Source: Acidipila sp.
GTDB taxonomy: Bacteria; Acidobacteriota; Terriglobia; Acidiferrales; UBA7541
Direction of reading: 5' to 3'
Assembly: GCA_010365215.1 (NCBI GenBank)
Contig: JAAFGT010000014.1
Span: 1 to 60,135, forward strand
DNA length: 60,135 nucleotides
Shown: positions 1 through 60,135 of the stretch, piece by piece
How the letters are laid out: every line of letters begins with the position of its first letter
Position numbering within the stretch: the first letter of the stretch is position 1
Notes under the pieces: model-generated
The model's input: only the letters and a program-made list of their open reading frames with translations
The model's database searches: none
What the model was told of the DNA's origin: nothing
Program-made: the position numbers and the translations under genes

Positions 1-73
1 GAATATTGCTGAAAATGGGGGTTCAGCGCTGCCGCTGAGACCCGGGGAAAAATTTAGGGGACGGAGGAAAGGC

Positions 74-883
74 ATGGCCACCACGCAAGCAATCGAAGTG
101 AAAGAGCTGGTGCACTACCGTGTGGAACAGGGCGTTGCGGTAATCGAAATGGACGATCCGCCGGCCAATACCTACACCCACGAAATGATGCGCCAGCTGG
201 ATGAGGCCATCCTGAAGGCGCGGATGGATGAGAGTGCCTACGTTATCGTGCTGCGCGGGACAGGAGAGAAATTCTTTTCCGCGGGCGCAAACATTTCCAT
301 GCTGTCGAAAGCCGAAGCGAACTGGAAATATTATTTCTGCCTGCACGCCAACGAAACCCTCTCGCGGCTGGAGCAGACGCCCAAGCTGGTGATCGCGGCG
401 CTCAACGGCCACACCGTGGGCGGCGGCCTGGAGATCGCGTTAGCCTGCGATATTCGCCTGGCCAAGAAAGAAGGCGGCAAGATCGGCTTGCCGGAAGTGA
501 CGCTGGGTGTGCTGCCCGGCACCGGAGGCACGCAGCGGCTGCTGCGGGTGATTGGGCGCACGCGCGCGCTGGAGCTGATGGTCACCGGCCGCACCTTCAA
601 CTTCGAAGAGGCCCTGGAGCTGGGGCTGATCAACGACATCTACGAGCGCGAAACGTTTTGGGAAGATGTGCTCACGTACGCGCGGCAGTTCTGCCCGCCG
701 AACAAGGCGTCGCGCGCGGTTGGCCGCATTAAGCGCGCCGTGGTTACCGGCGCGGAAGTGGGTTTCGGCGAAGCCCTGGGGATTGAGCGCGAGTTGCAGC
801 AACTGCTATTCCAGAGCGAAGACGCCAAGGAAGGGCTTAACGCCTATGTGGGCAAGCGGCAGCCGGAGTTCAAAGGAAAATAG
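74..883 (+). CDS. Enoyl-CoA hydratase/isomerase family protein
   Basis: This is a crotonase-fold enzyme of 269 residues, the usual family length, expected to add water across an enoyl-CoA double bond. The oxyanion-hole segments FSAGANI (about residue 69) and NGHTVGGG (about 111) are intact. Both acids used by true hydratases are present: Glu120 in GGGLEIA and Glu141 in LPEVTLG. A GGAGG ribosome site lies just upstream of the ATG. It opens a + strand acyl-CoA block that also holds a BoxB-like epoxidase, a dienoyl-CoA hydratase and hcr genes, so a role in aromatic or fatty acyl-CoA breakdown is likely (inference). The exact substrate cannot be read from the sequence. Confidence 0.9.
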   Translation: MATTQAIEVKELVHYRVEQGVAVIEMDDPPANTYTHEMMRQLDEAILKARMDESAYVIVLRGTGEKFFSAGANISMLSKAEANWKYYFCLHANETLSRLEQTPKLVIAALNGHTVGGGLEIALACDIRLAKKEGGKIGLPEVTLGVLPGTGGTQRLLRVIGRTRALELMVTGRTFNFEEALELGLINDIYERETFWEDVLTYARQFCPPNKASRAVGRIKRAVVTGAEVGFGEALGIERELQQLLFQSEDAKEGLNAYVGKRQPEFKGK

Positions 884-1020
884 TTGGCCGCGCGCGGTGT
901 TCGCTTCCAGTAACAAATACAATAAATAGCGCACTTGACCGGATTCGGCGGCGATACAATGAGCATTCACGACTGAAACCCCGTAACCCGGGCTATCTCC
1001 GTGAGCGTGAAGAAATAAAA

Positions 1021-1053
1021 CCGCAGGGGCGCACGCGCGGTCCTGCGGAGGGG
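1021..1053 (+). promoter_or_regulatory. Hairpin overlapping the mug ribosome binding site
   Basis: A 7-bp inverted repeat, CCGCAGG at 1021-1027 and CCTGCGG at 1042-1048, ends on top of the GGAGGGG Shine-Dalgarno stretch (1047-1053) of the glycosylase gene starting at 1061. Folding of the leader could limit ribosome access. The pairing is seen in the sequence; any regulatory use is inference. Confidence 0.35.
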
Positions 1054-1060
1054 AAAACAG

Positions 1061-1594
1061 ATGCGCATTCTTCCTGACTATATGCGGGACGGCATGAAGC
1101 TGCTGATCGTGGGGTTCAATCCCGGCGAAGCTTCGGCGCGCGCAGGGCACTACTACGCGGGCCGCGGCAACCAGTTCTGGTCGCTGCTCTATGGCGGAGG
1201 CGTGGTGCCGGAGGCGCTGGAAGCCGAAGATGACCGCAGGCTGATGGAATTCGGCATCGGGCTCACTGACCTGGTCAAGCGGCCGTCACGCGGGATCGAG
1301 GAAATCAAGCGCGAAGAGTACGCCGAAGGCCGCGTGATGCTTTCGCAGAAGCTCGAGCAGCACCAGCCGCGCGTGATCGCTTTTAACGGCAAGCTGGCCT
1401 ACGAAAAATTTTCCGGGCGTCCCTGCAAGCTCGGGCTGCAAAAAGAGAAGCTCTATGGCGCGCAGGTGTTCGTGCTTCCTTCCACCAGCGGGCAGAATGC
1501 GGGAGATTCCGCAACGGATAAGGTGACCTACTTCAAGCAGCTTGCCTCGCTGCTGAGCGAGCGCGCAATCGCGAAAGGGGCCGGGCGCTCTTGA
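1061..1594 (+). CDS. mug: Mug-type G/T(U)-mismatch DNA glycosylase
   Basis: This 177-residue protein of the uracil-DNA glycosylase superfamily excises uracil or thymine from mismatches with guanine and starts base-excision repair. The family signature is clear: LPDYMRDGMKLLIVGFNPGE at the N-terminus with the catalytic Asn in GFNPG, then GHYYAGRGNQFW, and the C-terminal LPSTSGQNA loop that inserts into DNA. Its length matches Mug/TDG homologues. A strong GGAGGGG ribosome site precedes the ATG and is partly inside a leader hairpin. It lies between catabolic genes but has about 180 bp upstream and 105 bp downstream, so it may be its own transcription unit. Confidence 0.9.
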   Translation: MRILPDYMRDGMKLLIVGFNPGEASARAGHYYAGRGNQFWSLLYGGGVVPEALEAEDDRRLMEFGIGLTDLVKRPSRGIEEIKREEYAEGRVMLSQKLEQHQPRVIAFNGKLAYEKFSGRPCKLGLQKEKLYGAQVFVLPSTSGQNAGDSATDKVTYFKQLASLLSERAIAKGAGRS

Positions 1595-1660
1595 TGGGGA
1601 ATCGTTTGGCGAAACTTTCCGACACATAACTAAACAGAATCGCACTACTAAAAACAGCAC

Positions 1661-1677
1661 GCGCTCGGCCCGAGCGC
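1661..1677. promoter_or_regulatory. Short perfect inverted repeat in the boxB-like leader
   Basis: GCGCTCG-GCC-CGAGCGC forms a 7-bp stem with a 3-nt loop, 22 nt before the ATG at 1700 and just before its ribosome site. It could be an operator half-site pair or an mRNA hairpin. The palindrome is seen; function is not known. Confidence 0.3.
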
Positions 1678-1699
1678 CGCAGGAAACCAGGAGAACGCG

Positions 1700-2827
1700 A
1701 TGCCCGCAACCCGCATTTCTACATTTGACGACTGGGTGGATCTCTTTCGCGAGTGGCAGAAAGACATCGGAGTGGCTTACCCGGAAGTGGTGAATTATAA
1801 ATTCGAAGCCAAATTCGGGCCTACGCGCTCCAACGAAATCGAATTTGGCGCGTACAAGGGACGACCAAAATGGAGCCGGGTGATGCAGATTCCCGATCAG
1901 CGCGTGCGCGACGCCCTGATGAACCTGATCATTTATCAAGGCGACACGGAATTTGCTTCCGTCGAGCAGCAGCGCAATCTGTTCCTGACCACGCCGAGCG
2001 AGCACGACCGCCAGTCGCTTTGCCGCGTGGTTACCGAAGAGATGCGCCACGGCTGGCAGATGTGCCACCTGCTGATCAGCCATTTCGGCCACGGCGGGCG
2101 CATCGAAGCGCAGAAGATGCTGGAGCGGCGCGCCTTCGACCAGAAGCGCTTGCTGGGCGCGTTCAACCAGGACGTAAAAAACTGGCTGGATTTTTTCACC
2201 TACACGGATTTCGTCGATCGCGACGGAAAATTTCAGCTCACCATGCTGAGCTATTCGAGCTTTGAGCCGCTGGCGCAATCCATGACGCCCATGCTGCGCG
2301 AGGAGTCTTTCCACCTGGGCACGGGCCACGATGGTATCAAGCGCATCGTGCGCGCCGGCGTGGTTCCGCTGAATATCGTGCAGAAGTACATCAATAAGTG
2401 GATACCCGTGAGCTACGACTTATTCGGAGTTGATAATTCCAGCTCCGCGCACTGGTTTTATATCTGGGGCCTGAAGGGCCGTTACGACGAGCCGCGCGCC
2501 CCGGCGGAAGCCGACCTTGGCAAAATGAATGAGCATAGCCGCAACCTCTATTACGAGGAGTGCCTGCAGCTCATCGAGCAGATCAACAAGAATGTTCCCG
2601 CGGGGCAGCCGCGGCTGTATGTGCCGGATCTGAAATTCAACCGGCACATCGGCGAGTTTGCGGACCAGCCCTACAGCGTAACCGGCGAGCTGCTCGATGC
2701 GCGCAAGTTCGATGAGTACTTGAAAGGCGTGCTGCCGCAGCCTGAAGACGTCAAGCTGGTGGGCGAAATCCAGGATACCGAGAAGCAGTGGATCGCCCCG
2801 AAAACGTTTGTGCCATCCGGAGCGTGA
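1700..2827 (+). CDS. BoxB-family diiron epoxidase (benzoyl-CoA 2,3-epoxidase-like)
   Basis: This ferritin-like diiron oxygenase resembles BoxB, which epoxidises the ring of benzoyl-CoA with O2. Matches to BoxB recalled from memory include QGDTEFASVEQQRNL (about 80-94), HFGHGGRIEAQKMLERR (128-144), DRDGKFQL (173-180) and DLFG...GLKGRY (240-262). Candidate iron ligands are Glu84, Glu114-x-x-His117 and Glu202-x-x-His205. At 375 residues it is about 100 shorter than classical BoxB (about 470), so it is a divergent subgroup and its substrate may differ. No BoxA-like reductase is seen in the window. The stop overlaps the GTG start of the CoA-transferase gene, showing translational coupling. Confidence 0.8.
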   Translation: MPATRISTFDDWVDLFREWQKDIGVAYPEVVNYKFEAKFGPTRSNEIEFGAYKGRPKWSRVMQIPDQRVRDALMNLIIYQGDTEFASVEQQRNLFLTTPSEHDRQSLCRVVTEEMRHGWQMCHLLISHFGHGGRIEAQKMLERRAFDQKRLLGAFNQDVKNWLDFFTYTDFVDRDGKFQLTMLSYSSFEPLAQSMTPMLREESFHLGTGHDGIKRIVRAGVVPLNIVQKYINKWIPVSYDLFGVDNSSSAHWFYIWGLKGRYDEPRAPAEADLGKMNEHSRNLYYEECLQLIEQINKNVPAGQPRLYVPDLKFNRHIGEFADQPYSVTGELLDARKFDEYLKGVLPQPEDVKLVGEIQDTEKQWIAPKTFVPSGA

Positions 2828-3738
2828 AGCCGGGCGCGCCATCCGCCGGCTCGGTCCGCGACGATTCGCTTGGCCACGGCTATTCGCTTGGTCAGTTGAT
2901 GGTCGCCGCCGCGGCGAGAGAAATTCATGACCACGAAATCGTCTTCGTAGGCATGCGGCTTCCTATGCTGGGGTTCCTGGTGGCGCGCCGCACCCATGCG
3001 CCTGGCGCCATTGGGCTGTACGAGAATGGCGTGATCCGCGAGACGCCCGCGACCGAGTTGCTCTATACCATGGCGGATCCTCCCAACCTGCGTGGCGCCA
3101 CTTTTTGCGGCCAGATGCTCGACGTGATGGCGCTGCTGCAACAGGGCAGGGTGAACGTGGGATTTCTCGGCGCAGCCGAAGTGGATCGCTTCGGCAATCT
3201 CAATTCCACTTTAGCGCGGCGGGACGGAAAAACTATTCGCTTGCCTGGCTCGGGCGGCGCGTGCGACATCGCTTGCCTGGCGCAGCGCACCGTGGTCCTG
3301 CTGCAGCACGAGCGCGCGCGGCTTCCTGAACGAGTGGCGTACGTAACTTCCCCCGGAAACGGGAAGGGGGACAGCGCTGTCAATAGCGCTGGGAACAGCA
3401 TTGGCAACAATGCTTGGAAAAATGCTGGGAACACGTCCGGGAACAGTGCTGAAAAACCATCCGCGCGCAGAAGCGAGCACGCATGGCGGCGCGCGCAAGG
3501 CTTGCCGGCAAATTCCGGGCCGTCCGCCGTCATCACCACCAAGGGCGTGATGCGATTTGACGCCGCCGGCGAAGCGTTCCTGGCCTCCGTGCACCCCGGT
3601 GCCGAAATCGAAGATGTTCTGGCGAATACCGGATGGCCCCTGCGCGTCGCGGAGAAGTTGCAAGTGACTGCCGTGCCCGCTGCCGCGGAACTCGCGGTGA
3701 TGCGCGAGATCGATCCGCAAGGATTCTGGACGAAATAG
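2824..3738 (+). CDS. CoA-transferase, glutaconate-type beta subunit, with Asn/Gly-rich insert
   Basis: This is a class I CoA-transferase subunit of the GctB type that would pair with the subunit encoded at 5074-6018. I chose the GTG at 2824 because it overlaps the preceding stop (GTGA) and places the family opening (GYSLGQLMVAAAAREI) near residue 15. Conserved segments include FVGMRLPMLG, LLQQGRVNVGFLGAAEVDRFGNLN and the GSGGACDIA loop. Between VAYVTSPG and GLPANSGPSAVITTKGV lies an unusual stretch of about 40 residues made of NSAGNS/NNAWKNAG-like repeats, absent from typical homologues. The two subunits are separated by two other genes, which is also unusual. Confidence 0.8.
   Translation: MKPGAPSAGSVRDDSLGHGYSLGQLMVAAAAREIHDHEIVFVGMRLPMLGFLVARRTHAPGAIGLYENGVIRETPATELLYTMADPPNLRGATFCGQMLDVMALLQQGRVNVGFLGAAEVDRFGNLNSTLARRDGKTIRLPGSGGACDIACLAQRTVVLLQHERARLPERVAYVTSPGNGKGDSAVNSAGNSIGNNAWKNAGNTSGNSAEKPSARRSEHAWRRAQGLPANSGPSAVITTKGVMRFDAAGEAFLASVHPGAEIEDVLANTGWPLRVAEKLQVTAVPAAAELAVMREIDPQGFWTK
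3355..3465 (+). repeat. Imperfect 12-18 bp coding repeat inside the CoA-transferase gene
   Basis: The stretch is built of drifting copies of aaygctgggaaca-like units and encodes an Asn/Ser/Gly-rich loop. It looks like slippage-driven expansion within a surface loop. Frame is kept throughout, so the gene is intact. Confidence 0.55.
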
Positions 3739-3740
3739 AC

Positions 3741-4526
3741 GTGTCATCCGCCAGCACAGCTACGGTTCACGCCACTGTAGAGAATGGCGTGGCGCGCGTT
3801 CTGCTCGACCGGCCGCCGCTCAACATCATCGATATTCCGATGATGCAGGCGCTCGGCGCTGCGCTCGAGAGCGTTCTCCCTGGCGCGAAGATGCTGGTCA
3901 TGAGCGGGGCAGGCACCAGGGCGTTTTCCGCAGGCGTCGAGGTGAGCGATCACTTGCCGGAGCGCGTGGGCGAAATGCTGCGCACGTTCCACGCCATCTT
4001 CCGGCAGATTGCCGGCGCAAAATGCCTGACCATTGCCGCGGTGCAGGGGCACTGTCTGGGCGGCGGATGCGAACTGGCGACGTTTTGCGATTTCGTGGTC
4101 GCTACGGAGTCGGCGACATTTGGCCAACCGGAAATTAAGCTGGGCTGTTTCCCCCCGGTGGCAATGGTTACGCTGCCTCGCCTGTGCGGCTTGCGCGCTT
4201 CGCTGGACCTGATCCTCACAGGACGCACAATTTCCGCCGGCGAGGCGCAGAAAATAGGATTGGTCACGCGCATCGTTGCGGATAACCTTCTGGATGACGG
4301 AGTGGAGAGCATGCTCCAGGAGTTGCGCGGGCTAAGTCCCAGCGTCTTGGAGATCACTCGACGGGCACTGCGCGGCTGCGGGAGGTTCGATTTTGAGCGA
4401 GAGCTCGCCGAAATGGAAACGCTTTACCTTGGCGGGCTTATGAAGACCGCGGACGCTGCCGAGGGCATTCGGGCGTTCATGGAAAAGCGCGCACCGGTCT
4501 GGACAGGCGGGTTGGCACCGCAATGA
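3741..4526 (+). CDS. Dienoyl-CoA hydratase-like crotonase (Dch family)
   Basis: This 261-residue crotonase resembles cyclohexa-1,5-diene-1-carbonyl-CoA hydratase (Dch) of the anaerobic benzoyl-CoA pathway. From memory the shared features are FSAGVEVSDHLPE (61-73), GHCLGGGCELA (103-113), FGQPEIKLGCFPP (127-139) and the end METLYLGGLM...FMEKRAPVW. Catalytic acids correspond to Glu111 and Glu131. I took the GTG at 3741, two bases after the previous stop, since translation further upstream has no homology. The Dch assignment sets it apart from the general hydratase at 74-883. It overlaps the next gene by ATGA. Confidence 0.75.
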   Translation: MSSASTATVHATVENGVARVLLDRPPLNIIDIPMMQALGAALESVLPGAKMLVMSGAGTRAFSAGVEVSDHLPERVGEMLRTFHAIFRQIAGAKCLTIAAVQGHCLGGGCELATFCDFVVATESATFGQPEIKLGCFPPVAMVTLPRLCGLRASLDLILTGRTISAGEAQKIGLVTRIVADNLLDDGVESMLQELRGLSPSVLEITRRALRGCGRFDFERELAEMETLYLGGLMKTADAAEGIRAFMEKRAPVWTGGLAPQ

Positions 4527-5077
4527 CGACGGAAGTCACCATCGATCGCGCGCACTTCCTGGCGCTGATTGTCGCGGAGGCCAACTCGGAAGGTCAGCCT
4601 CTGAACGAGCTGGAGAAGAAATGCATGAGCATCGCGCTCGAGGGTGCGGTGCGACAAAAAGAATTTGCGGAGATCAAAAAACAGTTTCCCAGCATGGAAA
4701 CGTTCGACCAGTTCGTTGCGCGTGCCGCGCGTCTGGTGGAGCGCGCCCTGCTGCACGAGGTCGAAGCGCAGCCTGGGTTGACACCGCACGCGCGCGCGAT
4801 GATGGAAAGATTTCTGGCAGGGGGCGGAGAATCCCTCGTCGAGGGCACGATCTCTGCGGCTATGTTTGGGCGGATGCCTCCGGCGCTGCGCGCATTGGGA
4901 ATCACCGCCGTGGTACTGCCTCTGGCAGTGGTGATTGGCTGGCGCCTGTACGCGATTCTGAACGGTGGCCGCCTGCCGTCGTCGAGCCGATCCGCCGTCG
5001 AGGTGGCACTGGCGCTAGTGGCCGCCGTGGCGGTTTGGGTGGTGCTGAATCTCTTGAAAAAAATAAGCCACCAGTGA
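4523..5077 (+). CDS. Unknown protein with two C-terminal membrane segments
   Basis: I do not recognise this 184-residue protein. The first 120 residues are charged and probably helical. Two hydrophobic segments follow, at about 127-146 (ALGITAVVLPLAVVIGWRLY) and 160-178 (VEVALALVAAVAVWVVLNLL), so it is likely a small inner-membrane protein with a cytoplasmic head. It overlaps the preceding dienoyl-CoA hydratase by 4 bp and the following CoA-transferase subunit by 4 bp (GTGA), so it is translated with them. Why a membrane protein sits between the CoA-transferase halves is unclear. Confidence 0.7.
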   Translation: MTTEVTIDRAHFLALIVAEANSEGQPLNELEKKCMSIALEGAVRQKEFAEIKKQFPSMETFDQFVARAARLVERALLHEVEAQPGLTPHARAMMERFLAGGGESLVEGTISAAMFGRMPPALRALGITAVVLPLAVVIGWRLYAILNGGRLPSSSRSAVEVALALVAAVAVWVVLNLLKKISHQ

Positions 5078-6018
5078 GCCATCAGTCAAAACTCGCGGCG
5101 ATGGGCACGGCGATCGCCACGCACGTGCCTTCGGGTGCGTCCGTGCTGCTCGGGGCGCAACTCGAGCAGATGATCCCGTTCGCCGCCGGCCACGAAATTA
5201 TTCGCCAGGGGATTCGCGAGCTGACCCTGATGGGGCCGATTTCGGACATTCTGTTCGATCAAATGATCGGCGCAGGCTGCGTGGCGCGGGTCTATGCCGC
5301 TTGGGTGGGCAACGTTTCGGCGGGCGTGGGTTACTGTTTCCGTCGCGCCATGGAGGACGGGCTGCCGTCGCCCATCGAGATGCTCGACTATTCGAATTTT
5401 ACGATGGCGCTTGCGCTGCACGCCGGGGCGCTGGGCGTGCCGTTTCTGCCCACTTACTCCACGCTGGGAAGCGACCTGCTCGAAAAAAACAGCAAGCTGC
5501 GCGAGTTTGTTTCCCCGTTGCCTGCTTATGGCACTGCGGATCGGAAAGAAAAGCTTGTCGCCGTGGAAGCTCTACGCCCCGACGTGGCTATCCTGCATGT
5601 ACAGCGCTGCGATGAATTCGGGAATGCCCATGTGTGGGGAAACCTTGGCGTGGCGGTAGACGCGGCGCGTGCGGCGCGCACGGTAGTCGTCGTCGCGGAA
5701 GAGATTGTCTCACCCAGCGTGATCGCCTCGGACCCGAACCGCACGCTCATACCGGGTTTTCTCGTCGCCGCCGTAGTGCACCAGCCGGGCGGCGCGCATC
5801 CATCTCCCGTGCAAGGATATTACGGCCGCGATCACGCCTATTTTGCGCAGTATCACGAGCAGTCGCGCAGCGCCGGTGATTTCGAAAGTTGGAAGGCGCG
5901 CTGGGTCACCGGCGTCGCCGACCGCGGCGAGTACATGAATCTGCTCGGTTCATGCCGCGTGGAAGCCCTGGGTGTTAAGGAGCATGCCTACTCCGCGCCC
6001 GCGGATTTCGGTTATTAA
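5074..6018 (+). CDS. CoA-transferase, glutaconate-type alpha subunit
   Basis: This is a GctA-like subunit of a class I CoA-transferase, 314 residues, the likely partner of 2824-3738. Family features are PSGASVLLGAQLEQMIPFAAGHEIIRQ at the N-terminus, LTLMGPISDILFDQMIGAGCV, and the C-terminal IPGFLVAAVVHQPGGAHPS motif followed by GYYGRDHAYF. The start is the GTG at 5074, overlapping the preceding stop; an ATG at 5101 would be the alternative. The enzyme would move CoA between an aromatic-derived or dicarboxylic acid and an acyl-CoA donor (family knowledge); its substrate is not determined. Confidence 0.82.
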   Translation: MSHQSKLAAMGTAIATHVPSGASVLLGAQLEQMIPFAAGHEIIRQGIRELTLMGPISDILFDQMIGAGCVARVYAAWVGNVSAGVGYCFRRAMEDGLPSPIEMLDYSNFTMALALHAGALGVPFLPTYSTLGSDLLEKNSKLREFVSPLPAYGTADRKEKLVAVEALRPDVAILHVQRCDEFGNAHVWGNLGVAVDAARAARTVVVVAEEIVSPSVIASDPNRTLIPGFLVAAVVHQPGGAHPSPVQGYYGRDHAYFAQYHEQSRSAGDFESWKARWVTGVADRGEYMNLLGSCRVEALGVKEHAYSAPADFGY

Positions 6019-6080
6019 AGTAACCTCGCGCGGCAAGGGCAGGCGCGCGCTTTAGATAGGACCATTCGAAAGGAGCAGGG

Positions 6081-6425
6081 TTGGCGAAAGTACAATTCAT
6101 ACACAAGCCCACTTGAACGTCGTGCCGGAAAGCAAGAGGTCTCTTGCTGGAAAAAGGCGTGGAGATGGAGTTTCGCGACATCAACGCCGATCCGCTTTCG
6201 GTGCAGGAGCTCGACGCGTTGATTGGCGAGCGGGACTATAAAGATTTTCTAAACACGCGTAACGAGCTCTATCGCACCCGCAACATGAAAGAGAAGCCGC
6301 CATCGCGCAAAGAAGCACTGGCACTGATGGCCAGGGAGCCCAATCTCATTCGGCGCCCCGTGGTCATTCGTGGAAATAGAATTATCCTGGGCTACGATGA
6401 AGAGGCTCTGAAGAAGCTCGGCTAG
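6081..6425 (+). CDS. ArsC/Spx-family thioredoxin-fold selenoprotein (Sec at in-frame TGA, codon 12)
   Basis: Reading from the TTG at 6081, five bases after an AGGAG site, gives an ArsC/Spx-type protein of 114 residues interrupted only by TGA at 6114-6116. The TGA falls exactly on the first cysteine of the family's redox motif: HKPT-U12-TS-C15-RKAR. In ArsC and Spx that first residue is the catalytic cysteine. Downstream the fold continues normally, with FRDINADPLS, DFLNTRNELYR and the basic LIRRPVVIRGNRIILGYDEE segment. A SECIS-like hairpin lies at 6132-6147. Ordinary gene callers would start at the TTG at 6144 and lose the active site. It lies 19 bp before hcrC. A sequencing error or true nonsense mutation is the alternative reading. 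Confidence 0.8.
6114..6150 (+). promoter_or_regulatory. Bacterial SECIS-like element after the in-frame TGA
   Basis: GCAAG (6132-6136) pairs perfectly with CUUGC (6143-6147) around the loop AGGUCU (6137-6142). From memory the E. coli fdhF SECIS bound by SelB has the same AGGUCU loop, about 17 nt after its UGA; here the loop begins 20 nt after the UGA. CC (6125-6126) and GG (6149-6150) can extend the stem. The bulged U of fdhF is not obvious, which is the weak point. Confidence 0.7.
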
Positions 6426-6443
6426 CACGCGACTGGAGATACC

Positions 6444-6953
6444 GTGCATAACTCAGCGACCAAAGAAATTCTGCGGCTGAAGGTGAATGGCGAGGAGCGC
6501 GAAGCGCTGGCGCCGCCGCACAAGTTGCTGCTTGACGTGCTGCGAGAGGATCTGGCGTTGACCGGCTCGAAGCGCGGCTGCGACGATTCCAGCTGCGGCT
6601 GCTGCGCGGTGCTGGTCGACGGCGTGCCCACGCTGGCTTGCGTCGCGCTGGCCGCCAGCTACCAGGATTGCGAGATCACCACTGTGGAAGGCATCGCCGC
6701 GCCGGGCACGCTCACAGCTGTGCAGGAAGGTTACGTGGAAGCAGGCGGCACGCAATGCGGCTTCTGCACGCCGGGATTTCTTATCGCCACCAAGGCGCTG
6801 CTGGATCGCAATCCCGAACCGACGCCGGACGATATTCGCGAGGCGCTGAGCTCAAATCTCTGCCGCTGCACCGGCTACATGCAGATTTATGAATCGGTGC
6901 GGCTGGCGATCGAGCGCACTAAATCCAGCCAGCTCGACGCAGTGAGGAGCTGA
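6444..6953 (+). CDS. hcrC: 4-hydroxybenzoyl-CoA reductase gamma subunit, 2x[2Fe-2S]
   Basis: This is the small iron-sulfur subunit of a xanthine-oxidase-family enzyme, 169 residues. The N-terminal plant-ferredoxin cluster is bound by Cys46, Cys51, Cys54 and Cys66 (GCDDSSCGCC motif). The second cluster has Cys105-x2-Cys108 (CGFC) and Cys140-x-Cys142 (CRC). It passes electrons between the molybdenum site and FAD. The GTG start at 6444 has GGAG a few bases upstream. It lies 2 bp before hcrA, in the order C-A-B. The subunit alone could belong to other hydroxylases; the hcrB neighbour decides the assignment. Confidence 0.85.
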   Translation: MHNSATKEILRLKVNGEEREALAPPHKLLLDVLREDLALTGSKRGCDDSSCGCCAVLVDGVPTLACVALAASYQDCEITTVEGIAAPGTLTAVQEGYVEAGGTQCGFCTPGFLIATKALLDRNPEPTPDDIREALSSNLCRCTGYMQIYESVRLAIERTKSSQLDAVRS

Positions 6954-6955
6954 TC

Positions 6956-9295
6956 GTGGCGGCAAAATACACTCTGATCGGCAAGCCCATGCCCATGACG
7001 GACGCAAAGTCCAAAGTTACCGGGCAAGGGCTGTACACCGACGATATTTCCGTGCCGGGAATGCTGGTGGGACGAATATTGCATTCTCCGCATGCGCACG
7101 CGCTCATTCGCCGCATCGACACCGCGCGCGCCGCAGCGCTACCCGGCGTGAAGGCTGTAGTCACCGGCCTCGATGCGCCCAAGCCTTACGGCATTCTGCC
7201 GGTAGGCCACGACGAGCAGGTGCTGCAGTCCGGCAAGGCGCGCTACATTGGTGACAACATCGCCGCCGTCGCTGCCACCTCCGCGGAAATTGCCGAACAC
7301 GCTCTAAGCCTGATTGAAGTGGACTACGAAGTGCTTCCGGCATTTTTCGATCCGCGCGAGTCCATGAAAGCGGCGGCCGGGTGGATTCACGACACCAAGC
7401 CGAACAACATCGAGAAGGAATACCACCACCACTTCGGCAACGTGGACGAGGGCTTCGCGCAGGCGCAGTTCGTGCGCGAGGAGTCCTACTACGCCGGTGA
7501 AGTCACCCACGCCGCGATGGAGCCGCATTCCACGCTGGCCATCTGGGAGCCCGACCAGCGCATGACCGTCTATTCCTCGACGCAGGTGCCTTACTACCTG
7601 CACCGCACACTCTCCGACGTTTGCGAAATGCCCATGAGCCAGATTCGCGTGATCAAGCCGCTGATCGGAGGCGGATTTGGCGGCAAGAGCGAGATTATTC
7701 CGTTGGAAGTTGCCGCCGCAGTGCTGGCCAAAAAGGCCAAGCGCCCGGTAAAAATTACTTACACCCGCGAAGAAGTTTTTTACGCGCATCGCGGCCGGCC
7801 GATCACCTACGTGGATCTGAAAGTCGGCCTCACGCGCGAAGGCAAGATCACCGCCGTGGCCGCGCGCGTGGTGCAGGATGGCGGCGCCTACTGCGGGTAT
7901 GGCCCAGTCACCGTGCTTTATTCCGGCGCGCTGCTGGGCGCCATCTACGACATCCCCAACGTGAAGTATGACGGCTTCCGCGTGCTGACCAATAAGCCAG
8001 CGTGCGGAGCGATGCGCGGGCACGGCACGGTCAACGTGCGGTTCGCGTTTGAGGCCATGCTCGACGCGCTGGCACACGATGCCGGAATCGACCCGGTGGA
8101 CGTGCGCCGGCGCAATCTGCTGAATGCGCCGTGCATCACTGTCAACGGCCTTCGCGTCACCAGCTACGGCTTGCCGGAATGCATCGAGCGCGCCACCGAA
8201 CACGCCGGCTGGAATGATAAAAAAGGAAAGCTGCCGCGCGGACGCGGAATCGGAATGGCCTGCAGTCATTACGTGAGCGGCGCGGCGAATCCCATCGTGC
8301 GCTCGAACATCCCGCATACCACGGTCAACATTAAAGTCGATCGCGACGCCAGCATCACGGTTTTTACCGGCGCCGCCGAGATCGGGCAGGGTTCAGACAC
8401 CATGCACGTCCAACTCACCGCCGAAGTGCTGGGCGTGCGCCCCGATCGCGTGCACCTCGTGGTGGCGGACACCGATCTTACGCCAATCGATCTTGGCAGC
8501 TACTCCAGCCGCGTCACCTTTATGGCCGGCAACGCCTGCATCGCCGCGGCAAAAAATATGCGTGAGCAGATTCTGGCAGGCGTGGCAAAAAAACTTGGCT
8601 GTGAAGCAAGCGAGCTCGATCTTCGCGAGGAACAGCTTTTCGTGAAAGGTGAATCCGCGGCGCGCATGAATTTCGATCAGGCCATCGCCGCGGCGCTGGA
8701 ATTCCAGGGCGGGCTGGTGGCGCGGGGCACCTACCAGCCTCCGGAAACAGCGCGCGGAGGAAAATTTAAGGGCGCGGGAGTGGGGCCTTCGCCTTCCTAT
8801 AGTTACAGCGCGCAGGTCGCCGAAGTCAGCGTGGACGTCGAGACCGGACGCGTCACCGTGGAGAGTATCGTGGCGGCGCATGATTGCGGCCGCGCGCTCA
8901 ATCCGTTGACGGTCGAAGGTCAAATCGAGGGTTCGGTCTACATGGGACTCGGCCAGGCGTTGCAGGAAGAAATGATCTGGGAGAATGGCCGGCTGATGAA
9001 TCCAACGCTGCTCGAATACCGCATTCCCTCCACTCTGGAGACTCCGGAAATCGAATCGATCATCATCGAGAGCATCGATCCGGAGGGGCCGTTCGGCGCG
9101 AAAGAAGCCGGCGAAGGTTCTCTCGCTGCCACGATTCCGGCGATCGCCAACGCCATTTACGACGCCGTGGGCGTGCGCATCAACTCTCTCCCCATTACAC
9201 CCGAAAAAGTATTGGCAGCGCTGCAAGAAAAACAGAAACGCGAGCGAGCGGCCGCAACAAATATGTCCGGCAATGGCGGCGGAGGGGCGCGATGA
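6956..9295 (+). CDS. hcrA: 4-hydroxybenzoyl-CoA reductase alpha subunit, molybdopterin-binding
   Basis: This is the large catalytic subunit, 779 residues, of a molybdenum enzyme expected to remove the phenolic hydroxyl of 4-hydroxybenzoyl-CoA, giving benzoyl-CoA. It has the two xanthine-oxidase-family domains. Visible motifs are the IGGGFGGKSE cofactor loop, ACGAMRGHG, TGAAEIGQGSDT, the LGSYSSRVTFMAGNA segment that resembles HcrA, and the catalytic glutamate in GAKEAGEGS near residue 718. The GTG at 6956 follows hcrC directly, and its stop overlaps hcrB by ATGA, so the three subunits are co-translated. Confidence 0.87.
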   Translation: MAAKYTLIGKPMPMTDAKSKVTGQGLYTDDISVPGMLVGRILHSPHAHALIRRIDTARAAALPGVKAVVTGLDAPKPYGILPVGHDEQVLQSGKARYIGDNIAAVAATSAEIAEHALSLIEVDYEVLPAFFDPRESMKAAAGWIHDTKPNNIEKEYHHHFGNVDEGFAQAQFVREESYYAGEVTHAAMEPHSTLAIWEPDQRMTVYSSTQVPYYLHRTLSDVCEMPMSQIRVIKPLIGGGFGGKSEIIPLEVAAAVLAKKAKRPVKITYTREEVFYAHRGRPITYVDLKVGLTREGKITAVAARVVQDGGAYCGYGPVTVLYSGALLGAIYDIPNVKYDGFRVLTNKPACGAMRGHGTVNVRFAFEAMLDALAHDAGIDPVDVRRRNLLNAPCITVNGLRVTSYGLPECIERATEHAGWNDKKGKLPRGRGIGMACSHYVSGAANPIVRSNIPHTTVNIKVDRDASITVFTGAAEIGQGSDTMHVQLTAEVLGVRPDRVHLVVADTDLTPIDLGSYSSRVTFMAGNACIAAAKNMREQILAGVAKKLGCEASELDLREEQLFVKGESAARMNFDQAIAAALEFQGGLVARGTYQPPETARGGKFKGAGVGPSPSYSYSAQVAEVSVDVETGRVTVESIVAAHDCGRALNPLTVEGQIEGSVYMGLGQALQEEMIWENGRLMNPTLLEYRIPSTLETPEIESIIIESIDPEGPFGAKEAGEGSLAATIPAIANAIYDAVGVRINSLPITPEKVLAALQEKQKRERAAATNMSGNGGGGAR

Positions 9296-10287
9296 CGCTG
9301 CCTGCATTTCGCCTGGAGCGACCAGCTCGGCTGGCGGATGCGGTTCGCATCCTGGTTGCGCACGGGCCGGAAGCGATGATCATTGCCGGCGGCACGGACG
9401 TGGTGCCCAACCTGCAAATGAAGCTTTTTTCGCCGCGCGTGGTGGTGGATCTAAAACCGCTGCGGGAACTTGCCGGCATCGAGTTCACGCCTGCGAGCGG
9501 ACTGCGCATCGGCGCGATGACCACGCTCACGGCCATCATGCAATCCTCGTTAGTCCGCAGCAAATTTCCGGTATTGGCCAGTGCCGTTGGCACCATTGCC
9601 GGTCCGCTGCAGCGCAACATGGGCACGCTGGGTGGCAATCTTTGCCTGGAGACGCGCTGCCGGTGGTACAACCAGTCGCAATTCTGGCGGAATGCGCTGG
9701 GCGGATGTTTAAAGCTCGAAGGCGATGTGTGTCATGTAGCGCCCGCGGGGAAATTCTGCTGGGCTGCCTGGTCGGGTGACGCGGCGCCGGCTCTTCTGGC
9801 ACTTGACGCGGAGATTGAAATCACCGGCCCGGCGGGCGCGCGACGAATGCCGCTGGGCGATTTTTACACGAACGACGGCATGAGCCGCATCGCGCTGGCA
9901 CGCGGTGAAATGGTCACGGCGATTCATGTGCCGCCTCGCATGGCCGGCCGCCGCGGTGTCTACCACAAGCTGCGCATCCGCAACTCGATTGACTATCCGC
10001 TGGCTGGCGTCGCGGTGACCATGGACGCCGACGCACAGGGTGTATGCCGCGAAGCGCGCGTAGCGGTTTCAGCGGTGAATCCCGCTCCGCTGCTGGTGAA
10101 GGAGGCAGGCGAGCTTCTCACCGGGCGCCGCCCGTCCGCCGAGCTGATGGAAGAAATCGCCCACGCTGCCATTTCCACCGGTAAACCACTCACTACCTCG
10201 GCTTCCACTCCGGTCTATCGACGCGAAATGTTGAAGCTATTTACGCGCCGGGCCCTTGAAGAACTCTGGCAGAATGGGCGCGCGTAG
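9292..10287 (+). CDS. hcrB: 4-hydroxybenzoyl-CoA reductase beta subunit, FAD and [4Fe-4S]
   Basis: This is the FAD-binding subunit, 331 residues. FAD motifs are IIAGGTDVVP (30-39) and GTLGGNLC (111-118). What marks it as HcrB rather than any xanthine-dehydrogenase middle subunit is the extra loop with Cys123-x15-Cys139-x7-Cys147-x8-Cys156. From memory the Thauera enzyme binds its [4Fe-4S] cluster with Cys122, 138, 146 and 155, the same spacing. That cluster links FAD to the other centres and allows the inverted electron flow of a reductase. The ATG at 9292 overlaps the hcrA stop. Confidence 0.9.
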   Translation: MTLPAFRLERPARLADAVRILVAHGPEAMIIAGGTDVVPNLQMKLFSPRVVVDLKPLRELAGIEFTPASGLRIGAMTTLTAIMQSSLVRSKFPVLASAVGTIAGPLQRNMGTLGGNLCLETRCRWYNQSQFWRNALGGCLKLEGDVCHVAPAGKFCWAAWSGDAAPALLALDAEIEITGPAGARRMPLGDFYTNDGMSRIALARGEMVTAIHVPPRMAGRRGVYHKLRIRNSIDYPLAGVAVTMDADAQGVCREARVAVSAVNPAPLLVKEAGELLTGRRPSAELMEEIAHAAISTGKPLTTSASTPVYRREMLKLFTRRALEELWQNGRA

Positions 10288-10326
10288 CAGCGGGGCGCAT
10301 TCCGCCGGCGGTGGCGAGAGATTACT

Positions 10327-11193
10327 TTGACGCCGATCATGACTCCGATCATCGATATCCACATACACATCCAGCCGCTGCACATGTTCAAGCCCGAGGC
10401 GCTGGAACTGGTCAAGCGCGGCCGGCGGGATTACGCCCAGGTCGAGGAATTTTCCGCGAAACCGGCATCTTTTTTGAAGTTTCTAGACGACCTCGGTATC
10501 GAGCGCGCCGGGATCATCAATTACGTGAGCCCTGAAGTGATCGGTTTCCCGCCCGCGGTTAACGATTGGGCCGCGAAATATTGCTCCGCTGCGCCTGACC
10601 GGCTGATTGCTTTCGGGTCGGTGCATCCCAAGTTCGTGCCCGACACTGGCGGCGAAGTGGATCGCCTGGCCAGGCTGGGCATCCGCGGGTTGAAGGTGCA
10701 TCCTTCGCACCAGCTTTTTTCTCCCAACGATTACCGGCACGGCTTCGGCCCGCTGGCTTCTCTCTACGAACGTGCTGCGGCGAACGGCATGCCGGTCATG
10801 ATCCACACGGGAACATCTATTTTTCCGGGCGCGCGCAACGTTCACGCGCAGCCCATGCTGGCTGACGACGTGAGCGTCGATTATCCCAACCTGGTCGTGA
10901 TCCTCGCGCACGGCGGCAGGCCGCTGTGGATGAACGAAGCGTTCTTCCTGGTCCGCCGGCACAAAAACATGTACATGGATATTTCCGGCATCCCTCCGCA
11001 AAAGCTGCTGGAATATTTTCCGCGCATCGAGGAGATTGCCGACAAGGTTCTGTTCGGCACGGACTGGCCGGGCCCGGGCGTCCCCGATATACGGGGTAAT
11101 ATTGAGAAATTCATGGGGCTGCCGATTGCGGACGGCGCTCGGCGGAAAATTCTCTACGACAACGCGGCGCGGCTGTTCCCCGTGCACAAATAA
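10327..11193 (+). CDS. Amidohydrolase-2 family metal-dependent hydrolase
   Basis: This TIM-barrel hydrolase or decarboxylase belongs to the ACMSD-related amidohydrolase_2 family. The metal motif HIHI (from IIDIHIHIQ) opens the protein, MIHTGTS and VILAHGGRPLW carry the later histidines, and LFGTDWPGPG carries the C-terminal aspartate. Length is 288 residues. The TTG at 10327 has GAGAG six bases upstream; the ATG at 10339 is an alternative. It follows hcrB by 39 bp and precedes a hydroxyacyl-CoA dehydrogenase, so it may act on a ring-derived carboxylate (inference). Its substrate is unknown. Confidence 0.82.
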   Translation: MTPIMTPIIDIHIHIQPLHMFKPEALELVKRGRRDYAQVEEFSAKPASFLKFLDDLGIERAGIINYVSPEVIGFPPAVNDWAAKYCSAAPDRLIAFGSVHPKFVPDTGGEVDRLARLGIRGLKVHPSHQLFSPNDYRHGFGPLASLYERAAANGMPVMIHTGTSIFPGARNVHAQPMLADDVSVDYPNLVVILAHGGRPLWMNEAFFLVRRHKNMYMDISGIPPQKLLEYFPRIEEIADKVLFGTDWPGPGVPDIRGNIEKFMGLPIADGARRKILYDNAARLFPVHK

Positions 11194-11229
11194 TCAGGAA
11201 TTGGCGCGCGGCGCCGCTATAAGGCGGGC

Positions 11230-12099
11230 ATGGACGTAAAAACGATTACCGTGATTGGCGCCGGGACCATGGGGCGGGGCATCGCCTACGCGGCTGCGCT
11301 GGGCGGCTTTCGCACCATCCTCGAGGATGTGCAGCCCGAACAGCTCCAGCAGGCGCTGGCTACCATAAGCACATCGCTCGATGAAGGCATGCAGCGCGGG
11401 AAGGTAACCGCGCAACAGAAAATCGAAACGCTGGCGCGGATTTCCACGGCAAATTCGGTTGACCTGGCCTGCCGCGACGCCGATCTGATCATCGAAGCGG
11501 TGCCCGAAGATTTGGAAATGAAGATCGACATTTTCTGTATCCTGGAAAAGTTTGCCAGGCCGGGCGCTATTTTCGCGACCAATACCTCGTCGCTTTCAGT
11601 CACGGAGATCGCCGCGGTCACCAGCCGGCCGGAGCTGTGCATCGGTCTGCATTTTTTTAACCCCGTTCCGAAGATGAAGCTGCTGGAAATTGTGCGCGCG
11701 CTGGAAACTTCCGAGCAGACGGTGAATGCCTGCCGCGAAGTGGGCATAAAGATGGGCAAGGAGGTGGTGGTAATCCGTGAATCGCCCGGATTCATCACCA
11801 GCCGCATCAACGCCATGATCGGCAACGAAGCGTTTTACATGCTGGAGCAGGGCATCGCCTCGGCGCGCGAGATCGATACGGCCATCAAGCTGGGGCTCAA
11901 CCATCCCATGGGCCCATTCGAGCTGGTGGACCTGGTGGGGCTGGATGTGCGTCTGTCGATTCTGGAATATCTGCACCGCACGCTCGGCGAGAAGTTCCGG
12001 CCTTGCCCGCTTTTGGTGCAGCACGTCAAGGCTGGCCGGCTGGGACGCAAAGCCGGGCGCGGCGTCTACGAATATCACCAACCGGAGAAGAAGGTTTAA
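11230..12099 (+). CDS. 3-hydroxyacyl-CoA dehydrogenase (3-hydroxybutyryl-CoA dehydrogenase type)
   Basis: This 289-residue NAD-dependent enzyme oxidises 3-hydroxyacyl-CoA to 3-ketoacyl-CoA or the reverse. The N-terminal Rossmann motif is VIGAGTMGRGIA. Catalytic-region motifs are TNTSSLSVTEIA, GLHFFNPVPKMKLLEIV with the active histidine, and ESPGFITSRI. The C-terminal dimer domain starts near NHPMGPFELVDLVGLDV. Length matches stand-alone Hbd/PaaH proteins. In this block it could carry out the dehydrogenation after ring opening (inference). The next gene begins one base after its stop. Confidence 0.92.
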   Translation: MDVKTITVIGAGTMGRGIAYAAALGGFRTILEDVQPEQLQQALATISTSLDEGMQRGKVTAQQKIETLARISTANSVDLACRDADLIIEAVPEDLEMKIDIFCILEKFARPGAIFATNTSSLSVTEIAAVTSRPELCIGLHFFNPVPKMKLLEIVRALETSEQTVNACREVGIKMGKEVVVIRESPGFITSRINAMIGNEAFYMLEQGIASAREIDTAIKLGLNHPMGPFELVDLVGLDVRLSILEYLHRTLGEKFRPCPLLVQHVKAGRLGRKAGRGVYEYHQPEKKV

Positions 12100-12100
12100 T

Positions 12101-12808
12101 TTGGGCGTTAATTTAAGCATTGCACAAAAGATTGTGATCCAGCAGGGCGACCTCACCGATATGGATGTGGACGCCATCGTCAACGCTGCGAACAACGATC
12201 TGCAACTCGGCGGCGGCGTCGCCGGGGCCATACGGCGTAAAGGCGGCGCGGCGATCCAGCAAGAGTGCGATGCCATCGGCTCGATTCCCATCGGATCCGC
12301 CGCGGTGACCACCGGCGGCAACCTCAAAGCGCGTCACGTGATCCATGCCGCGAGCATGTCGCTGGGCGGCCGCACCACCGCAGAGACGCTGCGCCGCTCG
12401 ACGCTGTACTCGCTCCATCTAGCCGCGGAGCATGGCCTGCGCAGCATCGCCTTTCCCGCCGTGGGCACGGGCATTGCCGGATTTCCCCTGGACGAATGCG
12501 CTGAAATTATGCTGCACGAGGCTGTAGCGCACCTGGCGGGAAAGACCAGCATTGAAAAGATTTTCTTTGTGCTGTTCGACGAGGCGGCAAAGAAAGAGTT
12601 CAACGCCGCCTGGCGCGAGATGCGGGCGCGGGGCGAAGTGGACGCAAAGGCGACGCAGACCGCTAGCGGGAAGATAATTCCCGGCCGCGATAAGAGCATT
12701 TCCGGGGATCCCATGCCTCTTCGCGGGCAACCGGACCCTCACGAGACGAGCCGCACCAAGTCGGGAGCCGGCAAGACGCGGCAGAGTCCGCCGGGGCGAA
12801 ATAAGTGA
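12101..12808 (+). CDS. Macro-domain protein
   Basis: This 235-residue protein has a macro domain in residues 1-175, a fold that binds ADP-ribose and often removes it from proteins or from O-acetyl-ADP-ribose. Motifs are DAIVNAANNDLQLGGGVAGAI, the NaaN and GGGVAGA loops of the ligand pocket, and FPAVGTGIAGFPLDECA. The last 55 residues are basic, Gly/Arg-rich and probably disordered. I chose the TTG at 12101, preceded by GGAGAAGAAGG, since no ATG fits the domain start. It overlaps the next gene by GTGA. Its link to the acyl-CoA genes upstream is unclear. Confidence 0.88.
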   Translation: MGVNLSIAQKIVIQQGDLTDMDVDAIVNAANNDLQLGGGVAGAIRRKGGAAIQQECDAIGSIPIGSAAVTTGGNLKARHVIHAASMSLGGRTTAETLRRSTLYSLHLAAEHGLRSIAFPAVGTGIAGFPLDECAEIMLHEAVAHLAGKTSIEKIFFVLFDEAAKKEFNAAWREMRARGEVDAKATQTASGKIIPGRDKSISGDPMPLRGQPDPHETSRTKSGAGKTRQSPPGRNK

Positions 12809-13077
12809 AGACGGAACAGCTCGAAAAGGTCCGCAGGCAACTGGCGCGTTACGAGCATCCGCTGTTCACCTTTGCGGCTCGCGAGGCAGGCGAAAACGTT
12901 GAGGTGGTGATCGACTTTTGCACGCCCACGGATGGGGTGCATACCTACATCTATCCTCTCCGTCCGCGCGAAATCGAGCACCCGCAATTTCCCTGGTCCT
13001 TCCAGAAGCAGCTCTACGACTGCCTGCACGACTACGTCATTGAAATGTTCACGCGCAATCCCCAGCTCGACGAGTAA
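12805..13077 (+). CDS. Small unknown protein
   Basis: I do not recognise this 90-residue acidic protein. It starts at a GTG overlapping the macro-domain stop and ends 9 bp before the MidA-like gene, so it is part of that operon. The sequence has a helical N-terminus (QLEKVRRQLARYEHP), then beta-like segments VEVVIDFCTP and HTYIYPLRP, and a Tyr/His-rich end. There is no signal peptide or membrane segment. Confidence 0.7.
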   Translation: MKTEQLEKVRRQLARYEHPLFTFAAREAGENVEVVIDFCTPTDGVHTYIYPLRPREIEHPQFPWSFQKQLYDCLHDYVIEMFTRNPQLDE

Positions 13078-13086
13078 TCGGCGGCT

Positions 13087-14232
13087 ATGCGCGCAACGCC
13101 TCTGCTGAAAATTCTTCGCGATCGCATGCGTGCGAGCGGCCCGCTCACCTTCGCCGAGTACATGGAGGCGTGCCTGTATCACCCCGAACATGGCTACTAC
13201 TCGCGGCCCGAGGTGCGCCGATTTGCGGACTACTACACCAGCGTGGACGTGCACCCCATCTTCGCGCGGCTCCTGGCCCGTCAACTGGCGGAGATGTGGG
13301 AGGTCCTGGGTTGCCCCTCAGAATTTGTCGCGGTGGAAGCGGGTGCGGGCGAGGGACGCTTGGCCGCGGAGATTTTAAATTTCTCTTCGCGAACATTACC
13401 AGAGTTCTTCCGCGCGTTGCGCTACGTGGCCGTAGAGCGCGGCAAAGGCAGGCGGGAAACCCTGGAAAAGGCGCTAGCGACACACATCGTGACCGGTTCC
13501 GCCCGAACGTCACACGAGTTGCCGGAGAAAATTGCCGCCGGCTGCATTTTGTCGAATGAGTTCTTCGACGCGCTGCCCGTGCACCGGGTAGTGCAGGAGA
13601 AAGGGCAACTAAGAGAGATCTACGTTGTTGAGAAAAACGAGGGACTCGGTGAGATTCACGAAAAAAGCAGCCAGTCGACAGTGGCCAGGTATTTCAGCCA
13701 GCAGAATATCGAGTTGCAAGAAGGCCAGCACGCCGAGGCGGGACTGGCGGCGTGCGCCTGGATGGGCGACGCGGCGCGGCGGCTGGATCGCGGCTTTATC
13801 TTGACCATCGATTACGGATACGAAGCGCAGCAGCTCTACAGCGAGCAGCATCGTCGAGGCACGGTGATGGCCTACGAACACCATCAGGCCACGGAGGAAT
13901 ATTACTCCGCGCCGGGGGAACAAGACTTGACCGCCCACGTGAATTTCAGCGCGCTCGATTCATTGCCGGGAATAGCACTGCTGTCGGAACTGCCGGAAAA
14001 AAAGTTACAGCGGACGGGTCTGGTGTCGCAGACCGCGTTCCTGATGGCTCTCGGAAAACGGAACGAATTTGGCGATCTCTACGATGCCGGGCAGAGCGAG
14101 GCCGAACAGTCGAGCGCGCGGCTGCGACTAAAAACTTTGATCCACCCCGAAGGGATGGGAGAAATGTTCAAAGTGCTGATACAGCACAAGGGAATCGAAT
14201 CGCCGCGCTTGACGGGGCTCGCCGGAATTTGA
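13087..14232 (+). CDS. MidA/NDUFAF7-family SAM-dependent methyltransferase
   Basis: This protein of 381 residues belongs to the family of mitochondrial NDUFAF7, which methylates an arginine of a complex I subunit. Family features are FAEYMEACLYHPEHGYYS near the N-terminus, the SAM-binding segment VAVEAGAGEGRLAAEIL, ILSNEFFDALPVHRV, and FILTIDYGYEAQQLY. It is the last gene of the + strand run and converges with the gene ending at 14257. The bacterial role of the family is not firmly known. Confidence 0.88.
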   Translation: MRATPLLKILRDRMRASGPLTFAEYMEACLYHPEHGYYSRPEVRRFADYYTSVDVHPIFARLLARQLAEMWEVLGCPSEFVAVEAGAGEGRLAAEILNFSSRTLPEFFRALRYVAVERGKGRRETLEKALATHIVTGSARTSHELPEKIAAGCILSNEFFDALPVHRVVQEKGQLREIYVVEKNEGLGEIHEKSSQSTVARYFSQQNIELQEGQHAEAGLAACAWMGDAARRLDRGFILTIDYGYEAQQLYSEQHRRGTVMAYEHHQATEEYYSAPGEQDLTAHVNFSALDSLPGIALLSELPEKKLQRTGLVSQTAFLMALGKRNEFGDLYDAGQSEAEQSSARLRLKTLIHPEGMGEMFKVLIQHKGIESPRLTGLAGI

Positions 14233-14256
14233 ATCTGACGAAAAAAGGCGCGTTCG

Positions 14257-16488
14257 CTACGGCGCGCGATGATCTGCATCGCCTTCCAGCTTGAATGGGT
14301 TGGCGATGTAGCGTTCCACCTCGTCCTGCGCGCCTCCGGTATTGTCCCTCGCGTCGCGTGCCAGCGAATATTGGCTGATGGCGCGCTCGCGCTGGCCGGA
14401 GAGGTCGAATATCTTCCCGAGATACAGATGGCTCCAGACCTCCACCCATCGCGGCTCCAGGTCGCCATCGAGCGCTTCGCGAAATGCGCTGGCGGCGGCC
14501 TGATAATTCTTCTGTAAAAACGAAGCTTCAGCCATGCGGAAATGCGCCAGCGAGCTGTTTTTCTGCGTGTCCAGGGCGCGCTGGTATTCCTGGATGGCTT
14601 CGTAGAAGTCGCCGCGCTGCGCCATCTCCTCGCCGCGGCCGATCAGCGCGCGAACGCGGAGCTTGGGGCTGGACTTGAGCAGATGGTTGTTGGGATCGAT
14701 GGTCAGCCCAAGCGGGCGAGGGCGGCCGAAAGTCTCTACGGTGAAGTCCGATTTTGTGCCCACCACATCGATGGTTTTGGTCTCCGGATTTCCTTCTGTG
14801 GCGATGCGCACTTCCACGGGCATGCGAAATGTTTCCAGATCCTGCTTCACGTCGCCGCGCAGCAGGAACCCTTTGCGCGTGCGCACCACGACATAATCCA
14901 GCTTGAACTCCGGGACTCCGGTGGAATTGAGCCACTGGCTGAAGAACGGCATGAGGTTCGGCGCATCTGTTTTTTTGTTTTGCGCATCCTGTGCGGCGTG
15001 ATCGGAAGCCAGCTTTTCAAAATCTTCGATGCGCGCGGCATGGCCCGCGAATTTCGCGTAAAAATCTTTAAGCGTGGCGCTGAACGCGGCATCGCCCATC
15101 TGTCCGCGGAGCATATGGAACACCATGGCGCCTTTGTTCTGCACTACGGAGCGGTATTCCGGCGAGAAAGGCTGGAGTTGCGCGGCGCGGGCGATAGGCG
15201 CAGCCTGCTCGAACATCAACGCGCCAACGGCGTAATCTTCCAGCGCGCGATCGAGCGCCTCGCGGCCGGCGGAGTGCTCAACGTAAAGTCCTTCCGCGTA
15301 GCGCGCCAGCCCGTCGGTGATCCACACGTCCGCAGCCGACGCGGGAGTGACCGCGTTCCCGAACCATTGCCCCGCGGCAAGCTGCGCCAGCAGGCGAAAA
15401 TTAGTCTTGGGGTCCCACTGCCTGGCGCCGATCAGCAGAAGGCCGGGCGCGGAGTAGCCGGCAAGGCTTCCCGCGGGAAGCTGCGCCACGCGCAGCGCGG
15501 GGTCCTGCAACGGGCCGAATTCGGTGGAGAAAAAGGGAATGATGCTGGAAAGCTGCTGCTCGAACGCATCGGCTGCGCCCGCGGCGAGCTGTGGAGCAAA
15601 GACCGTAAGCGGCACGTCCGGTGACTTCGGCGCCTGTGACTGCAGCTTGCCCGCCACAAATGTGCCGCCGGGTTCCGGCCGTGTCCAACGAAAAGTGTAA
15701 ACCATGCGCGAAGCGGTGGGAGTCGCGGTGGCTGGAGTAGTCGAAACGGGGGGCGTCTTTGGCACTACCTGACCTGGCCGAACCGCTGCGGCGGGCCCGG
15801 ATTCAAAGGCGACGTTGCGCTTTTGCGGGGGCAGCGCTTCGCCGGTTCCAGTGACTACCATCGTTTCCGGCACGGCAATATTGAATACGGCGGTGTAGCG
15901 GTTGGAAGGGTAGTCGGTCAACGGAAACCAGCGGCCCGGAAGCAGCAGCACGGTGCTAGCCTCGCTGACGTAGGCGAGGCGCACTCCCTTGATCGGGCTG
16001 GCATCGTCGTTGGCCAGCGGCCCGGCATAATCGAAAGTCAGAGTCACGTGCTGGCCGGCGACCACGGTCTGCGGCAGCGCGACGGTAAGGCGCAGCGGAC
16101 TATCCGGATAGCGATCGAACGGCAGCGCCTTGCCGTCCGCCCCGGTTACGGCCTGGACGCGCAAGTCCTGGTGCAGCTCTACTTCGAGGGTCGCCGAGGG
16201 TTCTTTGGCTTCAAATTCGATTTTCGCCCGCGCGGAAAGCGCTTGGCGCTCGACCAGCAGAGCGACGGCCACATCGTAATTCACTGCGCGAAAGGCCGGC
16301 CGGTGCGTCGAGGCGTGTGAATCCAGACCCGGCGCCTGCGCCGCCGCCGCGTGGCAGCCGAGCAGCGCGAATAGACTGGCGGCGAGCACCAATACTGGCG
16401 TGAACACAAGCTTCGACACATGCGTTGGCACATGCTTCAACTCTGGGCGATTTCCATGATTATTCATTCGCGGCATTCTACCCCACAT
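14257..16488 (-). CDS. M1-peptidase-like exported protein with degenerate active site and C-terminal TPRs
   Basis: This 743-residue protein has a hydrophobic export signal (about residues 25-52), an M1 aminopeptidase-like N-domain and catalytic-like domain, and TPR helices in the last 130 residues (RGDFYEAIQEYQRAL, KNYQAAASAFREAL). At the place of the M1 zinc motif HExxH followed by QWFGN it reads QLAAGQWFGN, and WLNEGFA is WITDGLA. All zinc ligands are therefore changed and it is probably not a peptidase. The ATG at 16488 directly follows the lpxB stop; the ATG at 16467 would leave a more ordinary signal peptide. Confidence 0.8.
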   Translation of the reverse strand: MWGRMPRMNNHGNRPELKHVPTHVSKLVFTPVLVLAASLFALLGCHAAAAQAPGLDSHASTHRPAFRAVNYDVAVALLVERQALSARAKIEFEAKEPSATLEVELHQDLRVQAVTGADGKALPFDRYPDSPLRLTVALPQTVVAGQHVTLTFDYAGPLANDDASPIKGVRLAYVSEASTVLLLPGRWFPLTDYPSNRYTAVFNIAVPETMVVTGTGEALPPQKRNVAFESGPAAAVRPGQVVPKTPPVSTTPATATPTASRMVYTFRWTRPEPGGTFVAGKLQSQAPKSPDVPLTVFAPQLAAGAADAFEQQLSSIIPFFSTEFGPLQDPALRVAQLPAGSLAGYSAPGLLLIGARQWDPKTNFRLLAQLAAGQWFGNAVTPASAADVWITDGLARYAEGLYVEHSAGREALDRALEDYAVGALMFEQAAPIARAAQLQPFSPEYRSVVQNKGAMVFHMLRGQMGDAAFSATLKDFYAKFAGHAARIEDFEKLASDHAAQDAQNKKTDAPNLMPFFSQWLNSTGVPEFKLDYVVVRTRKGFLLRGDVKQDLETFRMPVEVRIATEGNPETKTIDVVGTKSDFTVETFGRPRPLGLTIDPNNHLLKSSPKLRVRALIGRGEEMAQRGDFYEAIQEYQRALDTQKNSSLAHFRMAEASFLQKNYQAAASAFREALDGDLEPRWVEVWSHLYLGKIFDLSGQRERAISQYSLARDARDNTGGAQDEVERYIANPFKLEGDADHRAP

Positions 16489-17712
16489 TTATGATTGCTC
16501 TTTCGGCCCTGGCGTTGCATGCGCGGCAAGGAATTCCGCGATGAGGCTGGCAGCACGCGAGATAGCATCGCCCGACGGCCCGTGGAGGCGCGCTTCAATC
16601 TCCGCCAAATCGCTCTTCATGGCGGAGCGCGCATCAGGGGAGTCAAGCAGGCGCGTAGTTTCCCGAACCACCGCTTCCGGCGTGAAGTCGTCTTGGATCA
16701 GCTCGGGAACCACGCGCCGCCCGGCGATAAGATTGGGCATGGCAAAGTCTTTTGTCCGCAGCATCGGCCGCACGAACGTGGCGGTGGTCTTGGAGACGCG
16801 GTAAACCACCACCAAGGGCGCACCCAGCAGCGCGGCCTCCACCGTCGCGGTGCCGCTGGACACGATCGAGACATCCGCGGCAGCAAGTGCATCGTAGGTA
16901 CCATCTTCCACCACGCGGATGTTCAGCCCGGCTGGGAATGCGCCATAGTCCGCTGCTTTCATCCCGGGTGCGGCGGCCAGCACGATCTGCAGGTCACGGC
17001 CTCGCGCCATCTGGTCGCAAGCCATCAGCACGACTGGGAGAATGTGAGCCACTTCGCGCGGCCGGCTGCCGGGAAGTAGAGTAAGCAGAGGCCTCGTCGG
17101 ATCGAGTCCCCGGCGCGCGCAGAATTCATCGCGCGTCATCGATGCGCGAACCGCGCCCACCAGCGGGTGGCCGATAAATTCCGCATTCACTCCGGCCTTG
17201 CGAAAAAAATCCACTTCAAACGGAAAAATACACAGCGCCAGGGCAAAGCGGCGGCGTATCAACCGCACGCGCCACGGCCGCCACGCCCAGAACTGCGGAG
17301 TAATGAAATAGATGTTGGGGATGTGGCGCGCGCGAAGCTCTCTGGCGAGGTGCAGATGAAAGCCCGGGAAGTCTACCAGGACGGCCAGCGCCGGGCGGCG
17401 GAGGCGCGTCTCGCGCAGCAGCGTGCGAAATACTTTCCAGATCTGCGGCAGGCGATGAAGAATCTCCGTCAACCCGACTACGCTGACTTCGCGCGAATCG
17501 GCCACCAGCTCAACGCCCGCGGCCCGCATGAGCGGGCCACCCATGCCGAATAGATGAGCGCCGGTACGCTCGCGGAGCGCAGTGGCCAGGCGAGCGGCGT
17601 GCAAGTCGCCCGACGATTCACCGGCGGAGATCAGGATGGTGGGCGCGGCCGGGTTGCCGGTGGACTGGTGAGATCCGCGCGCAGGTGCGGCGGAAGGCGC
17701 GGGGTAAGACAT
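16489..17712 (-). CDS. lpxB: Lipid-A-disaccharide synthase
   Basis: This GT19 glycosyltransferase joins UDP-diacylglucosamine and lipid X to make lipid A disaccharide at the inner membrane. Motifs include ILISAGESSGDLHAARL at the N-terminus, VDFPGFHLHLA, YFITPQFWAWRPWRV, FIGHPLVGA, LLPGSRPREV, SSGTATVEAALLGAPLVVVYR. Length is 407 residues, normal for the family. It indicates an LPS-bearing outer membrane. The next gene starts at the base after its stop. Upstream lies a 13-bp tandem repeat. Confidence 0.95.
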   Translation of the reverse strand: MSYPAPSAAPARGSHQSTGNPAAPTILISAGESSGDLHAARLATALRERTGAHLFGMGGPLMRAAGVELVADSREVSVVGLTEILHRLPQIWKVFRTLLRETRLRRPALAVLVDFPGFHLHLARELRARHIPNIYFITPQFWAWRPWRVRLIRRRFALALCIFPFEVDFFRKAGVNAEFIGHPLVGAVRASMTRDEFCARRGLDPTRPLLTLLPGSRPREVAHILPVVLMACDQMARGRDLQIVLAAAPGMKAADYGAFPAGLNIRVVEDGTYDALAAADVSIVSSGTATVEAALLGAPLVVVYRVSKTTATFVRPMLRTKDFAMPNLIAGRRVVPELIQDDFTPEAVVRETTRLLDSPDARSAMKSDLAEIEARLHGPSGDAISRAASLIAEFLAAHATPGPKEQS

Positions 17713-17787
17713 CGCCAGTCATCGTCGCTTAGTCGACAACTTCAGTCAACACGCCTGTCTGGGTTGACTGTCATGCGGCCAGTCAAT

Positions 17788-17852
17788 CACGTTAACCATT
17801 CGCGTCAACTAACCGCGTCAACCAATCGCGTCCGCCAATCGCGTCCACCGGC
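17788..17852. repeat. Tandem repeat, about five copies of 13 bp
   Basis: Units of the form cgcgtcaaccaat begin at 17788, 17801, 17814, 17827 and 17840; the first and last copies are more diverged. It fills the gap between the ABC exporter stop (17867) and the lpxB start (17712), so it would lie in the lpxB leader or intergenic spacer. Confidence 0.75.
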
Positions 17853-17866
17853 GTTGCCATCGGTAG

Positions 17867-19768
17867 TCAGTCGTCGGCGGGAAGCGGCTCGCCGGCGCGG
17901 CCTGCGGGAACAGGATGCCGAAGCTCCTGGTCTTTGTACTGGAGCTGGTAGAGCCGGTAATAGATGCCGCGCATAGCCAGCAGTTCCTGGTGCGTGCCCT
18001 GCTCGCGCAGACGGCCCTTGTGGAAGACGATGATGCGGTCGGCGTGCTGGATGGTGCTAAGTCGATGCGCGATGACCACAGCGGTGCGGCCGGCAAGCAG
18101 CCGGTCAAGCGCCGCGCGAATCTGCAGCTCGGTCTTTGTGTCCACGCTGGAGGTGGCTTCATCGAGAATCAGAAAGCGCGGATTGTGCGCCAGCGCGCGC
18201 GCGAAGCTGATCAGTTGGCGCTGGCCGACGGAAAAAGTTGCGCCGCGCTCGGTTACCTGCGCTTCCACGCCGCCGGAAAGCCCGGCGACGAACGGGCCAA
18301 GCCCCACTTCTTGCAACGCGGAATCTACGGCAGCGCGGCTGATGTTCGCCGTGCCCAGACGCACGTTGGTCTCGATGGAGCCGGAAAACAGGAACGAGTC
18401 CTGGAGGACGATGCCGAACTGGCGGCGCAGATCCTGCAAGTCGAAGTCGCGAATATCGCGGCCGTCGATGAGGATCTGGCCGCGCTGGATGTCGTAAAAG
18501 CGCAGGATCAGCGAAATGATGGTGGTCTTGCCCGCTCCGGTATGGCCTACAATGGCCGCGGTTTCTCCCGGCGAGAGGTGGAAGGAGACGCCGCGTAGAA
18601 CCCAATCCTCTTCCGCGGGCTCCGCGCCGCCGCGATAGGCGAACCACACGTTGCGAAATTCAATCTCGCCGCGCAGTTCGCGTATCGGTAACGCTCCGGC
18701 CTTCGAAGAGATCGTGATGGGCTCGTCGAGCAGGCCAAAAATCCGCTCGGAGCTGGCCATAGCGGTCTGAAACAGGTTGAACTTTTCGCTCAAGTCCTGA
18801 ATCGGACGGAAGAACTGCTGCGCGTACTGAATAAAGGCAATGACTGTGCCCAGCTTGAGCGCTCCCGGAAGAATCTGCCCGCCGGGGCCGATGCCCGCCA
18901 GAACGCGGATTCCGCCGTACCAAAGCGCCACGCCGATAGCCAGCACGCCGATGAATTCCACCGCGGGATAAAAAAACGCGAACGCCAGAATGGCGTCTTT
19001 GAAGGCCAGCATGTGCGCGCGATTGACTTCGGCAAACTGTGCGCGCGCTTTTTTCTCGCGATTGAAGAGCTGGACCACGCTCATTCCGGAGATGTGTTCC
19101 TGGAGGAAGGAATTGATGCGCGCAATGGCGGTGCGAATGCGCCGGTTGGCATCGCGCACGCTGCGGCGAAACACCAGCGTGACCACCAAAATAAGCGGCA
19201 GCACGCCGAGCGCGGCCAGAGCCAGGCGCCAGTCGAGCGATAGCATCACTACCACGATCGCCGCGAGCATGAAGACATCGCCCAGCATGGCCACCACGCC
19301 GGCGGCGAAAAGTTCATTGAGCGTGTCGACGTCGGTGGTGACGCGCGTAACCAGGCGACCGACGGGGTTGTGGTCGAAAAAACTGAGGGAAAGCTTCTGG
19401 ATGTGGCCGAATATCGCCATGCGCAGGTCGTACATGGCCATCTGACCGACTTTCTGCATCATGCGCGTCTGTACGTATTCGAGCGAGAAACGCACCACCA
19501 GCGCCGCAAAAAAAATGACGGAAATCCATTCAACGCCACGCATGGCCGTGGCGAAATCGAGTTTTCCGTGGATCGCCGGGAGAAGATAGGAGTCCACCGT
19601 GATCTTCAGCAGGAACGGCCCAGTGACTCCGAGGACTCCGGTCACCAGTGTGAACGCTACGGCGACATACACGCGATAGCGGTAGGGGCGAAGATAGGCC
19701 AGCAGGCGGCGGGTGAGCTTCCCGTCGTAGGATTTGCCGAGCGCTTCTTCGTCGTGGTGGCCGCTCAT
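17867..19768 (-). CDS. ABC exporter half-transporter, catalytic-Glu subunit
   Basis: This is a type IV ABC exporter half, 633 residues: six membrane helices in residues about 30-340 and an ATPase domain. Walker A is VGHTGAGKTT, and Walker B is FLILDEATSSVD with the catalytic Glu. The H-loop is VIAHRLST. Its signature motif is FSVGQ instead of LSGGQ, so it contributes a faulty half to one nucleotide site. Its ATG overlaps the stop of the partner gene 19765-21666 by 4 bp. Together they fit heterodimeric exporters such as TM287/288 or LmrCD. The substrate (drug or lipid) is unknown. Confidence 0.9.
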   Translation of the reverse strand: MSGHHDEEALGKSYDGKLTRRLLAYLRPYRYRVYVAVAFTLVTGVLGVTGPFLLKITVDSYLLPAIHGKLDFATAMRGVEWISVIFFAALVVRFSLEYVQTRMMQKVGQMAMYDLRMAIFGHIQKLSLSFFDHNPVGRLVTRVTTDVDTLNELFAAGVVAMLGDVFMLAAIVVVMLSLDWRLALAALGVLPLILVVTLVFRRSVRDANRRIRTAIARINSFLQEHISGMSVVQLFNREKKARAQFAEVNRAHMLAFKDAILAFAFFYPAVEFIGVLAIGVALWYGGIRVLAGIGPGGQILPGALKLGTVIAFIQYAQQFFRPIQDLSEKFNLFQTAMASSERIFGLLDEPITISSKAGALPIRELRGEIEFRNVWFAYRGGAEPAEEDWVLRGVSFHLSPGETAAIVGHTGAGKTTIISLILRFYDIQRGQILIDGRDIRDFDLQDLRRQFGIVLQDSFLFSGSIETNVRLGTANISRAAVDSALQEVGLGPFVAGLSGGVEAQVTERGATFSVGQRQLISFARALAHNPRFLILDEATSSVDTKTELQIRAALDRLLAGRTAVVIAHRLSTIQHADRIIVFHKGRLREQGTHQELLAMRGIYYRLYQLQYKDQELRHPVPAGRAGEPLPADD

Positions 19769-21666
19769 ACCCGTTCCAACTCCTCCTCGAGAAGCTGCTT
19801 CTGGTACAGGTCGGCGTAATAGCCGCCACGTCCGATCAATTCCTCATGAGTTCCGCGCTCGACGATGCGGCCTTCGAAGAGCACGACAATCTGATCTGCG
19901 TGGCGCACCGTGGAGCAGCGGTGAGAAATGAGGATGGTGGTGCGCTGGCGCATCACGTCGGCGAGACCGCGAAGAATACGCTCCTCGGTCTGGGTATCTA
20001 CGCTCGCCAGGGCATCGTCCAAAATTAAAATCCTGGGATCACGAATCAATGCGCGCGCCAGGGCGGTGCGCTGCTTCTGGCCGCCGGAAAGGGTGATGCC
20101 GCGCTCGCCCACCAGTGTGGCGTATTGCTCCGGGAAATCGAGGATCTCCGCGCGGATGTTGGCGATGGTGGCGGCGCGGTCTATGTCCAGGTCGCTGGCC
20201 TGCTCGACGCCGAAAGCAATGTTCTCGCGCAGCGGCTCGCTGAACAGAAAAGTCTCCTGCGGCACGAACCCGATCGCGCGGCGCAACGAAGCCAGCGGCC
20301 ATTCCGAAATTGCCCGGCCGTCAATCAGCAGGGTGCCCGGCGGAGCCTCCCAGAGACGGGCCACCAGCGCGGCCAGCGTGGACTTGCCGCTGCCTGTGGG
20401 GCCCACGACGGCAACCGTCGAGCCCGCCGGAATCTTCAAGTTGATGTTGTGCAAAATGGCGTGCGCGGCGTTGCTGACGTCCGCTGCCGGGTGCGAGAAA
20501 GTCAAGTCGCGAAATTCGACTTCGCCGCGAATCGCCGCGCCCGCCGGCGCCTGTACGGCGCGATCGTCGATTTCAGGCTGCACGCGCAGAATGTGATCCA
20601 GCCGGCCCATGGATGCGGCGCCGCGCTGAAAAATATTCGTTACCCAGCCCAGCGCGATCATCGGCCAGACCAGTTGCCCTAAATAAAAGTAAAACGCGAT
20701 CAGCGTGCCCAGGCTGATGCTGCCGAGCAAGACCAGCTTGCCGCCCTGCCACAACACGATCAGAAACGTCATGCCGATGAGCATCTCGATGGCAGGGAAG
20801 AATAGGCTCCACGCGGAGATCAGCTCCATGTTGCGCGCAATGTATTCACGGTTTTGGCCTTCAAACGCGCGAATCTCGGCCGCTTCCTGGCCGTAGGCGC
20901 GGATGACGCGGATTCCGGCGAGATTTTCCTGCACGCGGGCGGAGAGCGCGGCCAGCAGCGCCTGGATTTTTTCGTAGCGCTCATGGATCACCTTGCCAAA
21001 ATAACGCACGGAGAAGGCCACCGCCGGAACGGGCAGGCAGACGAAGAACGTCAGCGGACCCGACAGGCGCACCATAATGGCAATCGCGGCAATCATGGTG
21101 ACAATGGTGGTGCCGCTGTACATGATTCCAGGGCCCAGCACCATGCGCACATTGTTCAGGTCGTTGGTGCAGCGGCTCATCAGCTCGCCGGTGCGGTTGC
21201 GCACGTAGAAGGCCGGCTCCAGCTCGAGCAGGCGGTCGAGCAGGTCGCGACGCAGGTCGAATTCAATATCGCGAGAAACGCCGATCAGAATGTCGCGGGT
21301 GAGAAAAGAGAAAACTCCCTTCAAGGTCACGATGCCCAGTAGCACCAGCACGTAAAAAAGCAGCGTCTGGCGGCTCAGCGGCCGGTAAAAAGTTTCCAGG
21401 AGGTGGCGCAGCGGGCCGGGAAGCGCGACGAGGCGGTCGAGCATCGAGCGCGAGCCGGAAAGCGAATCGATGATGGTCCCCACAGCCAGCGGAAGCAGCG
21501 CGCCCACCATCCCGCCCAGTACCAATGTGAGCAGGCCCATCGCCATCCTGGAGCGGTAGCGCAGCAGGTGCGGCATGAGCTTCTGCAAATTACGCCAGGA
21601 GGATTGGCGCGGCGCCGTAACTGCGGCATTTACGGTTGCCGTGGCGGTTTGTGCGGTTGCGCTCAT
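19765..21666 (-). CDS. ABC exporter half-transporter, degenerate Walker B subunit
   Basis: This is the partner of the previous gene, also 633 residues, with an N-terminal membrane domain and a C-terminal ATPase. Walker A is VGPTGSGKST and the signature is a normal LSGGQ, but Walker B reads ILILDDALASVD, with Asp replacing the catalytic Glu. The pair therefore has one competent site (this LSGGQ with the partner's Glu) and one degenerate site. Transcribed first, it is followed by the partner with an ATGA overlap, and its own start overlaps the stop of the lipoprotein gene upstream. Confidence 0.9.
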   Translation of the reverse strand: MSATAQTATATVNAAVTAPRQSSWRNLQKLMPHLLRYRSRMAMGLLTLVLGGMVGALLPLAVGTIIDSLSGSRSMLDRLVALPGPLRHLLETFYRPLSRQTLLFYVLVLLGIVTLKGVFSFLTRDILIGVSRDIEFDLRRDLLDRLLELEPAFYVRNRTGELMSRCTNDLNNVRMVLGPGIMYSGTTIVTMIAAIAIMVRLSGPLTFFVCLPVPAVAFSVRYFGKVIHERYEKIQALLAALSARVQENLAGIRVIRAYGQEAAEIRAFEGQNREYIARNMELISAWSLFFPAIEMLIGMTFLIVLWQGGKLVLLGSISLGTLIAFYFYLGQLVWPMIALGWVTNIFQRGAASMGRLDHILRVQPEIDDRAVQAPAGAAIRGEVEFRDLTFSHPAADVSNAAHAILHNINLKIPAGSTVAVVGPTGSGKSTLAALVARLWEAPPGTLLIDGRAISEWPLASLRRAIGFVPQETFLFSEPLRENIAFGVEQASDLDIDRAATIANIRAEILDFPEQYATLVGERGITLSGGQKQRTALARALIRDPRILILDDALASVDTQTEERILRGLADVMRQRTTILISHRCSTVRHADQIVVLFEGRIVERGTHEELIGRGGYYADLYQKQLLEEELERV

Positions 21667-22310
21667 CGAAACCGAGATTTTGCCATTTCCAGCGTGGAGC
21701 TTTCGCCCTGGAACTGGCGGCCGCTGCGATCCAGCGACTGGTAGCGCTTGGCCTTTGAATTCCAGGCCACGGCAACTGCGCCGCTCCTGACGGCTGCGGG
21801 CGGCGCCAGCGGCAGGAAATGTAGCACCGTGCCGTGGCTCGTGCTCCCGTCTGGGCCACGTTCCGGGGTGCGCTCCACGTCCAGGCGCCAGCCGGCGACG
21901 CCGAGCGCCGGGGTTCCGTGGAGATAGCCGCTGGAATTTTTCAGATACTCATCGCAGCGGAGAACTTCGTGCCACGTGCCATTATCCTTGCTCAGGATTG
22001 AGACGCGCGAGACCTGGGTTCCGGTTACAGCCGAGGTGGGTGCTCCGTACGGAGGCGTTGACATTCGATTGATAGCCACCACTTGCTGCGTGCCTTCACC
22101 CCCGAGCGGGCCGTAGAGCAGCACTTCCGCGTCGGCGCCGAGTGCAGCCTTGGCGGCACGAGTTTCTTCGTCAGGCACCGCCGGCGTCGCCACCGCCGGG
22201 GCGCCGGCATTCTTGTCAGAACTTACCGGGGAGCTTGTGCACGCGGCACCCAGCGCAGCGGCGGCGACCGCCAGCGCCAGATTCCATCGTATTGTTTGGG
22301 CGCCGCGCAT
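21663..22310 (-). CDS. Putative lipoprotein of unknown function
   Basis: I do not recognise this 215-residue protein. The true start is the ATG at 22310, which overlaps the upstream stop (TGATG); the open frame further upstream is only out-of-frame translation of the neighbour. The N-terminus MRGAQTIRWNLALAVAAAALGAAC ends in a lipobox LGAAC, so it is likely a lipoprotein. The mature part carries DAEVLLYGPLGGEGTQQVV and a C-terminal beta-rich region. It may act with the two exported proteins or the exporter in the same operon (inference). Confidence 0.72.
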   Translation of the reverse strand: MRGAQTIRWNLALAVAAAALGAACTSSPVSSDKNAGAPAVATPAVPDEETRAAKAALGADAEVLLYGPLGGEGTQQVVAINRMSTPPYGAPTSAVTGTQVSRVSILSKDNGTWHEVLRCDEYLKNSSGYLHGTPALGVAGWRLDVERTPERGPDGSTSHGTVLHFLPLAPPAAVRSGAVAVAWNSKAKRYQSLDRSGRQFQGESSTLEMAKSRFR

Positions 22311-23017
22311 CAGAGACTTTCGGCCGCGAGAGTAATCTGCACAACGCGGCCGGATTTTTTGTTGCAAGTCACTTCCAGGACTTGCGGCACTTCGGAGCCG
22401 GCCCAGTCGAATGCATAGTACAAAAATTCCGCTTCGTCCCCTTGTTCGCTGGAAGGCCCTTGAGACTCGGGTGGGCCGTAGACTACCAGGACGCGGCTGC
22501 GCAATTCGCCGAGTGAAAGGCCGCGGCCCGTGCGCCAAGCCTCCATCGGCATGGTCGCCGCACCTGGAGTGCCCGTGGCGGCGGGCGCGCAATCGTAGAT
22601 CGGCCCGGCGATGATCGATACGGTGATGCTTTCGATCACGTCGTTCTCGCCGAACTCCATGCGCACTTCGCGGTTGCGGCACAGGTCGCGCCATACCGCA
22701 GACGTGTCGCTGTCCGGTTCGGAATCAGGATCGCCTGCCCACGGCTTGTGGAAACGTGCCAGCGCCATAGCGCGGGTGTCGCGACCAGGACGCAAGCCTG
22801 CGAGCGTCAACTCGTTGGCGCGGGGTTTTCTGGCCTTCGATGGGGCGTTCGCGGGCGATATCGCGGGCAATGTTGCTGGAGATGCCGCGGGGAATGGATG
22901 AGCTGGAATGGCCGTTGTCGGTCGCGCGGCACTGGCAATCGAAAACGTGGCGAGCGCCGCGAAAAACGTCACCGCGACGGCCATCGCTCGATTATTGCCC
23001 TGCCGTCTGAATCGCAT
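22310..23017 (-). CDS. Unknown exported protein
   Basis: This 235-residue protein has a signal peptide (about residues 10-35, VAVTFFAALATFSIASAA), a Pro/Ala-rich linker and a conserved-looking domain beginning LTLAGLRPGRDTRAMALARF. The C-terminal part includes VLVVYGPPESQG. I set the start at the ATG at 23017 because a GAGG site lies 9 bases upstream; ATGs at 23032 and 22984 are alternatives. It overlaps the end of the gene at 22992. No family is recognised. Confidence 0.65.
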   Translation of the reverse strand: MRFRRQGNNRAMAVAVTFFAALATFSIASAARPTTAIPAHPFPAASPATLPAISPANAPSKARKPRANELTLAGLRPGRDTRAMALARFHKPWAGDPDSEPDSDTSAVWRDLCRNREVRMEFGENDVIESITVSIIAGPIYDCAPAATGTPGAATMPMEAWRTGRGLSLGELRSRVLVVYGPPESQGPSSEQGDEAEFLYYAFDWAGSEVPQVLEVTCNKKSGRVVQITLAAESL

Positions 23018-23705
23018 CGATGCGGTCCTCAAAATTTTCCTCGCCTTCCGACCACAACTTTACGCGCTCAACCTGCACATCGGTGAGAATCCGGCGCATC
23101 CACTCTTGCAGCCGGTTGATATTGTCGACAGTTTTTTCCTTCGCTTGCTGCTGGTATTCGCGCAGCTTCCCGGGTTGTGCGATGTACTGCATAAATTCTC
23201 TCTCCGCGGCTTCGCTGGGCGGCGCGTCCAGGTCGTCTGTCTCATCCAGCCGCTTGTCGGCTGCAGCGTTCGGCAGATGGCTCTCGCCGGTAAACAGATC
23301 TTCAAATCCCACATCGACCAGGATCTGGCCGCGCTCCAGACTGGCGCCATCGTCGTAGTCCGGACCCTGGCACAGGATTTCCAGCCGCTGTGGACCGAGC
23401 GTCCAAACCTTGCGCTCGCCCGAAGGACTCCACAGGTCCCAGTGGGCTTCCACCTCGTAGGCAATGTCGGAATGAAGGATTTCGCCCGCGGCTGCGGCAA
23501 TCTCTGCGGCAGTAAGCGGCGGCTGGCGAAGATCGTGCTCCACCACGGGTGGTTCCCCATAGCTCACCGCGCGGATAATCAGTTCGGTAAAACCGGGGCG
23601 CGTCTTGGAGAAGGGCACCGTGGCCAGAAGACTTTCAAAATGGGCCAGCATGGTGGATTCGGAGAAGTCCCGGCACCACACGCTGAGGTAGGCGCGATTA
23701 GGCAC
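22992..23705 (-). CDS. Unknown cytoplasmic protein, probable leaderless start
   Basis: I do not recognise this protein of about 237 residues. It begins VPNRAYLSVWCRDFSE if started at the GTG at 23705. I prefer this start because a perfect TATAAT lies six bases upstream, so transcription would begin at or next to the GTG; there is no Shine-Dalgarno site. Features include SYGEPPVVEHDLRQPPL, an EAHWDLW stretch and a helical C-terminus (EFMQYIAQPGKLREYQQQAKEK). No signal peptide is seen. It heads the run leading into the ABC exporter. Confidence 0.68.
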   Translation of the reverse strand: MPNRAYLSVWCRDFSESTMLAHFESLLATVPFSKTRPGFTELIIRAVSYGEPPVVEHDLRQPPLTAAEIAAAAGEILHSDIAYEVEAHWDLWSPSGERKVWTLGPQRLEILCQGPDYDDGASLERGQILVDVGFEDLFTGESHLPNAAADKRLDETDDLDAPPSEAAEREFMQYIAQPGKLREYQQQAKEKTVDNINRLQEWMRRILTDVQVERVKLWSEGEENFEDRIDAIQTAGQ

Positions 23706-23711
23706 GAACCT

Positions 23712-23717
23712 ATTATA
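23712..23717 (-). promoter_or_regulatory. TATAAT -10 element, leaderless arrangement
   Basis: A consensus TATAAT on the minus strand ends six bases before the GTG at 23705. A start site 6-7 bases downstream of the -10 would coincide with the start codon. No good -35 box is visible at 17 bp. Confidence 0.55.
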
Positions 23718-23807
23718 GCGGATGTTGGCCCTGGTGTTCGCGGGTCCAAGCGTGGCAGCTTTCCACATACCCTCAAATGAAATCCGCGACGGAAAGTGTG
23801 CGTACTC

Positions 23808-26800
23808 TTATTTCTTATCGGGCCCTTTCTGAGGGGCAGGCGCGGGCGGCTCGTTGGGAGCAATATCCGCGGAGAGACCCAGCATGCGCTGGCGTAGCGT
23901 ATCTCCCAGGCCGGAAAAAACCTGCGCGCACGTCTCGCGCAGGCGCTGCTCGGCGGCCTGCGCCAGCTGATCGAGGACGTTCTGCGAATGCTCGGAAAGG
24001 GTGGCCACGCTGGTGGCCATCCACGAATTGGATACATTGGCCAGGCGGTTCTGGTGCTGATCGAGCGCTTCGTTGCCGAGCTGCGCAAGCGCATTGATCC
24101 AATCGCGATGTTGGGAATCGCGCTCGTTCCGCCAGCTTTCCAGAATCGGCTGGAGCGAAACCTCCAGGTCGCGGCGGGCCTTGTTGACGCCCTCCACCAT
24201 GCGTTCGCCCACGCGGGCTTGGAATGCGTCAAAAGTTTCCAGCGCCTCGGTGGTCAAGCGCTCGCGCGCGGAGATCACCGCAGCCTCTTCCGCAGCGCGC
24301 ACTTCGCCGGCGGCCACTTCCAGGGCGGCCAGCATGTTGCCGAAGTGAACTTCTGAATCCTGGGCGCGAGCCTGGATGCGCTCGAGCGCTTGTGCGGCGC
24401 GGCGTTCCTTCTCCGCGGCCGCCGCGTCGATGCGGCCAAGGGATTCGGTTATCCGGCTCTCGCTGTCGGCGGCGCGGTTATCAAGCCCAGCCGCCGCTTC
24501 AGACGCGCGATTCTCGATGCGTCCCAGCGACTCGGCCACGCGGTTCTCGGTCTGGGCCGCATGATTGTCAACGCGGGTCGCCGTTTCAAAAATGCGAGCC
24601 TCAAAGCGGCCAAAAGTTTCCGCAATGCGGCTTTCCGTCTCGGTGGCATGGTTATCGACGCGGCCAAGCGATTCGGCTACCTGCTTCTCGCTCTGGTCAG
24701 CCAGAGATTCCATGTCCGCGAAAAGTCTTCGCTTGCTCAGTTCGCCGGCGGCTTCCAGCTGGCGAAGCTCGCGCTCGGCCACGCGCAGGGCCTCATCGCC
24801 GAAACTCGCCAGCCTGGTAGCGGAAGCCTCTTCGAGATGGCCGCGCGTCGCTTCCACGGATTTCTTGGAGGATTCCTCCAGCAGTCCTTCGGTGTGCTCG
24901 GCGTAGCTGCGGCTGTAGTGGTCGAGCTCGGTGGCGAACAGGCTGGACATTTCAGCCGCTTTCTCGCGCAGCGAGGTGCTGGCCTGGTCGACGGCGCGCT
25001 CGAGGGCGGCCTGCATGCTGGTCTGCGCTTTCTTCTGGTACCAGTCGGAGGCCTTCAGCAGCGCCTCGAATGTCGTATGCGTCGTTTCCGTGGACTTCTC
25101 GTCAAGCTCGGCAGTCAGGCGCTCCAGGGCCTGGCGGCTGGAGGCCTGGTAGTCATGCTCCAGCTGGGTGATGGTGCTCTGCATCCGCGCCACCGCTTCA
25201 TGCACATACTGATCGGAAGTCTCGCGCAGCCGGTCGCGCACGGCGCGCAAGGTGGCTTCGGCGTGTTCTTCGCCCGCGGCGAGGCGGCTGAGAACTTCGG
25301 TGACGCGATCAAACTGCGGAGCGAGCTTCTTCTGCAGATGCTCTTCCATCTCGCGTAGAAATTTTTCGACGGAGCGCTGCCCGGCCTCTTCAAACGTCGG
25401 AGCCAGGCGGCCAGTCACCTCGGTGACGATGTTCTCCGCGTTCTGATTAAGCGTTTCGCTCTGCGTCGCCAGGATGGTTTCGAACCGGCGCTGCAGCTCC
25501 GCAGCGGTGGAGCGACTAAGCTGCTCGAGCTGCGCGGAGTAATCCTGTACCCGCGCCGCCGCTTGTTGAATTTCGGAGAGGATGGACTCTGCGCGATGCG
25601 CGTCGGAATCGAGCGACTCGCGGAGCACCTCAACGTTGCGGCGGGCCTCGGCTGCACTGGCATCGAATACGCTCCGCAGGGCTTCAAAAGTTTCCCGCGC
25701 GTTTTCGCCGGTCGCGGTGGTCTGCGCGCGCAGTTCGCTGAGCACCTGCTGCGAGCTGGTGTGGGCCTGCGCGGTGGTTTCGCGAATAGCGTCCATCGCG
25801 CTTTGCGCATCGGCGCGAAGCGAATCGAGCGCGGCGCGCGCGGCAGTGAGCTGAGTCTCCAGCTGTTCAGCAAAGGCGTTCTGGGCTTGATGAACTGCGC
25901 CTTGCGCCTGTTCGTCCAATCGTGCGGCCAGGCCTTCGGTCGATGAGCGCACCGAGCCGGCGATCATGTCATTCCATTCGCTGCCCACCACAGCCATGTC
26001 GCTCTCGAACTTCTGGCGCCAGGCAGTGCGATTGACCTCGACGGCCTCGGCGATTTTGGTTTCAACGCGGCCGGCCTCGCGGTCCAGCTCCTCCAGGCGC
26101 ATGCGTGCGGTCTCGATTCGCTCTTCGATCTCCGTCTTATAACGCTGCCCGGCGTCCGAGATTGCTTCGGCGAGATTGGCCTCAAGGGCGGCAAGTTGGA
26201 TTCGTCCAGCCTCCACTTCACGGGCAGCCTGCTCGTGGAGCTCGGCGCCGGTGGCGGCGATACGCCCGGATAGCTCGACAATGGCCAACTCCGCCACGCG
26301 CCCAACTTCCACGCGCGCCTGTTCGCTGAGGATGCGCAAACTGTCTTCGCGCGATTCGTCGATGTGCTGGAGCGTTTGCTGGAGTGCTGCTTCGGTGCGC
26401 GTGCCGGCCTCGGCAGTGCGCGAGATTGCTCTTTCCGCTTGTTCGGCGAGTGCGCGCAAGCTCGCATCGCGGGATGCCTCGATTTGCTGAAGCGTCTGCT
26501 GGAGTGCCGCCTCGGTGTGCGTGCCGGCCTCGGCGGTGCGCGCGATCGCTCTTTCCGCCTGTTCGGCGAGTGCGCGCAAGCCCATTTCGCGCGATGCCTC
26601 GATTTGCTGAAGCGTCTGCTGGAGTGCCGCCTCGGTGTGCGATCCGGCCTGGGTAGTGCGCGTACTCTCTCTGTCCGTCTGCTCGCCGAGCGCGCGCAAG
26701 GTAGCTTCGCGCGTCTCCTCGATGTGTTGAAGCGTTTGCTGGAGTGCCGCCTTGGCGCGTGCTCCGGCCTCAGTCGTGCGCGCAATCTCTTTCTCCGCTT

Positions 26801-28022
26801 GTTCGGTGATCGCGCCCAGGGTGATCGCGGTGGACTCTTCCACCTGCCGCAAGCTTTGGTGCAGGGCCTTATCGGTTCGCGCGCCGGCTTCCACGGTGCG
26901 CGCAATTTCGTTCTCCGCCTGTTCGCTGACGGCGCGCGTGGCCGCCTCGCGGTACTCGTCGATGCGCACCAGGATAAGCCGGAGCGCTTCTTCCGCAAGC
27001 ACGGCAGTATCCGCCATACGCGCGGCTTCCGCGCGAGTATGCTCGGCCAGGTCATGCCTCGCGGCTTGCTGGGCGTCAGCCAGAGCGCGCACGCTGGCAT
27101 CGCGCGATTCTTCGATGTGGCGCAGCGCGATGCGCAAGGCTTCCGCGGTCTCCGCGGCGCTGGAGTGGGAATCTTTTCGCGCCTGGCTGGCAGCGGCGGC
27201 TTCAACGGCGCTCTGCGCCGCGGTAAGCAGCTGCGCGTTGAGCGTGGTCAGGAGTTGTTTGGTCTCCGCCGCGACCGCCTGCGTGGCGGCAGCGCGCGCT
27301 GCCTGGGTGACCTGCTGCTTGGCGTCATCGATCAGACGCGTTAATTGGCGCGCAACGTTGGCGGAAATTTCCCCGCCAACGGTCGGCCGCGCCATCACCC
27401 GAACTTTATCCGTGGGCGTGGAACCCGCCGACGGGATCGTTGGCGCGCCCGCATGTGCGATCGGATGTGCGAGCGGATGTGCAGCTGACGGGTGCGTCGG
27501 CTTGGCCGCCGCCGGAATACTGGGAGCTGGACTGGAGGCAACCGGGGGGGCGGTTGGCGTACGCTGCGCGGCTGCTTCCGTTTCGCCAGCTACTGAGCTG
27601 GCAACTTCCGGGTCATCTTCTTCCGGCCAGGGGAACCAATCCTCCGGTGGAAACGCCACGCCCCAGCAGTTACCGGGCACTTCCAGCTCTGCGCCAACTT
27701 GGAATAGTTCGCGCACGGTGCGCGGACGCTGGATCCAGGTGATTCGGGCGCGGACATTGCGCGGCTTGCGGTTGGGGTCGGGGTGCGGGATCTCCATATT
27801 GATGAAGCTGTTTTTCGGGACGTAGTGCTTGGACTGGTAGCGACAGCCGTGGCAATTAATCAACAACGTGGACGTGCGCTCGCGAAATGCCTGGCCCAGC
27901 GCGTCCTCGCCAGTCACCGTCAGGGGAATGGCTTGAACGACACGCGTGCTGCGGCGCCGCTGTGCGCCCGCTTCGTCTTCCGGACTTTGAAAATGCTCTA
28001 CCACGGCGACACTTCCCCCCAC
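23808..28022 (-). CDS. Giant PilZ-coiled-coil protein with 40-residue repeats
   Basis: This protein has 1404 residues. Residues about 20-125 resemble a PilZ domain (RRSTRVVQAIPLTV, then NVRARITWIQRPRTVRELFQVGAELE), the fold that can bind c-di-GMP, though the second NxSxxG motif is not evident. A Pro/Ala-rich linker (about 135-215) follows, then about 1100 residues of predicted coiled coil. Residues about 375-574 are five consecutive 40-residue units like RTAEAGTHTEAALQQTLQQI. It ends EPPAPAPQKGPDKK. There is no membrane segment or signal. It may be a long scaffold or filament responding to c-di-GMP (inference). The GTG at 28022 is taken as start. Confidence 0.75.
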   Translation of the reverse strand: MGGSVAVVEHFQSPEDEAGAQRRRSTRVVQAIPLTVTGEDALGQAFRERTSTLLINCHGCRYQSKHYVPKNSFINMEIPHPDPNRKPRNVRARITWIQRPRTVRELFQVGAELEVPGNCWGVAFPPEDWFPWPEEDDPEVASSVAGETEAAAQRTPTAPPVASSPAPSIPAAAKPTHPSAAHPLAHPIAHAGAPTIPSAGSTPTDKVRVMARPTVGGEISANVARQLTRLIDDAKQQVTQAARAAATQAVAAETKQLLTTLNAQLLTAAQSAVEAAAASQARKDSHSSAAETAEALRIALRHIEESRDASVRALADAQQAARHDLAEHTRAEAARMADTAVLAEEALRLILVRIDEYREAATRAVSEQAENEIARTVEAGARTDKALHQSLRQVEESTAITLGAITEQAEKEIARTTEAGARAKAALQQTLQHIEETREATLRALGEQTDRESTRTTQAGSHTEAALQQTLQQIEASREMGLRALAEQAERAIARTAEAGTHTEAALQQTLQQIEASRDASLRALAEQAERAISRTAEAGTRTEAALQQTLQHIDESREDSLRILSEQARVEVGRVAELAIVELSGRIAATGAELHEQAAREVEAGRIQLAALEANLAEAISDAGQRYKTEIEERIETARMRLEELDREAGRVETKIAEAVEVNRTAWRQKFESDMAVVGSEWNDMIAGSVRSSTEGLAARLDEQAQGAVHQAQNAFAEQLETQLTAARAALDSLRADAQSAMDAIRETTAQAHTSSQQVLSELRAQTTATGENARETFEALRSVFDASAAEARRNVEVLRESLDSDAHRAESILSEIQQAAARVQDYSAQLEQLSRSTAAELQRRFETILATQSETLNQNAENIVTEVTGRLAPTFEEAGQRSVEKFLREMEEHLQKKLAPQFDRVTEVLSRLAAGEEHAEATLRAVRDRLRETSDQYVHEAVARMQSTITQLEHDYQASSRQALERLTAELDEKSTETTHTTFEALLKASDWYQKKAQTSMQAALERAVDQASTSLREKAAEMSSLFATELDHYSRSYAEHTEGLLEESSKKSVEATRGHLEEASATRLASFGDEALRVAERELRQLEAAGELSKRRLFADMESLADQSEKQVAESLGRVDNHATETESRIAETFGRFEARIFETATRVDNHAAQTENRVAESLGRIENRASEAAAGLDNRAADSESRITESLGRIDAAAAEKERRAAQALERIQARAQDSEVHFGNMLAALEVAAGEVRAAEEAAVISARERLTTEALETFDAFQARVGERMVEGVNKARRDLEVSLQPILESWRNERDSQHRDWINALAQLGNEALDQHQNRLANVSNSWMATSVATLSEHSQNVLDQLAQAAEQRLRETCAQVFSGLGDTLRQRMLGLSADIAPNEPPAPAPQKGPDKK
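26301..26900 (-). repeat. Five in-frame 120-bp tandem repeats
   Basis: Five units of exactly 120 bp lie head to tail inside the giant coiled-coil gene, with weaker copies continuing to about 27100. The central units (about 26420-26660) are the most alike, differing at only a few bases, which suggests recent duplication or gene conversion. Confidence 0.85.
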
Positions 28023-28165
28023 GCCACCCTACAGCCTTAAAAGGTGAGGAGAAGGATAGCACCGCGCCAGGGGAAGAGGCCCGGCCGTCCAGTCCCCTCA
28101 TACGAATCAGTTAATGCCGCATTGGAGTGCTTCCGGGATGCCCGATTCGGGAAGATTGGAGAGAT

Positions 28166-28501
28166 TTAGCGCAGGTCGGCTTTGGGAGACGGTTTGGAGG
28201 CGCCGGCGCCTCCCTTAGAGTGGCCGGTGAACCACTCCTTTAATTCGCGGGCCACCCACAGCGGCCCAACCAAAAAATACACGGGACCCTGAAAGAAGGC
28301 GGGCTTGTTGCCCTCCACTTTGTGACCCAGAAACAGCATGGCCCAGCCGGCAAAGAACACCCCCAGGCCCCACGGCCAGGTCACGAACAGAAGGATCATG
28401 CCCGCAAAAATCAGGGGAATCCCTGCGGCGTGAAGAGCCCGGTTCGCTGGGTGGGTGTGTTCGTGCTGATACTGCTCCATGTGGCGTTCAATGGAAGGCA
28501 T
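28166..28501 (-). CDS. Mpo1-like (DUF962) small membrane protein
   Basis: This 111-residue protein belongs to the family of yeast Mpo1, an iron-dependent dioxygenase of fatty acid alpha-oxidation. The start is the ATG at 28501 (MPSIERHMEQY); upstream in-frame codons have no similarity to the family. The signature YQHEHTHPANRALHAAGIPL carries histidines that could bind metal, followed by hydrophobic segments LIFAGMILLFVTW, GLGVFFAGWAMLFLG and VYFLVGPLWVA. The C-terminus is basic. Biochemical function in bacteria is not known. Confidence 0.75.
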   Translation of the reverse strand: MPSIERHMEQYQHEHTHPANRALHAAGIPLIFAGMILLFVTWPWGLGVFFAGWAMLFLGHKVEGNKPAFFQGPVYFLVGPLWVARELKEWFTGHSKGGAGASKPSPKADLR

Positions 28502-28673
28502 GGTGAGTCCGTTATACGCCCGGCGCAGTTGGGGCGCAAGCACTCCACCGCGCGCTGAAAGCGCGTCGCGTAGGGGAGGGGCTCGCCCCGCCCAGTCGAT
28601 CATGGCTTGCTGCGTGGGCGCAGGAATGCCGCAGGGAAAGAATGGACTCGGAAAAACCGGAAAAACTTACAGT

Positions 28674-29273
28674 CTAAATCTCGCGGCGGCCTTCCATGGC
28701 TTTGGACATGGTCACCTCGTCGGCGTATTCCAGGTCGCTGCCCACGGGGATGCCCATGGCGATGCGGGTCACACGCACGCCAAGAGGCTTGATCAATCTG
28801 GAGATGTAGACGGCGGTGGCTTCACCTTCGGTGGTGGGGCTGGTGGCCACGATGATCTCTTCCACCGTTCCGCCTTTGAGGCGCTCGATGAGGCTCTTAA
28901 TCTTCAACTGCTCGGGGCCGATGCCGGAGAGAGGCGAGAGAGCACCTCCGAGAATGTGATAGACGCCATTGTACTGGCGCGTTTTCTCCACGGAGAGAAT
29001 GTTGTGGGCGTCTTCGATCACGCAGATGGTCTTTTGGCTGCGCGCCGGGTTGGTGCAGTAGAGGCAGGGATCGGCGTCGGTGATGTTGTTGCACACCGAG
29101 CATTCGCGGATATTTTCCTTGGCCTCGCGAATCGCCTCGGCCAGCGACAGCGCGTCTTCGCGGCTGACGCGCAGGATATGGAAGGCCAGGCGCTGCGCGG
29201 TTTTTTGCCCGATCCCGGGCAAACGCTTCAGCTCGTCAACCAGACGCGCAATGGGAGCGGCAAAGTCAGGCAT
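28674..29273 (-). CDS. recR: Recombination mediator RecR
   Basis: RecR, 199 residues, forms a ring with RecO/RecF to load RecA at gaps. Domains in order: helix-hairpin-helix ([24 protein letters not shown]), four-cysteine zinc finger (CSVC...CLYC, about residues 58-73), Toprim domain ([16 protein letters not shown]) and the C-terminal Walker-like region. It is the last gene of the dnaX-ybaB-recR cluster common in bacteria. Confidence 0.97.
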
Positions 29274-29348
29274 GGTATTGGGCTACAGGGGAGAACTCGA
29301 AAAGCTTGCCACTACGGAAAAACCAATAGAAAACAATCAGGCGCAAGA

Positions 29349-29681
29349 TCAGAACAGCCCGGGAATTTTCAGGCCGGACAACCCGGGGAGGCCACCGGCA
29401 ATGCCCTTGAGCTGGCTTTGCAGCTCTTCGTCCACGCGGCGGCTGGCGTCGTTCATCGCTGCCTGCACCAGATCTTGCAGCATTTCCAGATCCTTGCTGG
29501 CAAAAACTTCAGGGTCGATTTTGAGCTCGCTCACGCGCTTCTGGCCGTCCATCTTTACCGTGACCATGCCTCCGCCCGCCGAGGCTTCCACGCGGATCTC
29601 TTTGACCTGCTGCTCCAGGGATTCCTGCATCTGCCGGAACTGCGCAAGCATCTGTTGGAGAGCTTTGACTTCCATGGCCAT
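29349..29681 (-). CDS. ybaB: YbaB/EbfC nucleoid-associated protein
   Basis: This is a 110-residue DNA-binding protein of the YbaB family, which forms a dimer and coats DNA. The family pattern LQQMLAQFRQMQESLEQQ, then VEASAGGGMVTVKMDGQKRVSELKIDPEV, is complete. Its ATG overlaps the dnaX stop by one base; a second ATG two codons in is possible. The position between dnaX and recR is conserved in bacteria. Confidence 0.93.
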   Translation of the reverse strand: MAMEVKALQQMLAQFRQMQESLEQQVKEIRVEASAGGGMVTVKMDGQKRVSELKIDPEVFASKDLEMLQDLVQAAMNDASRRVDEELQSQLKGIAGGLPGLSGLKIPGLF

Positions 29682-31537
29682 TAGTCCTCGTCGCGACGCC
29701 GCACGTCCATAATCTGTCCGCCGAAACGCTCGAGCATGGCCCGTACGACGGGGTCTTGCTCGAAGTGAGCGCGCAGCTCGGCGCGGCCGCGTCCTGAAGA
29801 GGGGACAGCGGGCGCTCCGGAGGTTCGCGCAGGGTCAAGTTTAACACACACTCGCAGCGGCTGGCCCAGCACTTCGCTGGCGATGGCGCGCAATCCTTCA
29901 AGGGTGTCGCGGGCCTGCATCATTTCAGCGACGGCGCGGCGCTCGCCGGGAAAATAAAGGCGCATCTCGCCGCCGGAAACTTCCCAGCGTGTGACGTGCT
30001 CGATCATCGACGCCAACATTTTCTTGCGCTGGCGGATGGCCGCAAGCAGCGCGTCCACTTGCGCGGCTTCGAGGCCGTCGGTCGTGGCGACAGCGCGCGC
30101 GACGACGGAGGGCGGCGCCGCGGTGATTGGTGAAATGCCCGGCACCGCAGAACCAGCCGGCACTGGCAAGCTGCCTGGCAACGAAGAAGCCAGGGGCCTA
30201 GTCTGCGCCACGATTCCCGCGCCTGCATCGGCGGTGACTACGTCGAGTTTTTTTATGCGCTGCGTGACCACGGGAAGTTTTACGGCCGAAGCGGTCGGCC
30301 GCGACGACAACGGCGAAGGCGCCTGGGCAATAGGCACTTGGGCAACCGGCAGTTGCACAGCATTCGCGGCGCGCGGGGCGGGAAGCGTTCGCGGCGCGCT
30401 GGCACCTTCGGCGGAAAGGCTGGCGAGTACTTCTTCGAGCGGCGCGAGACGCGCGGCATTCACCATGCGCAGCAGCCCCATCTCCAGATGCAGCCGCGGA
30501 TCGGGTTTGCGCCGCAGGTCAGCGTCGGTATCAAGAAGAATGGAGAACAGCCGCGTGAGGTCCTCTTCGCTGAACTGCGCAGCCTGGTCAGCCAGACGCT
30601 GGCGTTCTTCGCGCGGCGCCGCAATCAGCTCGGACTCGCCGCCGCACACACGCGCCACCAGCAAATTGCGGACGTGGCGGATGGCCTCGCGGCAAAAGTG
30701 CTGGAGATTCTGCCCCTGCGCGATCAGGCGATGGACCAGCGACAGGGCGCGCGCGCTCGAAGCCGCCGCCGCCGCGCCGATCATTTCGTCGAGCACCTCT
30801 TCGGGCACCACGCCCAGCAGTTCCCGCACCTGCGCATCGGTGATGCGGTTGCCGCAGTAGGCGATGGCCTGCTCGGTGAGCGAGAGCGCGTCGCGCAGGC
30901 TGCCTTCCGCGGTGCGCGCAATCACCGCCAGCGCGCCCGCATCGATCTCCAGGTTCTCTTTTTTGGCGATGGGCTCGAGCGCCTGCACAATCTCGTCGAA
31001 GGAGAGCGCGCGAAAATGGAATCGCTGCGCGCGCGAGCGGATGGTGTCCGGCAGCTCGTCGGCCTGCGTGGTGGCCAGCACAAACAGCACACCCGGCGGC
31101 GGCTCTTCCAGGGTTTTCAGCAGAGCGTTGGAGGCCTCGTCGGTGAGTTGATGCGCTTCGTCGAGAATCACCACGCGATTGCGCCCGCCCGCCGCGGCAT
31201 AGCGCACCATCTCGCGCAGCTCGCGGATCTGATCGATGCCGCGGTTTGAAGCGGCGTCGATTTCAATGACGTCCATCGAGCTGCCCGCGGTGATGTCGCG
31301 GCAGGCGTCACAGACGTTGCAGGGCTCTGCGGTGGGCCCCTGAATGCAATTGAGCGCTTTGGCCAGGATGCGCGCCGTAGTCGTCTTGCCCACGCCGCGC
31401 GGTCCTGAAAAGATGTACGCGTGGGCCACGCGGTTGGCGGCGATGGCGTTGGAAAGCGTGCGCGTGACGTGCTGCTGGCCGACAACTTCACTGAAGGTTT
31501 GCGGTCTCCACTTGCGGGCGATAACTTGGTAGCTCAT
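29681..31537 (-). CDS. dnaX: DNA polymerase III subunit gamma/tau
   Basis: This clamp-loader ATPase has 618 residues from the ATG at 31537 (MSYQVIARKWRPQTF), the standard N-terminus. Motifs: Walker A SGPRGVGKTT, a zinc module with cysteines in CIQGPTAEPCNVCDAC, Walker B VVILDEAHQLT, and sensor 1 LFVLATT. Domain III follows, then an Ala/Pro-rich linker and a C-terminal tau-like region. No slippery A-run for programmed frameshifting was noticed. An SRP RNA gene lies immediately upstream. Confidence 0.96.
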   Translation of the reverse strand: MSYQVIARKWRPQTFSEVVGQQHVTRTLSNAIAANRVAHAYIFSGPRGVGKTTTARILAKALNCIQGPTAEPCNVCDACRDITAGSSMDVIEIDAASNRGIDQIRELREMVRYAAAGGRNRVVILDEAHQLTDEASNALLKTLEEPPPGVLFVLATTQADELPDTIRSRAQRFHFRALSFDEIVQALEPIAKKENLEIDAGALAVIARTAEGSLRDALSLTEQAIAYCGNRITDAQVRELLGVVPEEVLDEMIGAAAAASSARALSLVHRLIAQGQNLQHFCREAIRHVRNLLVARVCGGESELIAAPREERQRLADQAAQFSEEDLTRLFSILLDTDADLRRKPDPRLHLEMGLLRMVNAARLAPLEEVLASLSAEGASAPRTLPAPRAANAVQLPVAQVPIAQAPSPLSSRPTASAVKLPVVTQRIKKLDVVTADAGAGIVAQTRPLASSLPGSLPVPAGSAVPGISPITAAPPSVVARAVATTDGLEAAQVDALLAAIRQRKKMLASMIEHVTRWEVSGGEMRLYFPGERRAVAEMMQARDTLEGLRAIASEVLGQPLRVCVKLDPARTSGAPAVPSSGRGRAELRAHFEQDPVVRAMLERFGGQIMDVRRRDED

Positions 31538-31679
31538 CGTGTGCGTTTGTGGCCGGCCTGGCGCCGCCACCTGAATCTTTAACTCCGGGCAAATTCAGAA
31601 ATTATTTTGCCGCTACGTCTTGCGTCACATTCCTGCTGCCGCTTCCCGCCCCGCGTCGCTGCACGCGATCGAAGGACGA

Positions 31680-31783
31680 GGAACTTCGGGTTCTCTGCGG
31701 CACACGAAACTTTCCCGTTACCGTTGCTCCCTTCCGGGCCTGGCGGGGTTGGCGGGGGCTCGTTGCACAGAGCCCGAAGTTCC
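31680..31783 (-). ncRNA. ffs: Signal recognition particle RNA, small bacterial type
   Basis: On the minus strand, terminal sequences GGAACUUCGGG and CCCGAAGUUCC (31773-31783 and 31680-31690) close a long rod of about 104 nt. The conserved Ffh-binding apical part is present: GCCAGGCCCGGAAGGGAGCA with a GGAA tetraloop, matching the 4.5S pattern. It lies upstream of dnaX on the same strand, a common position for ffs. The RNA binds Ffh to target membrane proteins. Confidence 0.93.
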
Positions 31784-32113
31784 ACGCTCGTGCAGGGCCG
31801 GTGGCCTGCAAACAAAGTCTAGCACAGGCAGCGGGAAGGGAAGTACAGCTGCCGATAAGAAAAGGGTACACTGCTACTCGATGGGCGCGCCCGTTCTGGC
31901 TCCGCTGCTCTTTCGGCAGTTTCTCCCATTGTTGCATGGAGCGGGCGCTTACTGATTCGGGTTCCGCAACAGAAAATATCTGGCGGACAGCGATGAGCGC
32001 GAGGTACAAAAGATGGTTGCGCCGGCGGCAGCGGCAGGAGTGACCACAGGCCGACCCGTGGCAGCAGGTCGACGAGGCGTGGCCATCGCGACGACAATGG
32101 AGAATTTAGAATA
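31784..32113. other. Intergenic spacer between SRP RNA and a PilZ gene
   Basis: This 330-bp gap separates divergent transcription units. A possible -10 box TAGACT (31816-31821, minus strand) could serve the SRP RNA with a short precursor leader. A TACACT (about 31867-31872, plus strand) could serve the PilZ gene. No convincing ORF is seen. Confidence 0.4.
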
Positions 32114-32974
32114 GTGCCCCCCAAAGAAAAAAATCCCCGCCGGAGTGACCGCGTTTCCATCTCCATGCCCATTGAAATTTTTGGCACGGAGATTAGCGGT
32201 CAGGACTTTGCGGAGACTACCAAGACTCACCTGTTGAGCCGCCACGGCGCGGCGCTGGTCCTGAGCCGCAAGCTCGCTCCCATGCAGTTGATCACGATTC
32301 GCAATGTGGGAACTCGCGTGGAAGCTACCGCGCGCATCATCGGGCAGATGGGCGGCCAGGAAGAGGCCTACATCTACGGCGTGGTGGTGATCGATACCAA
32401 GGTGAACCTTTGGGGCATCAATTTCCCCCCGCTCTCGGATGCGGATAAAGCGCTGTTCCGGCTGTTGCTGGAGTGCAACGTCTGCCAGGCGCGCGAAGTG
32501 GTCTATCTGGATGAGCTGGAGTCCGAGGTCTTTGAGGCCAACCAGCAGATTACGCGTCACTGCGCCGGCTGCGCCGAGGGAACCGTATGGCTCCGCGCTC
32601 CCCATAATCTTCCAGACGGCACCACCACCACCGCCGCTGAGCAGAAACTCAAGCGGGCCCAGCCCAGATCTGAATTCCCGGGATCCAGGAATGACCGAAA
32701 GCATGTTCGCGTGCAGATGAAGATCTCCGTGTGCATCCGCCAGCCGGGGTTTCCGGGAGAGGAGATCGCTCTGGTGATGAATATTTCACGCGGCGGCCTT
32801 TGTTTCGTCAGCTCCAACACCTATTTCCAGGGCTCCAACCTCGAAGTCGCCGCTCCGTATACCAAAGGGGCGGCCAACGTCTTTGTGCAATCGCGCGTGG
32901 TGCGGGTGGAAAAACTGGCCGCCGAGAAATTGACGAAATACGGCGTGGCCTATCTGCGGGACGCCAGGGGTTAG
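32114..32974 (+). CDS. PilZ - zinc-ribbon - PilZ protein
   Basis: This 286-residue protein has two PilZ-like domains. The first (1-115) opens with RRSDRVSISMPIEIFG. The second (about 190-286) has the canonical c-di-GMP pattern RKHVR followed by MNISRGGLCF. Between them Cys-x2-Cys (CNVC, about 124-127) and Cys-x2-Cys (CAGC, about 153-156) would form a zinc ribbon. The start is the GTG at 32114. The second domain probably binds c-di-GMP; the first lacks the NxSxxG motif. It has no output enzyme domain, so it may work by protein contact. Confidence 0.8.
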   Translation: MPPKEKNPRRSDRVSISMPIEIFGTEISGQDFAETTKTHLLSRHGAALVLSRKLAPMQLITIRNVGTRVEATARIIGQMGGQEEAYIYGVVVIDTKVNLWGINFPPLSDADKALFRLLLECNVCQAREVVYLDELESEVFEANQQITRHCAGCAEGTVWLRAPHNLPDGTTTTAAEQKLKRAQPRSEFPGSRNDRKHVRVQMKISVCIRQPGFPGEEIALVMNISRGGLCFVSSNTYFQGSNLEVAAPYTKGAANVFVQSRVVRVEKLAAEKLTKYGVAYLRDARG

Positions 32975-33229
32975 CGCCCCAACAAGAATTCTCCCGCCGT
33001 AAACCGCATTTCAATTCGTCGCCAAAACTTAGAAATCTCTTGCCGTATCAGACACCGCCATGTTTCGCCTAAGGAACCTCCCACCCGAATAGTTGTGCAA
33101 TCGCACCGCCCCGCAAGCTATCTTGCATTGCGGGTGATTCCTCCACACCGTCCCTGGCCGGGAACCTCTCCCGGGCCGGCGGAACCGCGGCGCCAGCGGA
33201 CGCTCCACGTCACGGAGCAGGAGGAACGA

Positions 33230-33919
33230 ATGAAAGCGAAGCTGTTTGTTGGCGTCGTGGTCTGCCTGCTGGCGGCCGCGGCAATTCCGGTTTGTGCGCA
33301 ATCCCATCAGGTCCCGCAGGGCACACAGGTCCGCCTGACACTACTCAACGGCCTTTCCACCAGCGTGGCGCGCGATGGCGACCCATTCACCGCGGTCGTT
33401 ACCGAGCCCGTCTATCTGGGCACTGAACTGATTCTTCCAGCCGGCGCAAAGGTGCACGGCACAGTAGGGGCGATCGTACGGCCCAGGCGCTTCGGCATGA
33501 TCCGCGGCGGCTCGGCCATGAACCTCAACTTCCACTCCATCGAAATCGGCCGGCATGAAATGCCCGCGCAGATGAGTCTCATCTCCATCTCCAATCCCGG
33601 CGAGCACGGAAACGGCAAGCTGCGCAAGGACGTGAAAATCGACGAGGGCGCGGTCCTTCACGAAAAGCGGGACATCAAAGGCAACCTGGGACTTGTGGCA
33701 TTGGGCACGGGCGGCGGCACCGTGGTGGGCGCCGTGTTCAGTCACGTAGTGCGCGGAACGGTATTTGGTTTGGTGGGCACCACGGCGTTCGTCATGGTTC
33801 GCAAAGGCAAAGAGGTGGAACTGCCCGCGCAAACTGGCCTGCTGATCCGCATGGACAACACCATTATAGTCCCTTCGATTGTGGCTCAGGCCGGAGGGTA
33901 TCTTATCCCGCGTCCATAG
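33230..33919 (+). CDS. Unknown exported protein with glycine-rich segment
   Basis: This 229-residue protein has a clear signal peptide (MKAKLFVGVVVCLLAAAAIPVCAQ, cleavage after about residue 24). The start at the ATG at 33230 has the strong site GGAGCAGGAGG. The mature protein begins with VPQGTQVRLTLLNGLSTSVARDGDPFTAVVTEPVYLGTE, a pattern of beta-rich proteins that govern solubility or coating of outer-membrane structures, followed by a Gly-rich hydrophobic stretch (LGTGGGTVVGAVFSHVVRGTVFGLVG). The function is unknown; an envelope role is inferred. Confidence 0.72.
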   Translation: MKAKLFVGVVVCLLAAAAIPVCAQSHQVPQGTQVRLTLLNGLSTSVARDGDPFTAVVTEPVYLGTELILPAGAKVHGTVGAIVRPRRFGMIRGGSAMNLNFHSIEIGRHEMPAQMSLISISNPGEHGNGKLRKDVKIDEGAVLHEKRDIKGNLGLVALGTGGGTVVGAVFSHVVRGTVFGLVGTTAFVMVRKGKEVELPAQTGLLIRMDNTIIVPSIVAQAGGYLIPRP

Positions 33920-34067
33920 AAGCTTTCGTCGAAAGCCGCAGCAGGATGTGCAAAGCATTCTGGTCGTATAAGGGAATCATTAAGAGGATAAGGGAAGTTG
34001 TGCGTGGCGGTGACGCGCACCAGATTTTCTGGCCGCCTTTATGATCTCTGTTGCGCCCGGCTAACTT

Positions 34068-34472
34068 CTACTTTCTTGACTCGGCGGCCAGTTTTTCCGG
34101 CAACACCACGGGCCAGATGGTTTCCGGCTGAAGTGCCAACAAGCCCACCGCCCACTTATCTCCGGCGCGCTGCACCCATGAGACCAGGAAGAGCATCGGT
34201 TTCTGGGGAAGCTCGGCGCTTCTTTCGGGGTGGGCGACGCGTATGGCCAGCACGCTTCTGACCTCCACTTGGTTTTTCAGGCGCAGCTGGCATCCACCCT
34301 TGCTTACGTTGACAGTGACTCCACGTTCCGTGAAATAGCGCTTGGTGATGGTGAAGCCAAACAGCTCCACGGGAAATGCCAGATTGATTCGCCGCTCGCG
34401 CCGGCGGTCGCGATTCGCGTCTTTGCTCAGCTCCTCCCAGGGAGCTTCGTTCGGCGTGCTGGCGATGCTCAT
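34068..34472 (-). CDS. PilZ-domain protein
   Basis: This single PilZ domain protein of 134 residues starts at the ATG at 34472, with GAGGA eight bases upstream. The RxxxR part is RRERRINLAFPVELFG and the second motif is VNVSKGGCQLRL, so c-di-GMP binding is likely. The C-terminal half includes SWVQRAGDKWAVGL, typical of the barrel. It lies just downstream of an NtrC-type regulator on the same strand. Confidence 0.82.
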   Translation of the reverse strand: MSIASTPNEAPWEELSKDANRDRRRERRINLAFPVELFGFTITKRYFTERGVTVNVSKGGCQLRLKNQVEVRSVLAIRVAHPERSAELPQKPMLFLVSWVQRAGDKWAVGLLALQPETIWPVVLPEKLAAESRK

Positions 34473-34605
34473 CTGCTGTTGTCCTCCTGTGAACACTCAG
34501 CCGGCGTAGTTGGTCGTACGTAATTCGGCGTGCATCGTCCGTCGCCAGTCTTCCATCGTGGGTCGCGGCCTCCGCTCAAGCGCGGGCGACACGCGCCTTC
34601 GCGAA

Positions 34606-36051
34606 TTAGTGCCCGCCACTGGAACGGCCGCTTTTTCGGCGCCGTCCCCCTTCATCGTGGCGTTTCAAGAAACGGTAGAGGCTCGTGCGGCCAATGCCCA
34701 GAATCTCTGCGGAGCGCAGACGGTTCCCGCCGCACATTTCCAGCACTCGTTCGATGTGCCGCTGGCGCACCTGCGCAATGGAGACCGGCATCCACGGATC
34801 GCTGGAGGCCGGCTGGCCGGGCGCGGGTAAACGCAGGGCTTCCGGCAGGTCGGCCACACCGATCAGGTCGCTGGTAGCCGTGATGCACGCGCAGGAAATT
34901 GCGTTTTCCAGTTCGCGGACGTTTCCCGGCCAGCGATGCTGCAAAAGCAGCGCCTGCGCGCGGCGGCTGAGGCCCTCGAGATTGCGGTGGTAGGCCTTGT
35001 TGAATTTTTTCAGGAAATATTGCGTCAGCAACAGGATGTCTTCATTGCGCTCGGCCAGCGACGGCACGCGAATCTCGATGGTGCTCAGGCGATAGTAGAG
35101 GTCTTCGCGGAATCTTCCGGCCAGCACCTCCGCCCGCAAGTCGCGATTGGTGGCGGCGATCAGGCGCACATCCACGCGGCGGATTTCCGGCGAGCCTACG
35201 CGCTGGATCTCGCGATTCTGAATCACCCGCAGCAGCTTGGCTTGTGTGGAAACCGACATTTCCGCAATCTCATCCAGGAATAATGTTCCTCCGTCGGCAT
35301 ATTCAAACAGGCCAGGCCGCGTTTCGGTAGCGCCGGTAAAAGCGCCGCGCACGTGGCCAAAGAGTTGGCTCTCAATCAGCGTGTCCACCAGCGCCGAGCA
35401 GTTGCAGATGGCGAAGCGCTCCCGCGCCACCGGGCTCATCTCGTGAACCGCGCGCGCCACCAGCTCTTTGCCCGATCCGGTGGGCCCGGCGATCAGAACA
35501 TTGGTGTAATGCTTGGCCACCTTCTGCGCCAGCTCGAACATTTCCAGTAACGCGGGACTCTTGCCCACAATTCCGTGCACTTCGAGCTGCGCCAGCAGGG
35601 AATCTTCGATTTCGCGGATACGCTGCTTCCGCCCGGTGTGGTCCGCCAGTTCGTCGAGAGTCTTGGCCAGCCGTACGCGATCCACGGGCTTGGTGATGTA
35701 GTCGTAGGCGCCCTTCTTGATGGCGTTAATCGCCGAATCCAGCGTATAGAAACCCGTCATCAAAACCACTTCCACGCTCGGATCGATGGCTTGCGCCCGC
35801 AACAGAAACGTGAGCCCATCCATTTCCGGCATCTTGACGTCGCTGAGCACTACCGTACAGCGTCGCGCACGAACCGCGTCGAGCGCCTCGTTCGGGTCGC
35901 CGGTGCCGCTGACAGCGAAACCCAGATGCGCCAGCGTCTCCACAACGGTCTGCAGGTTACCTGGATCATCGTCGAGAACGCACACGCGCAGGCTCTGCCG
36001 ACGGTGAAGTGTTTCGCGCTCTTCCACGTTCTGAACGAGCATTGCCGGCAC
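34606..36051 (-). CDS. NtrC-family sigma-54-dependent response regulator
   Basis: This protein has 481 residues: receiver domain (about 20-140, phosphoacceptor Asp in [13 protein letters not shown], then Thr in LMTGF and Lys in ITKPVD), AAA+ domain (about 158-390) with Walker A GPTGSGKE, the sigma-54 contact motif GAFTGA, Walker [10 protein letters not shown], and a Fis-type helix-turn-helix at the end ([20 protein letters not shown]). No sensor kinase gene lies beside it. It would activate sigma-54 promoters on phosphorylation. Confidence 0.93.
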
Positions 36052-36249
36052 TCTGTGCGCTCCCCGGCCGCGTACGGTGGGACTCGGTTCGTAAATTTGG
36101 CGGCTTATTCAATCTATCGGCAAGACGTAAGAAAACTTCAGGGTCTATTTGATTGCCGGGCAGGTGCCCGCGGGCGCGCTCTGCAGGAGCCCGAGCGTAG
36201 GCGCAATCACGGAGCGCCCGCCAATTCGCCAACCATTTTCTCGAATGGA

Positions 36250-36645
36250 CTAGTGAATCAGCCGCCTGCCGAAATCTTCGATTTCCGGAAATATCTGCAT
36301 GCCGTGCGGCACGGTCCCAGCCTGCGTGCGGGCATCCGAGAGCTTCTCCTGTTCGCTTTGCCACGGCCAAAGCTGCTCGAGTTGTATCAGCGAGGTGTTT
36401 TGCACCGGCCCGGCTTGGATGCGGCCTGCTCGGAAAGCTATGGGAAGGCTTGCGGGCAGCTTGGCCGGCTCGGCCAGCCGGAGGAAGACCATGGCGCCGC
36501 TGGTTACACGGTGCCGCAAGACGATCTTTTTTTGATTGTGTTCGCCCCACTCCAACTGAGTGTGCTCCACGAAGAAGTTCTCGTCATTGTCCCAGCCGGA
36601 AATCTCGACTTTGTAAAACCGTCCCGGTTTTGTAGTTGAACTCAT
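36250..36645 (-). CDS. Unknown protein
   Basis: I do not recognise this 131-residue protein. The start has a good GGAGG site six bases upstream. It reads RFYKVEISGWDNDENFFVEHTQLEW and then VFLRLAEPAKLPASLPIAFRAG, an all-beta pattern compatible with a small barrel, perhaps a distant PilZ relative given its PilZ neighbours (inference). There is no signal peptide. It is transcribed towards the NtrC-type gene 198 bp away. Confidence 0.6.
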   Translation of the reverse strand: MSSTTKPGRFYKVEISGWDNDENFFVEHTQLEWGEHNQKKIVLRHRVTSGAMVFLRLAEPAKLPASLPIAFRAGRIQAGPVQNTSLIQLEQLWPWQSEQEKLSDARTQAGTVPHGMQIFPEIEDFGRRLIH

Positions 36646-36848
36646 GATTAACCTCCACTAGGGACAAGAGCACGTCGCACGCCAGGCAGCGCCTGCGTCC
36701 GGGTTGCAAACAAAGCGGTTGGGCGGCACACCTAAGCAGCCGGCGGGGCGAATGTTTCTACCCCGAACAGCCTGTGCGTTTTTGAAACAGGGAGCGAATA
36801 ATTCGAGGATTCCTGCCGGCGCCTTGAGGCGTGCGGCACGTCCGCTGC

Positions 36849-37559
36849 TTACGTTCCCAGGAACAGAAAGTGCAGAGCCAGTCCGAAGATAAAATGGAAC
36901 ATCCGTCCAAAGACGATCCACGCGATCATCAGCCCGGCCAGTCCCAGGCCGGCAGAGTGCAGAAAATCAAACCAGCGCAGTGCCTTTTCTTCGGAGAGGA
37001 ACAGCGCGATGACGGTGCTGCCGTCCAGTGGCGGCACGGGAAGAAGATTGAATGTCCCCAGCAGCAGATTCAAGCTGAAGAATACACTGAGCAGTGAAGC
37101 GGCAAACCCGTCGGCCGGGGAGTTGGTCACGCCCACCAGCTTCGCGAACGTGCTGTACTCCGGCACGTGAAAATGCCCCAACGCGATTCCTGCGCGCAAG
37201 CCTGCCGCTGCCAGCAGCATCAGAGTGAAATTGGCCGCCGGCCCGGCCAGGGCCATCCATGCCGCGCGACGCGGGTGAAGCCTTTGCCAGGAAGGATCGT
37301 AAGGCGCGCTGGCCCAGCCCATCATCCAGCCGTTCAGCAAGTACGAAACGAATGGCACCACCACGATGCCGATCGGCTCGCGCATAATGTGCGGCAGCGG
37401 ATTGAGGCTGGCCTGCCCGCCCTCGGAAGCTGTGGGGTCGCCACCCAGCTTAGCCGCCAGAGCGTGCGCGGCTTCGTGGCAAACCGTGGAAAATAAAAAG
37501 GCCAAATACCAGATCCCGCCAAGGGCCAGAAACTCCGGAGTAAACTGTGAAAGGTCCAC
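36849..37559 (-). CDS. Site-2 protease family (M50) membrane metalloprotease
   Basis: This 236-residue intramembrane zinc protease homologue has the zinc motif HEAAH (CHEAAHALAAKLGG, about 28-32) within the first hydrophobic segment and the third ligand motif NLLPVPPLDGS in a later one. Five to six hydrophobic segments are visible. It lacks PDZ and CBS domains, so it is the short SREBP/SpoIVFB-like type. The substrate is unknown. Confidence 0.87.
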   Translation of the reverse strand: MDLSQFTPEFLALGGIWYLAFLFSTVCHEAAHALAAKLGGDPTASEGGQASLNPLPHIMREPIGIVVVPFVSYLLNGWMMGWASAPYDPSWQRLHPRRAAWMALAGPAANFTLMLLAAAGLRAGIALGHFHVPEYSTFAKLVGVTNSPADGFAASLLSVFFSLNLLLGTFNLLPVPPLDGSTVIALFLSEEKALRWFDFLHSAGLGLAGLMIAWIVFGRMFHFIFGLALHFLFLGT

Positions 37560-37682
37560 CGCAGCCTAGACTAAGCGCAGCGCCAGGGAGTTGCAAGTCC
37601 CGGAACGACCTGATGGCGGCCCCTCGTGAAGTTCCCAGCGCTGGATCGAAGCCCGCGTAAGATTGCGTTTGACTCATATCTG

Positions 37683-37704
37683 TATTTCTAGTATGGTCGA
37701 AATA
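37683..37704. promoter_or_regulatory. Candidate ArsR operator
   Basis: TATTTC-N10-GAAATA is a perfect 6-bp inverted repeat that ends at the first base of the arsR start codon. Its place suits autorepression by ArsR, released by arsenite. Binding is inferred. Confidence 0.5.
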
Positions 37705-38072
37705 TGAGCGATGGCCATCGTCGTCCAAATCAGAGTTCGGAAGTGGCCTCGTGCGCCGACCGCTTTGCCGCACTGGGCGCCGAGCCCCGCCTGCGCATCT
37801 TGCGCCTTCTGCTGGCAGCGCATCCCGGCGGCATGAACGTCGGCGAGTTGCAGGAGGAGCTGGACATTCCCGGCTCTACGCTCTCCCACCACCTGGACAA
37901 GCTCAGAAACGAAGATCTGATCACCGTGCGTCGCGACCGCCAGTTTCTTTTCTACGCGGCGAATACTGAAGTTTTGAAGGGTTTGATTGCCTTTCTCTAT
38001 GCGGAGTGCTGTTCGCGAAGCGGCGCCGTTACCGCACGATCGCTGGCAACGCTTTGCTGCACGCCAAAGTAA
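37704..38072 (+). CDS. arsR: ArsR-family arsenic-responsive repressor
   Basis: This 122-residue winged-helix regulator has helix-turn-helix MNVGELQEELDIPGSTLSHHLDKLRNEDL and wing ITVRRDRQFLFYAA. The C-terminus carries two Cys-Cys pairs (AECCSRS and TLCCTPK), a plausible As(III) site like those of C-terminal-sensing ArsRs (inference). An inverted repeat covers the start codon. It lies 21 bp before arsM, so the pair forms one inducible unit. Confidence 0.88.
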   Translation: MSDGHRRPNQSSEVASCADRFAALGAEPRLRILRLLLAAHPGGMNVGELQEELDIPGSTLSHHLDKLRNEDLITVRRDRQFLFYAANTEVLKGLIAFLYAECCSRSGAVTARSLATLCCTPK

Positions 38073-38093
38073 GTTGCATAAAAGGAGAACGAC

Positions 38094-38981
38094 GTGAAAG
38101 AACACGCTACCAAGGAAGTTGGGCACGCCACCAAGCAGGACGAGCAAGCTACTAAACAGATCGTGCAAGAACGGTATGCGGAAGCGGCGCGCCGGGTGAC
38201 GTCCGGGGCTGGTAACGGCTGCTGCGGCGCCGGGGCCTCCACCAGTTGCGCTGATCCCATTACATCGAATCTATATAATGACGGTGAAAAGGCGCAATTA
38301 CCTTCCGACGCTGTGGCGGCATCGCTGGGCTGCGGAAATCCGACGGCGCTGGCGCAGTTGTCGCCCGGCGAAGTCGTGCTCGATCTGGGCTCGGGCGGCG
38401 GGATTGACGTACTGCTCTCGGCGCGGCGCGTATCTCCGGGCGGCAAGGCTTACGGTCTGGACATGACCGACGCCATGCTGGAGCTGGCTCGAGAAAATCA
38501 GCGCAAAGCCGGCGTGAGCAACGTGGAGTTCCTCAAAGGCGAGATTGAAGCCATTCCGTTGCCGGACAATTCAGTGGATGTGGTGATTTCGAACTGTGTC
38601 ATCAATCTTTCCACGGACAAAAATAAAGTATTGCGCGAAGCGTTTCGAGTTCTGCGCCCAGGCGGCCGGTTTGCGGTGTCCGATGTCGTGGTGCGCGGCG
38701 AAGTTCCCGCCGAGATCCGCCGCAACGTCGAGTTATGGATCGGCTGCGTCGCGGGCGCGCTGCAGGAGAGCGAATATCGCTCCCTGCTGGCAGGCGCCGG
38801 TTTCGAGGCCATTGACGTCGAGCCCACGCGCACCTACTGTGCCGCGGATGCCAAGGAGTTTCTGGCCGCCGCGGGTCTCGATGCCGCTGCCATAGCCCCG
38901 GTCGTCGACGGCAAATTCCTAAGCGCCTTCATCCGCGCGCGCAAACCGAAACCCGCACGGGCGTGGAATGTGCCAGACTGA
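38094..38981 (+). CDS. arsM: Arsenite S-adenosylmethionine methyltransferase
   Basis: ArsM methylates arsenite stepwise to volatile methylarsines. This copy has 295 residues: a Cys-rich N-terminus (GNGCCGAGASTSC), the SAM site VLDLGSGGGIDVLLSARRV, and the three family cysteines in ASLGCGNP, ISNCVINL and IGCVAGAL that bind As(III). The GTG start at 38094 follows an AAGGAGAA site. The first 45 residues hold Lys/Glu-rich near-repeats (HATKEVG, HATKQDE, QATKQIV). It is coupled to arsR. Confidence 0.94.
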   Translation: MKEHATKEVGHATKQDEQATKQIVQERYAEAARRVTSGAGNGCCGAGASTSCADPITSNLYNDGEKAQLPSDAVAASLGCGNPTALAQLSPGEVVLDLGSGGGIDVLLSARRVSPGGKAYGLDMTDAMLELARENQRKAGVSNVEFLKGEIEAIPLPDNSVDVVISNCVINLSTDKNKVLREAFRVLRPGGRFAVSDVVVRGEVPAEIRRNVELWIGCVAGALQESEYRSLLAGAGFEAIDVEPTRTYCAADAKEFLAAAGLDAAAIAPVVDGKFLSAFIRARKPKPARAWNVPD

Positions 38982-39040
38982 AGTAGGGAAGCATCAGGCT
39001 GCGGCATCAAGCTGTGTCTCAAGGCACATCTTGTCGTGTT

Positions 39041-39065
39041 GTCATGCCGAGCGCAGCGAGGAATC
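39041..39065 (+). repeat. Dispersed repeat copy, forward orientation
   Basis: The 25-bp sequence centred on CCGAGCGCAGCGAGGAATC matches, in inverted orientation, 39324-39349 at about 20 of 25 positions. The same core is a familiar type of dispersed repeat in environmental genomes (from memory, not checked). Confidence 0.5.
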
Positions 39066-39099
39066 AGTTCTTGAGGCCGCAATCGTCTAGGAGCTCACC

Positions 39100-39300
39100 G
39101 TGAAACCGTTGCGTGGACGCATTCTGCAAATGTTCGCGAAGATGAACACCGACCGCCTGGACCTTCATGTGCTCTTCGAAGCCGCCGGCAATGATCCCGC
39201 GGAGCGCCAGCAAGTCCTGGACCAGATCGAAGCTCTGGTGCGTGACGGATATCTCGAACCGAGCGGCAGTGATTTCTACACTCTCACCAAAAAAATCTGA
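39100..39300 (+). CDS. Small winged-helix-like unknown protein
   Basis: This 66-residue protein has a GTG start and AGGAG six bases upstream. The sequence LRGRILQMFAKM, HVLFEAAGNDPAERQQVLDQIEALVRDGYLEPSGSDFYTLTKK resembles the end of a winged helix domain (recognition helix then wing). It is flanked by inverted dispersed repeats. Whether it is an independent gene or part of a mobile unit is unclear. Confidence 0.6.
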   Translation: MKPLRGRILQMFAKMNTDRLDLHVLFEAAGNDPAERQQVLDQIEALVRDGYLEPSGSDFYTLTKKI

Positions 39301-39323
39301 TCGCGACGCGCCGCCGTCGCCGG

Positions 39324-39349
39324 GCATTCTTCGCTGCGCTTGGAATGCC
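39324..39349 (-). repeat. Dispersed repeat copy, inverted orientation
   Basis: This is the inverted partner of 39041-39065. It also lies in a strong hairpin, with GCCGGGCATTC and GGAATGCCGGC at about 39318-39351 pairing apart from a bulge. Confidence 0.5.
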
Positions 39350-39393
39350 GGCAAAACAAGCCATGGTCACGCCGTTGGTGGTAGGCTTGCCGC

Positions 39394-40413
39394 ATGCCAC
39401 GTGAAGTATTGCTCCTGCGCGAGCCGGAGATCCGCGAACTGCTTGACCCGGCGGCGTGCATCGACGCGGTCGAAAAAGCATTCATAGCATATTCCACGGG
39501 CCGCGCGGAGCTGCCCGTAGTCCTCCATCTCCACGTCCCCGAAAATCACGGCGAAATTCATATCAAGGCAGGGCATCTCCACGGTGCGGCGGTGTATGCC
39601 GTGAAAATTGTATCGGGATTTCCCGGTGACGCGGCGCAGGGAGTACCGGCGATGAACGGCATGGTAGTCGTTTTCGACGCGAACACCGGCGCCCCCGCCG
39701 CGTTCCTGCTCGACAATGGCTACATCACCGAATTGCGCACGGCCGCGGCCGGCTCTCTGGCAGCCAAGCACCTGGCACGGCGCGAAGTTCGCAGCGTTGC
39801 TGTAGTCGGATCGGGCAGCCAGGCGCGCTATCAGATCGAATCGCTCGCGCTGGTAAGGAGCTTCCGCGAAGTGCGCATCTGGGGCCGCCACCGAGACCGC
39901 GCTGAACGTTGCGCCAAAGATCTTGCCACGCGATTTCAAGGCGGGCATAGCGGGCTCGCGGTTGGTTGCCAATTCGCCGCGGCGCCATCGGTGCGCGAGG
40001 CGCTCGCGGGCGCGGACATTATTATTACCGTAACCTCGAGTCGTGAGCCTTTGGTGGGCGCCGAGTGGCTTGCGCCGGGCTCTACGGTAATCGCCGTCGG
40101 CTCCGACAATCCTGAAAAGCAGGAGCTCGACGTCGACGTGCTGGCGCGCGCCGACCGCATTGTCGCCGACAGCCTGCCGCAGTGCCTGCGCTTGGGCGAG
40201 ATTCATCACGCCGTGGAGCGCGGCGCCATCGTAAAAGAAAAAGTCGCCGCGGAGATCGGGCAGATCGCCGCGGGGCTCAAACCCGGCCGCCAGTCGGAGG
40301 CGGAAATTATCGTTTGCGATTTAACCGGTGTGGGAGTGCAGGACGTTGCAGCGGCTGCGCTGGTCTACCAGAGGGCTATCCTCGCCGGCCGCGGCGAAAA
40401 AATCGCCCTATAG
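39394..40413 (+). CDS. Ornithine cyclodeaminase/mu-crystallin family enzyme
   Basis: This NAD(P)-dependent enzyme of 339 residues belongs to the family of ornithine cyclodeaminase, alanine dehydrogenase (archaeal) and ketimine reductase. The N-terminal part includes IKAGHLHGAAVYAVKIVSGF with the substrate-binding Lys, the Rossmann motif is VAVVGSGSQARYQIESL, and VTSREPLVGAEWLAPGSTVIAVGSD is typical. The exact substrate cannot be told from sequence. Its start has no strong ribosome site. Confidence 0.85.
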   Translation: MPREVLLLREPEIRELLDPAACIDAVEKAFIAYSTGRAELPVVLHLHVPENHGEIHIKAGHLHGAAVYAVKIVSGFPGDAAQGVPAMNGMVVVFDANTGAPAAFLLDNGYITELRTAAAGSLAAKHLARREVRSVAVVGSGSQARYQIESLALVRSFREVRIWGRHRDRAERCAKDLATRFQGGHSGLAVGCQFAAAPSVREALAGADIIITVTSSREPLVGAEWLAPGSTVIAVGSDNPEKQELDVDVLARADRIVADSLPQCLRLGEIHHAVERGAIVKEKVAAEIGQIAAGLKPGRQSEAEIIVCDLTGVGVQDVAAAALVYQRAILAGRGEKIAL

Positions 40414-40462
40414 TACCTGCCGATTTGCCGGAAAAACGAGGGGCGCAACGGCAAGATAAATG

Positions 40463-40537
40463 TGGCTCCGGGGCCTGGACTCGAACCAGGATAGCCAGAT
40501 CCAAAGTCTGGTGGCCTACCGATTAGCCGACCCCGGA
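40463..40537 (-). tRNA. tRNA-Gln (anticodon UUG)
   Basis: The minus strand folds into a complete cloverleaf: acceptor TCCGGGG/CCCCGGA, anticodon stem CCAGA-TCTGG around loop CTTTGGA (anticodon TTG), T arm with GGTTCGAGTCC. A CCA end is encoded at 40463-40465. Confidence 0.97.
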
Positions 40538-40649
40538 ACATTTAGAAAACCGCGTAACTATTCTAGACGGAAGCTCGCACCAATAGCATCCTTAATTCCG
40601 GGGAACTGCTTGCAGCTTGTAGTGTTCCGCGCGGCTAGCTGGGACACGT

Positions 40650-43600
40650 CTAGAACGAATATTTCGCCGACAACTGAATTGTCCGCGGCGAACTGCCCGT
40701 GGACACAAAGTTCTCCACCGTAGAGGCATCCAGCGCGCCGAAAACGCCGCTGTCGATTCTGGCTCTGGCCGGCTCATCGTAGTGAACGGAGTTGAACGCG
40801 TTCTGCAGCTCCATGCGCAACTCCAGCGTATGGCTCCACTTGAGCTGGGTCACTTTGCCCAGGCTGAGGTTCACCACGGAATAAGGCGCCAGGCGGAAGA
40901 AGTTCCGGCCCACGTTGCTGAATTCTCCCGGTGCCGGAGTGAAGAACAGCGCTTTCTGCGCGGCGGTCAAGTAATTGAGCGTGCCGTTCGGTTCTTGATG
41001 CACGTTGAACATACCGTGTGTGCAGCCGGTGCAACTGGCCGGTGTATTGACGATGCTGCTCGTCGTAAATGCGCGTGAATACACCGTAGTGGGACGTCCG
41101 GAATAAGCCACGAAGATCCCGGCGATTTCCCAGCCGCCCACCAGGCGATTGAGTACCGGCCCCCAGTTGCTGCCCCACTTGCGATCCTGGCCGAAAGGAA
41201 CCTGATAGGTCCAGATGGACTGAAACACATGGGTGCGATCGAAATCCGAAGGCGCGTAGTTCCGCCTGCGGTTGGCATTGTCGAAAGGAGTGCTGGAGGC
41301 GCCGAAAGGAGTCCGCCCGCTGCGCACCGTGCTGAATGTAGGATCGAACGAGCGTGTGTCCAGCGACTTGGACAATGTGTAATTCATCTGGTACGTCAGG
41401 TCGTGAAGCCTGCCGTGCAAGCTCATCTGCATGCTGTGGTAGGTGGAGAAGTCGTTGCTGTCCAGAACGATGAAACCCCCGGCATATTGCGGATACGCCA
41501 GGAAGAAATTAGGCGACAAACCGGCCGATACCGGCAGCGGCACGCCATTGCTGTCCAAATTTGTGGCGATGGTGGCGGCAACGCCCGCCACCGAGCCGAT
41601 GCTTAGGCCGGAAGAGTACGGGCTGTTGGGATCGGCCAGGTACATGGAGCCGGTTTCACTCGCCGGCCGTCCTGGATCGTTCATAAGGAGCTGATTGATT
41701 AACGGACTGTTGCCACCGGCTCTAACCACGTTGAAGGCATCTAGAAAGCCGTTTTTTCTGATCTCGGCTTGGTTGGCATCGAACCCGCCAAATAGATGGA
41801 CGGCTTTATGGCCGATATAGGCAATCTCGAATACAGAATTGGCGCCCACTTGGCGCTGAATACTCAAGCTCCACTGGTGGACCTGGGCGGGTTTCCAGTT
41901 GGGGTCTATTACCGTGATTCCATTCTGCGAAAACGACGCAGGCTGACGAGCCGAGAGCGGAGTCTGACCGCCGGAATTGATTGGGGGCAGACCGTCGGAA
42001 ACGCGCCCTCCCGCTTGCCCGAATGAAGTGTTGTTGACCTGAAAAGTCTCGCCGGGAATACCCTGAAAAATCGCCGATGAAAGTACAAAAGTATTTATGC
42101 GATCGTAGGCCAACCGGTAGTTCGCGCGGATGGAAGTCTTGCCGTCCCTGAACGGATCCCACGCGAAGCCGAGTGACGGGCTGAACCCGCGCCACGAATC
42201 TTTATAGAGCTGCCCGGGAACCCACGTGAGGTTGGTGCTCCCTGGCGAACCCAGCGTAAACGGTTGATCGGGGTGCAGGTTGAAATTCGCGCCGGTACGT
42301 GGTGCCAGCTTAATTTCCCACCGCAAGCCGAGATCGATCACCAGGTTGGGACGAATCTTCCAGCTATCCTGGCCGTAAAAATCGTACTCAGGCAACGTGA
42401 AGTCTTCGATCAGATGAGTGCCTGCGGGAGCAAATTGATTAGCGCTCTGCGCCACCAGACCCTGCTGAATGGTTCCTACTTTGCCCAGAACGTTGTTAAT
42501 ACTACCCAAAAGATTTGGTATGTCGAAGTTGGGTTCGACGTCGTTCGGAAGATTGAAGCACCCGGCTGACGGAGTTGGACTGCAGCTGTTGACGAGATTG
42601 ATGGAAGTGTCGAAAGTGACCAGCGGAGCAGCATCCAGATTGCCGATAGAGCCGCGGTCGTCGATGTGGCGCTGCAGGCGCAGATTGGTGCCGAACTTCA
42701 GGGCGTGTTGTCCGCGAATGTAACTGAGGTTATCGACGAACTGTATGGTCGTAAGCCTTCGCAGGTTGCCGACGTAGTTCTGACGCGGCGCCGTGAGACC
42801 GAAATTGAGTACAAAGGGCGCATTGGAAGCAAACTTCGGGTCTGGATTTACGAAATTGAAAATGAAGCGGTTCATTCCCACGATCATTTCATTGGTGATG
42901 GACGACCGCGGAGTGTAACGCCACGAGATCGCCAGGTTGCGGGGTTGGCGTTGTGTGTCCACGACGTTGGGTGCATTCGGGAAAGGTTGCAACCCTCCGT
43001 TCACAATGTCGCCGACCGTATTCTGGTGGCCATGAGCCCAGCGGCCGAAGATGGAATTCTTCGAATTGAACTGGTGATCGATGCGCACCGTGAAATCCAC
43101 CTGGCGTTCCTGTTCCGGCGCCTGAAAGATGAAACCCGCGGTATTGAGCCCATCGCCGATCGTGAAGTTGTTTGGCAGCGGGCTGAGATTGATAAAAGCC
43201 AGCACCGCCGGGTCGAGTCCTCGGGCAGCGGGGTCGTTGGCGCCGATGTCAAAGCTCCCGATGGCTAGTCCCGGCAATGGGTTGCCGTTGCTGTCCACCA
43301 CCGCGCCTCCGGAACCAAAGGGATTATTGTGCGCGCAGGATGAGGCTGGGCTGGTTTGACACCGCACGTAGCGGAAAATCCCCATCCGCGCGGCCTGCGT
43401 ATATACAGTGCTGTTGACGGTGAAGGCCTGCGAAGCGTGTAGCAGTTGCGTGTTGACGAAGAAAAACGTCTTGTTCTTAAAAATTGGCCCGCCCACGTTG
43501 AATCCATAGATATGTTGCACGAACTGCGGCCGCGGAAGCCCGTTTTCAATGTTGCCCGGATCGTTGGCATTGAGTCCCGGGGTTTGATAAAACCAGAAAG

Positions 43601-44378
43601 CTTTCCCGTGAAAATTGTTGGTACCGGATTTCGTTTCCAGGATGACTTGTGCGCCGCTGCTGCGCCCGTATTCCGCGCCGGGGTTGCTGGTGATTACGCG
43701 AAAGCCGGAGAGGGAATCGGGATTGGTGCGCAAGGGAGCGAAGTTGCTGCCGCCCGCGCTGGTTTCGTTGATGTCGATTCCGTCGAGCGTGTAGTTCCAT
43801 GCGCGATCGCGCGAGCCGTTGACGCTGACGCCTCCGCCGGCGATGTTGGCTCCAGTGCTGTTGAGCGGCCCGCCGTCAACCACGCCGGGAATTAGCTCCA
43901 GAAGATCCAGGGGACTCCGGCCGCGCGCGCCGACGATGGGCAGCGTCTCCAGGGCACGCTGATCGATCAGGCCGCCGAGGTCGCCGGAAGATTCGGTCTG
44001 TACCAGTTCCGCGCCGGCAGTTACCTCGACTCGTTCCGAGGTCTGTCCGACTTGCAGGGTGGCATTGACCACCATGGGCTGGGCGATGGTCAGCACGTTG
44101 CCGGTCGAGGTAAACGTCGAGAAGCCCGCCATCACCACCGCAACGTTGTAGGTGCCCGGAACGATGCCATCAAATAGGTAGGTCCCCGACGATGTCGTGA
44201 CCGTGCTAACCGCCACATTGGTGGCTTCATTCGTCAGCGTGACCGCGGCTCCCACAACTACCGCGCCGGACTTATCCTGCACCGTGCCGGTGACCCGTGA
44301 AGTGGATTGCGCGAATGCGGACGTGCCACAGAAATGAAGCAGCAACAAACAGACCATTCCCGCCCATGCTTTTTTCAT
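40650..44378 (-). CDS. TonB-dependent receptor with N-terminal carboxypeptidase-like domain (Oar type)
   Basis: This giant outer-membrane beta-barrel protein has about 1242 residues. A signal peptide (MKKAWAGMVCLLLLHFCGTSAFAQ) is followed by a carboxypeptidase-regulatory-like beta-sandwich (RVTGTVQDKSGAVVVGAAVTLTN...YLFDGIVPGTYNVAV), a plug domain (VNGSRDRAWNYTLDGIDINE, NPGAEYGRSSGAQV) and a barrel ending RTIQLSAKYSF, whose terminal Phe suits BAM recognition. Oar-type receptors are typical of Acidobacteriota and take up large substrates. I took the ATG at 44378 because GGGGG lies six bases upstream; the ATG at 44384 is too near. No SusD-like partner is visible. Confidence 0.92.
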   Translation of the reverse strand: MKKAWAGMVCLLLLHFCGTSAFAQSTSRVTGTVQDKSGAVVVGAAVTLTNEATNVAVSTVTTSSGTYLFDGIVPGTYNVAVVMAGFSTFTSTGNVLTIAQPMVVNATLQVGQTSERVEVTAGAELVQTESSGDLGGLIDQRALETLPIVGARGRSPLDLLELIPGVVDGGPLNSTGANIAGGGVSVNGSRDRAWNYTLDGIDINETSAGGSNFAPLRTNPDSLSGFRVITSNPGAEYGRSSGAQVILETKSGTNNFHGKAFWFYQTPGLNANDPGNIENGLPRPQFVQHIYGFNVGGPIFKNKTFFFVNTQLLHASQAFTVNSTVYTQAARMGIFRYVRCQTSPASSCAHNNPFGSGGAVVDSNGNPLPGLAIGSFDIGANDPAARGLDPAVLAFINLSPLPNNFTIGDGLNTAGFIFQAPEQERQVDFTVRIDHQFNSKNSIFGRWAHGHQNTVGDIVNGGLQPFPNAPNVVDTQRQPRNLAISWRYTPRSSITNEMIVGMNRFIFNFVNPDPKFASNAPFVLNFGLTAPRQNYVGNLRRLTTIQFVDNLSYIRGQHALKFGTNLRLQRHIDDRGSIGNLDAAPLVTFDTSINLVNSCSPTPSAGCFNLPNDVEPNFDIPNLLGSINNVLGKVGTIQQGLVAQSANQFAPAGTHLIEDFTLPEYDFYGQDSWKIRPNLVIDLGLRWEIKLAPRTGANFNLHPDQPFTLGSPGSTNLTWVPGQLYKDSWRGFSPSLGFAWDPFRDGKTSIRANYRLAYDRINTFVLSSAIFQGIPGETFQVNNTSFGQAGGRVSDGLPPINSGGQTPLSARQPASFSQNGITVIDPNWKPAQVHQWSLSIQRQVGANSVFEIAYIGHKAVHLFGGFDANQAEIRKNGFLDAFNVVRAGGNSPLINQLLMNDPGRPASETGSMYLADPNSPYSSGLSIGSVAGVAATIATNLDSNGVPLPVSAGLSPNFFLAYPQYAGGFIVLDSNDFSTYHSMQMSLHGRLHDLTYQMNYTLSKSLDTRSFDPTFSTVRSGRTPFGASSTPFDNANRRRNYAPSDFDRTHVFQSIWTYQVPFGQDRKWGSNWGPVLNRLVGGWEIAGIFVAYSGRPTTVYSRAFTTSSIVNTPASCTGCTHGMFNVHQEPNGTLNYLTAAQKALFFTPAPGEFSNVGRNFFRLAPYSVVNLSLGKVTQLKWSHTLELRMELQNAFNSVHYDEPARARIDSGVFGALDASTVENFVSTGSSPRTIQLSAKYSF

Positions 44379-44600
44379 GATCATCCCCCGTTAACATTGC
44401 GTCCGGCGCCGCAAAAAATTAAATATAGGATGCCGGTTCCCCTGAAGACGCGTTCGAGCGTTGCAAAACGGGAATAATGGACGGGCGATGCAGGGAAGTC
44501 AAGCAGCAAGCAAATATTGGGCAGGCGGATAACCGTGGCGCGGCTCCTCCTTCAGGCTTTTTGCGGTCCGGATATCGAAGCGAAAGCCGGCGGGAACTCT

Positions 44601-46487
44601 CTAACTATTTTGGGATGGAATTTTTTCGGTGGGTTCGATCTCGACGGCGTTCGCGGCGACCAATGTCGGGCTGCTCAGTGTCCGGATATTCACCAGGGCC
44701 TCCACCAGGCTTGTGCAGACGAAGTCGGCGCTGGTCGTGCCCAGCCGTTCCTGTGCTTTCGCGATGCCGCCCTCGTAATTCCATACTCCCGCAATAATTT
44801 TCAGCCCGGGAGCCCGCAAGCGCAGGGCTTTGCACAAAGAACGCGCCTGTCCCAGAGCAAAGGGTGGAAGCGCGGAAACACAAACCACGCGAGCCTGTTG
44901 TCGCGCGACTTTTTCCAGCATGTCCACCACCGCGCCGATGGTCATGTAGCCGGCACGATATCCGGAGCGATGCAGTAGTTGCGCCAGCATCAGTGCGACA
45001 ACAGCGTCGGCTTCGTCTCGCGCGGGCACACAAACCACGTCGAAACCCGAAGAGGCGGAGCTGACGGCAAGCTCTTGATTGCTGCCCACCACCGGTGTAT
45101 CGCCCTCCGCCCGCTCGCCCAACTCCTCGACCAGCTCGGTAGCCGTCTGGAAGATGAAAGTTCTCTTGTCGTCCTCGAGAGTGTTCATGTGGCGTTCGTG
45201 TTCCGCCATGCTCAGCGCCGGAATCAGCACAGCGTCGTACATTTCAATCAGGGAATGATCTTTGAGATATTCGTGAGCTATATTTCTGGCCTCATCCTGA
45301 TCCAGCGCCAGAAGGCGCTGGTAGAAAAGCGCGGCAGGTTCGAGCACAGGCTCGTCACCCAAGGCGATATCGAGAAATTTCAGCGCCGGGACATACCGTC
45401 CGAGTACCAGCAGGCACACGGTTAAGGGCGTCGATAGAAACAGCCCCACCGGACCCCACAACAGCGCCCAAAAAACCGCCGCAACCAAAATTGCCAACGA
45501 AGAAATTCCGGTATGCTCGCCATAGAGCCACGGCTCGATGAAATTGGCCAGCGTGAGCTCGACAAATAGAAACAGACCCACAGTCATCATTGCCTGTGTC
45601 CATCCCGGATAAACAACCAGCGCCAGTGTCACCGGAAACGTTGCGCTGATCATCGTGCCCACGTAAGGCACAAACCGCAGCAATCCCCCCAGCAGGCCCC
45701 AGAGCATGGCGTGCGGCACGCCGATAAAGTAAAGGCCGGTTCCGAACAAGACGCCGTAGGAAGCGTTCACCAGGAATTGCAACCGGAGATAACGGCTGAG
45801 CCGCGCGCTGGCATCGTCGAGCGCCGTGGTCATCGTATTGAGTTGTTCTGGCGCCGTGAGCCGGATCATGCGGTTACGCAAATCTTCGCGGTTCACGAGC
45901 ATAAAAAAAGTGAAAATGATTACGATGCCGGCGGTTTCCAAAGGCCCCACAAGCGGGGAGAGAAGCGTGCGCAGGTCCTGGAAGATATTCGTGGGCGTTT
46001 CGGTGACTTGTACGGGAATGGGCCGCGCCACCGCCGTCTCGCTGGGCGGGCGAGCGCCCGGCTTGATGTTAGGCGGTGGAGTAATTTCCGTCCCGGTCGC
46101 GGTGAGTTCCTTGCTCAGTTCCTTGACGGTGGCCGTGGCGTTGCTCAGGCCGCTGCCTTTAGGAGAGCGCAAAGATTGGATTTTCGAATGCAGGTTCGCC
46201 TTGTAATTTGGCAACTCGCCCGTAATCTGCATGAATTGGCTGTAGACCAGCCAGACGGCTCCCCCGAATACGGCCATGCAGACCACCAATATGAATAGCA
46301 CCGCGGGTGCGCGGCGCGCTCCGCGCTTTTCCAGCCAGGCCACCGTAGGCGTCAGCAAAAATGTGAATACGATCGCCAGCGCCAGCGGAATCAAAACTCC
46401 ACGGCCCAGGTAGAGAGCGGCGAGAACGAAGAAGATCCCTATGAAGATCAGCAGTGAGCGGTTCGACGATTTTTTTAACAGCGGCAC
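44601..46487 (-). CDS. AI-2E-type permease fused to a C-terminal Rossmann-like domain
   Basis: This protein has 628 residues. Residues 1-360 are an AI-2E/PerM-family membrane domain with about eight hydrophobic segments (RSLLIFIGIFFVLAALYLG, family motif GVPHAMLWGLLGGLLRFVPYVG, TGISSLAILVAAVFWALLWGPVGLFLSTPLTVCLLVLG). A helical linker follows, then residues about 478-610 form a domain with the pattern of a B12-binding-like Rossmann fold (DVVCVPARDEADAVVALMLAQLLHRSGYRAGYM, VVCVSALPP, LKIIAGVWNY) but without the DxHxxG cobalamin motif. The start is a GTG at 46487. Transport substrate is unknown. Confidence 0.8.
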   Translation of the reverse strand: MPLLKKSSNRSLLIFIGIFFVLAALYLGRGVLIPLALAIVFTFLLTPTVAWLEKRGARRAPAVLFILVVCMAVFGGAVWLVYSQFMQITGELPNYKANLHSKIQSLRSPKGSGLSNATATVKELSKELTATGTEITPPPNIKPGARPPSETAVARPIPVQVTETPTNIFQDLRTLLSPLVGPLETAGIVIIFTFFMLVNREDLRNRMIRLTAPEQLNTMTTALDDASARLSRYLRLQFLVNASYGVLFGTGLYFIGVPHAMLWGLLGGLLRFVPYVGTMISATFPVTLALVVYPGWTQAMMTVGLFLFVELTLANFIEPWLYGEHTGISSLAILVAAVFWALLWGPVGLFLSTPLTVCLLVLGRYVPALKFLDIALGDEPVLEPAALFYQRLLALDQDEARNIAHEYLKDHSLIEMYDAVLIPALSMAEHERHMNTLEDDKRTFIFQTATELVEELGERAEGDTPVVGSNQELAVSSASSGFDVVCVPARDEADAVVALMLAQLLHRSGYRAGYMTIGAVVDMLEKVARQQARVVCVSALPPFALGQARSLCKALRLRAPGLKIIAGVWNYEGGIAKAQERLGTTSADFVCTSLVEALVNIRTLSSPTLVAANAVEIEPTEKIPSQNS

Positions 46488-46559
46488 GAAGCCTCGCGGT
46501 TCAAACCCTGCGGTGGATCATCGGTGGCTTTTTATGCTACCAGATGGGCGTTCCGGATT

Positions 46560-46712
46560 TCAGCTGTTTGGCGCTTTCCTGCGCACGAAATGCAGCACCA
46601 ATGATACTACCGCCACAATAAGCAATAGGTGAATCAGCGCTCCGGCGACGTGGAACATGATCCAGCCAGTGAACCAGGCTACGAGTAACGCGAGGAATAG
46701 AATTAAGAACAT
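46560..46712 (-). CDS. 50-residue lmo0937-type membrane protein, copy 1
   Basis: Reading minus strand from the ATG at 46712 gives MFLILFLALLVAWFTGWIMF, then HVAGALIHLLLIVAVVSLVL and a basic tail HFVRRKAPNS. The pattern of two hydrophobic segments with GxxIHxLLxIA is that of the lmo0937/DUF5670 family. An AAGGAGGG ribosome site is ideal. It is short and lies between the AI-2E-type gene and a YflT-like gene. A paralogue is at 51860-52012. Confidence 0.82.
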   Translation of the reverse strand: MFLILFLALLVAWFTGWIMFHVAGALIHLLLIVAVVSLVLHFVRRKAPNS

Positions 46713-46740
46713 CGGGCCCTCCTTTTGACCGCCTGAATTT

Positions 46741-46770
46741 CTGAGCCTGATTGCTCTGAGCCTGTTTGCT
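46741..46770. repeat. Tandem 15-bp duplication
   Basis: CTGAGCCTGATTGCT and CTGAGCCTGTTTGCT lie head to tail (14 of 15 identical), directly after the stop of the YflT-like gene. Confidence 0.7.
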
Positions 46771-46775
46771 CCGAC

Positions 46776-47360
46776 CTATAACTCGTTCGCGCCGGCAACC
46801 GCCGGTTGGGGATAGGAGGGTTCGTGCGAGGTCTCGCTCGAGCTGGATTCCCCGGTGGAGGCGATATGCTCTGCGCCCGTGCTCCCGAGAATAACCTCGG
46901 CGCGTTTCGTCCATTCGGAGCTATCGGAGTGGACAGACAGCAGAATTGCCCCTTCCTTCACAAGACCTTCGAACCGTGTCGCTTCATATTCGGGAACGCC
47001 CATGCCGATAAGCGCACCGCCAATCCCACCGATCGCTCCTCCCACGCCTGCCCCCGCCAAAGCGGCCATGATCGGCCCTGCTGCGATGAACGGCCCCAAT
47101 CCAGGAATTGTCAGCGCTCCAATACCCACCACCCAGCCGATTACGCCACCAGCTACTGCGCCGCCGCTAGCTCCAGTTACCACGCCCTCTGGAGCTTTCG
47201 TGTTCTTTTCCGTTACTACCGAGGTTGCACCGGCGGTCTCTGGAAACAGTAGAGAAATGTCTGTATTCCGAAAGCCGCCCGTTTTCAGAGCATCCACAGC
47301 GGTTTCCGCGCTCTGGTAGGTAGGATAAATGCCGCATACGGCGGTGTTCTTGCCCGGCAT
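46776..47360 (-). CDS. YflT/general-stress-17M-type protein with glycine-zipper segment
   Basis: This protein has 194 residues from the ATG at 47360, which has AAGGAGA upstream. Residues 1-60 follow the heat-induced stress protein pattern (VCGIYPTYQSAETAVDALKTGGFRNTDISLLFPE). A Gly/Ala-rich hydrophobic stretch (GASGGAVAGGVIGWVVGIGAL...AGAGVGGAIGGIGGALIGMG) follows, then VPEYEATRFEGLVKEGAILLSVH, in which the second half of the fold recurs. It lies among several small stress or envelope genes, so a stress role is inferred. Confidence 0.82.
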   Translation of the reverse strand: MPGKNTAVCGIYPTYQSAETAVDALKTGGFRNTDISLLFPETAGATSVVTEKNTKAPEGVVTGASGGAVAGGVIGWVVGIGALTIPGLGPFIAAGPIMAALAGAGVGGAIGGIGGALIGMGVPEYEATRFEGLVKEGAILLSVHSDSSEWTKRAEVILGSTGAEHIASTGESSSSETSHEPSYPQPAVAGANEL

Positions 47361-47543
47361 GGTAGCTCTCCTTTGTGAGCGCGCGCGAACTGCGCGAGGC
47401 ATTAGCGGTCAATTTGTCAGATCGCTGATGAAACGTCTGTCCTATATCGAACAGACCACGTAGCGAACCACTGCGCGGACGGCCACTGCTTCATTGCCGC
47501 TGGGGCCGGGCATCTGCTATTTTGGTAATGCTCCACTGAAAGC

Positions 47544-47633
<90 letters not shown>

Positions 47634-47652
47634 ACTTTTCCACGTGTTTCGA

Positions 47653-48405
47653 TCACGCGCGTTCCCTTTTCTCAGCCGCCGTATTCAGGAATATAGGCTG
47701 TCCAACCGCCAGCCGACCGATGCGAGTGACCGCGCCGTAGATTCCCGCGTTGTTCTGGTTCGCACGAACGACCGCCTTCAGCACCTCTGGCGCAGGACTC
47801 GCTGTGTCGGGATCGAGGTTCACCATCGAGCAGCGAACGTCGTGCAGCGTGACGGTAATGGCGGGGCCGTCGACTTCTTCGCCGAATGAAAGCACTCCGC
47901 CCAACCACTCATCCTCCTGGAAGGGAACAGGTCGCAGTAAACGAACCACAACATTCGGGCGAAATCGTCGCACGTCCGGGCTGCGCCCTGCCAGTCTTCC
48001 GATCTCCCGCACCGTATCCAAGGCGATCACCGAGATGCTCGCTTCGTCGAAGATGCCATGCTTCAACTGCATCATCTGCAAGGGAGCCCCGTACCGGCGT
48101 CCGACCTCCGTGGCCAGGTCCTCACCGAAAACAGTCAGCTCTTCGCCATGCGGCGTGCGAACGTGAGTAGGAAGTTCTCCCAGATCACCGTCTCCACGCC
48201 GGTGCGGAGTAAACAGAAGCAGGTCGGGAAGTTTGCTTGCGCTTAGCCACGGGAACCCGCTGCGGTCATCCATCCGCCGGAACGCCAGGCGCCTGTCACC
48301 ATCGAGTCCGTGCCAGCCCAGCTTGGCGACATCAAGTCGCTCGCCGCCCATGGACTTCACGGGATACCGGAAGATCGCCTCGACGTGTCCGATTTCCATA
48401 GGCAT
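47653..48405 (-). CDS. MOSC-domain protein
   Basis: This 250-residue protein has an N-terminal beta-barrel (MEIGHVEAIFRYPVKSMGGERL, then LGWHGLDGDRRLAFR) and MOSC domain with the conserved cysteine in VTLHDVRCSMVNLDPDTASP. The family (YiiM/MARC-like) uses molybdenum cofactor in reduction of N-hydroxylated compounds or delivers sulfur. A TATACT ten bases before the ATG suggests a leader of only a few bases. A second ATG lies two codons in. Confidence 0.87.
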   Translation of the reverse strand: MPMEIGHVEAIFRYPVKSMGGERLDVAKLGWHGLDGDRRLAFRRMDDRSGFPWLSASKLPDLLLFTPHRRGDGDLGELPTHVRTPHGEELTVFGEDLATEVGRRYGAPLQMMQLKHGIFDEASISVIALDTVREIGRLAGRSPDVRRFRPNVVVRLLRPVPFQEDEWLGGVLSFGEEVDGPAITVTLHDVRCSMVNLDPDTASPAPEVLKAVVRANQNNAGIYGAVTRIGRLAVGQPIFLNTAAEKRERA

Positions 48406-48415
48406 GTCGGATCCG

Positions 48416-48421
48416 AGTATA
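48416..48421 (-). promoter_or_regulatory. TATACT -10 element before the MOSC gene
   Basis: TATACT on the minus strand ends ten bases before the ATG at 48405, so the transcript would have only about four leader bases. No clear -35 is visible. Confidence 0.45.
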
Positions 48422-48547
48422 ACTTGCGGGGATTCGTAGCCGAATAGATTTCGAATCCCAGATTCTCCGATCGAGTCCGCCCAATTGCTTGCTCTGCCGC
48501 ATGAACCTCAAGAGTGCGGGAGATCGCCCGAGACGTAGGAAGTGCGA

Positions 48548-48553
48548 TACAAT
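48548..48553 (+). promoter_or_regulatory. TACAAT -10 element, leaderless arrangement
   Basis: TACAAT ends eight bases before the GTG at 48562, which places the transcription start at or next to the start codon. No Shine-Dalgarno site is seen. Confidence 0.45.
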
Positions 48554-48561
48554 TCTTCGCA

Positions 48562-49536
48562 GTGCCTCGTACACGAAATGAAGCCGCACGGGATATTTTC
48601 CAGCATTGGAACGCCTGGACCATACTCCTTTTCAGCACGTTTGTTCTGCTCCTCTATGTGTCCGCGGCCCGGCTATTCGCAACCGGCCTCGCGCTAGCGC
48701 ATCGATCTTCCTCCGAAATCGCCGGCGGCTCGAAATTTAGCCCCCTGTCGTTTGCAGTGATCGATTCACCGCAAACTTCCGTCCCCTCGCCGCAAAAAGT
48801 AGAACGCACCAAGGTCGCCGAAGGCCAGTACCAGGTGTTTCAAACAAAGAGCTCCGGAGCGCTGGGTCCATTCCGAGCCGAGGTCTATAATTTTCGGGAA
48901 TCCTGGACGCTCTGGCGGCTGGGCGCCGGCGGCTATCAGGTCGACGGCTTGCGGGAATTCGACTCGCCGCTCGGCGAATCTCATAGCAACCGTTTCCAAG
49001 CCCTGCTTTCCACAGACCTCCGCGTGCGCTCCGTCAAAGAATTTGCAAAGCTGCGCTGGCGTCCGGATTCCGGGCCCTTGACCTGCGAATTCGAAGATCG
49101 CGAGCTCCGCTGTTCGTCGAATGCCCAAGACGCGCAACAGGCCATCGAGCTTAAAATCGCCATGCAGCATCCCTTCGGATTCCTGTGGCCAATATCTCCT
49201 TTTTCGTTGAGTGGAATTGCCCGTTCGTCCGGAAAGCACCTCCGCCAAACGACGCCGGTGCAGCTCGTAGAAATCGATGAGGCCAGCACGAACACTCCGG
49301 TTTCTCCTCTGGTGCTCACCGGTCGGCTCCGCTACTTGGGTCAGGAAAAAATTCGTGTAGCGAAACGGACCTGGCGTGCCGACAAGTTTCAACTGGACGT
49401 GCCCCTGCACTCCTCCTACCAGATGTGGACTTCCTCCGAAGGCATACTGCTTTCGCTGTTCGAGGGACTTGGCAAGAACAACGAGCCCGCGCGGAAAATA
49501 GATTTGGTTCGTTATGAAAAATTTTCAGGCTTCTAG
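48562..49536 (+). CDS. Unknown membrane-anchored protein
   Basis: I do not recognise this protein of 324 residues. From the GTG at 48562 (VPRTRNEAARD) it has one transmembrane segment at about 20-40 (ILLFSTFVLLLYVSAARLF) and a large, probably periplasmic domain. The mature part includes FQTKSSGALGPFRAEVYNFRESWTLWRLG and a repeated beta pattern with VAKRTWRADKFQLDV near the end. An upstream ATG at 48514 would add 16 residues but has no promoter room. Confidence 0.65.
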   Translation: MPRTRNEAARDIFQHWNAWTILLFSTFVLLLYVSAARLFATGLALAHRSSSEIAGGSKFSPLSFAVIDSPQTSVPSPQKVERTKVAEGQYQVFQTKSSGALGPFRAEVYNFRESWTLWRLGAGGYQVDGLREFDSPLGESHSNRFQALLSTDLRVRSVKEFAKLRWRPDSGPLTCEFEDRELRCSSNAQDAQQAIELKIAMQHPFGFLWPISPFSLSGIARSSGKHLRQTTPVQLVEIDEASTNTPVSPLVLTGRLRYLGQEKIRVAKRTWRADKFQLDVPLHSSYQMWTSSEGILLSLFEGLGKNNEPARKIDLVRYEKFSGF

Positions 49537-49743
49537 CAACCCACGGCGCAAAGCGCGATTTACCGATGCACAGAAGTCGCGTGCGATCGTGCCAATCCTT
49601 CAGTAAGGCACCGGATTCAGAGTATTCGTGCGATTCGAACATTGCTCGCGGTCGTGTGACCCAGGTCACATACATCGGTGACGCCTGTCCTATTCAGTAA
49701 TGTGTCGCAGGCACATTCTGTGATCGGAAGCAGGAGGCGCCCC

Positions 49744-50262
49744 ATGATAAGTCCTCAACCCAGATCGCCAGCCCACCGCAATCCGGCTCTCGTCAGGATC
49801 ATCGCCACGGACGAGAAACATCTCATCAACCTGGTCAATGACTCGATTGCGCGCCGCGCCTTTCAGGTTTTCGAAGCCCACAGCTCTGAACCGGGCCACG
49901 AAGTGGACGACTGGTTTCACGCGGCGTACGAGATCATAAAGCCCCTGGATTGCGGTGTCCTGGCCCTCGACGACGAGATCTCCGTCACCACAGACCTTTC
50001 CGGTTTCGAGCAGGGAGCGGAAGTCGAGCTCTTTGTCGAGCCCCACCGCATTGTTCTCCGCGGCAGAGAAGCCGCGCATGCTCGCGTTGCGCTTCCGGAC
50101 TACCGTGGGCATGCAATGCCGTGCAACGTCGTCCTGCGGTCTTTGGCTCTCGGCGCGCTCGTTGATCCGGCACGAGCCGCCGCGAGGTTCAACGGTTGTG
50201 CGCTCCAGATTTCGCTGCCCAAAGTGTCTCCAACTCACCGAGTCTTGGCTCAGGCCGCATGA
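49744..50262 (+). CDS. DUF2934 protein with Hsp20-like segment
   Basis: This 172-residue protein starts at the ATG at 49744, which has AGGAGG upstream. Residues about 34-65 match DUF2934 (IARRAFQVFEAHSSEPGHEVDDWFHAAYEI), and about 80-115 resemble the start of an alpha-crystallin domain (ISVTTDLSGFEQGAEVELFVEPHRIVLRGRE). This suggests a small heat-shock-like protein. It is part of the stress-gene cluster and precedes the CBS-domain gene by 59 bp. Confidence 0.72.
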   Translation: MISPQPRSPAHRNPALVRIIATDEKHLINLVNDSIARRAFQVFEAHSSEPGHEVDDWFHAAYEIIKPLDCGVLALDDEISVTTDLSGFEQGAEVELFVEPHRIVLRGREAAHARVALPDYRGHAMPCNVVLRSLALGALVDPARAAARFNGCALQISLPKVSPTHRVLAQAA

Positions 50263-50321
50263 CCCTGGGGCGAAGGTGATCGGGGAGTTGGGTTGAATCA
50301 TCCAGCAAAAGGAGAACTGCA

Positions 50322-50810
50322 ATGAGAGTAAAAGATGTGATGGTAGGAACGCCCGCCAGTTGCCGCTGGGATGCCAACGCCGCAATCGCTGTCGAAATCC
50401 TCTGGAATCGCAATTGCGGAATTCTGCCCGTCGTCAACAGCTCGGATAAAGTGATTGGAGTCGTGACCGACCGCGACCTATGCATCGCCATGGGCACGCG
50501 CAATCAGTTGCCTGGGGATATTATGCTGAGCGAAATCGCCTCGGAGCCGGTTTTCTCGTGCCAGCCCGACGACGACATTCACACCGCATTGGCCACCATG
50601 GCTCAGCAAAAGGTGCGCCGCCTGCCGGTGATCAATGTCGCGGGCGAGCTGCAAGGAATCCTGTCCATGGACGATGTTGTTTACCACGCCGATGCAGGCA
50701 ACTCGCGCCAGCGGCCCGAACTCTCATACGACGACGTGGTCAAGACGTTGAAGCACCTCTACGGGCCGCAGTTGCTTGCGGTGACCCACACGAAATTTAA
50801 GGCTGCTTAG
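50322..50810 (+). CDS. Two-CBS-domain protein
   Basis: This 162-residue protein has two CBS domains (1-60, MRVKDVMVGTPASCRWD...GVVTDRDL, and 68-125, ...IASEPVFSCQPDDD...GILSMDDV), a pair that binds adenine nucleotides. No catalytic domain is attached. An AAAGGAGAA site precedes the ATG. Proteins of this form often respond to energy or redox stress (family knowledge). Confidence 0.9.
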   Translation: MRVKDVMVGTPASCRWDANAAIAVEILWNRNCGILPVVNSSDKVIGVVTDRDLCIAMGTRNQLPGDIMLSEIASEPVFSCQPDDDIHTALATMAQQKVRRLPVINVAGELQGILSMDDVVYHADAGNSRQRPELSYDDVVKTLKHLYGPQLLAVTHTKFKAA

Positions 50811-50867
50811 AATCGGGGAGATGAGCGCTTGCGCACGTAGTGCCACAGAGGCTGCGCCGGCGCATAT

Positions 50868-50903
50868 ACAAACAAAAACGGCGGCTGGAAACTTCCAGCC
50901 GCC
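50868..50903 (-). terminator. Rho-independent terminator between convergent genes
   Basis: GGCGGCTGGA at 50880-50889 pairs with TCCAGCCGCC at 50894-50903 (10 bp, four-base loop). On the minus strand the stem is followed by a T-rich run (GTTTTTGTTTG), so it terminates the gene starting at 51377. The perfect stem could also stop the + strand CBS gene transcript, though no T-run follows on that side. Confidence 0.85.
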
Positions 50904-50930
50904 GCCCGCTGCCAACGATCCGATGAATAA

Positions 50931-51377
50931 TTAAAATGGATCGTGGTCATTACCGCGGAGTGCGTGGCTCAGCGCCGTGCGCACTCCTTTTGCAATCGCA
51001 GAGGCCTCCCAGAAAGGTTTCTTCACCAGGCGCTCTGCATCTTTACTAAGTTCTTCCGCACGCTCGATTATGCGAGACACCGCCTGATCGGCATGCAGAA
51101 CCTGCCACCGGCTCTTCTCCAGCAGCTCTTTCGCGATCGCGTCGGCTTGCTCCGTGCGCGCCATCACTACGTCGCTGACCCGGGCGACCGTGGCATCCAC
51201 TTGAGGTGCTCGGTTGCGGATAATCCCGCTGATTTCCAAAATGTTGCCCGCGAAGAGTCCCAACGGTTTGCGGAATTTTGCCAGCGCGATCGCGGCGGCT
51301 ACGGTGATGGCGGCCTGTGCCACCACCGCTACCGCGATAATCACCATGGCGATATCTTGAATGGTTTCGTGGCTCAT
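50931..51377 (-). CDS. DUF948-like small membrane protein
   Basis: This 148-residue protein has an N-terminal membrane segment (IAMVIIAVAVVAQAAITVAAAIALA) and a long helical tail (PQVDATVARVSDVVMARTEQADAIAKELLEKS), the layout of DUF948 and YtxH-type proteins that anchor coiled coils in the membrane. It lies in the same block as the YtxH gene. Confidence 0.72.
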   Translation of the reverse strand: MSHETIQDIAMVIIAVAVVAQAAITVAAAIALAKFRKPLGLFAGNILEISGIIRNRAPQVDATVARVSDVVMARTEQADAIAKELLEKSRWQVLHADQAVSRIIERAEELSKDAERLVKKPFWEASAIAKGVRTALSHALRGNDHDPF

Positions 51378-51407
51378 TATAGCTCCGATGGGCGTCGGTG
51401 CTGGGGT

Positions 51408-51716
51408 CTAGCGAATGCCCGCTTCCATCTTGAATTTCTGCTGGTCGTACGCGTCCTTTCCTGCCGCCACCGCGTCCTGGATCTGCTCCTTGGCATCATA
51501 AACCGTGTCTTGGACCTTGGAGCTGGCGTTCCGGACCTGCGACTTCAGTTCCCGGGTTTTGTTGTTTAGGTACTGCTTGCCCTGCTCCGCTTTCTCAGCC
51601 AGCAATTCCCGGGTCTCTTCACCCGTCTGAGGTGCGAACAGCATGGCCAACGCCGCGCCAACCGTCACCCCAGTCAAGAATGTTCCGAACGCAAACCCGC
51701 CATTGTCTTCTCTCAT
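51408..51716 (-). CDS. YtxH-family stress-associated membrane protein
   Basis: This 102-residue protein has an N-terminal membrane segment (GFAFGTFLTGVTVGAALAMLFAPQTGEETREL), the YtxH pattern ending APxxGxxxR, and a helical tail (LLAEKAEQGKQYLNNKTREL, then KVQDTVYDAKEQIQDAV). Two ATGs lie in tandem; I prefer 51716 because AGGAGG is four bases upstream, against one base for 51719. A perfect 19-bp palindrome is 63 bp upstream. Confidence 0.85.
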   Translation of the reverse strand: MREDNGGFAFGTFLTGVTVGAALAMLFAPQTGEETRELLAEKAEQGKQYLNNKTRELKSQVRNASSKVQDTVYDAKEQIQDAVAAGKDAYDQQKFKMEAGIR

Positions 51717-51781
51717 CATTCCTCCTCTTAACCCACTTACCCCTGGGGTTGGTATTTCCCGCCCGGGGGCGCACTCGCCCG

Positions 51782-51800
51782 TCAAGACTTAAAGTCTTGA
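51782..51800. promoter_or_regulatory. Perfect 19-bp palindrome upstream of the YtxH gene
   Basis: TCAAGACTT-A-AAGTCTTGA is a perfect inverted repeat lying between the YtxH start (51716) and the end of the lmo0937-type gene (51860). The length and position suit a dimeric repressor or activator site; it has no T-run and is too AT-rich for a strong terminator. Confidence 0.5.
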
Positions 51801-51859
51801 GGACGCGCGCCCCAGTCAACCGCGAACCGGGACGTTCTTGCCGTGTTCGGCAGCCCCGT

Positions 51860-52012
51860 TTAGACAGTCGAACGACTGCCGCTAACGAAATGCATCACGA
51901 TCATGATCAGTCCGATCACCAGCAGGATGTGGATCAGCCCGGAGGTGACGTGGAATGCGAAGAACCCGAGCAGCCAGAGAATAAACAGCACCGCAGCGAT
52001 TGTTGCCAACAT
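51860..52012 (-). CDS. 50-residue lmo0937-type membrane protein, copy 2
   Basis: The protein reads MLATIAAVLFILWLLGFFAF then HVTSGLIHILLVIGLIMIVM and ends HFVSGSRSTV. It is exactly 50 residues, like the paralogue at 46560-46712, sharing the pattern W-x-x-G, FHV-x-x-x-LIH-x-LL-x-I and HFV. It has an AAGGAGG site six bases before the ATG. The open frame continues upstream but has no relation to the family. It is likely an envelope stress or small membrane protein of unknown role. Confidence 0.85.
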   Translation of the reverse strand: MLATIAAVLFILWLLGFFAFHVTSGLIHILLVIGLIMIVMHFVSGSRSTV

Positions 52013-52374
52013 GTCTTCCTCCTTACCTCGTGTCAGTTTGGCGCTTTCCAGTTGCGGCGTTTGCGCCATTAATTGCGCCCGGCTGCAGCGCACAGGGGGC
52101 ACTCTAGCGGCAGCCTCTAACGCAGTCTGTTCCATTGCGAACACTACAGCGAAATCCCTCCCAATATGGGCATTTAGCGGAGACCCGCAAAATAAAATCG
52201 GCTTATGGGAGCTTTTTAAAAATTGAAGCGGGAGCAAGTGGCGACGCGAGCAAAATAGTTTTGAAACGAACGCTCAGCGCCCATCTACCGGCGTGATTAA
52301 CAGGACAAAAGCAACCTCGTTGGTTCGCTTCGCACCAAAGACAAGGTGCTATTCTGAGTTATAGGCCGCCGAAA
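52013..52374. other. Intergenic region between divergent small membrane genes
   Basis: I see no convincing gene in this 362-bp gap. It should hold the promoters of the lmo0937-type gene (minus) and the PGPGW gene (plus; a TATTCT lies near 52350). No repeats or strong hairpins were noticed. Confidence 0.4.
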
Positions 52375-52602
52375 ATGCGCAAGACCAAACGGGCCATCAA
52401 AATCGTGTTCGGATTCACTCTGCTGGTGCTGGGTGCGGTGATGATTTTGACGCCTGGGCCAGGCTGGGCGACGATTTTTGCCGGACTTGCCATACTCGCC
52501 GCCGAATATGTTTGGGCGCGCCGTCTGTTAAATCGGCTGAAGAGTCACGCAACGCGCTGGCGCGACCGCATCCGCCCCTCCGCCACGGCGAACAAAGCCT
52601 AG
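52375..52602 (+). CDS. PGPGW-family transmembrane protein
   Basis: This 75-residue protein has the family signature LTPGPGWATIFAGLAILAAEYVWARRL between two hydrophobic segments, and a basic C-terminus (KSHATRWRDRIRPS). Its start is an ATG with no strong ribosome site. The function of the family is unknown. Confidence 0.88.
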   Translation: MRKTKRAIKIVFGFTLLVLGAVMILTPGPGWATIFAGLAILAAEYVWARRLLNRLKSHATRWRDRIRPSATANKA

Positions 52603-52687
52603 CCCTGATTACTCCGCATTCGTAACTGTTGCTTCCGTAAACAAGATTTTCCGCGGCTTCCCAGCGCCTGTTACGTATCAAAGAAAA

Positions 52688-53485
52688 CTACCTCGGCGGA
52701 TTTCCCGGTTTTTGCGGCGCTGCATTCGGGGGATGAATTCGCGAGCCTCGCGGCTGCTGCTGACCAAGCTTTTCGCCCCATCCTTTGCCTTCGGGAAGCT
52801 GTGCGCGCCCCGCCGACGCTTCCATGTAGAATTTATAAGCTTCGGTTCCCCACGCCTGTTCTACTTTGGTCTCCAGTTGATCGCTGGCGCGAAGGGTGTA
52901 AGTAATCCGCTCACGGAACGGCCTGCCACCCGAATTTTTCTTGTGCTCGAACACCAGCGTGTTGGCATCTTTCCACGCTCCGGTGTATTCACCGATGCCG
53001 CCCGCGTCGTCGAACCACCACAGCCGGAACGCGCGCTCCTCGTGATCGTAGGCCATCACGCCGTGGGCTTGGTAGTCGCCCTCCGGCCCGCTGCCTTCGT
53101 AATTCATCAGCAGATAAAGACCAAATGCAGGTCGCGCAATCCAACGCCCTTTTCCGCTGGGGCTACCCGCGGCATCGCCCGCGTAACGAACATCTTCTTG
53201 CCAGGCGCCTGCAAGGCTCAGCAGCTTCTGGTCTTCTGTTCCCGCGAAGGGATTTGCCTGCGCCCGCCCGCCTCGGCCCCATCTCCCATTTGTCGGGGCG
53301 TCTGCCGCGGAGCCGGTTGCTGAGCTAGCCCCGCCCGTCGGCGCCGGTCGTCCGGCAGGCTTTTGGCGCTGCGACGACGGTTGCTGCAGTTGCGATTGCT
53401 GGGCAATCCCGGGATAAGCGGCAGCGAGAGCCGCCAAAAAGAACCCCCAGAAAACAAATGATTCGCGCGCGCGTCGTCGCGTCAT
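52688..53485 (-). CDS. Exported protein with DUF1579-like domain
   Basis: This protein of 265 residues starts at the ATG at 53485, with a perfect AGGAGGTG site upstream; the upstream Met codons in the open frame (MNEKRMNGKRMNRN) come from a 15-bp repeat. It has a signal peptide (about residues 10-30, FVFWGFFLAALAAAYPGIA), a low-complexity Gln/Pro/Ala/Gly linker (about 31-80) and a beta-rich domain (LLSLAGAWQEDVRYAG...GIGEYTGAWKDANTLVFEHK) like DUF1579. Function unknown. Confidence 0.72.
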   Translation of the reverse strand: MTRRRARESFVFWGFFLAALAAAYPGIAQQSQLQQPSSQRQKPAGRPAPTGGASSATGSAADAPTNGRWGRGGRAQANPFAGTEDQKLLSLAGAWQEDVRYAGDAAGSPSGKGRWIARPAFGLYLLMNYEGSGPEGDYQAHGVMAYDHEERAFRLWWFDDAGGIGEYTGAWKDANTLVFEHKKNSGGRPFRERITYTLRASDQLETKVEQAWGTEAYKFYMEASAGRAQLPEGKGWGEKLGQQQPRGSRIHPPNAAPQKPGNPPR

Positions 53486-53503
53486 CCCACACCTCCTATT
53501 TCT

Positions 53504-53555
53504 GTTCATCCTCTTTCCGTTCATCCGCTTTTCGTTCATCGTGTTTCAGTTCAAC
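53504..53555. repeat. 15-bp tandem repeat in the leader of the exported-protein gene
   Basis: Three complete copies of gttcatc-N3-ttt-N2 start at 53504, 53519 and 53534, with a partial fourth at 53549. It sits just upstream of the ATG at 53485, so copy-number change would alter leader length. Confidence 0.7.
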
Positions 53556-53691
53556 GCCGAAGCGTAGCATAATCCCGCAGCAACGCTTCCGGCTCGGCGC
53601 GCCAGGTGTGCGATGTCTCGCATCTCCACCCGCCCGACGGATTCGTTTGTGAGAAGCGTGTGAGCAAGGGACAGCGGTCCAGGAGAGCAAC

Positions 53692-54486
53692 ATGGAAAAC
53701 TGGCGTGGAAAATGGGCGCTGATCACTGGGGCAAGCGCGGGAATCGGCAAATCGATAGCCCAGCAGCTTGCCGCGGGCGGCACCAATCTCATCCTCACCG
53801 CCCGCCGCAAAGACCGCCTCGAGCAGCTTGCCGGAGATCTCCGCGCGCGCCACGGCGTGGTCATCGCCACCTTTCCCGCGGACCTGGCCCAGCCCAGCGC
53901 GCCCGAAACCATTTTTGCTTATACGCAAGGCAAGGGCATCGCCGTCCAGTTTCTCGTTAACAATGCTGGCTTCGGCGCCTACGGCGAATTCGAAAAAATT
54001 CCTCTGCGCCGCCAGTTGGAGATGGCCCAGGTAAATATTTCGGCCGTAATTCACCTTACCCACCTCTACCTGCCGCAGATGATCGCGCGCCGCAGCGGCG
54101 ACGTACTGATCGTCGCCTCGGTCGCCGCGTTTCAAGCCGTGCCCTATATCGCCACCTACGCCGCCACAAAAAGTTTCGATCTGTTTTTTGCCGAGGCGCT
54201 GGCCGCGGAAATGCGTCCACACGGCGTGCGCGTCTGCGCGCTCTGTCCCGGCTCCACGGAGACGGAATTTCAGGGCGTCGCCGGCCAGCCCGGGAACGCT
54301 TTTCGTGACGCCGAGTCCGCGGACAAAGTAGCCAGTGTCGGGCTCACCGCGCTGGCTCGCGGGAAATCGATGGTCATCTCCGGCTTCAGGAATAACCTGA
54401 GCGTGCAGAGCCAGCGCCTCGCTCCGCGCAACCTGGTCAGCCGCATGGTCACAAAAATGTTCCGGCCCCGTGAAAGAAATACGTGA
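53692..54486 (+). CDS. Short-chain dehydrogenase/reductase
   Basis: This is a classical SDR of 264 residues using NAD(P)H. Motifs: TGASAGIG for the cofactor (with TARRKDRL favouring NADP), NNAG, the catalytic Ser in IVASVAAF, and Tyr-x3-Lys (YAATK). The C-terminus is Arg-rich (RNLVSRMVTKMFRPRERN), similar to DltE/YqjQ-type SDRs. Substrate unknown. Confidence 0.9.
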   Translation: MENWRGKWALITGASAGIGKSIAQQLAAGGTNLILTARRKDRLEQLAGDLRARHGVVIATFPADLAQPSAPETIFAYTQGKGIAVQFLVNNAGFGAYGEFEKIPLRRQLEMAQVNISAVIHLTHLYLPQMIARRSGDVLIVASVAAFQAVPYIATYAATKSFDLFFAEALAAEMRPHGVRVCALCPGSTETEFQGVAGQPGNAFRDAESADKVASVGLTALARGKSMVISGFRNNLSVQSQRLAPRNLVSRMVTKMFRPRERNT

Positions 54487-54551
54487 ACGCTGCTGAGAAT
54501 CCGCATCAATATCCCGAACCAAATTCCTTGACCGCGCGCTTTTGGGCTGTC

Positions 54552-54628
54552 AATGTGCCGCTGTAAATGTTCGGCAATCCATGTGGCGCAATCGATATGC
54601 CGCACTGAATGTGCCGCAGTTAATGTTC
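54552..54628. repeat. Pair of 21-bp direct repeats upstream of the bicupin gene
   Basis: AATGTGCCGC-n-GT-n-AATGTTC occurs at 54552-54572 and 54608-54628 with two differences, and related AT/GC-alternating words (atgtggcgca, atatgccgca) lie between. Direct repeats 56 bp apart (about five helical turns) in a promoter region could be regulator sites. Confidence 0.5.
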
Positions 54629-54657
54629 ATCGCCCTTGGAGATTCTGGAGGTTAAAC

Positions 54658-55365
54658 ATGGCGGCTATTGACGCGAATGTGCACGCGAAACTGCAATTTC
54701 TGGCAGTCCTGCTTCTCACCTGCAGCGCCGGCCTCGCCGCGCAAGACGCCTACACCATCACCGGCCAGGAGCAGACCATCCTCTACCAGTCCGACTGGGT
54801 GCGCGTGCGCCGCGTGATGCACCAGCCCGGCGAGACCGCCCCCATGCACGATCACAAGCAGCGCGTCTCCGTCTACCTCAGCGACGCCACCGTGCGCCTG
54901 ACCGCGCCCGACGGCACGTCCATCCAGCCGCACTACCTCCCCGGCATGGTGAAGTGGAGCGAACCCACGCGCCATGTTCTGCACAACATAGGCACGACTC
55001 CCGTGGAAGTGATTGAAGTGGAATTCCTCGGCCCGCGCCCGCCCACCCCGCAAGCCTTCACCGGCAATCCCGTCCAACAAGATCCCAAACATTTCAAGCT
55101 CGAATTCGAAAACGACCGCGTCCGCGTGTTTCGCTACACCCTCGGCCCGCACGAAACTTCAGCCATGCATGACCACCTCGACCGCGTCGCCGTGCGCCTC
55201 AAGGATTACCATGCCCGCAGCACCCGCCCCGACGGCATCACAAAGGAGACCACAGCCAAAGCTGGCGAGGCCTCCTTCAGCCCCTCCATCCGCCATTCCG
55301 TAGAAAATCTCGGCGACTCCCCCTACGAAGCCATCAGCATCGAATTTAAAACGCCGGCAAATTAG
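54658..55365 (+). CDS. Exported tandem-cupin protein
   Basis: This 235-residue protein starts at the ATG at 54658 (GGAGG site upstream) and has a signal peptide (LQFLAVLLLTCSAGLAAQ). Two cupin domains follow: the first with MHQPGETAPMHDHKQRVSVYLSD, the second with LGPHETSAMHDHLDRVAVRL. Each has the His-x-His metal pair and a later histidine (TRHVLHN, IRHSVEN). Metal-binding periplasmic enzymes or binding proteins are possible. The substrate is unknown. Confidence 0.82.
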   Translation: MAAIDANVHAKLQFLAVLLLTCSAGLAAQDAYTITGQEQTILYQSDWVRVRRVMHQPGETAPMHDHKQRVSVYLSDATVRLTAPDGTSIQPHYLPGMVKWSEPTRHVLHNIGTTPVEVIEVEFLGPRPPTPQAFTGNPVQQDPKHFKLEFENDRVRVFRYTLGPHETSAMHDHLDRVAVRLKDYHARSTRPDGITKETTAKAGEASFSPSIRHSVENLGDSPYEAISIEFKTPAN

Positions 55366-55441
55366 GGTCGAGGGCGGCAGCAAGTATTTTTCTGAGCTGT
55401 CGTTCATCCCCTCCAACGGTCACGGGGGCCGCGGACGCTTG

Positions 55442-57397
55442 CTACTCGTCGTCCGCTGCGGCCTTGTAGTGCGACAGCTTTTCAATCACCGATATGTCTT
55501 CCAGCGTCGTGGTGTCGCCGGAAATTCCGCCTTTCTGCGCCAGCTCCCGCAGCAGGCGCCGCATGATCTTCCCGCTGCGCGTTTTCGGCAGCAGGTCGGC
55601 AACGCGCACCTCGGCAGGCCGGGCGATGGCGCCGATGACCGTAGCGACGTGGTCGGAAATGGAAATGCGCAGCGCCCCCGACATCTCCTGCCCCGCGCGC
55701 AAAGTCACAAACGCGACGATCGCCTCGCCCTTAATCTCGTCCGGCCGCGACACGCACGCCGCCTCCGCAACCGACGGGTGGCTGACCAGCGCGCTTTCAA
55801 TCTCCATGGTGGAGAGCCGGTGACCGGCCACTTTAATTACGTCGTCTACGCGTCCCAGCACCCAGAAGTAGCCGTTGGCATCGCATTGCGCGGCGTCGCC
55901 GGTAAAATACTTTCCCGGCACGCGGCTCCAGTAATCGCGCCGGTAGCGCTCGTCATCGCCATAAATCGTCCGCAGCATCGAAGGCCACGGCCGCTCGATC
56001 ACCAGGTAACCAGTCTCGCCGGGCTTTACTGGTAGCCCTTCCAGCGTAACTACTTTCGCCGCGATTCCTGGCAGTGGCAAAGTAGCTGAGCCGGGTTTGG
56101 TGGGCGTAGCGCCGGGCAGCGGCGAAATCATGATCGAACCTGTTTCCGTCTGCCACCAGGTATCCACGATCGGGCACATGCCGCGGCCGATCACCTGGAA
56201 ATACCATTTCCATGCCGCAGGATTGATCGGCTCTCCCACCGTTCCCAACAATCGCAAACTGGTCAGGTCGTGCTTATCGATCCACTCGCGACCCCACTGC
56301 ACCCACGCGCGCACCGCGGTCGCCGAGGTGTAAAGAATGCTCACCTTATATTTCTCGACGATCTGCCAGAACCGGTCGCGCTGCGGAAAATCCGGCGCGC
56401 CTTCGTACATCACCAGCGTCGCGCCATTCGAGAGCGGCCCATAAGCCACGTAGCTGTGCCCGGTCACCCAGCCGATGTCGGCGGTGCACCAGTAGACGTC
56501 GTCTTCGCGCAGATCGAAAATAAGCTGCGTGCTCCAGGTGGTCTGCACCAGGTAGCCGCCGCAGGTGTGTAGCACTCCTTTCGGTTTGCCCGTGGTGCCG
56601 CTGGTATAGAGGATAAAAAGCGGATGCTCGGAATCGAACGGCACGGCCGCGCATTCCCGCGCCGCGGTATTCATGACGTCTTCCCACCAGAAATCGCGCC
56701 CCGCTTTCCAGGCTACCTCTGCGCCCGTTCGGCGTACCACCACAACTTTTTTGATCGTGGGACACTTCTCCGCCGCTGCGTCCGCCGCTTCTTTGAGCGG
56801 CACGATGCGCCCGCGCCGGTAGCCGCCGTCGGCGGTCACCAGGACTTTCGCGCCGGCGTCGTTGATGCGATCAGCCAGCGCCGGAGCGCTGAATCCGCCG
56901 AAGACCACGTTGTGCACGGCGCCGATCCGCGCGCAGGCCAGCAGAGCTACCAGCAACTCGGGAATCATCGGCATGTAAATGGCTACGCAATCGCCGGCCT
57001 TGACGTCGAGAGAAAGCAGCACGTTTGCGAAGCGGCAGACCAGACCGTGCAGTTCGGCATACGTGATTTCCGCCGTCTTGCCGTCTTCGCCCTCCCACAG
57101 CAGCGCCGGCTTGTTCGCGCGGTGGGTGAGGTGCCGGTCGAGACAGTTGTAGCTGACGTTGAGCTTCCCGCCCACGAACCACTTCGCAAACGGCTCGTCC
57201 CATTCGAGCGTCTTCACTGGCCGGGTGAACCATTCCACCAGATCGGCTTTCTCCAGCCAGAACCCCTCGGGGTCCGCAGCGGCGCGATCGTACTGTTCCT
57301 GATATTCCTCCAAAGATCGCACCCGCGCGCGCTTCTGGAATTCCTCCGGCGGTGCAATGCGGGGTTCGTTCAGGATCTGCGGATCGAAATCGGCCAT
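55442..57397 (-). CDS. acs: Acetyl-CoA synthetase (AMP-forming)
   Basis: Acs activates acetate to acetyl-CoA via acetyl-AMP. The protein has 651 residues, as usual. Motifs: [16 protein letters not shown] (P-loop), [39 protein letters not shown], and the C-terminal [11 protein letters not shown] whose lysine is the acetylation site controlling activity. It would feed acetate into central metabolism together with the acyl-CoA genes. Confidence 0.96.
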
Positions 57398-57558
57398 ACC
57401 ACCTCCGGCAAGTTCAGAGCACCAGCATCAGAAGCTATAAGGTACGGAACCCGCGCATGCCGGTCAAGAATCGCTTTCGATTGATGGCGCTCCAGGGATT
57501 ATTTTCCTTAAGCCGTTCCGCCAGTAGGGTCCGCCAGCGCACATCAGGCGAACCGTAG

Positions 57559-57564
57559 TACAAT
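57559..57564 (+). promoter_or_regulatory. TACAAT -10 element near the start codon
   Basis: TACAAT is followed 13 bases later by the ATG at 57578 with no Shine-Dalgarno site, implying a leader of about six bases. The words TACAATTCTT are shared with the element at 48548. Confidence 0.4.
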
Positions 57565-57577
57565 TCTTGTCGAACTG

Positions 57578-58876
57578 ATGCGCAATTTATTTTTATCTTC
57601 GTTTTTTATTTTTGCGATCGCGCTTCCCAGTGCAGCCCAGGAGGTTGCGCCGAAGGACTGGCCGAAGATCGCGCCGGTCAAGAAAACCTTCACGTTTTCA
57701 GACATGAGCAATCCCATCGTCGATCTGCCGATCAATGCAGCCAATGGCGCCGCGCTCTATCGCCTGGAGTGCCGCTCGGGAGATTCCTACGAAGGTAAGG
57801 ACTTCGATTATTCGGGCGATTTCGAGTGCCGCCTTATTTCTGCCGTGGGGCAAGACGCGTACCGCACGCTGCTGACCTACCAGCCGATTCAGCCTCGCGA
57901 TTTTGAATCGCGCGCCAGGTTCCTCACCAGCGATCTCGACGGCAAGTGCGGCGACTATCCCGAGTTTGGACACACCCGCACCCTGCGACTGCGTGGAATG
58001 CGCCTCAAGCTCGTGCTCGCTTTCACGTCACACCCCGGCCTCTTCCCCTCAGATCCCGGGCGTCCCATCTCCGCGGCGATGAAGTTCACGGTGGAGGCGC
58101 GCCCCGATCCAGGCGCGCTCTCGCAAATTGCCGAGGACGTTCCTTACGTGGACCCTGCTGTACTCGAGCCTGCGCCGGGTGCGCGAACCTGCCTCAGCGT
58201 GGTTCCCAAGCATGTCGCCGGCGACATTTCCGCGGGCTATCTCCGGCAGATGCGCGGCGCTTCGCCGTTTCCTCCAGTCACTCCTGTGACTGTAACGAAA
58301 GAAATTCCCGCAGCGAAGGGCGCGCCTGCTCCGAAGCTCATGCGCCCTCGCTCGAATCCTCCAGACGCTGTGTCCGATATTCAATTGGTGTTTGTGCCCA
58401 TTCGAACGAGCGATGGCGCGTCCGGTTACAACTTCGAATGTGCCCACCGCGGCCCGGAAATGGACGCGACGGGCTTTCGTTGCGCGCTCTTCCTGGAAGG
58501 GCAGGATAAAGATCTGCTCGAGGATGACGTCGACCCTTACACGCGCCGCAACCGCGCGCAATTTCTTCCGGGCCAGCTAGATGGCAAATGTTCGGAATAT
58601 CCCGAATGGGGCGCGACGAGGCATTTTCTTCTACGCGGAATGAGGCTCACTGTTGAAGTCAGTGACACGAAGTTCTCACCAGCAAACAAGGATCCCTCCG
58701 CAATCGCAGGATCTATCGAGCGGGGAAAAATTCGGGTCCGCGTCGAGCCGGAAGTATCGGCGACCTCGCCTATCTCCGTGCCTCCCCGTGTGTTGGACTG
58801 GCAGAGCGCTGCAGGCCCGGGGACTTGTTCGCAAGTGTTGGTCAATCCATCGGCCAACGCGCGAGCAGAAAAATAA
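57578..58876 (+). CDS. Exported protein with two copies of a cysteine-rich domain
   Basis: This 432-residue protein has a signal peptide (MRNLFLSSFFIFAIALPSAAQ) and two related halves. Both contain YxxEC...FxCxL, then RA-x-FL-x-x-x-LDGKC-x-(D/E)YPE-(F/W)G-x-TR-x-x-x-LRGMRL. Each half has four cysteines in equivalent places and probably two disulfides. A Pro/Ala/Lys linker joins them (about 235-270). I know no family for this domain. An envelope location is inferred. Confidence 0.75.
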   Translation: MRNLFLSSFFIFAIALPSAAQEVAPKDWPKIAPVKKTFTFSDMSNPIVDLPINAANGAALYRLECRSGDSYEGKDFDYSGDFECRLISAVGQDAYRTLLTYQPIQPRDFESRARFLTSDLDGKCGDYPEFGHTRTLRLRGMRLKLVLAFTSHPGLFPSDPGRPISAAMKFTVEARPDPGALSQIAEDVPYVDPAVLEPAPGARTCLSVVPKHVAGDISAGYLRQMRGASPFPPVTPVTVTKEIPAAKGAPAPKLMRPRSNPPDAVSDIQLVFVPIRTSDGASGYNFECAHRGPEMDATGFRCALFLEGQDKDLLEDDVDPYTRRNRAQFLPGQLDGKCSEYPEWGATRHFLLRGMRLTVEVSDTKFSPANKDPSAIAGSIERGKIRVRVEPEVSATSPISVPPRVLDWQSAAGPGTCSQVLVNPSANARAEK

Positions 58877-59060
58877 TCTCTGCCCACAGTTACCCTCGCA
58901 ACAGTTTCCCGCATCTCTGAATCCTTGAGTCTTCTATGCTTAAATTCCATGAACATGCAACCGCGCCCAGCCCGGAGTAACGCAAAAAGATTCGGGAACT
59001 TTCAGGACGTCCCGGGCGCATATCCATTGGAAGCCGAAACGGATCGCCCACGTCGACCCG

Positions 59061-59756
59061 ATGAAAGAGGCGCTACCCCTGACTGACGAAGATCTTGTGC
59101 GGCGCATCTGTGCCGGCGACGAGGACGCGTTTACCGCTTTATATCGCCGGCGGCAGGCGTCGATTTATCGATTTGCTTTGCATATGAGTGGCAGCCCCAA
59201 CATCGCCGACGAGGTCACTCAGGAAGTTTTTATGCTGTTGATACGCCAGCCGCAGCAATTCGATGCGGCGCGAGGCCCGGTGGCCTCCTTTCTTTTCGGC
59301 GTGGCGCGTAACCGTGTTCGGCGTTGTCTCGAGCGCGAACGTTATTACGTCCCCATGGCCGATGACTGGGAGGAAAACAATTCCTTCGCGGGCCCTGCCG
59401 CCAAATCTGGATCAACGGAAAATCCGTTCGAAGGATTGGCGCAACGCGAGACCATTGAGCGCGTGCGCATGGCGGTGCAGGCGCTGCCGTTCAACTACCG
59501 CGAAGTAGTGGTGCTGTGCGATCTGCAGGAGCTAAGTTACGAAGACGCGGCCCGGCTACTCGGTTGCGCTCTAGGGACGGTTCGCTCGCGCCTGCATCGC
59601 GCGCGCGCACTGCTGGTCGAGAAATTGCGAGTGTACCCTCCGAGCGCTAATTCGGCGGGGACTAAAACGCCGGTGGAGTTCAGCCCGCCGGATCGGCCGT
59701 CCTCGGATAGCAACTCTCAGAAATCCGCGGCCGCCGGACAGAACGCCTTGGGGTGA
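59061..59756 (+). CDS. ECF-type RNA polymerase sigma factor
   Basis: This 231-residue sigma-70-family factor has region 2 (AFTALYRRRQASIYRFALHMSGSPNIADEVTQEVFMLLIRQ) and region 4 (LSYEDAARLLGCALGTVRSRLHRARALLVEKL). A serine-rich tail of about 45 residues follows. It directs RNA polymerase to stress or envelope promoters. The next gene starts five bases after its stop and is likely its anti-sigma factor. Confidence 0.93.
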   Translation: MKEALPLTDEDLVRRICAGDEDAFTALYRRRQASIYRFALHMSGSPNIADEVTQEVFMLLIRQPQQFDAARGPVASFLFGVARNRVRRCLERERYYVPMADDWEENNSFAGPAAKSGSTENPFEGLAQRETIERVRMAVQALPFNYREVVVLCDLQELSYEDAARLLGCALGTVRSRLHRARALLVEKLRVYPPSANSAGTKTPVEFSPPDRPSSDSNSQKSAAAGQNALG

Positions 59757-59761
59757 GATGT

Positions 59762-60135
59762 ATGAAGTGCGAAGAGTTCGAAGCCATTGTCGATGATCTG
59801 GATCGTGCCGGGGCATTGGACGAAGCCACGGAAATGCGCGCGCGTTTTCATGCCGGCATTTGCGAATTCTGCCAGGCGCGGCTCGCGCAGGCGGGCGGGC
59901 TGACCGCAGCCCTGCGTGCCGCGGCGGAGGATGGAATCCCGGCGGGCGCCCCGGATCGCGTGGAAGCCATGTTGCGCAGCGCCTTCCATCGGGAGAAGTG
60001 GGCGGTGCAGCGAACCCGGTTAAACCGTCGTTGGGCCGCCGCTGCAATCGCCGCCACGCTTCTGTTTGGCGGAGCGCTGGCAACACAGTCGTGGCGCAAA
60101 CACTCTGTAACTTCGCGCACGGAATCTTCCCGCGC
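59762..60135 (+). CDS. Putative zinc-binding anti-sigma factor (partial, cut by window end)
   Basis: The frame from the ATG at 59762 is open to the end of the window. The N-terminus has a zinc-binding anti-sigma pattern: MKCEEFEAIVDDL, then His-x3-Cys-x2-Cys (HAGICEFC, about residues 34-41). A transmembrane segment follows (WAAAAIAATLLFGGALATQSW, about 90-111). It lies five bases after the sigma gene. The C-terminal part is missing. Confidence 0.8.
   Translation, partial: MKCEEFEAIVDDLDRAGALDEATEMRARFHAGICEFCQARLAQAGGLTAALRAAAEDGIPAGAPDRVEAMLRSAFHREKWAVQRTRLNRRWAAAAIAATLLFGGALATQSWRKHSVTSRTESSR

Follow-up and report, generated by a model that had tools for sequence, protein, structure and literature searches.

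A candidate ArsC/Spx-fold selenoprotein of Acidobacteriota encoded beside 4-hydroxybenzoyl-CoA reductase genes

Is an in-frame TGA near the start of a small ArsC-like gene a stop codon, or is it read as selenocysteine (Sec, U), and what would such a protein do among genes for aromatic-CoA breakdown? The question is raised by a locus of Acidipila sp., a member of the Acidobacteriota, which are abundant and mostly uncultured soil bacteria. The stretch of DNA analysed, referred to as the window, comprises 60,135 nt of contig JAAFGT010000014.1 (assembly GCA_010365215.1), and window coordinates are used throughout. Translation of the plus strand showed a frame of 114 codons at 6081..6425 whose sole interruption is the TGA at 6114..6116, codon 12, as a previous reading made from the letters of the DNA (the sequence-only reading) had stated. 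The frame starts with a TTG that aligns with the ATG start of relatives (MAK...), ends with TAG at 6423-6425, and is preceded by the Shine-Dalgarno sequence AAAGGAG (6069..6075, plus strand) 5 nt before the TTG, in agreement with the well-spaced AGGAG site described earlier. With the TGA read as Sec, the translation is LAKVQFIHKPT-U-TSCRKARGLLLEKG..., in which the active-site motif is KPT-U-TS-C-RKAR. The gap between this gene and hcrC, which begins with GTG at 6444, is 18 bp rather than the 19 bp first reported.

The predicted protein of 114 aa belongs to the ArsC/Spx fold, matching PF03960 (ArsC) in Pfam with 66.5 bits (gathering threshold 24; 2.6e-18) and also a glutaredoxin Pfam family (1.1e-8). 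Its AlphaFold2 model had a pLDDT of 94 and a pTM of 0.83, and the top PDB matches of the model in Foldseek were Spx, ArsC-like proteins and YffB, with TM scores mostly about 0.8-0.86, those of the best matches being 0.82-0.86. In the model, U12 directly precedes helix 13-24, the position that the attacking residue takes in the ArsC/Spx fold. An alignment of 24 homologues showed that positions 12 and 15 and F56-L57-N58 are kept, and R91-R92-P93 nearly always. The claim that the TGA stands at the first redox-Cys position of an ArsC/Spx-family protein is borne out by the motif and by homologues that carry Cys at this codon.

The gene was present in 68 of the 89 genomes of the same bacterial family that were surveyed. 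Among the loci fetched, 42 have TGA at codon 12, spread across nine genera, and 29 have a Cys codon there, so that the Sec/Cys pairs proposed as a check are abundant. The rest of the frame is conserved in the TGA homologues, with about 64-77% identity among those aligned. One further Sec locus from f2, a second family of the order, and one from f10, a further family of the class, complete the set of 44 Sec loci used below. Sec was also found at the same residue in relatives from several other families across the phylum and in one deltaproteobacterial record (L048). Within the family the Sec and Cys states are clustered on the tree, with five changes. A plasmid search for homologues found only distant relatives (<60% identity). 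The six genomes of genus g5 all carry the Cys form, and in five of them (G016, G493, G494, G495 and G496) SelA was not found. In g5, loss of the Sec trait and the Sec-to-Cys change thus go together, and most genomes of genus g4 retained SelA.

The genome of the window (4.1 Mb, 98% complete) was searched for the Sec machinery, as the sequence-only reading had advised. The results showed that all four components are present: a tRNA-Sec of 99 nt with a UCA anticodon, SelA (545 bits), SelB (366.5 bits) and SelD (365.6 bits), the last with an in-frame TGA of its own. Upstream of this selD (L074, G000:C88:24480-25442) and in the same frame, a second TGA occurs in the context ..ECGIAL-TGA-WTGGHDRSCPCEEL.., followed by a strong hairpin, GGGCACGACAGGTCGTGCCC; this is possibly a second selenoprotein beside selD. 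In the operon of the ArsC-like gene, TGA terminates hcrC, hcrA, ech2, boxB and others; because it serves there as a normal stop, a general change of the code was rejected.

A candidate SECIS element was found at 6131..6148 (plus strand). It starts 14 nt past the TGA and reads AGCAAGA-GGUC-UCUUGCU, that is, 7 bp with a GGUC loop, or 6 bp with an AGGUCU loop, the latter being the same as the SECIS loop of E. coli fdhF. Its place just downstream of the codon and the G in its apical loop are those of bacterial selenoprotein SECIS elements. The same hairpin (GCAAGAGGUCUCUUGC) directly follows the TGA in every TGA homologue except three and is missing from the Cys homologues: six or seven of the seven pairs are formed in 41/44 Sec loci, and the mean for the 29 Cys loci is 2.9. 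Across a set of 20 distinct sequences, pairing was found in 98.6% of cells, compared with 32-60% when the partner was slid by one to three bases, and four sequences carry a compensatory G-C to A-U change at hairpin columns 23/30. In other families, GCCAGG-AGUUU-CCUGGC and similar hairpins occur at nearly the same place and covary.

Codon usage under the hairpin was likewise unusual. Codon 19 is AGA in 40/44 Sec loci and in no Cys locus, AGA making up 0.8% of local Arg codons, and codon 22 is TTG in 41/44 Sec loci, TTG making up 9% of Leu codons. Randomisation of synonymous codons gave the exact 7-bp hairpin in 0.06% of the draws and some stem of at least 7 bp near the site in 1.2%. The minimum free energy of a 40-nt segment was not significant (z -0.07; for 63 nt, z -2.06), so the case for the SECIS rests on position, conservation and covariation.

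The three exceptions (L186, L190 and L195, in genomes G486, G490 and G491) are Sec forms of the same family within the mostly Cys genus g4, and SelA was found in all three genomes. Their hairpins have another sequence and a register shifted by one to three bases, that of L190 being GCUCGAC-AGUUC-GUUGAGC. They may have regained Sec together with a SECIS formed anew, or else an existing SECIS may have shifted its place. In the ArsC tree the three are nested in Cys forms (AU p 0.02, for a group named after the tree had been seen), and a two-gene ArsC+Mug tree places them, without support, as sister to the Cys forms of g4.

The computational checks put forward by the sequence-only reading, on the Sec machinery and on Sec/Cys pairs, all came out in its favour, and with the conserved, covarying hairpin they strongly support the Sec reading. 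With the hairpin after UGA 6114 as their guide, SelB and Sec-tRNA(Sec) would, as judged by comparison, almost certainly insert Sec at residue 12. The product would be a thioredoxin-fold protein of 114 residues that belongs to the ArsC/Spx group and has its active site, U12-T-S-C15, where helix 1 begins. By analogy with the established chemistry of the fold, the U12 selenolate would probably attack a disulfide or another oxidised sulfur, and C15 would resolve the mixed selenosulfide; thioredoxin or a low-molecular-weight thiol would then reduce the U12-C15 bond again. A selenol/thiol oxidoreductase, perhaps for CoA or protein disulfides, is the most likely function. As a whole, a recoded selenoprotein with a redox role in this gene context is the best explanation of 6081-6425, and one that we hold with good confidence.

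The neighbouring genes, all on the plus strand, bear on what the substrate might be. Upstream lie genes for a mug-like uracil/thymine-DNA glycosylase (1061..1594; best matches TIGR00584 and NF007570, below their cut-offs), a BoxB-like di-iron protein related to benzoyl-CoA epoxidase (1700..2827; 3PER, E=3.9e-56; TIGR03225, 231 bits, below the cut-off of 499), a CoA-transferase-like subunit B (2788..3738; PF01144), an enoyl-CoA hydratase/dienoyl-CoA hydratase-like protein (ech2, 3675..4526) and a CoA-transferase-like subunit A of the glutaconate CoA-transferase/IpdA type (5077..6018, start approximate; 1POI_A, E=5.2e-45; PF01144); crotonase-fold proteins are also encoded on this side. Downstream are an hcrC-like [2Fe-2S] subunit gene (6444..6953; best match TIGR03193, 181 bits, below the cut-off of 257.8), hcrA for the alpha subunit of 4-hydroxybenzoyl-CoA reductase (6956..9295; TIGR03194, 1033.9 bits, above 994.55; 1RM6 chain A, E=2.4e-245) and hcrB for the FAD subunit (9292..10287; 1RM6 chain B, E=1.3e-73), the Cys of the insert characteristic of this reductase being aligned. 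Two conserved operon neighbours follow, an amidohydrolase 2 gene (10327..11193; PF04909) and a 3-hydroxyacyl-CoA dehydrogenase gene (11230..12099; NF006722, 423.7 bits against a cut-off of 429). The ArsC-like gene is thus flanked by CoA-transferase genes on one side and a genuine hcrCAB on the other, inside an aromatic-CoA operon as had been proposed. Elsewhere in the window, a small SRP RNA (31681-31779, minus strand), a tRNA-Gln (40463-40537, minus strand) and a tRNA-Ser (47544-47633, plus strand) were found.

Gene order suggests, tentatively, that the most plausible task of the protein in the pathway would be to keep CoA or the cysteine-rich enzymes reduced, for instance by stripping CoAlated proteins of CoA or other thiols; we regard this role as possible but somewhat unlikely. 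In B. subtilis, CoA is removed from proteins by thioredoxin-like CxxC proteins (PMC10136147), an example that demonstrates the chemistry as such and not its performance by the Sec protein. A stronger version, in which aromatic-CoA catabolism has in this protein a Sec-specific redox partner that keeps 4-hydroxybenzoyl-CoA reductase or the CoA-thiol pool of the pathway working, with Sec selected where hcrCAB is present, is doubtful.

It is quite possible, if short of an even chance, that the link is one of position, a general thiol/selenol oxidoreductase gene being resident between mug and a macro gene while catabolic genes were inserted and lost around it. The mug gene lies upstream of 35/44 Sec and 23/29 Cys loci, and hcr, boxB and the CoA-transferase genes come and go. 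The plain Cys arrangement is mug-arsC-macro, and Cys forms with mug and macro and no catabolic genes were found (L057, L153, L157 and L194); because Cys homologues persist there, the operon linkage may be partly positional. Other families share no neighbours with this locus, the neighbours elsewhere in the phylum being different, and relatives in family f28 carry Sec forms but lack all of these genes; together with the Cys forms that lack catabolic genes, this means that a pathway-specific role is not required. Against mere residence, hcrC lies directly downstream of the Sec gene in 12 genomes of seven genera, all 12 with the Sec form; ech2 stands beside 32 Sec loci and no Cys locus; and in an f2 genome the Sec gene is beside ech2 and boxB. 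The 12 cases are not phylogenetically independent evidence. Since the Sec and Cys states are clustered on the tree, leaving about three independent contrasts, a test of Sec against hcr or ech2 that took the tree into account had no power and was not significant, and no association of Sec with hcr is established. This positional account is compatible with the redox part of the preferred explanation.

A strict tie between the Sec form and the catabolic operon was rejected: several Cys loci (L169, L172 and L181) keep boxB, CoA-transferase and amidohydrolase genes, many Sec loci lack hcr, and around many only mug, ech2 and the hydroxyacyl-CoA dehydrogenase gene are found. A general partnership with Mo-hydroxylases was likewise not built on; outside the family, CODH/HCR-like genes lying within 8 kb were seen only in f80 (L115 and L116) and in L136, at 25-43% identity. 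In Sec relatives of the UTTC group, from other acidobacterial families, a DUF72 gene (about 310 aa) adjoins downstream, identified by a Pfam match in L119 and L126 and by size and position in L120, L122 and L125.

The sequence and fold are nearest to Spx, including the stretch that reads CTSCRKAR in Spx, and the protein scored just over the cut-off of TIGR01617 (Spx/MgsR) in NCBIfam (76.2 against 75.05 bits). It might accordingly be an Spx/MgsR-like redox-sensing regulator that binds RNA polymerase and tunes the operon through a U12-C15 selenosulfide switch. We consider this improbable. Close relatives of the same gene family (L110, L190 and L063) fall below the TIGR01617 cut-off with 67.9-74.3 bits, the Spx models proper are far from reached (67.2 bits against 123), and the C-terminal tail of Spx is missing. 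In addition, Gly52 of Spx is needed for binding the alpha-CTD, and its column holds Asp52, invariant in the 24 homologues.

Membership of the Pfam ArsC family would also fit an arsenate reductase in which Sec replaces the catalytic Cys, a very unlikely identity that was rejected on the equivalog cut-off of TIGR00014 (46.3 bits against 106.05). The match to E. coli ArsC extends no further than chain residue 99 and does not reach the C-terminal part of its arsenate site, no ars genes are among the annotated neighbours, and the motif is UxxC, not a single catalytic thiol. Some Sec relatives in other families (L131 and L134, and similarly L132 and L136) are nearer to true ArsC, L131 and L134 scoring 93-96 bits against the TIGR00014 cut-off of 106, and are possible Sec arsenate reductases, judged by sequence. 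Finally, that UGA 6114 is a real stop, in a pseudogene or with reinitiation at TTG 6144 to give a 93-residue protein, is extremely improbable: the frame 6144-6425 exists mechanically, but TGA occupies the same codon across genera with both sides under protein-level constraint, and the Cys counterparts, the SECIS and the Sec machinery all speak against it.

Comparative evidence thus ties to UGA recoding a selenoprotein subfamily of Acidobacteriota that lies outside the sole curated ArsC-type selenoprotein model. With the UGA as early as codon 12, genes of this kind readily escape standard annotation. The family offers dozens of closely related Sec and Cys forms, in which the SECIS has one main register and one or more shifted ones, as a good natural series for work on how bacteria exchange Sec and Cys. 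Should the operon link prove functional, the availability of selenium would bear on how aromatic compounds are degraded in soil.

A list from 2006 already included ArsC-like selenoproteins (PMC1794560). The 2008 ocean (GOS) survey distinguished UxxS and UxxC forms, the latter under cd03032 (PMC2398784), and a 2026 review tied the UxxC form to NF041106 (PMC13188914). The window protein resembles this UxxC selenoprotein (Arsenate reductase 2 of the GOS survey) in its ArsC/Spx type, its UxxC motif with Sec first and its bacterial SECIS, the likeness to the cd03032 form being one of motif; however, its NF041106 score of 33.7 bits, like the 27-36 bits of the relatives listed, is far short of the cut-off of 85, so that filing it there failed. 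Arsenate reductase 1 of the GOS survey shares the ArsC Pfam family and Sec at the catalytic position but has UxxS (PMC2398784) instead of UxxC. Spx/MgsR proteins (TIGR01617; PDB 1Z3E, 3GFK and 6GHO), characterised regulators in Firmicutes, share the CTSCRKAR stretch (TM about 0.82, 28-30% identity), whereas they have Cys in place of Sec, a longer C-terminus and a Gly52 that the Sec protein does not conserve. YffB and ArsC-related proteins (PDB 1RW1 and 3GKX) have the same fold and length (TM 0.84-0.85) but are Cys forms. The hcrA and hcrB products are clear homologues of 4-hydroxybenzoyl-CoA reductase (PDB 1RM6), including the Cys insert of HcrB. In the literature searched, no selenoprotein was linked to this reductase; the new context claimed by the sequence-only reading therefore stands as unreported there, while its meaning is weakened in that the link may be partly positional. 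Its remark that Sec forms of thioredoxin-fold proteins are known in general was right, and since ArsC/Spx-like UxxC selenoproteins have been published (PMC1794560, PMC2398784, PMC13188914), what is new here is the subfamily and its context.
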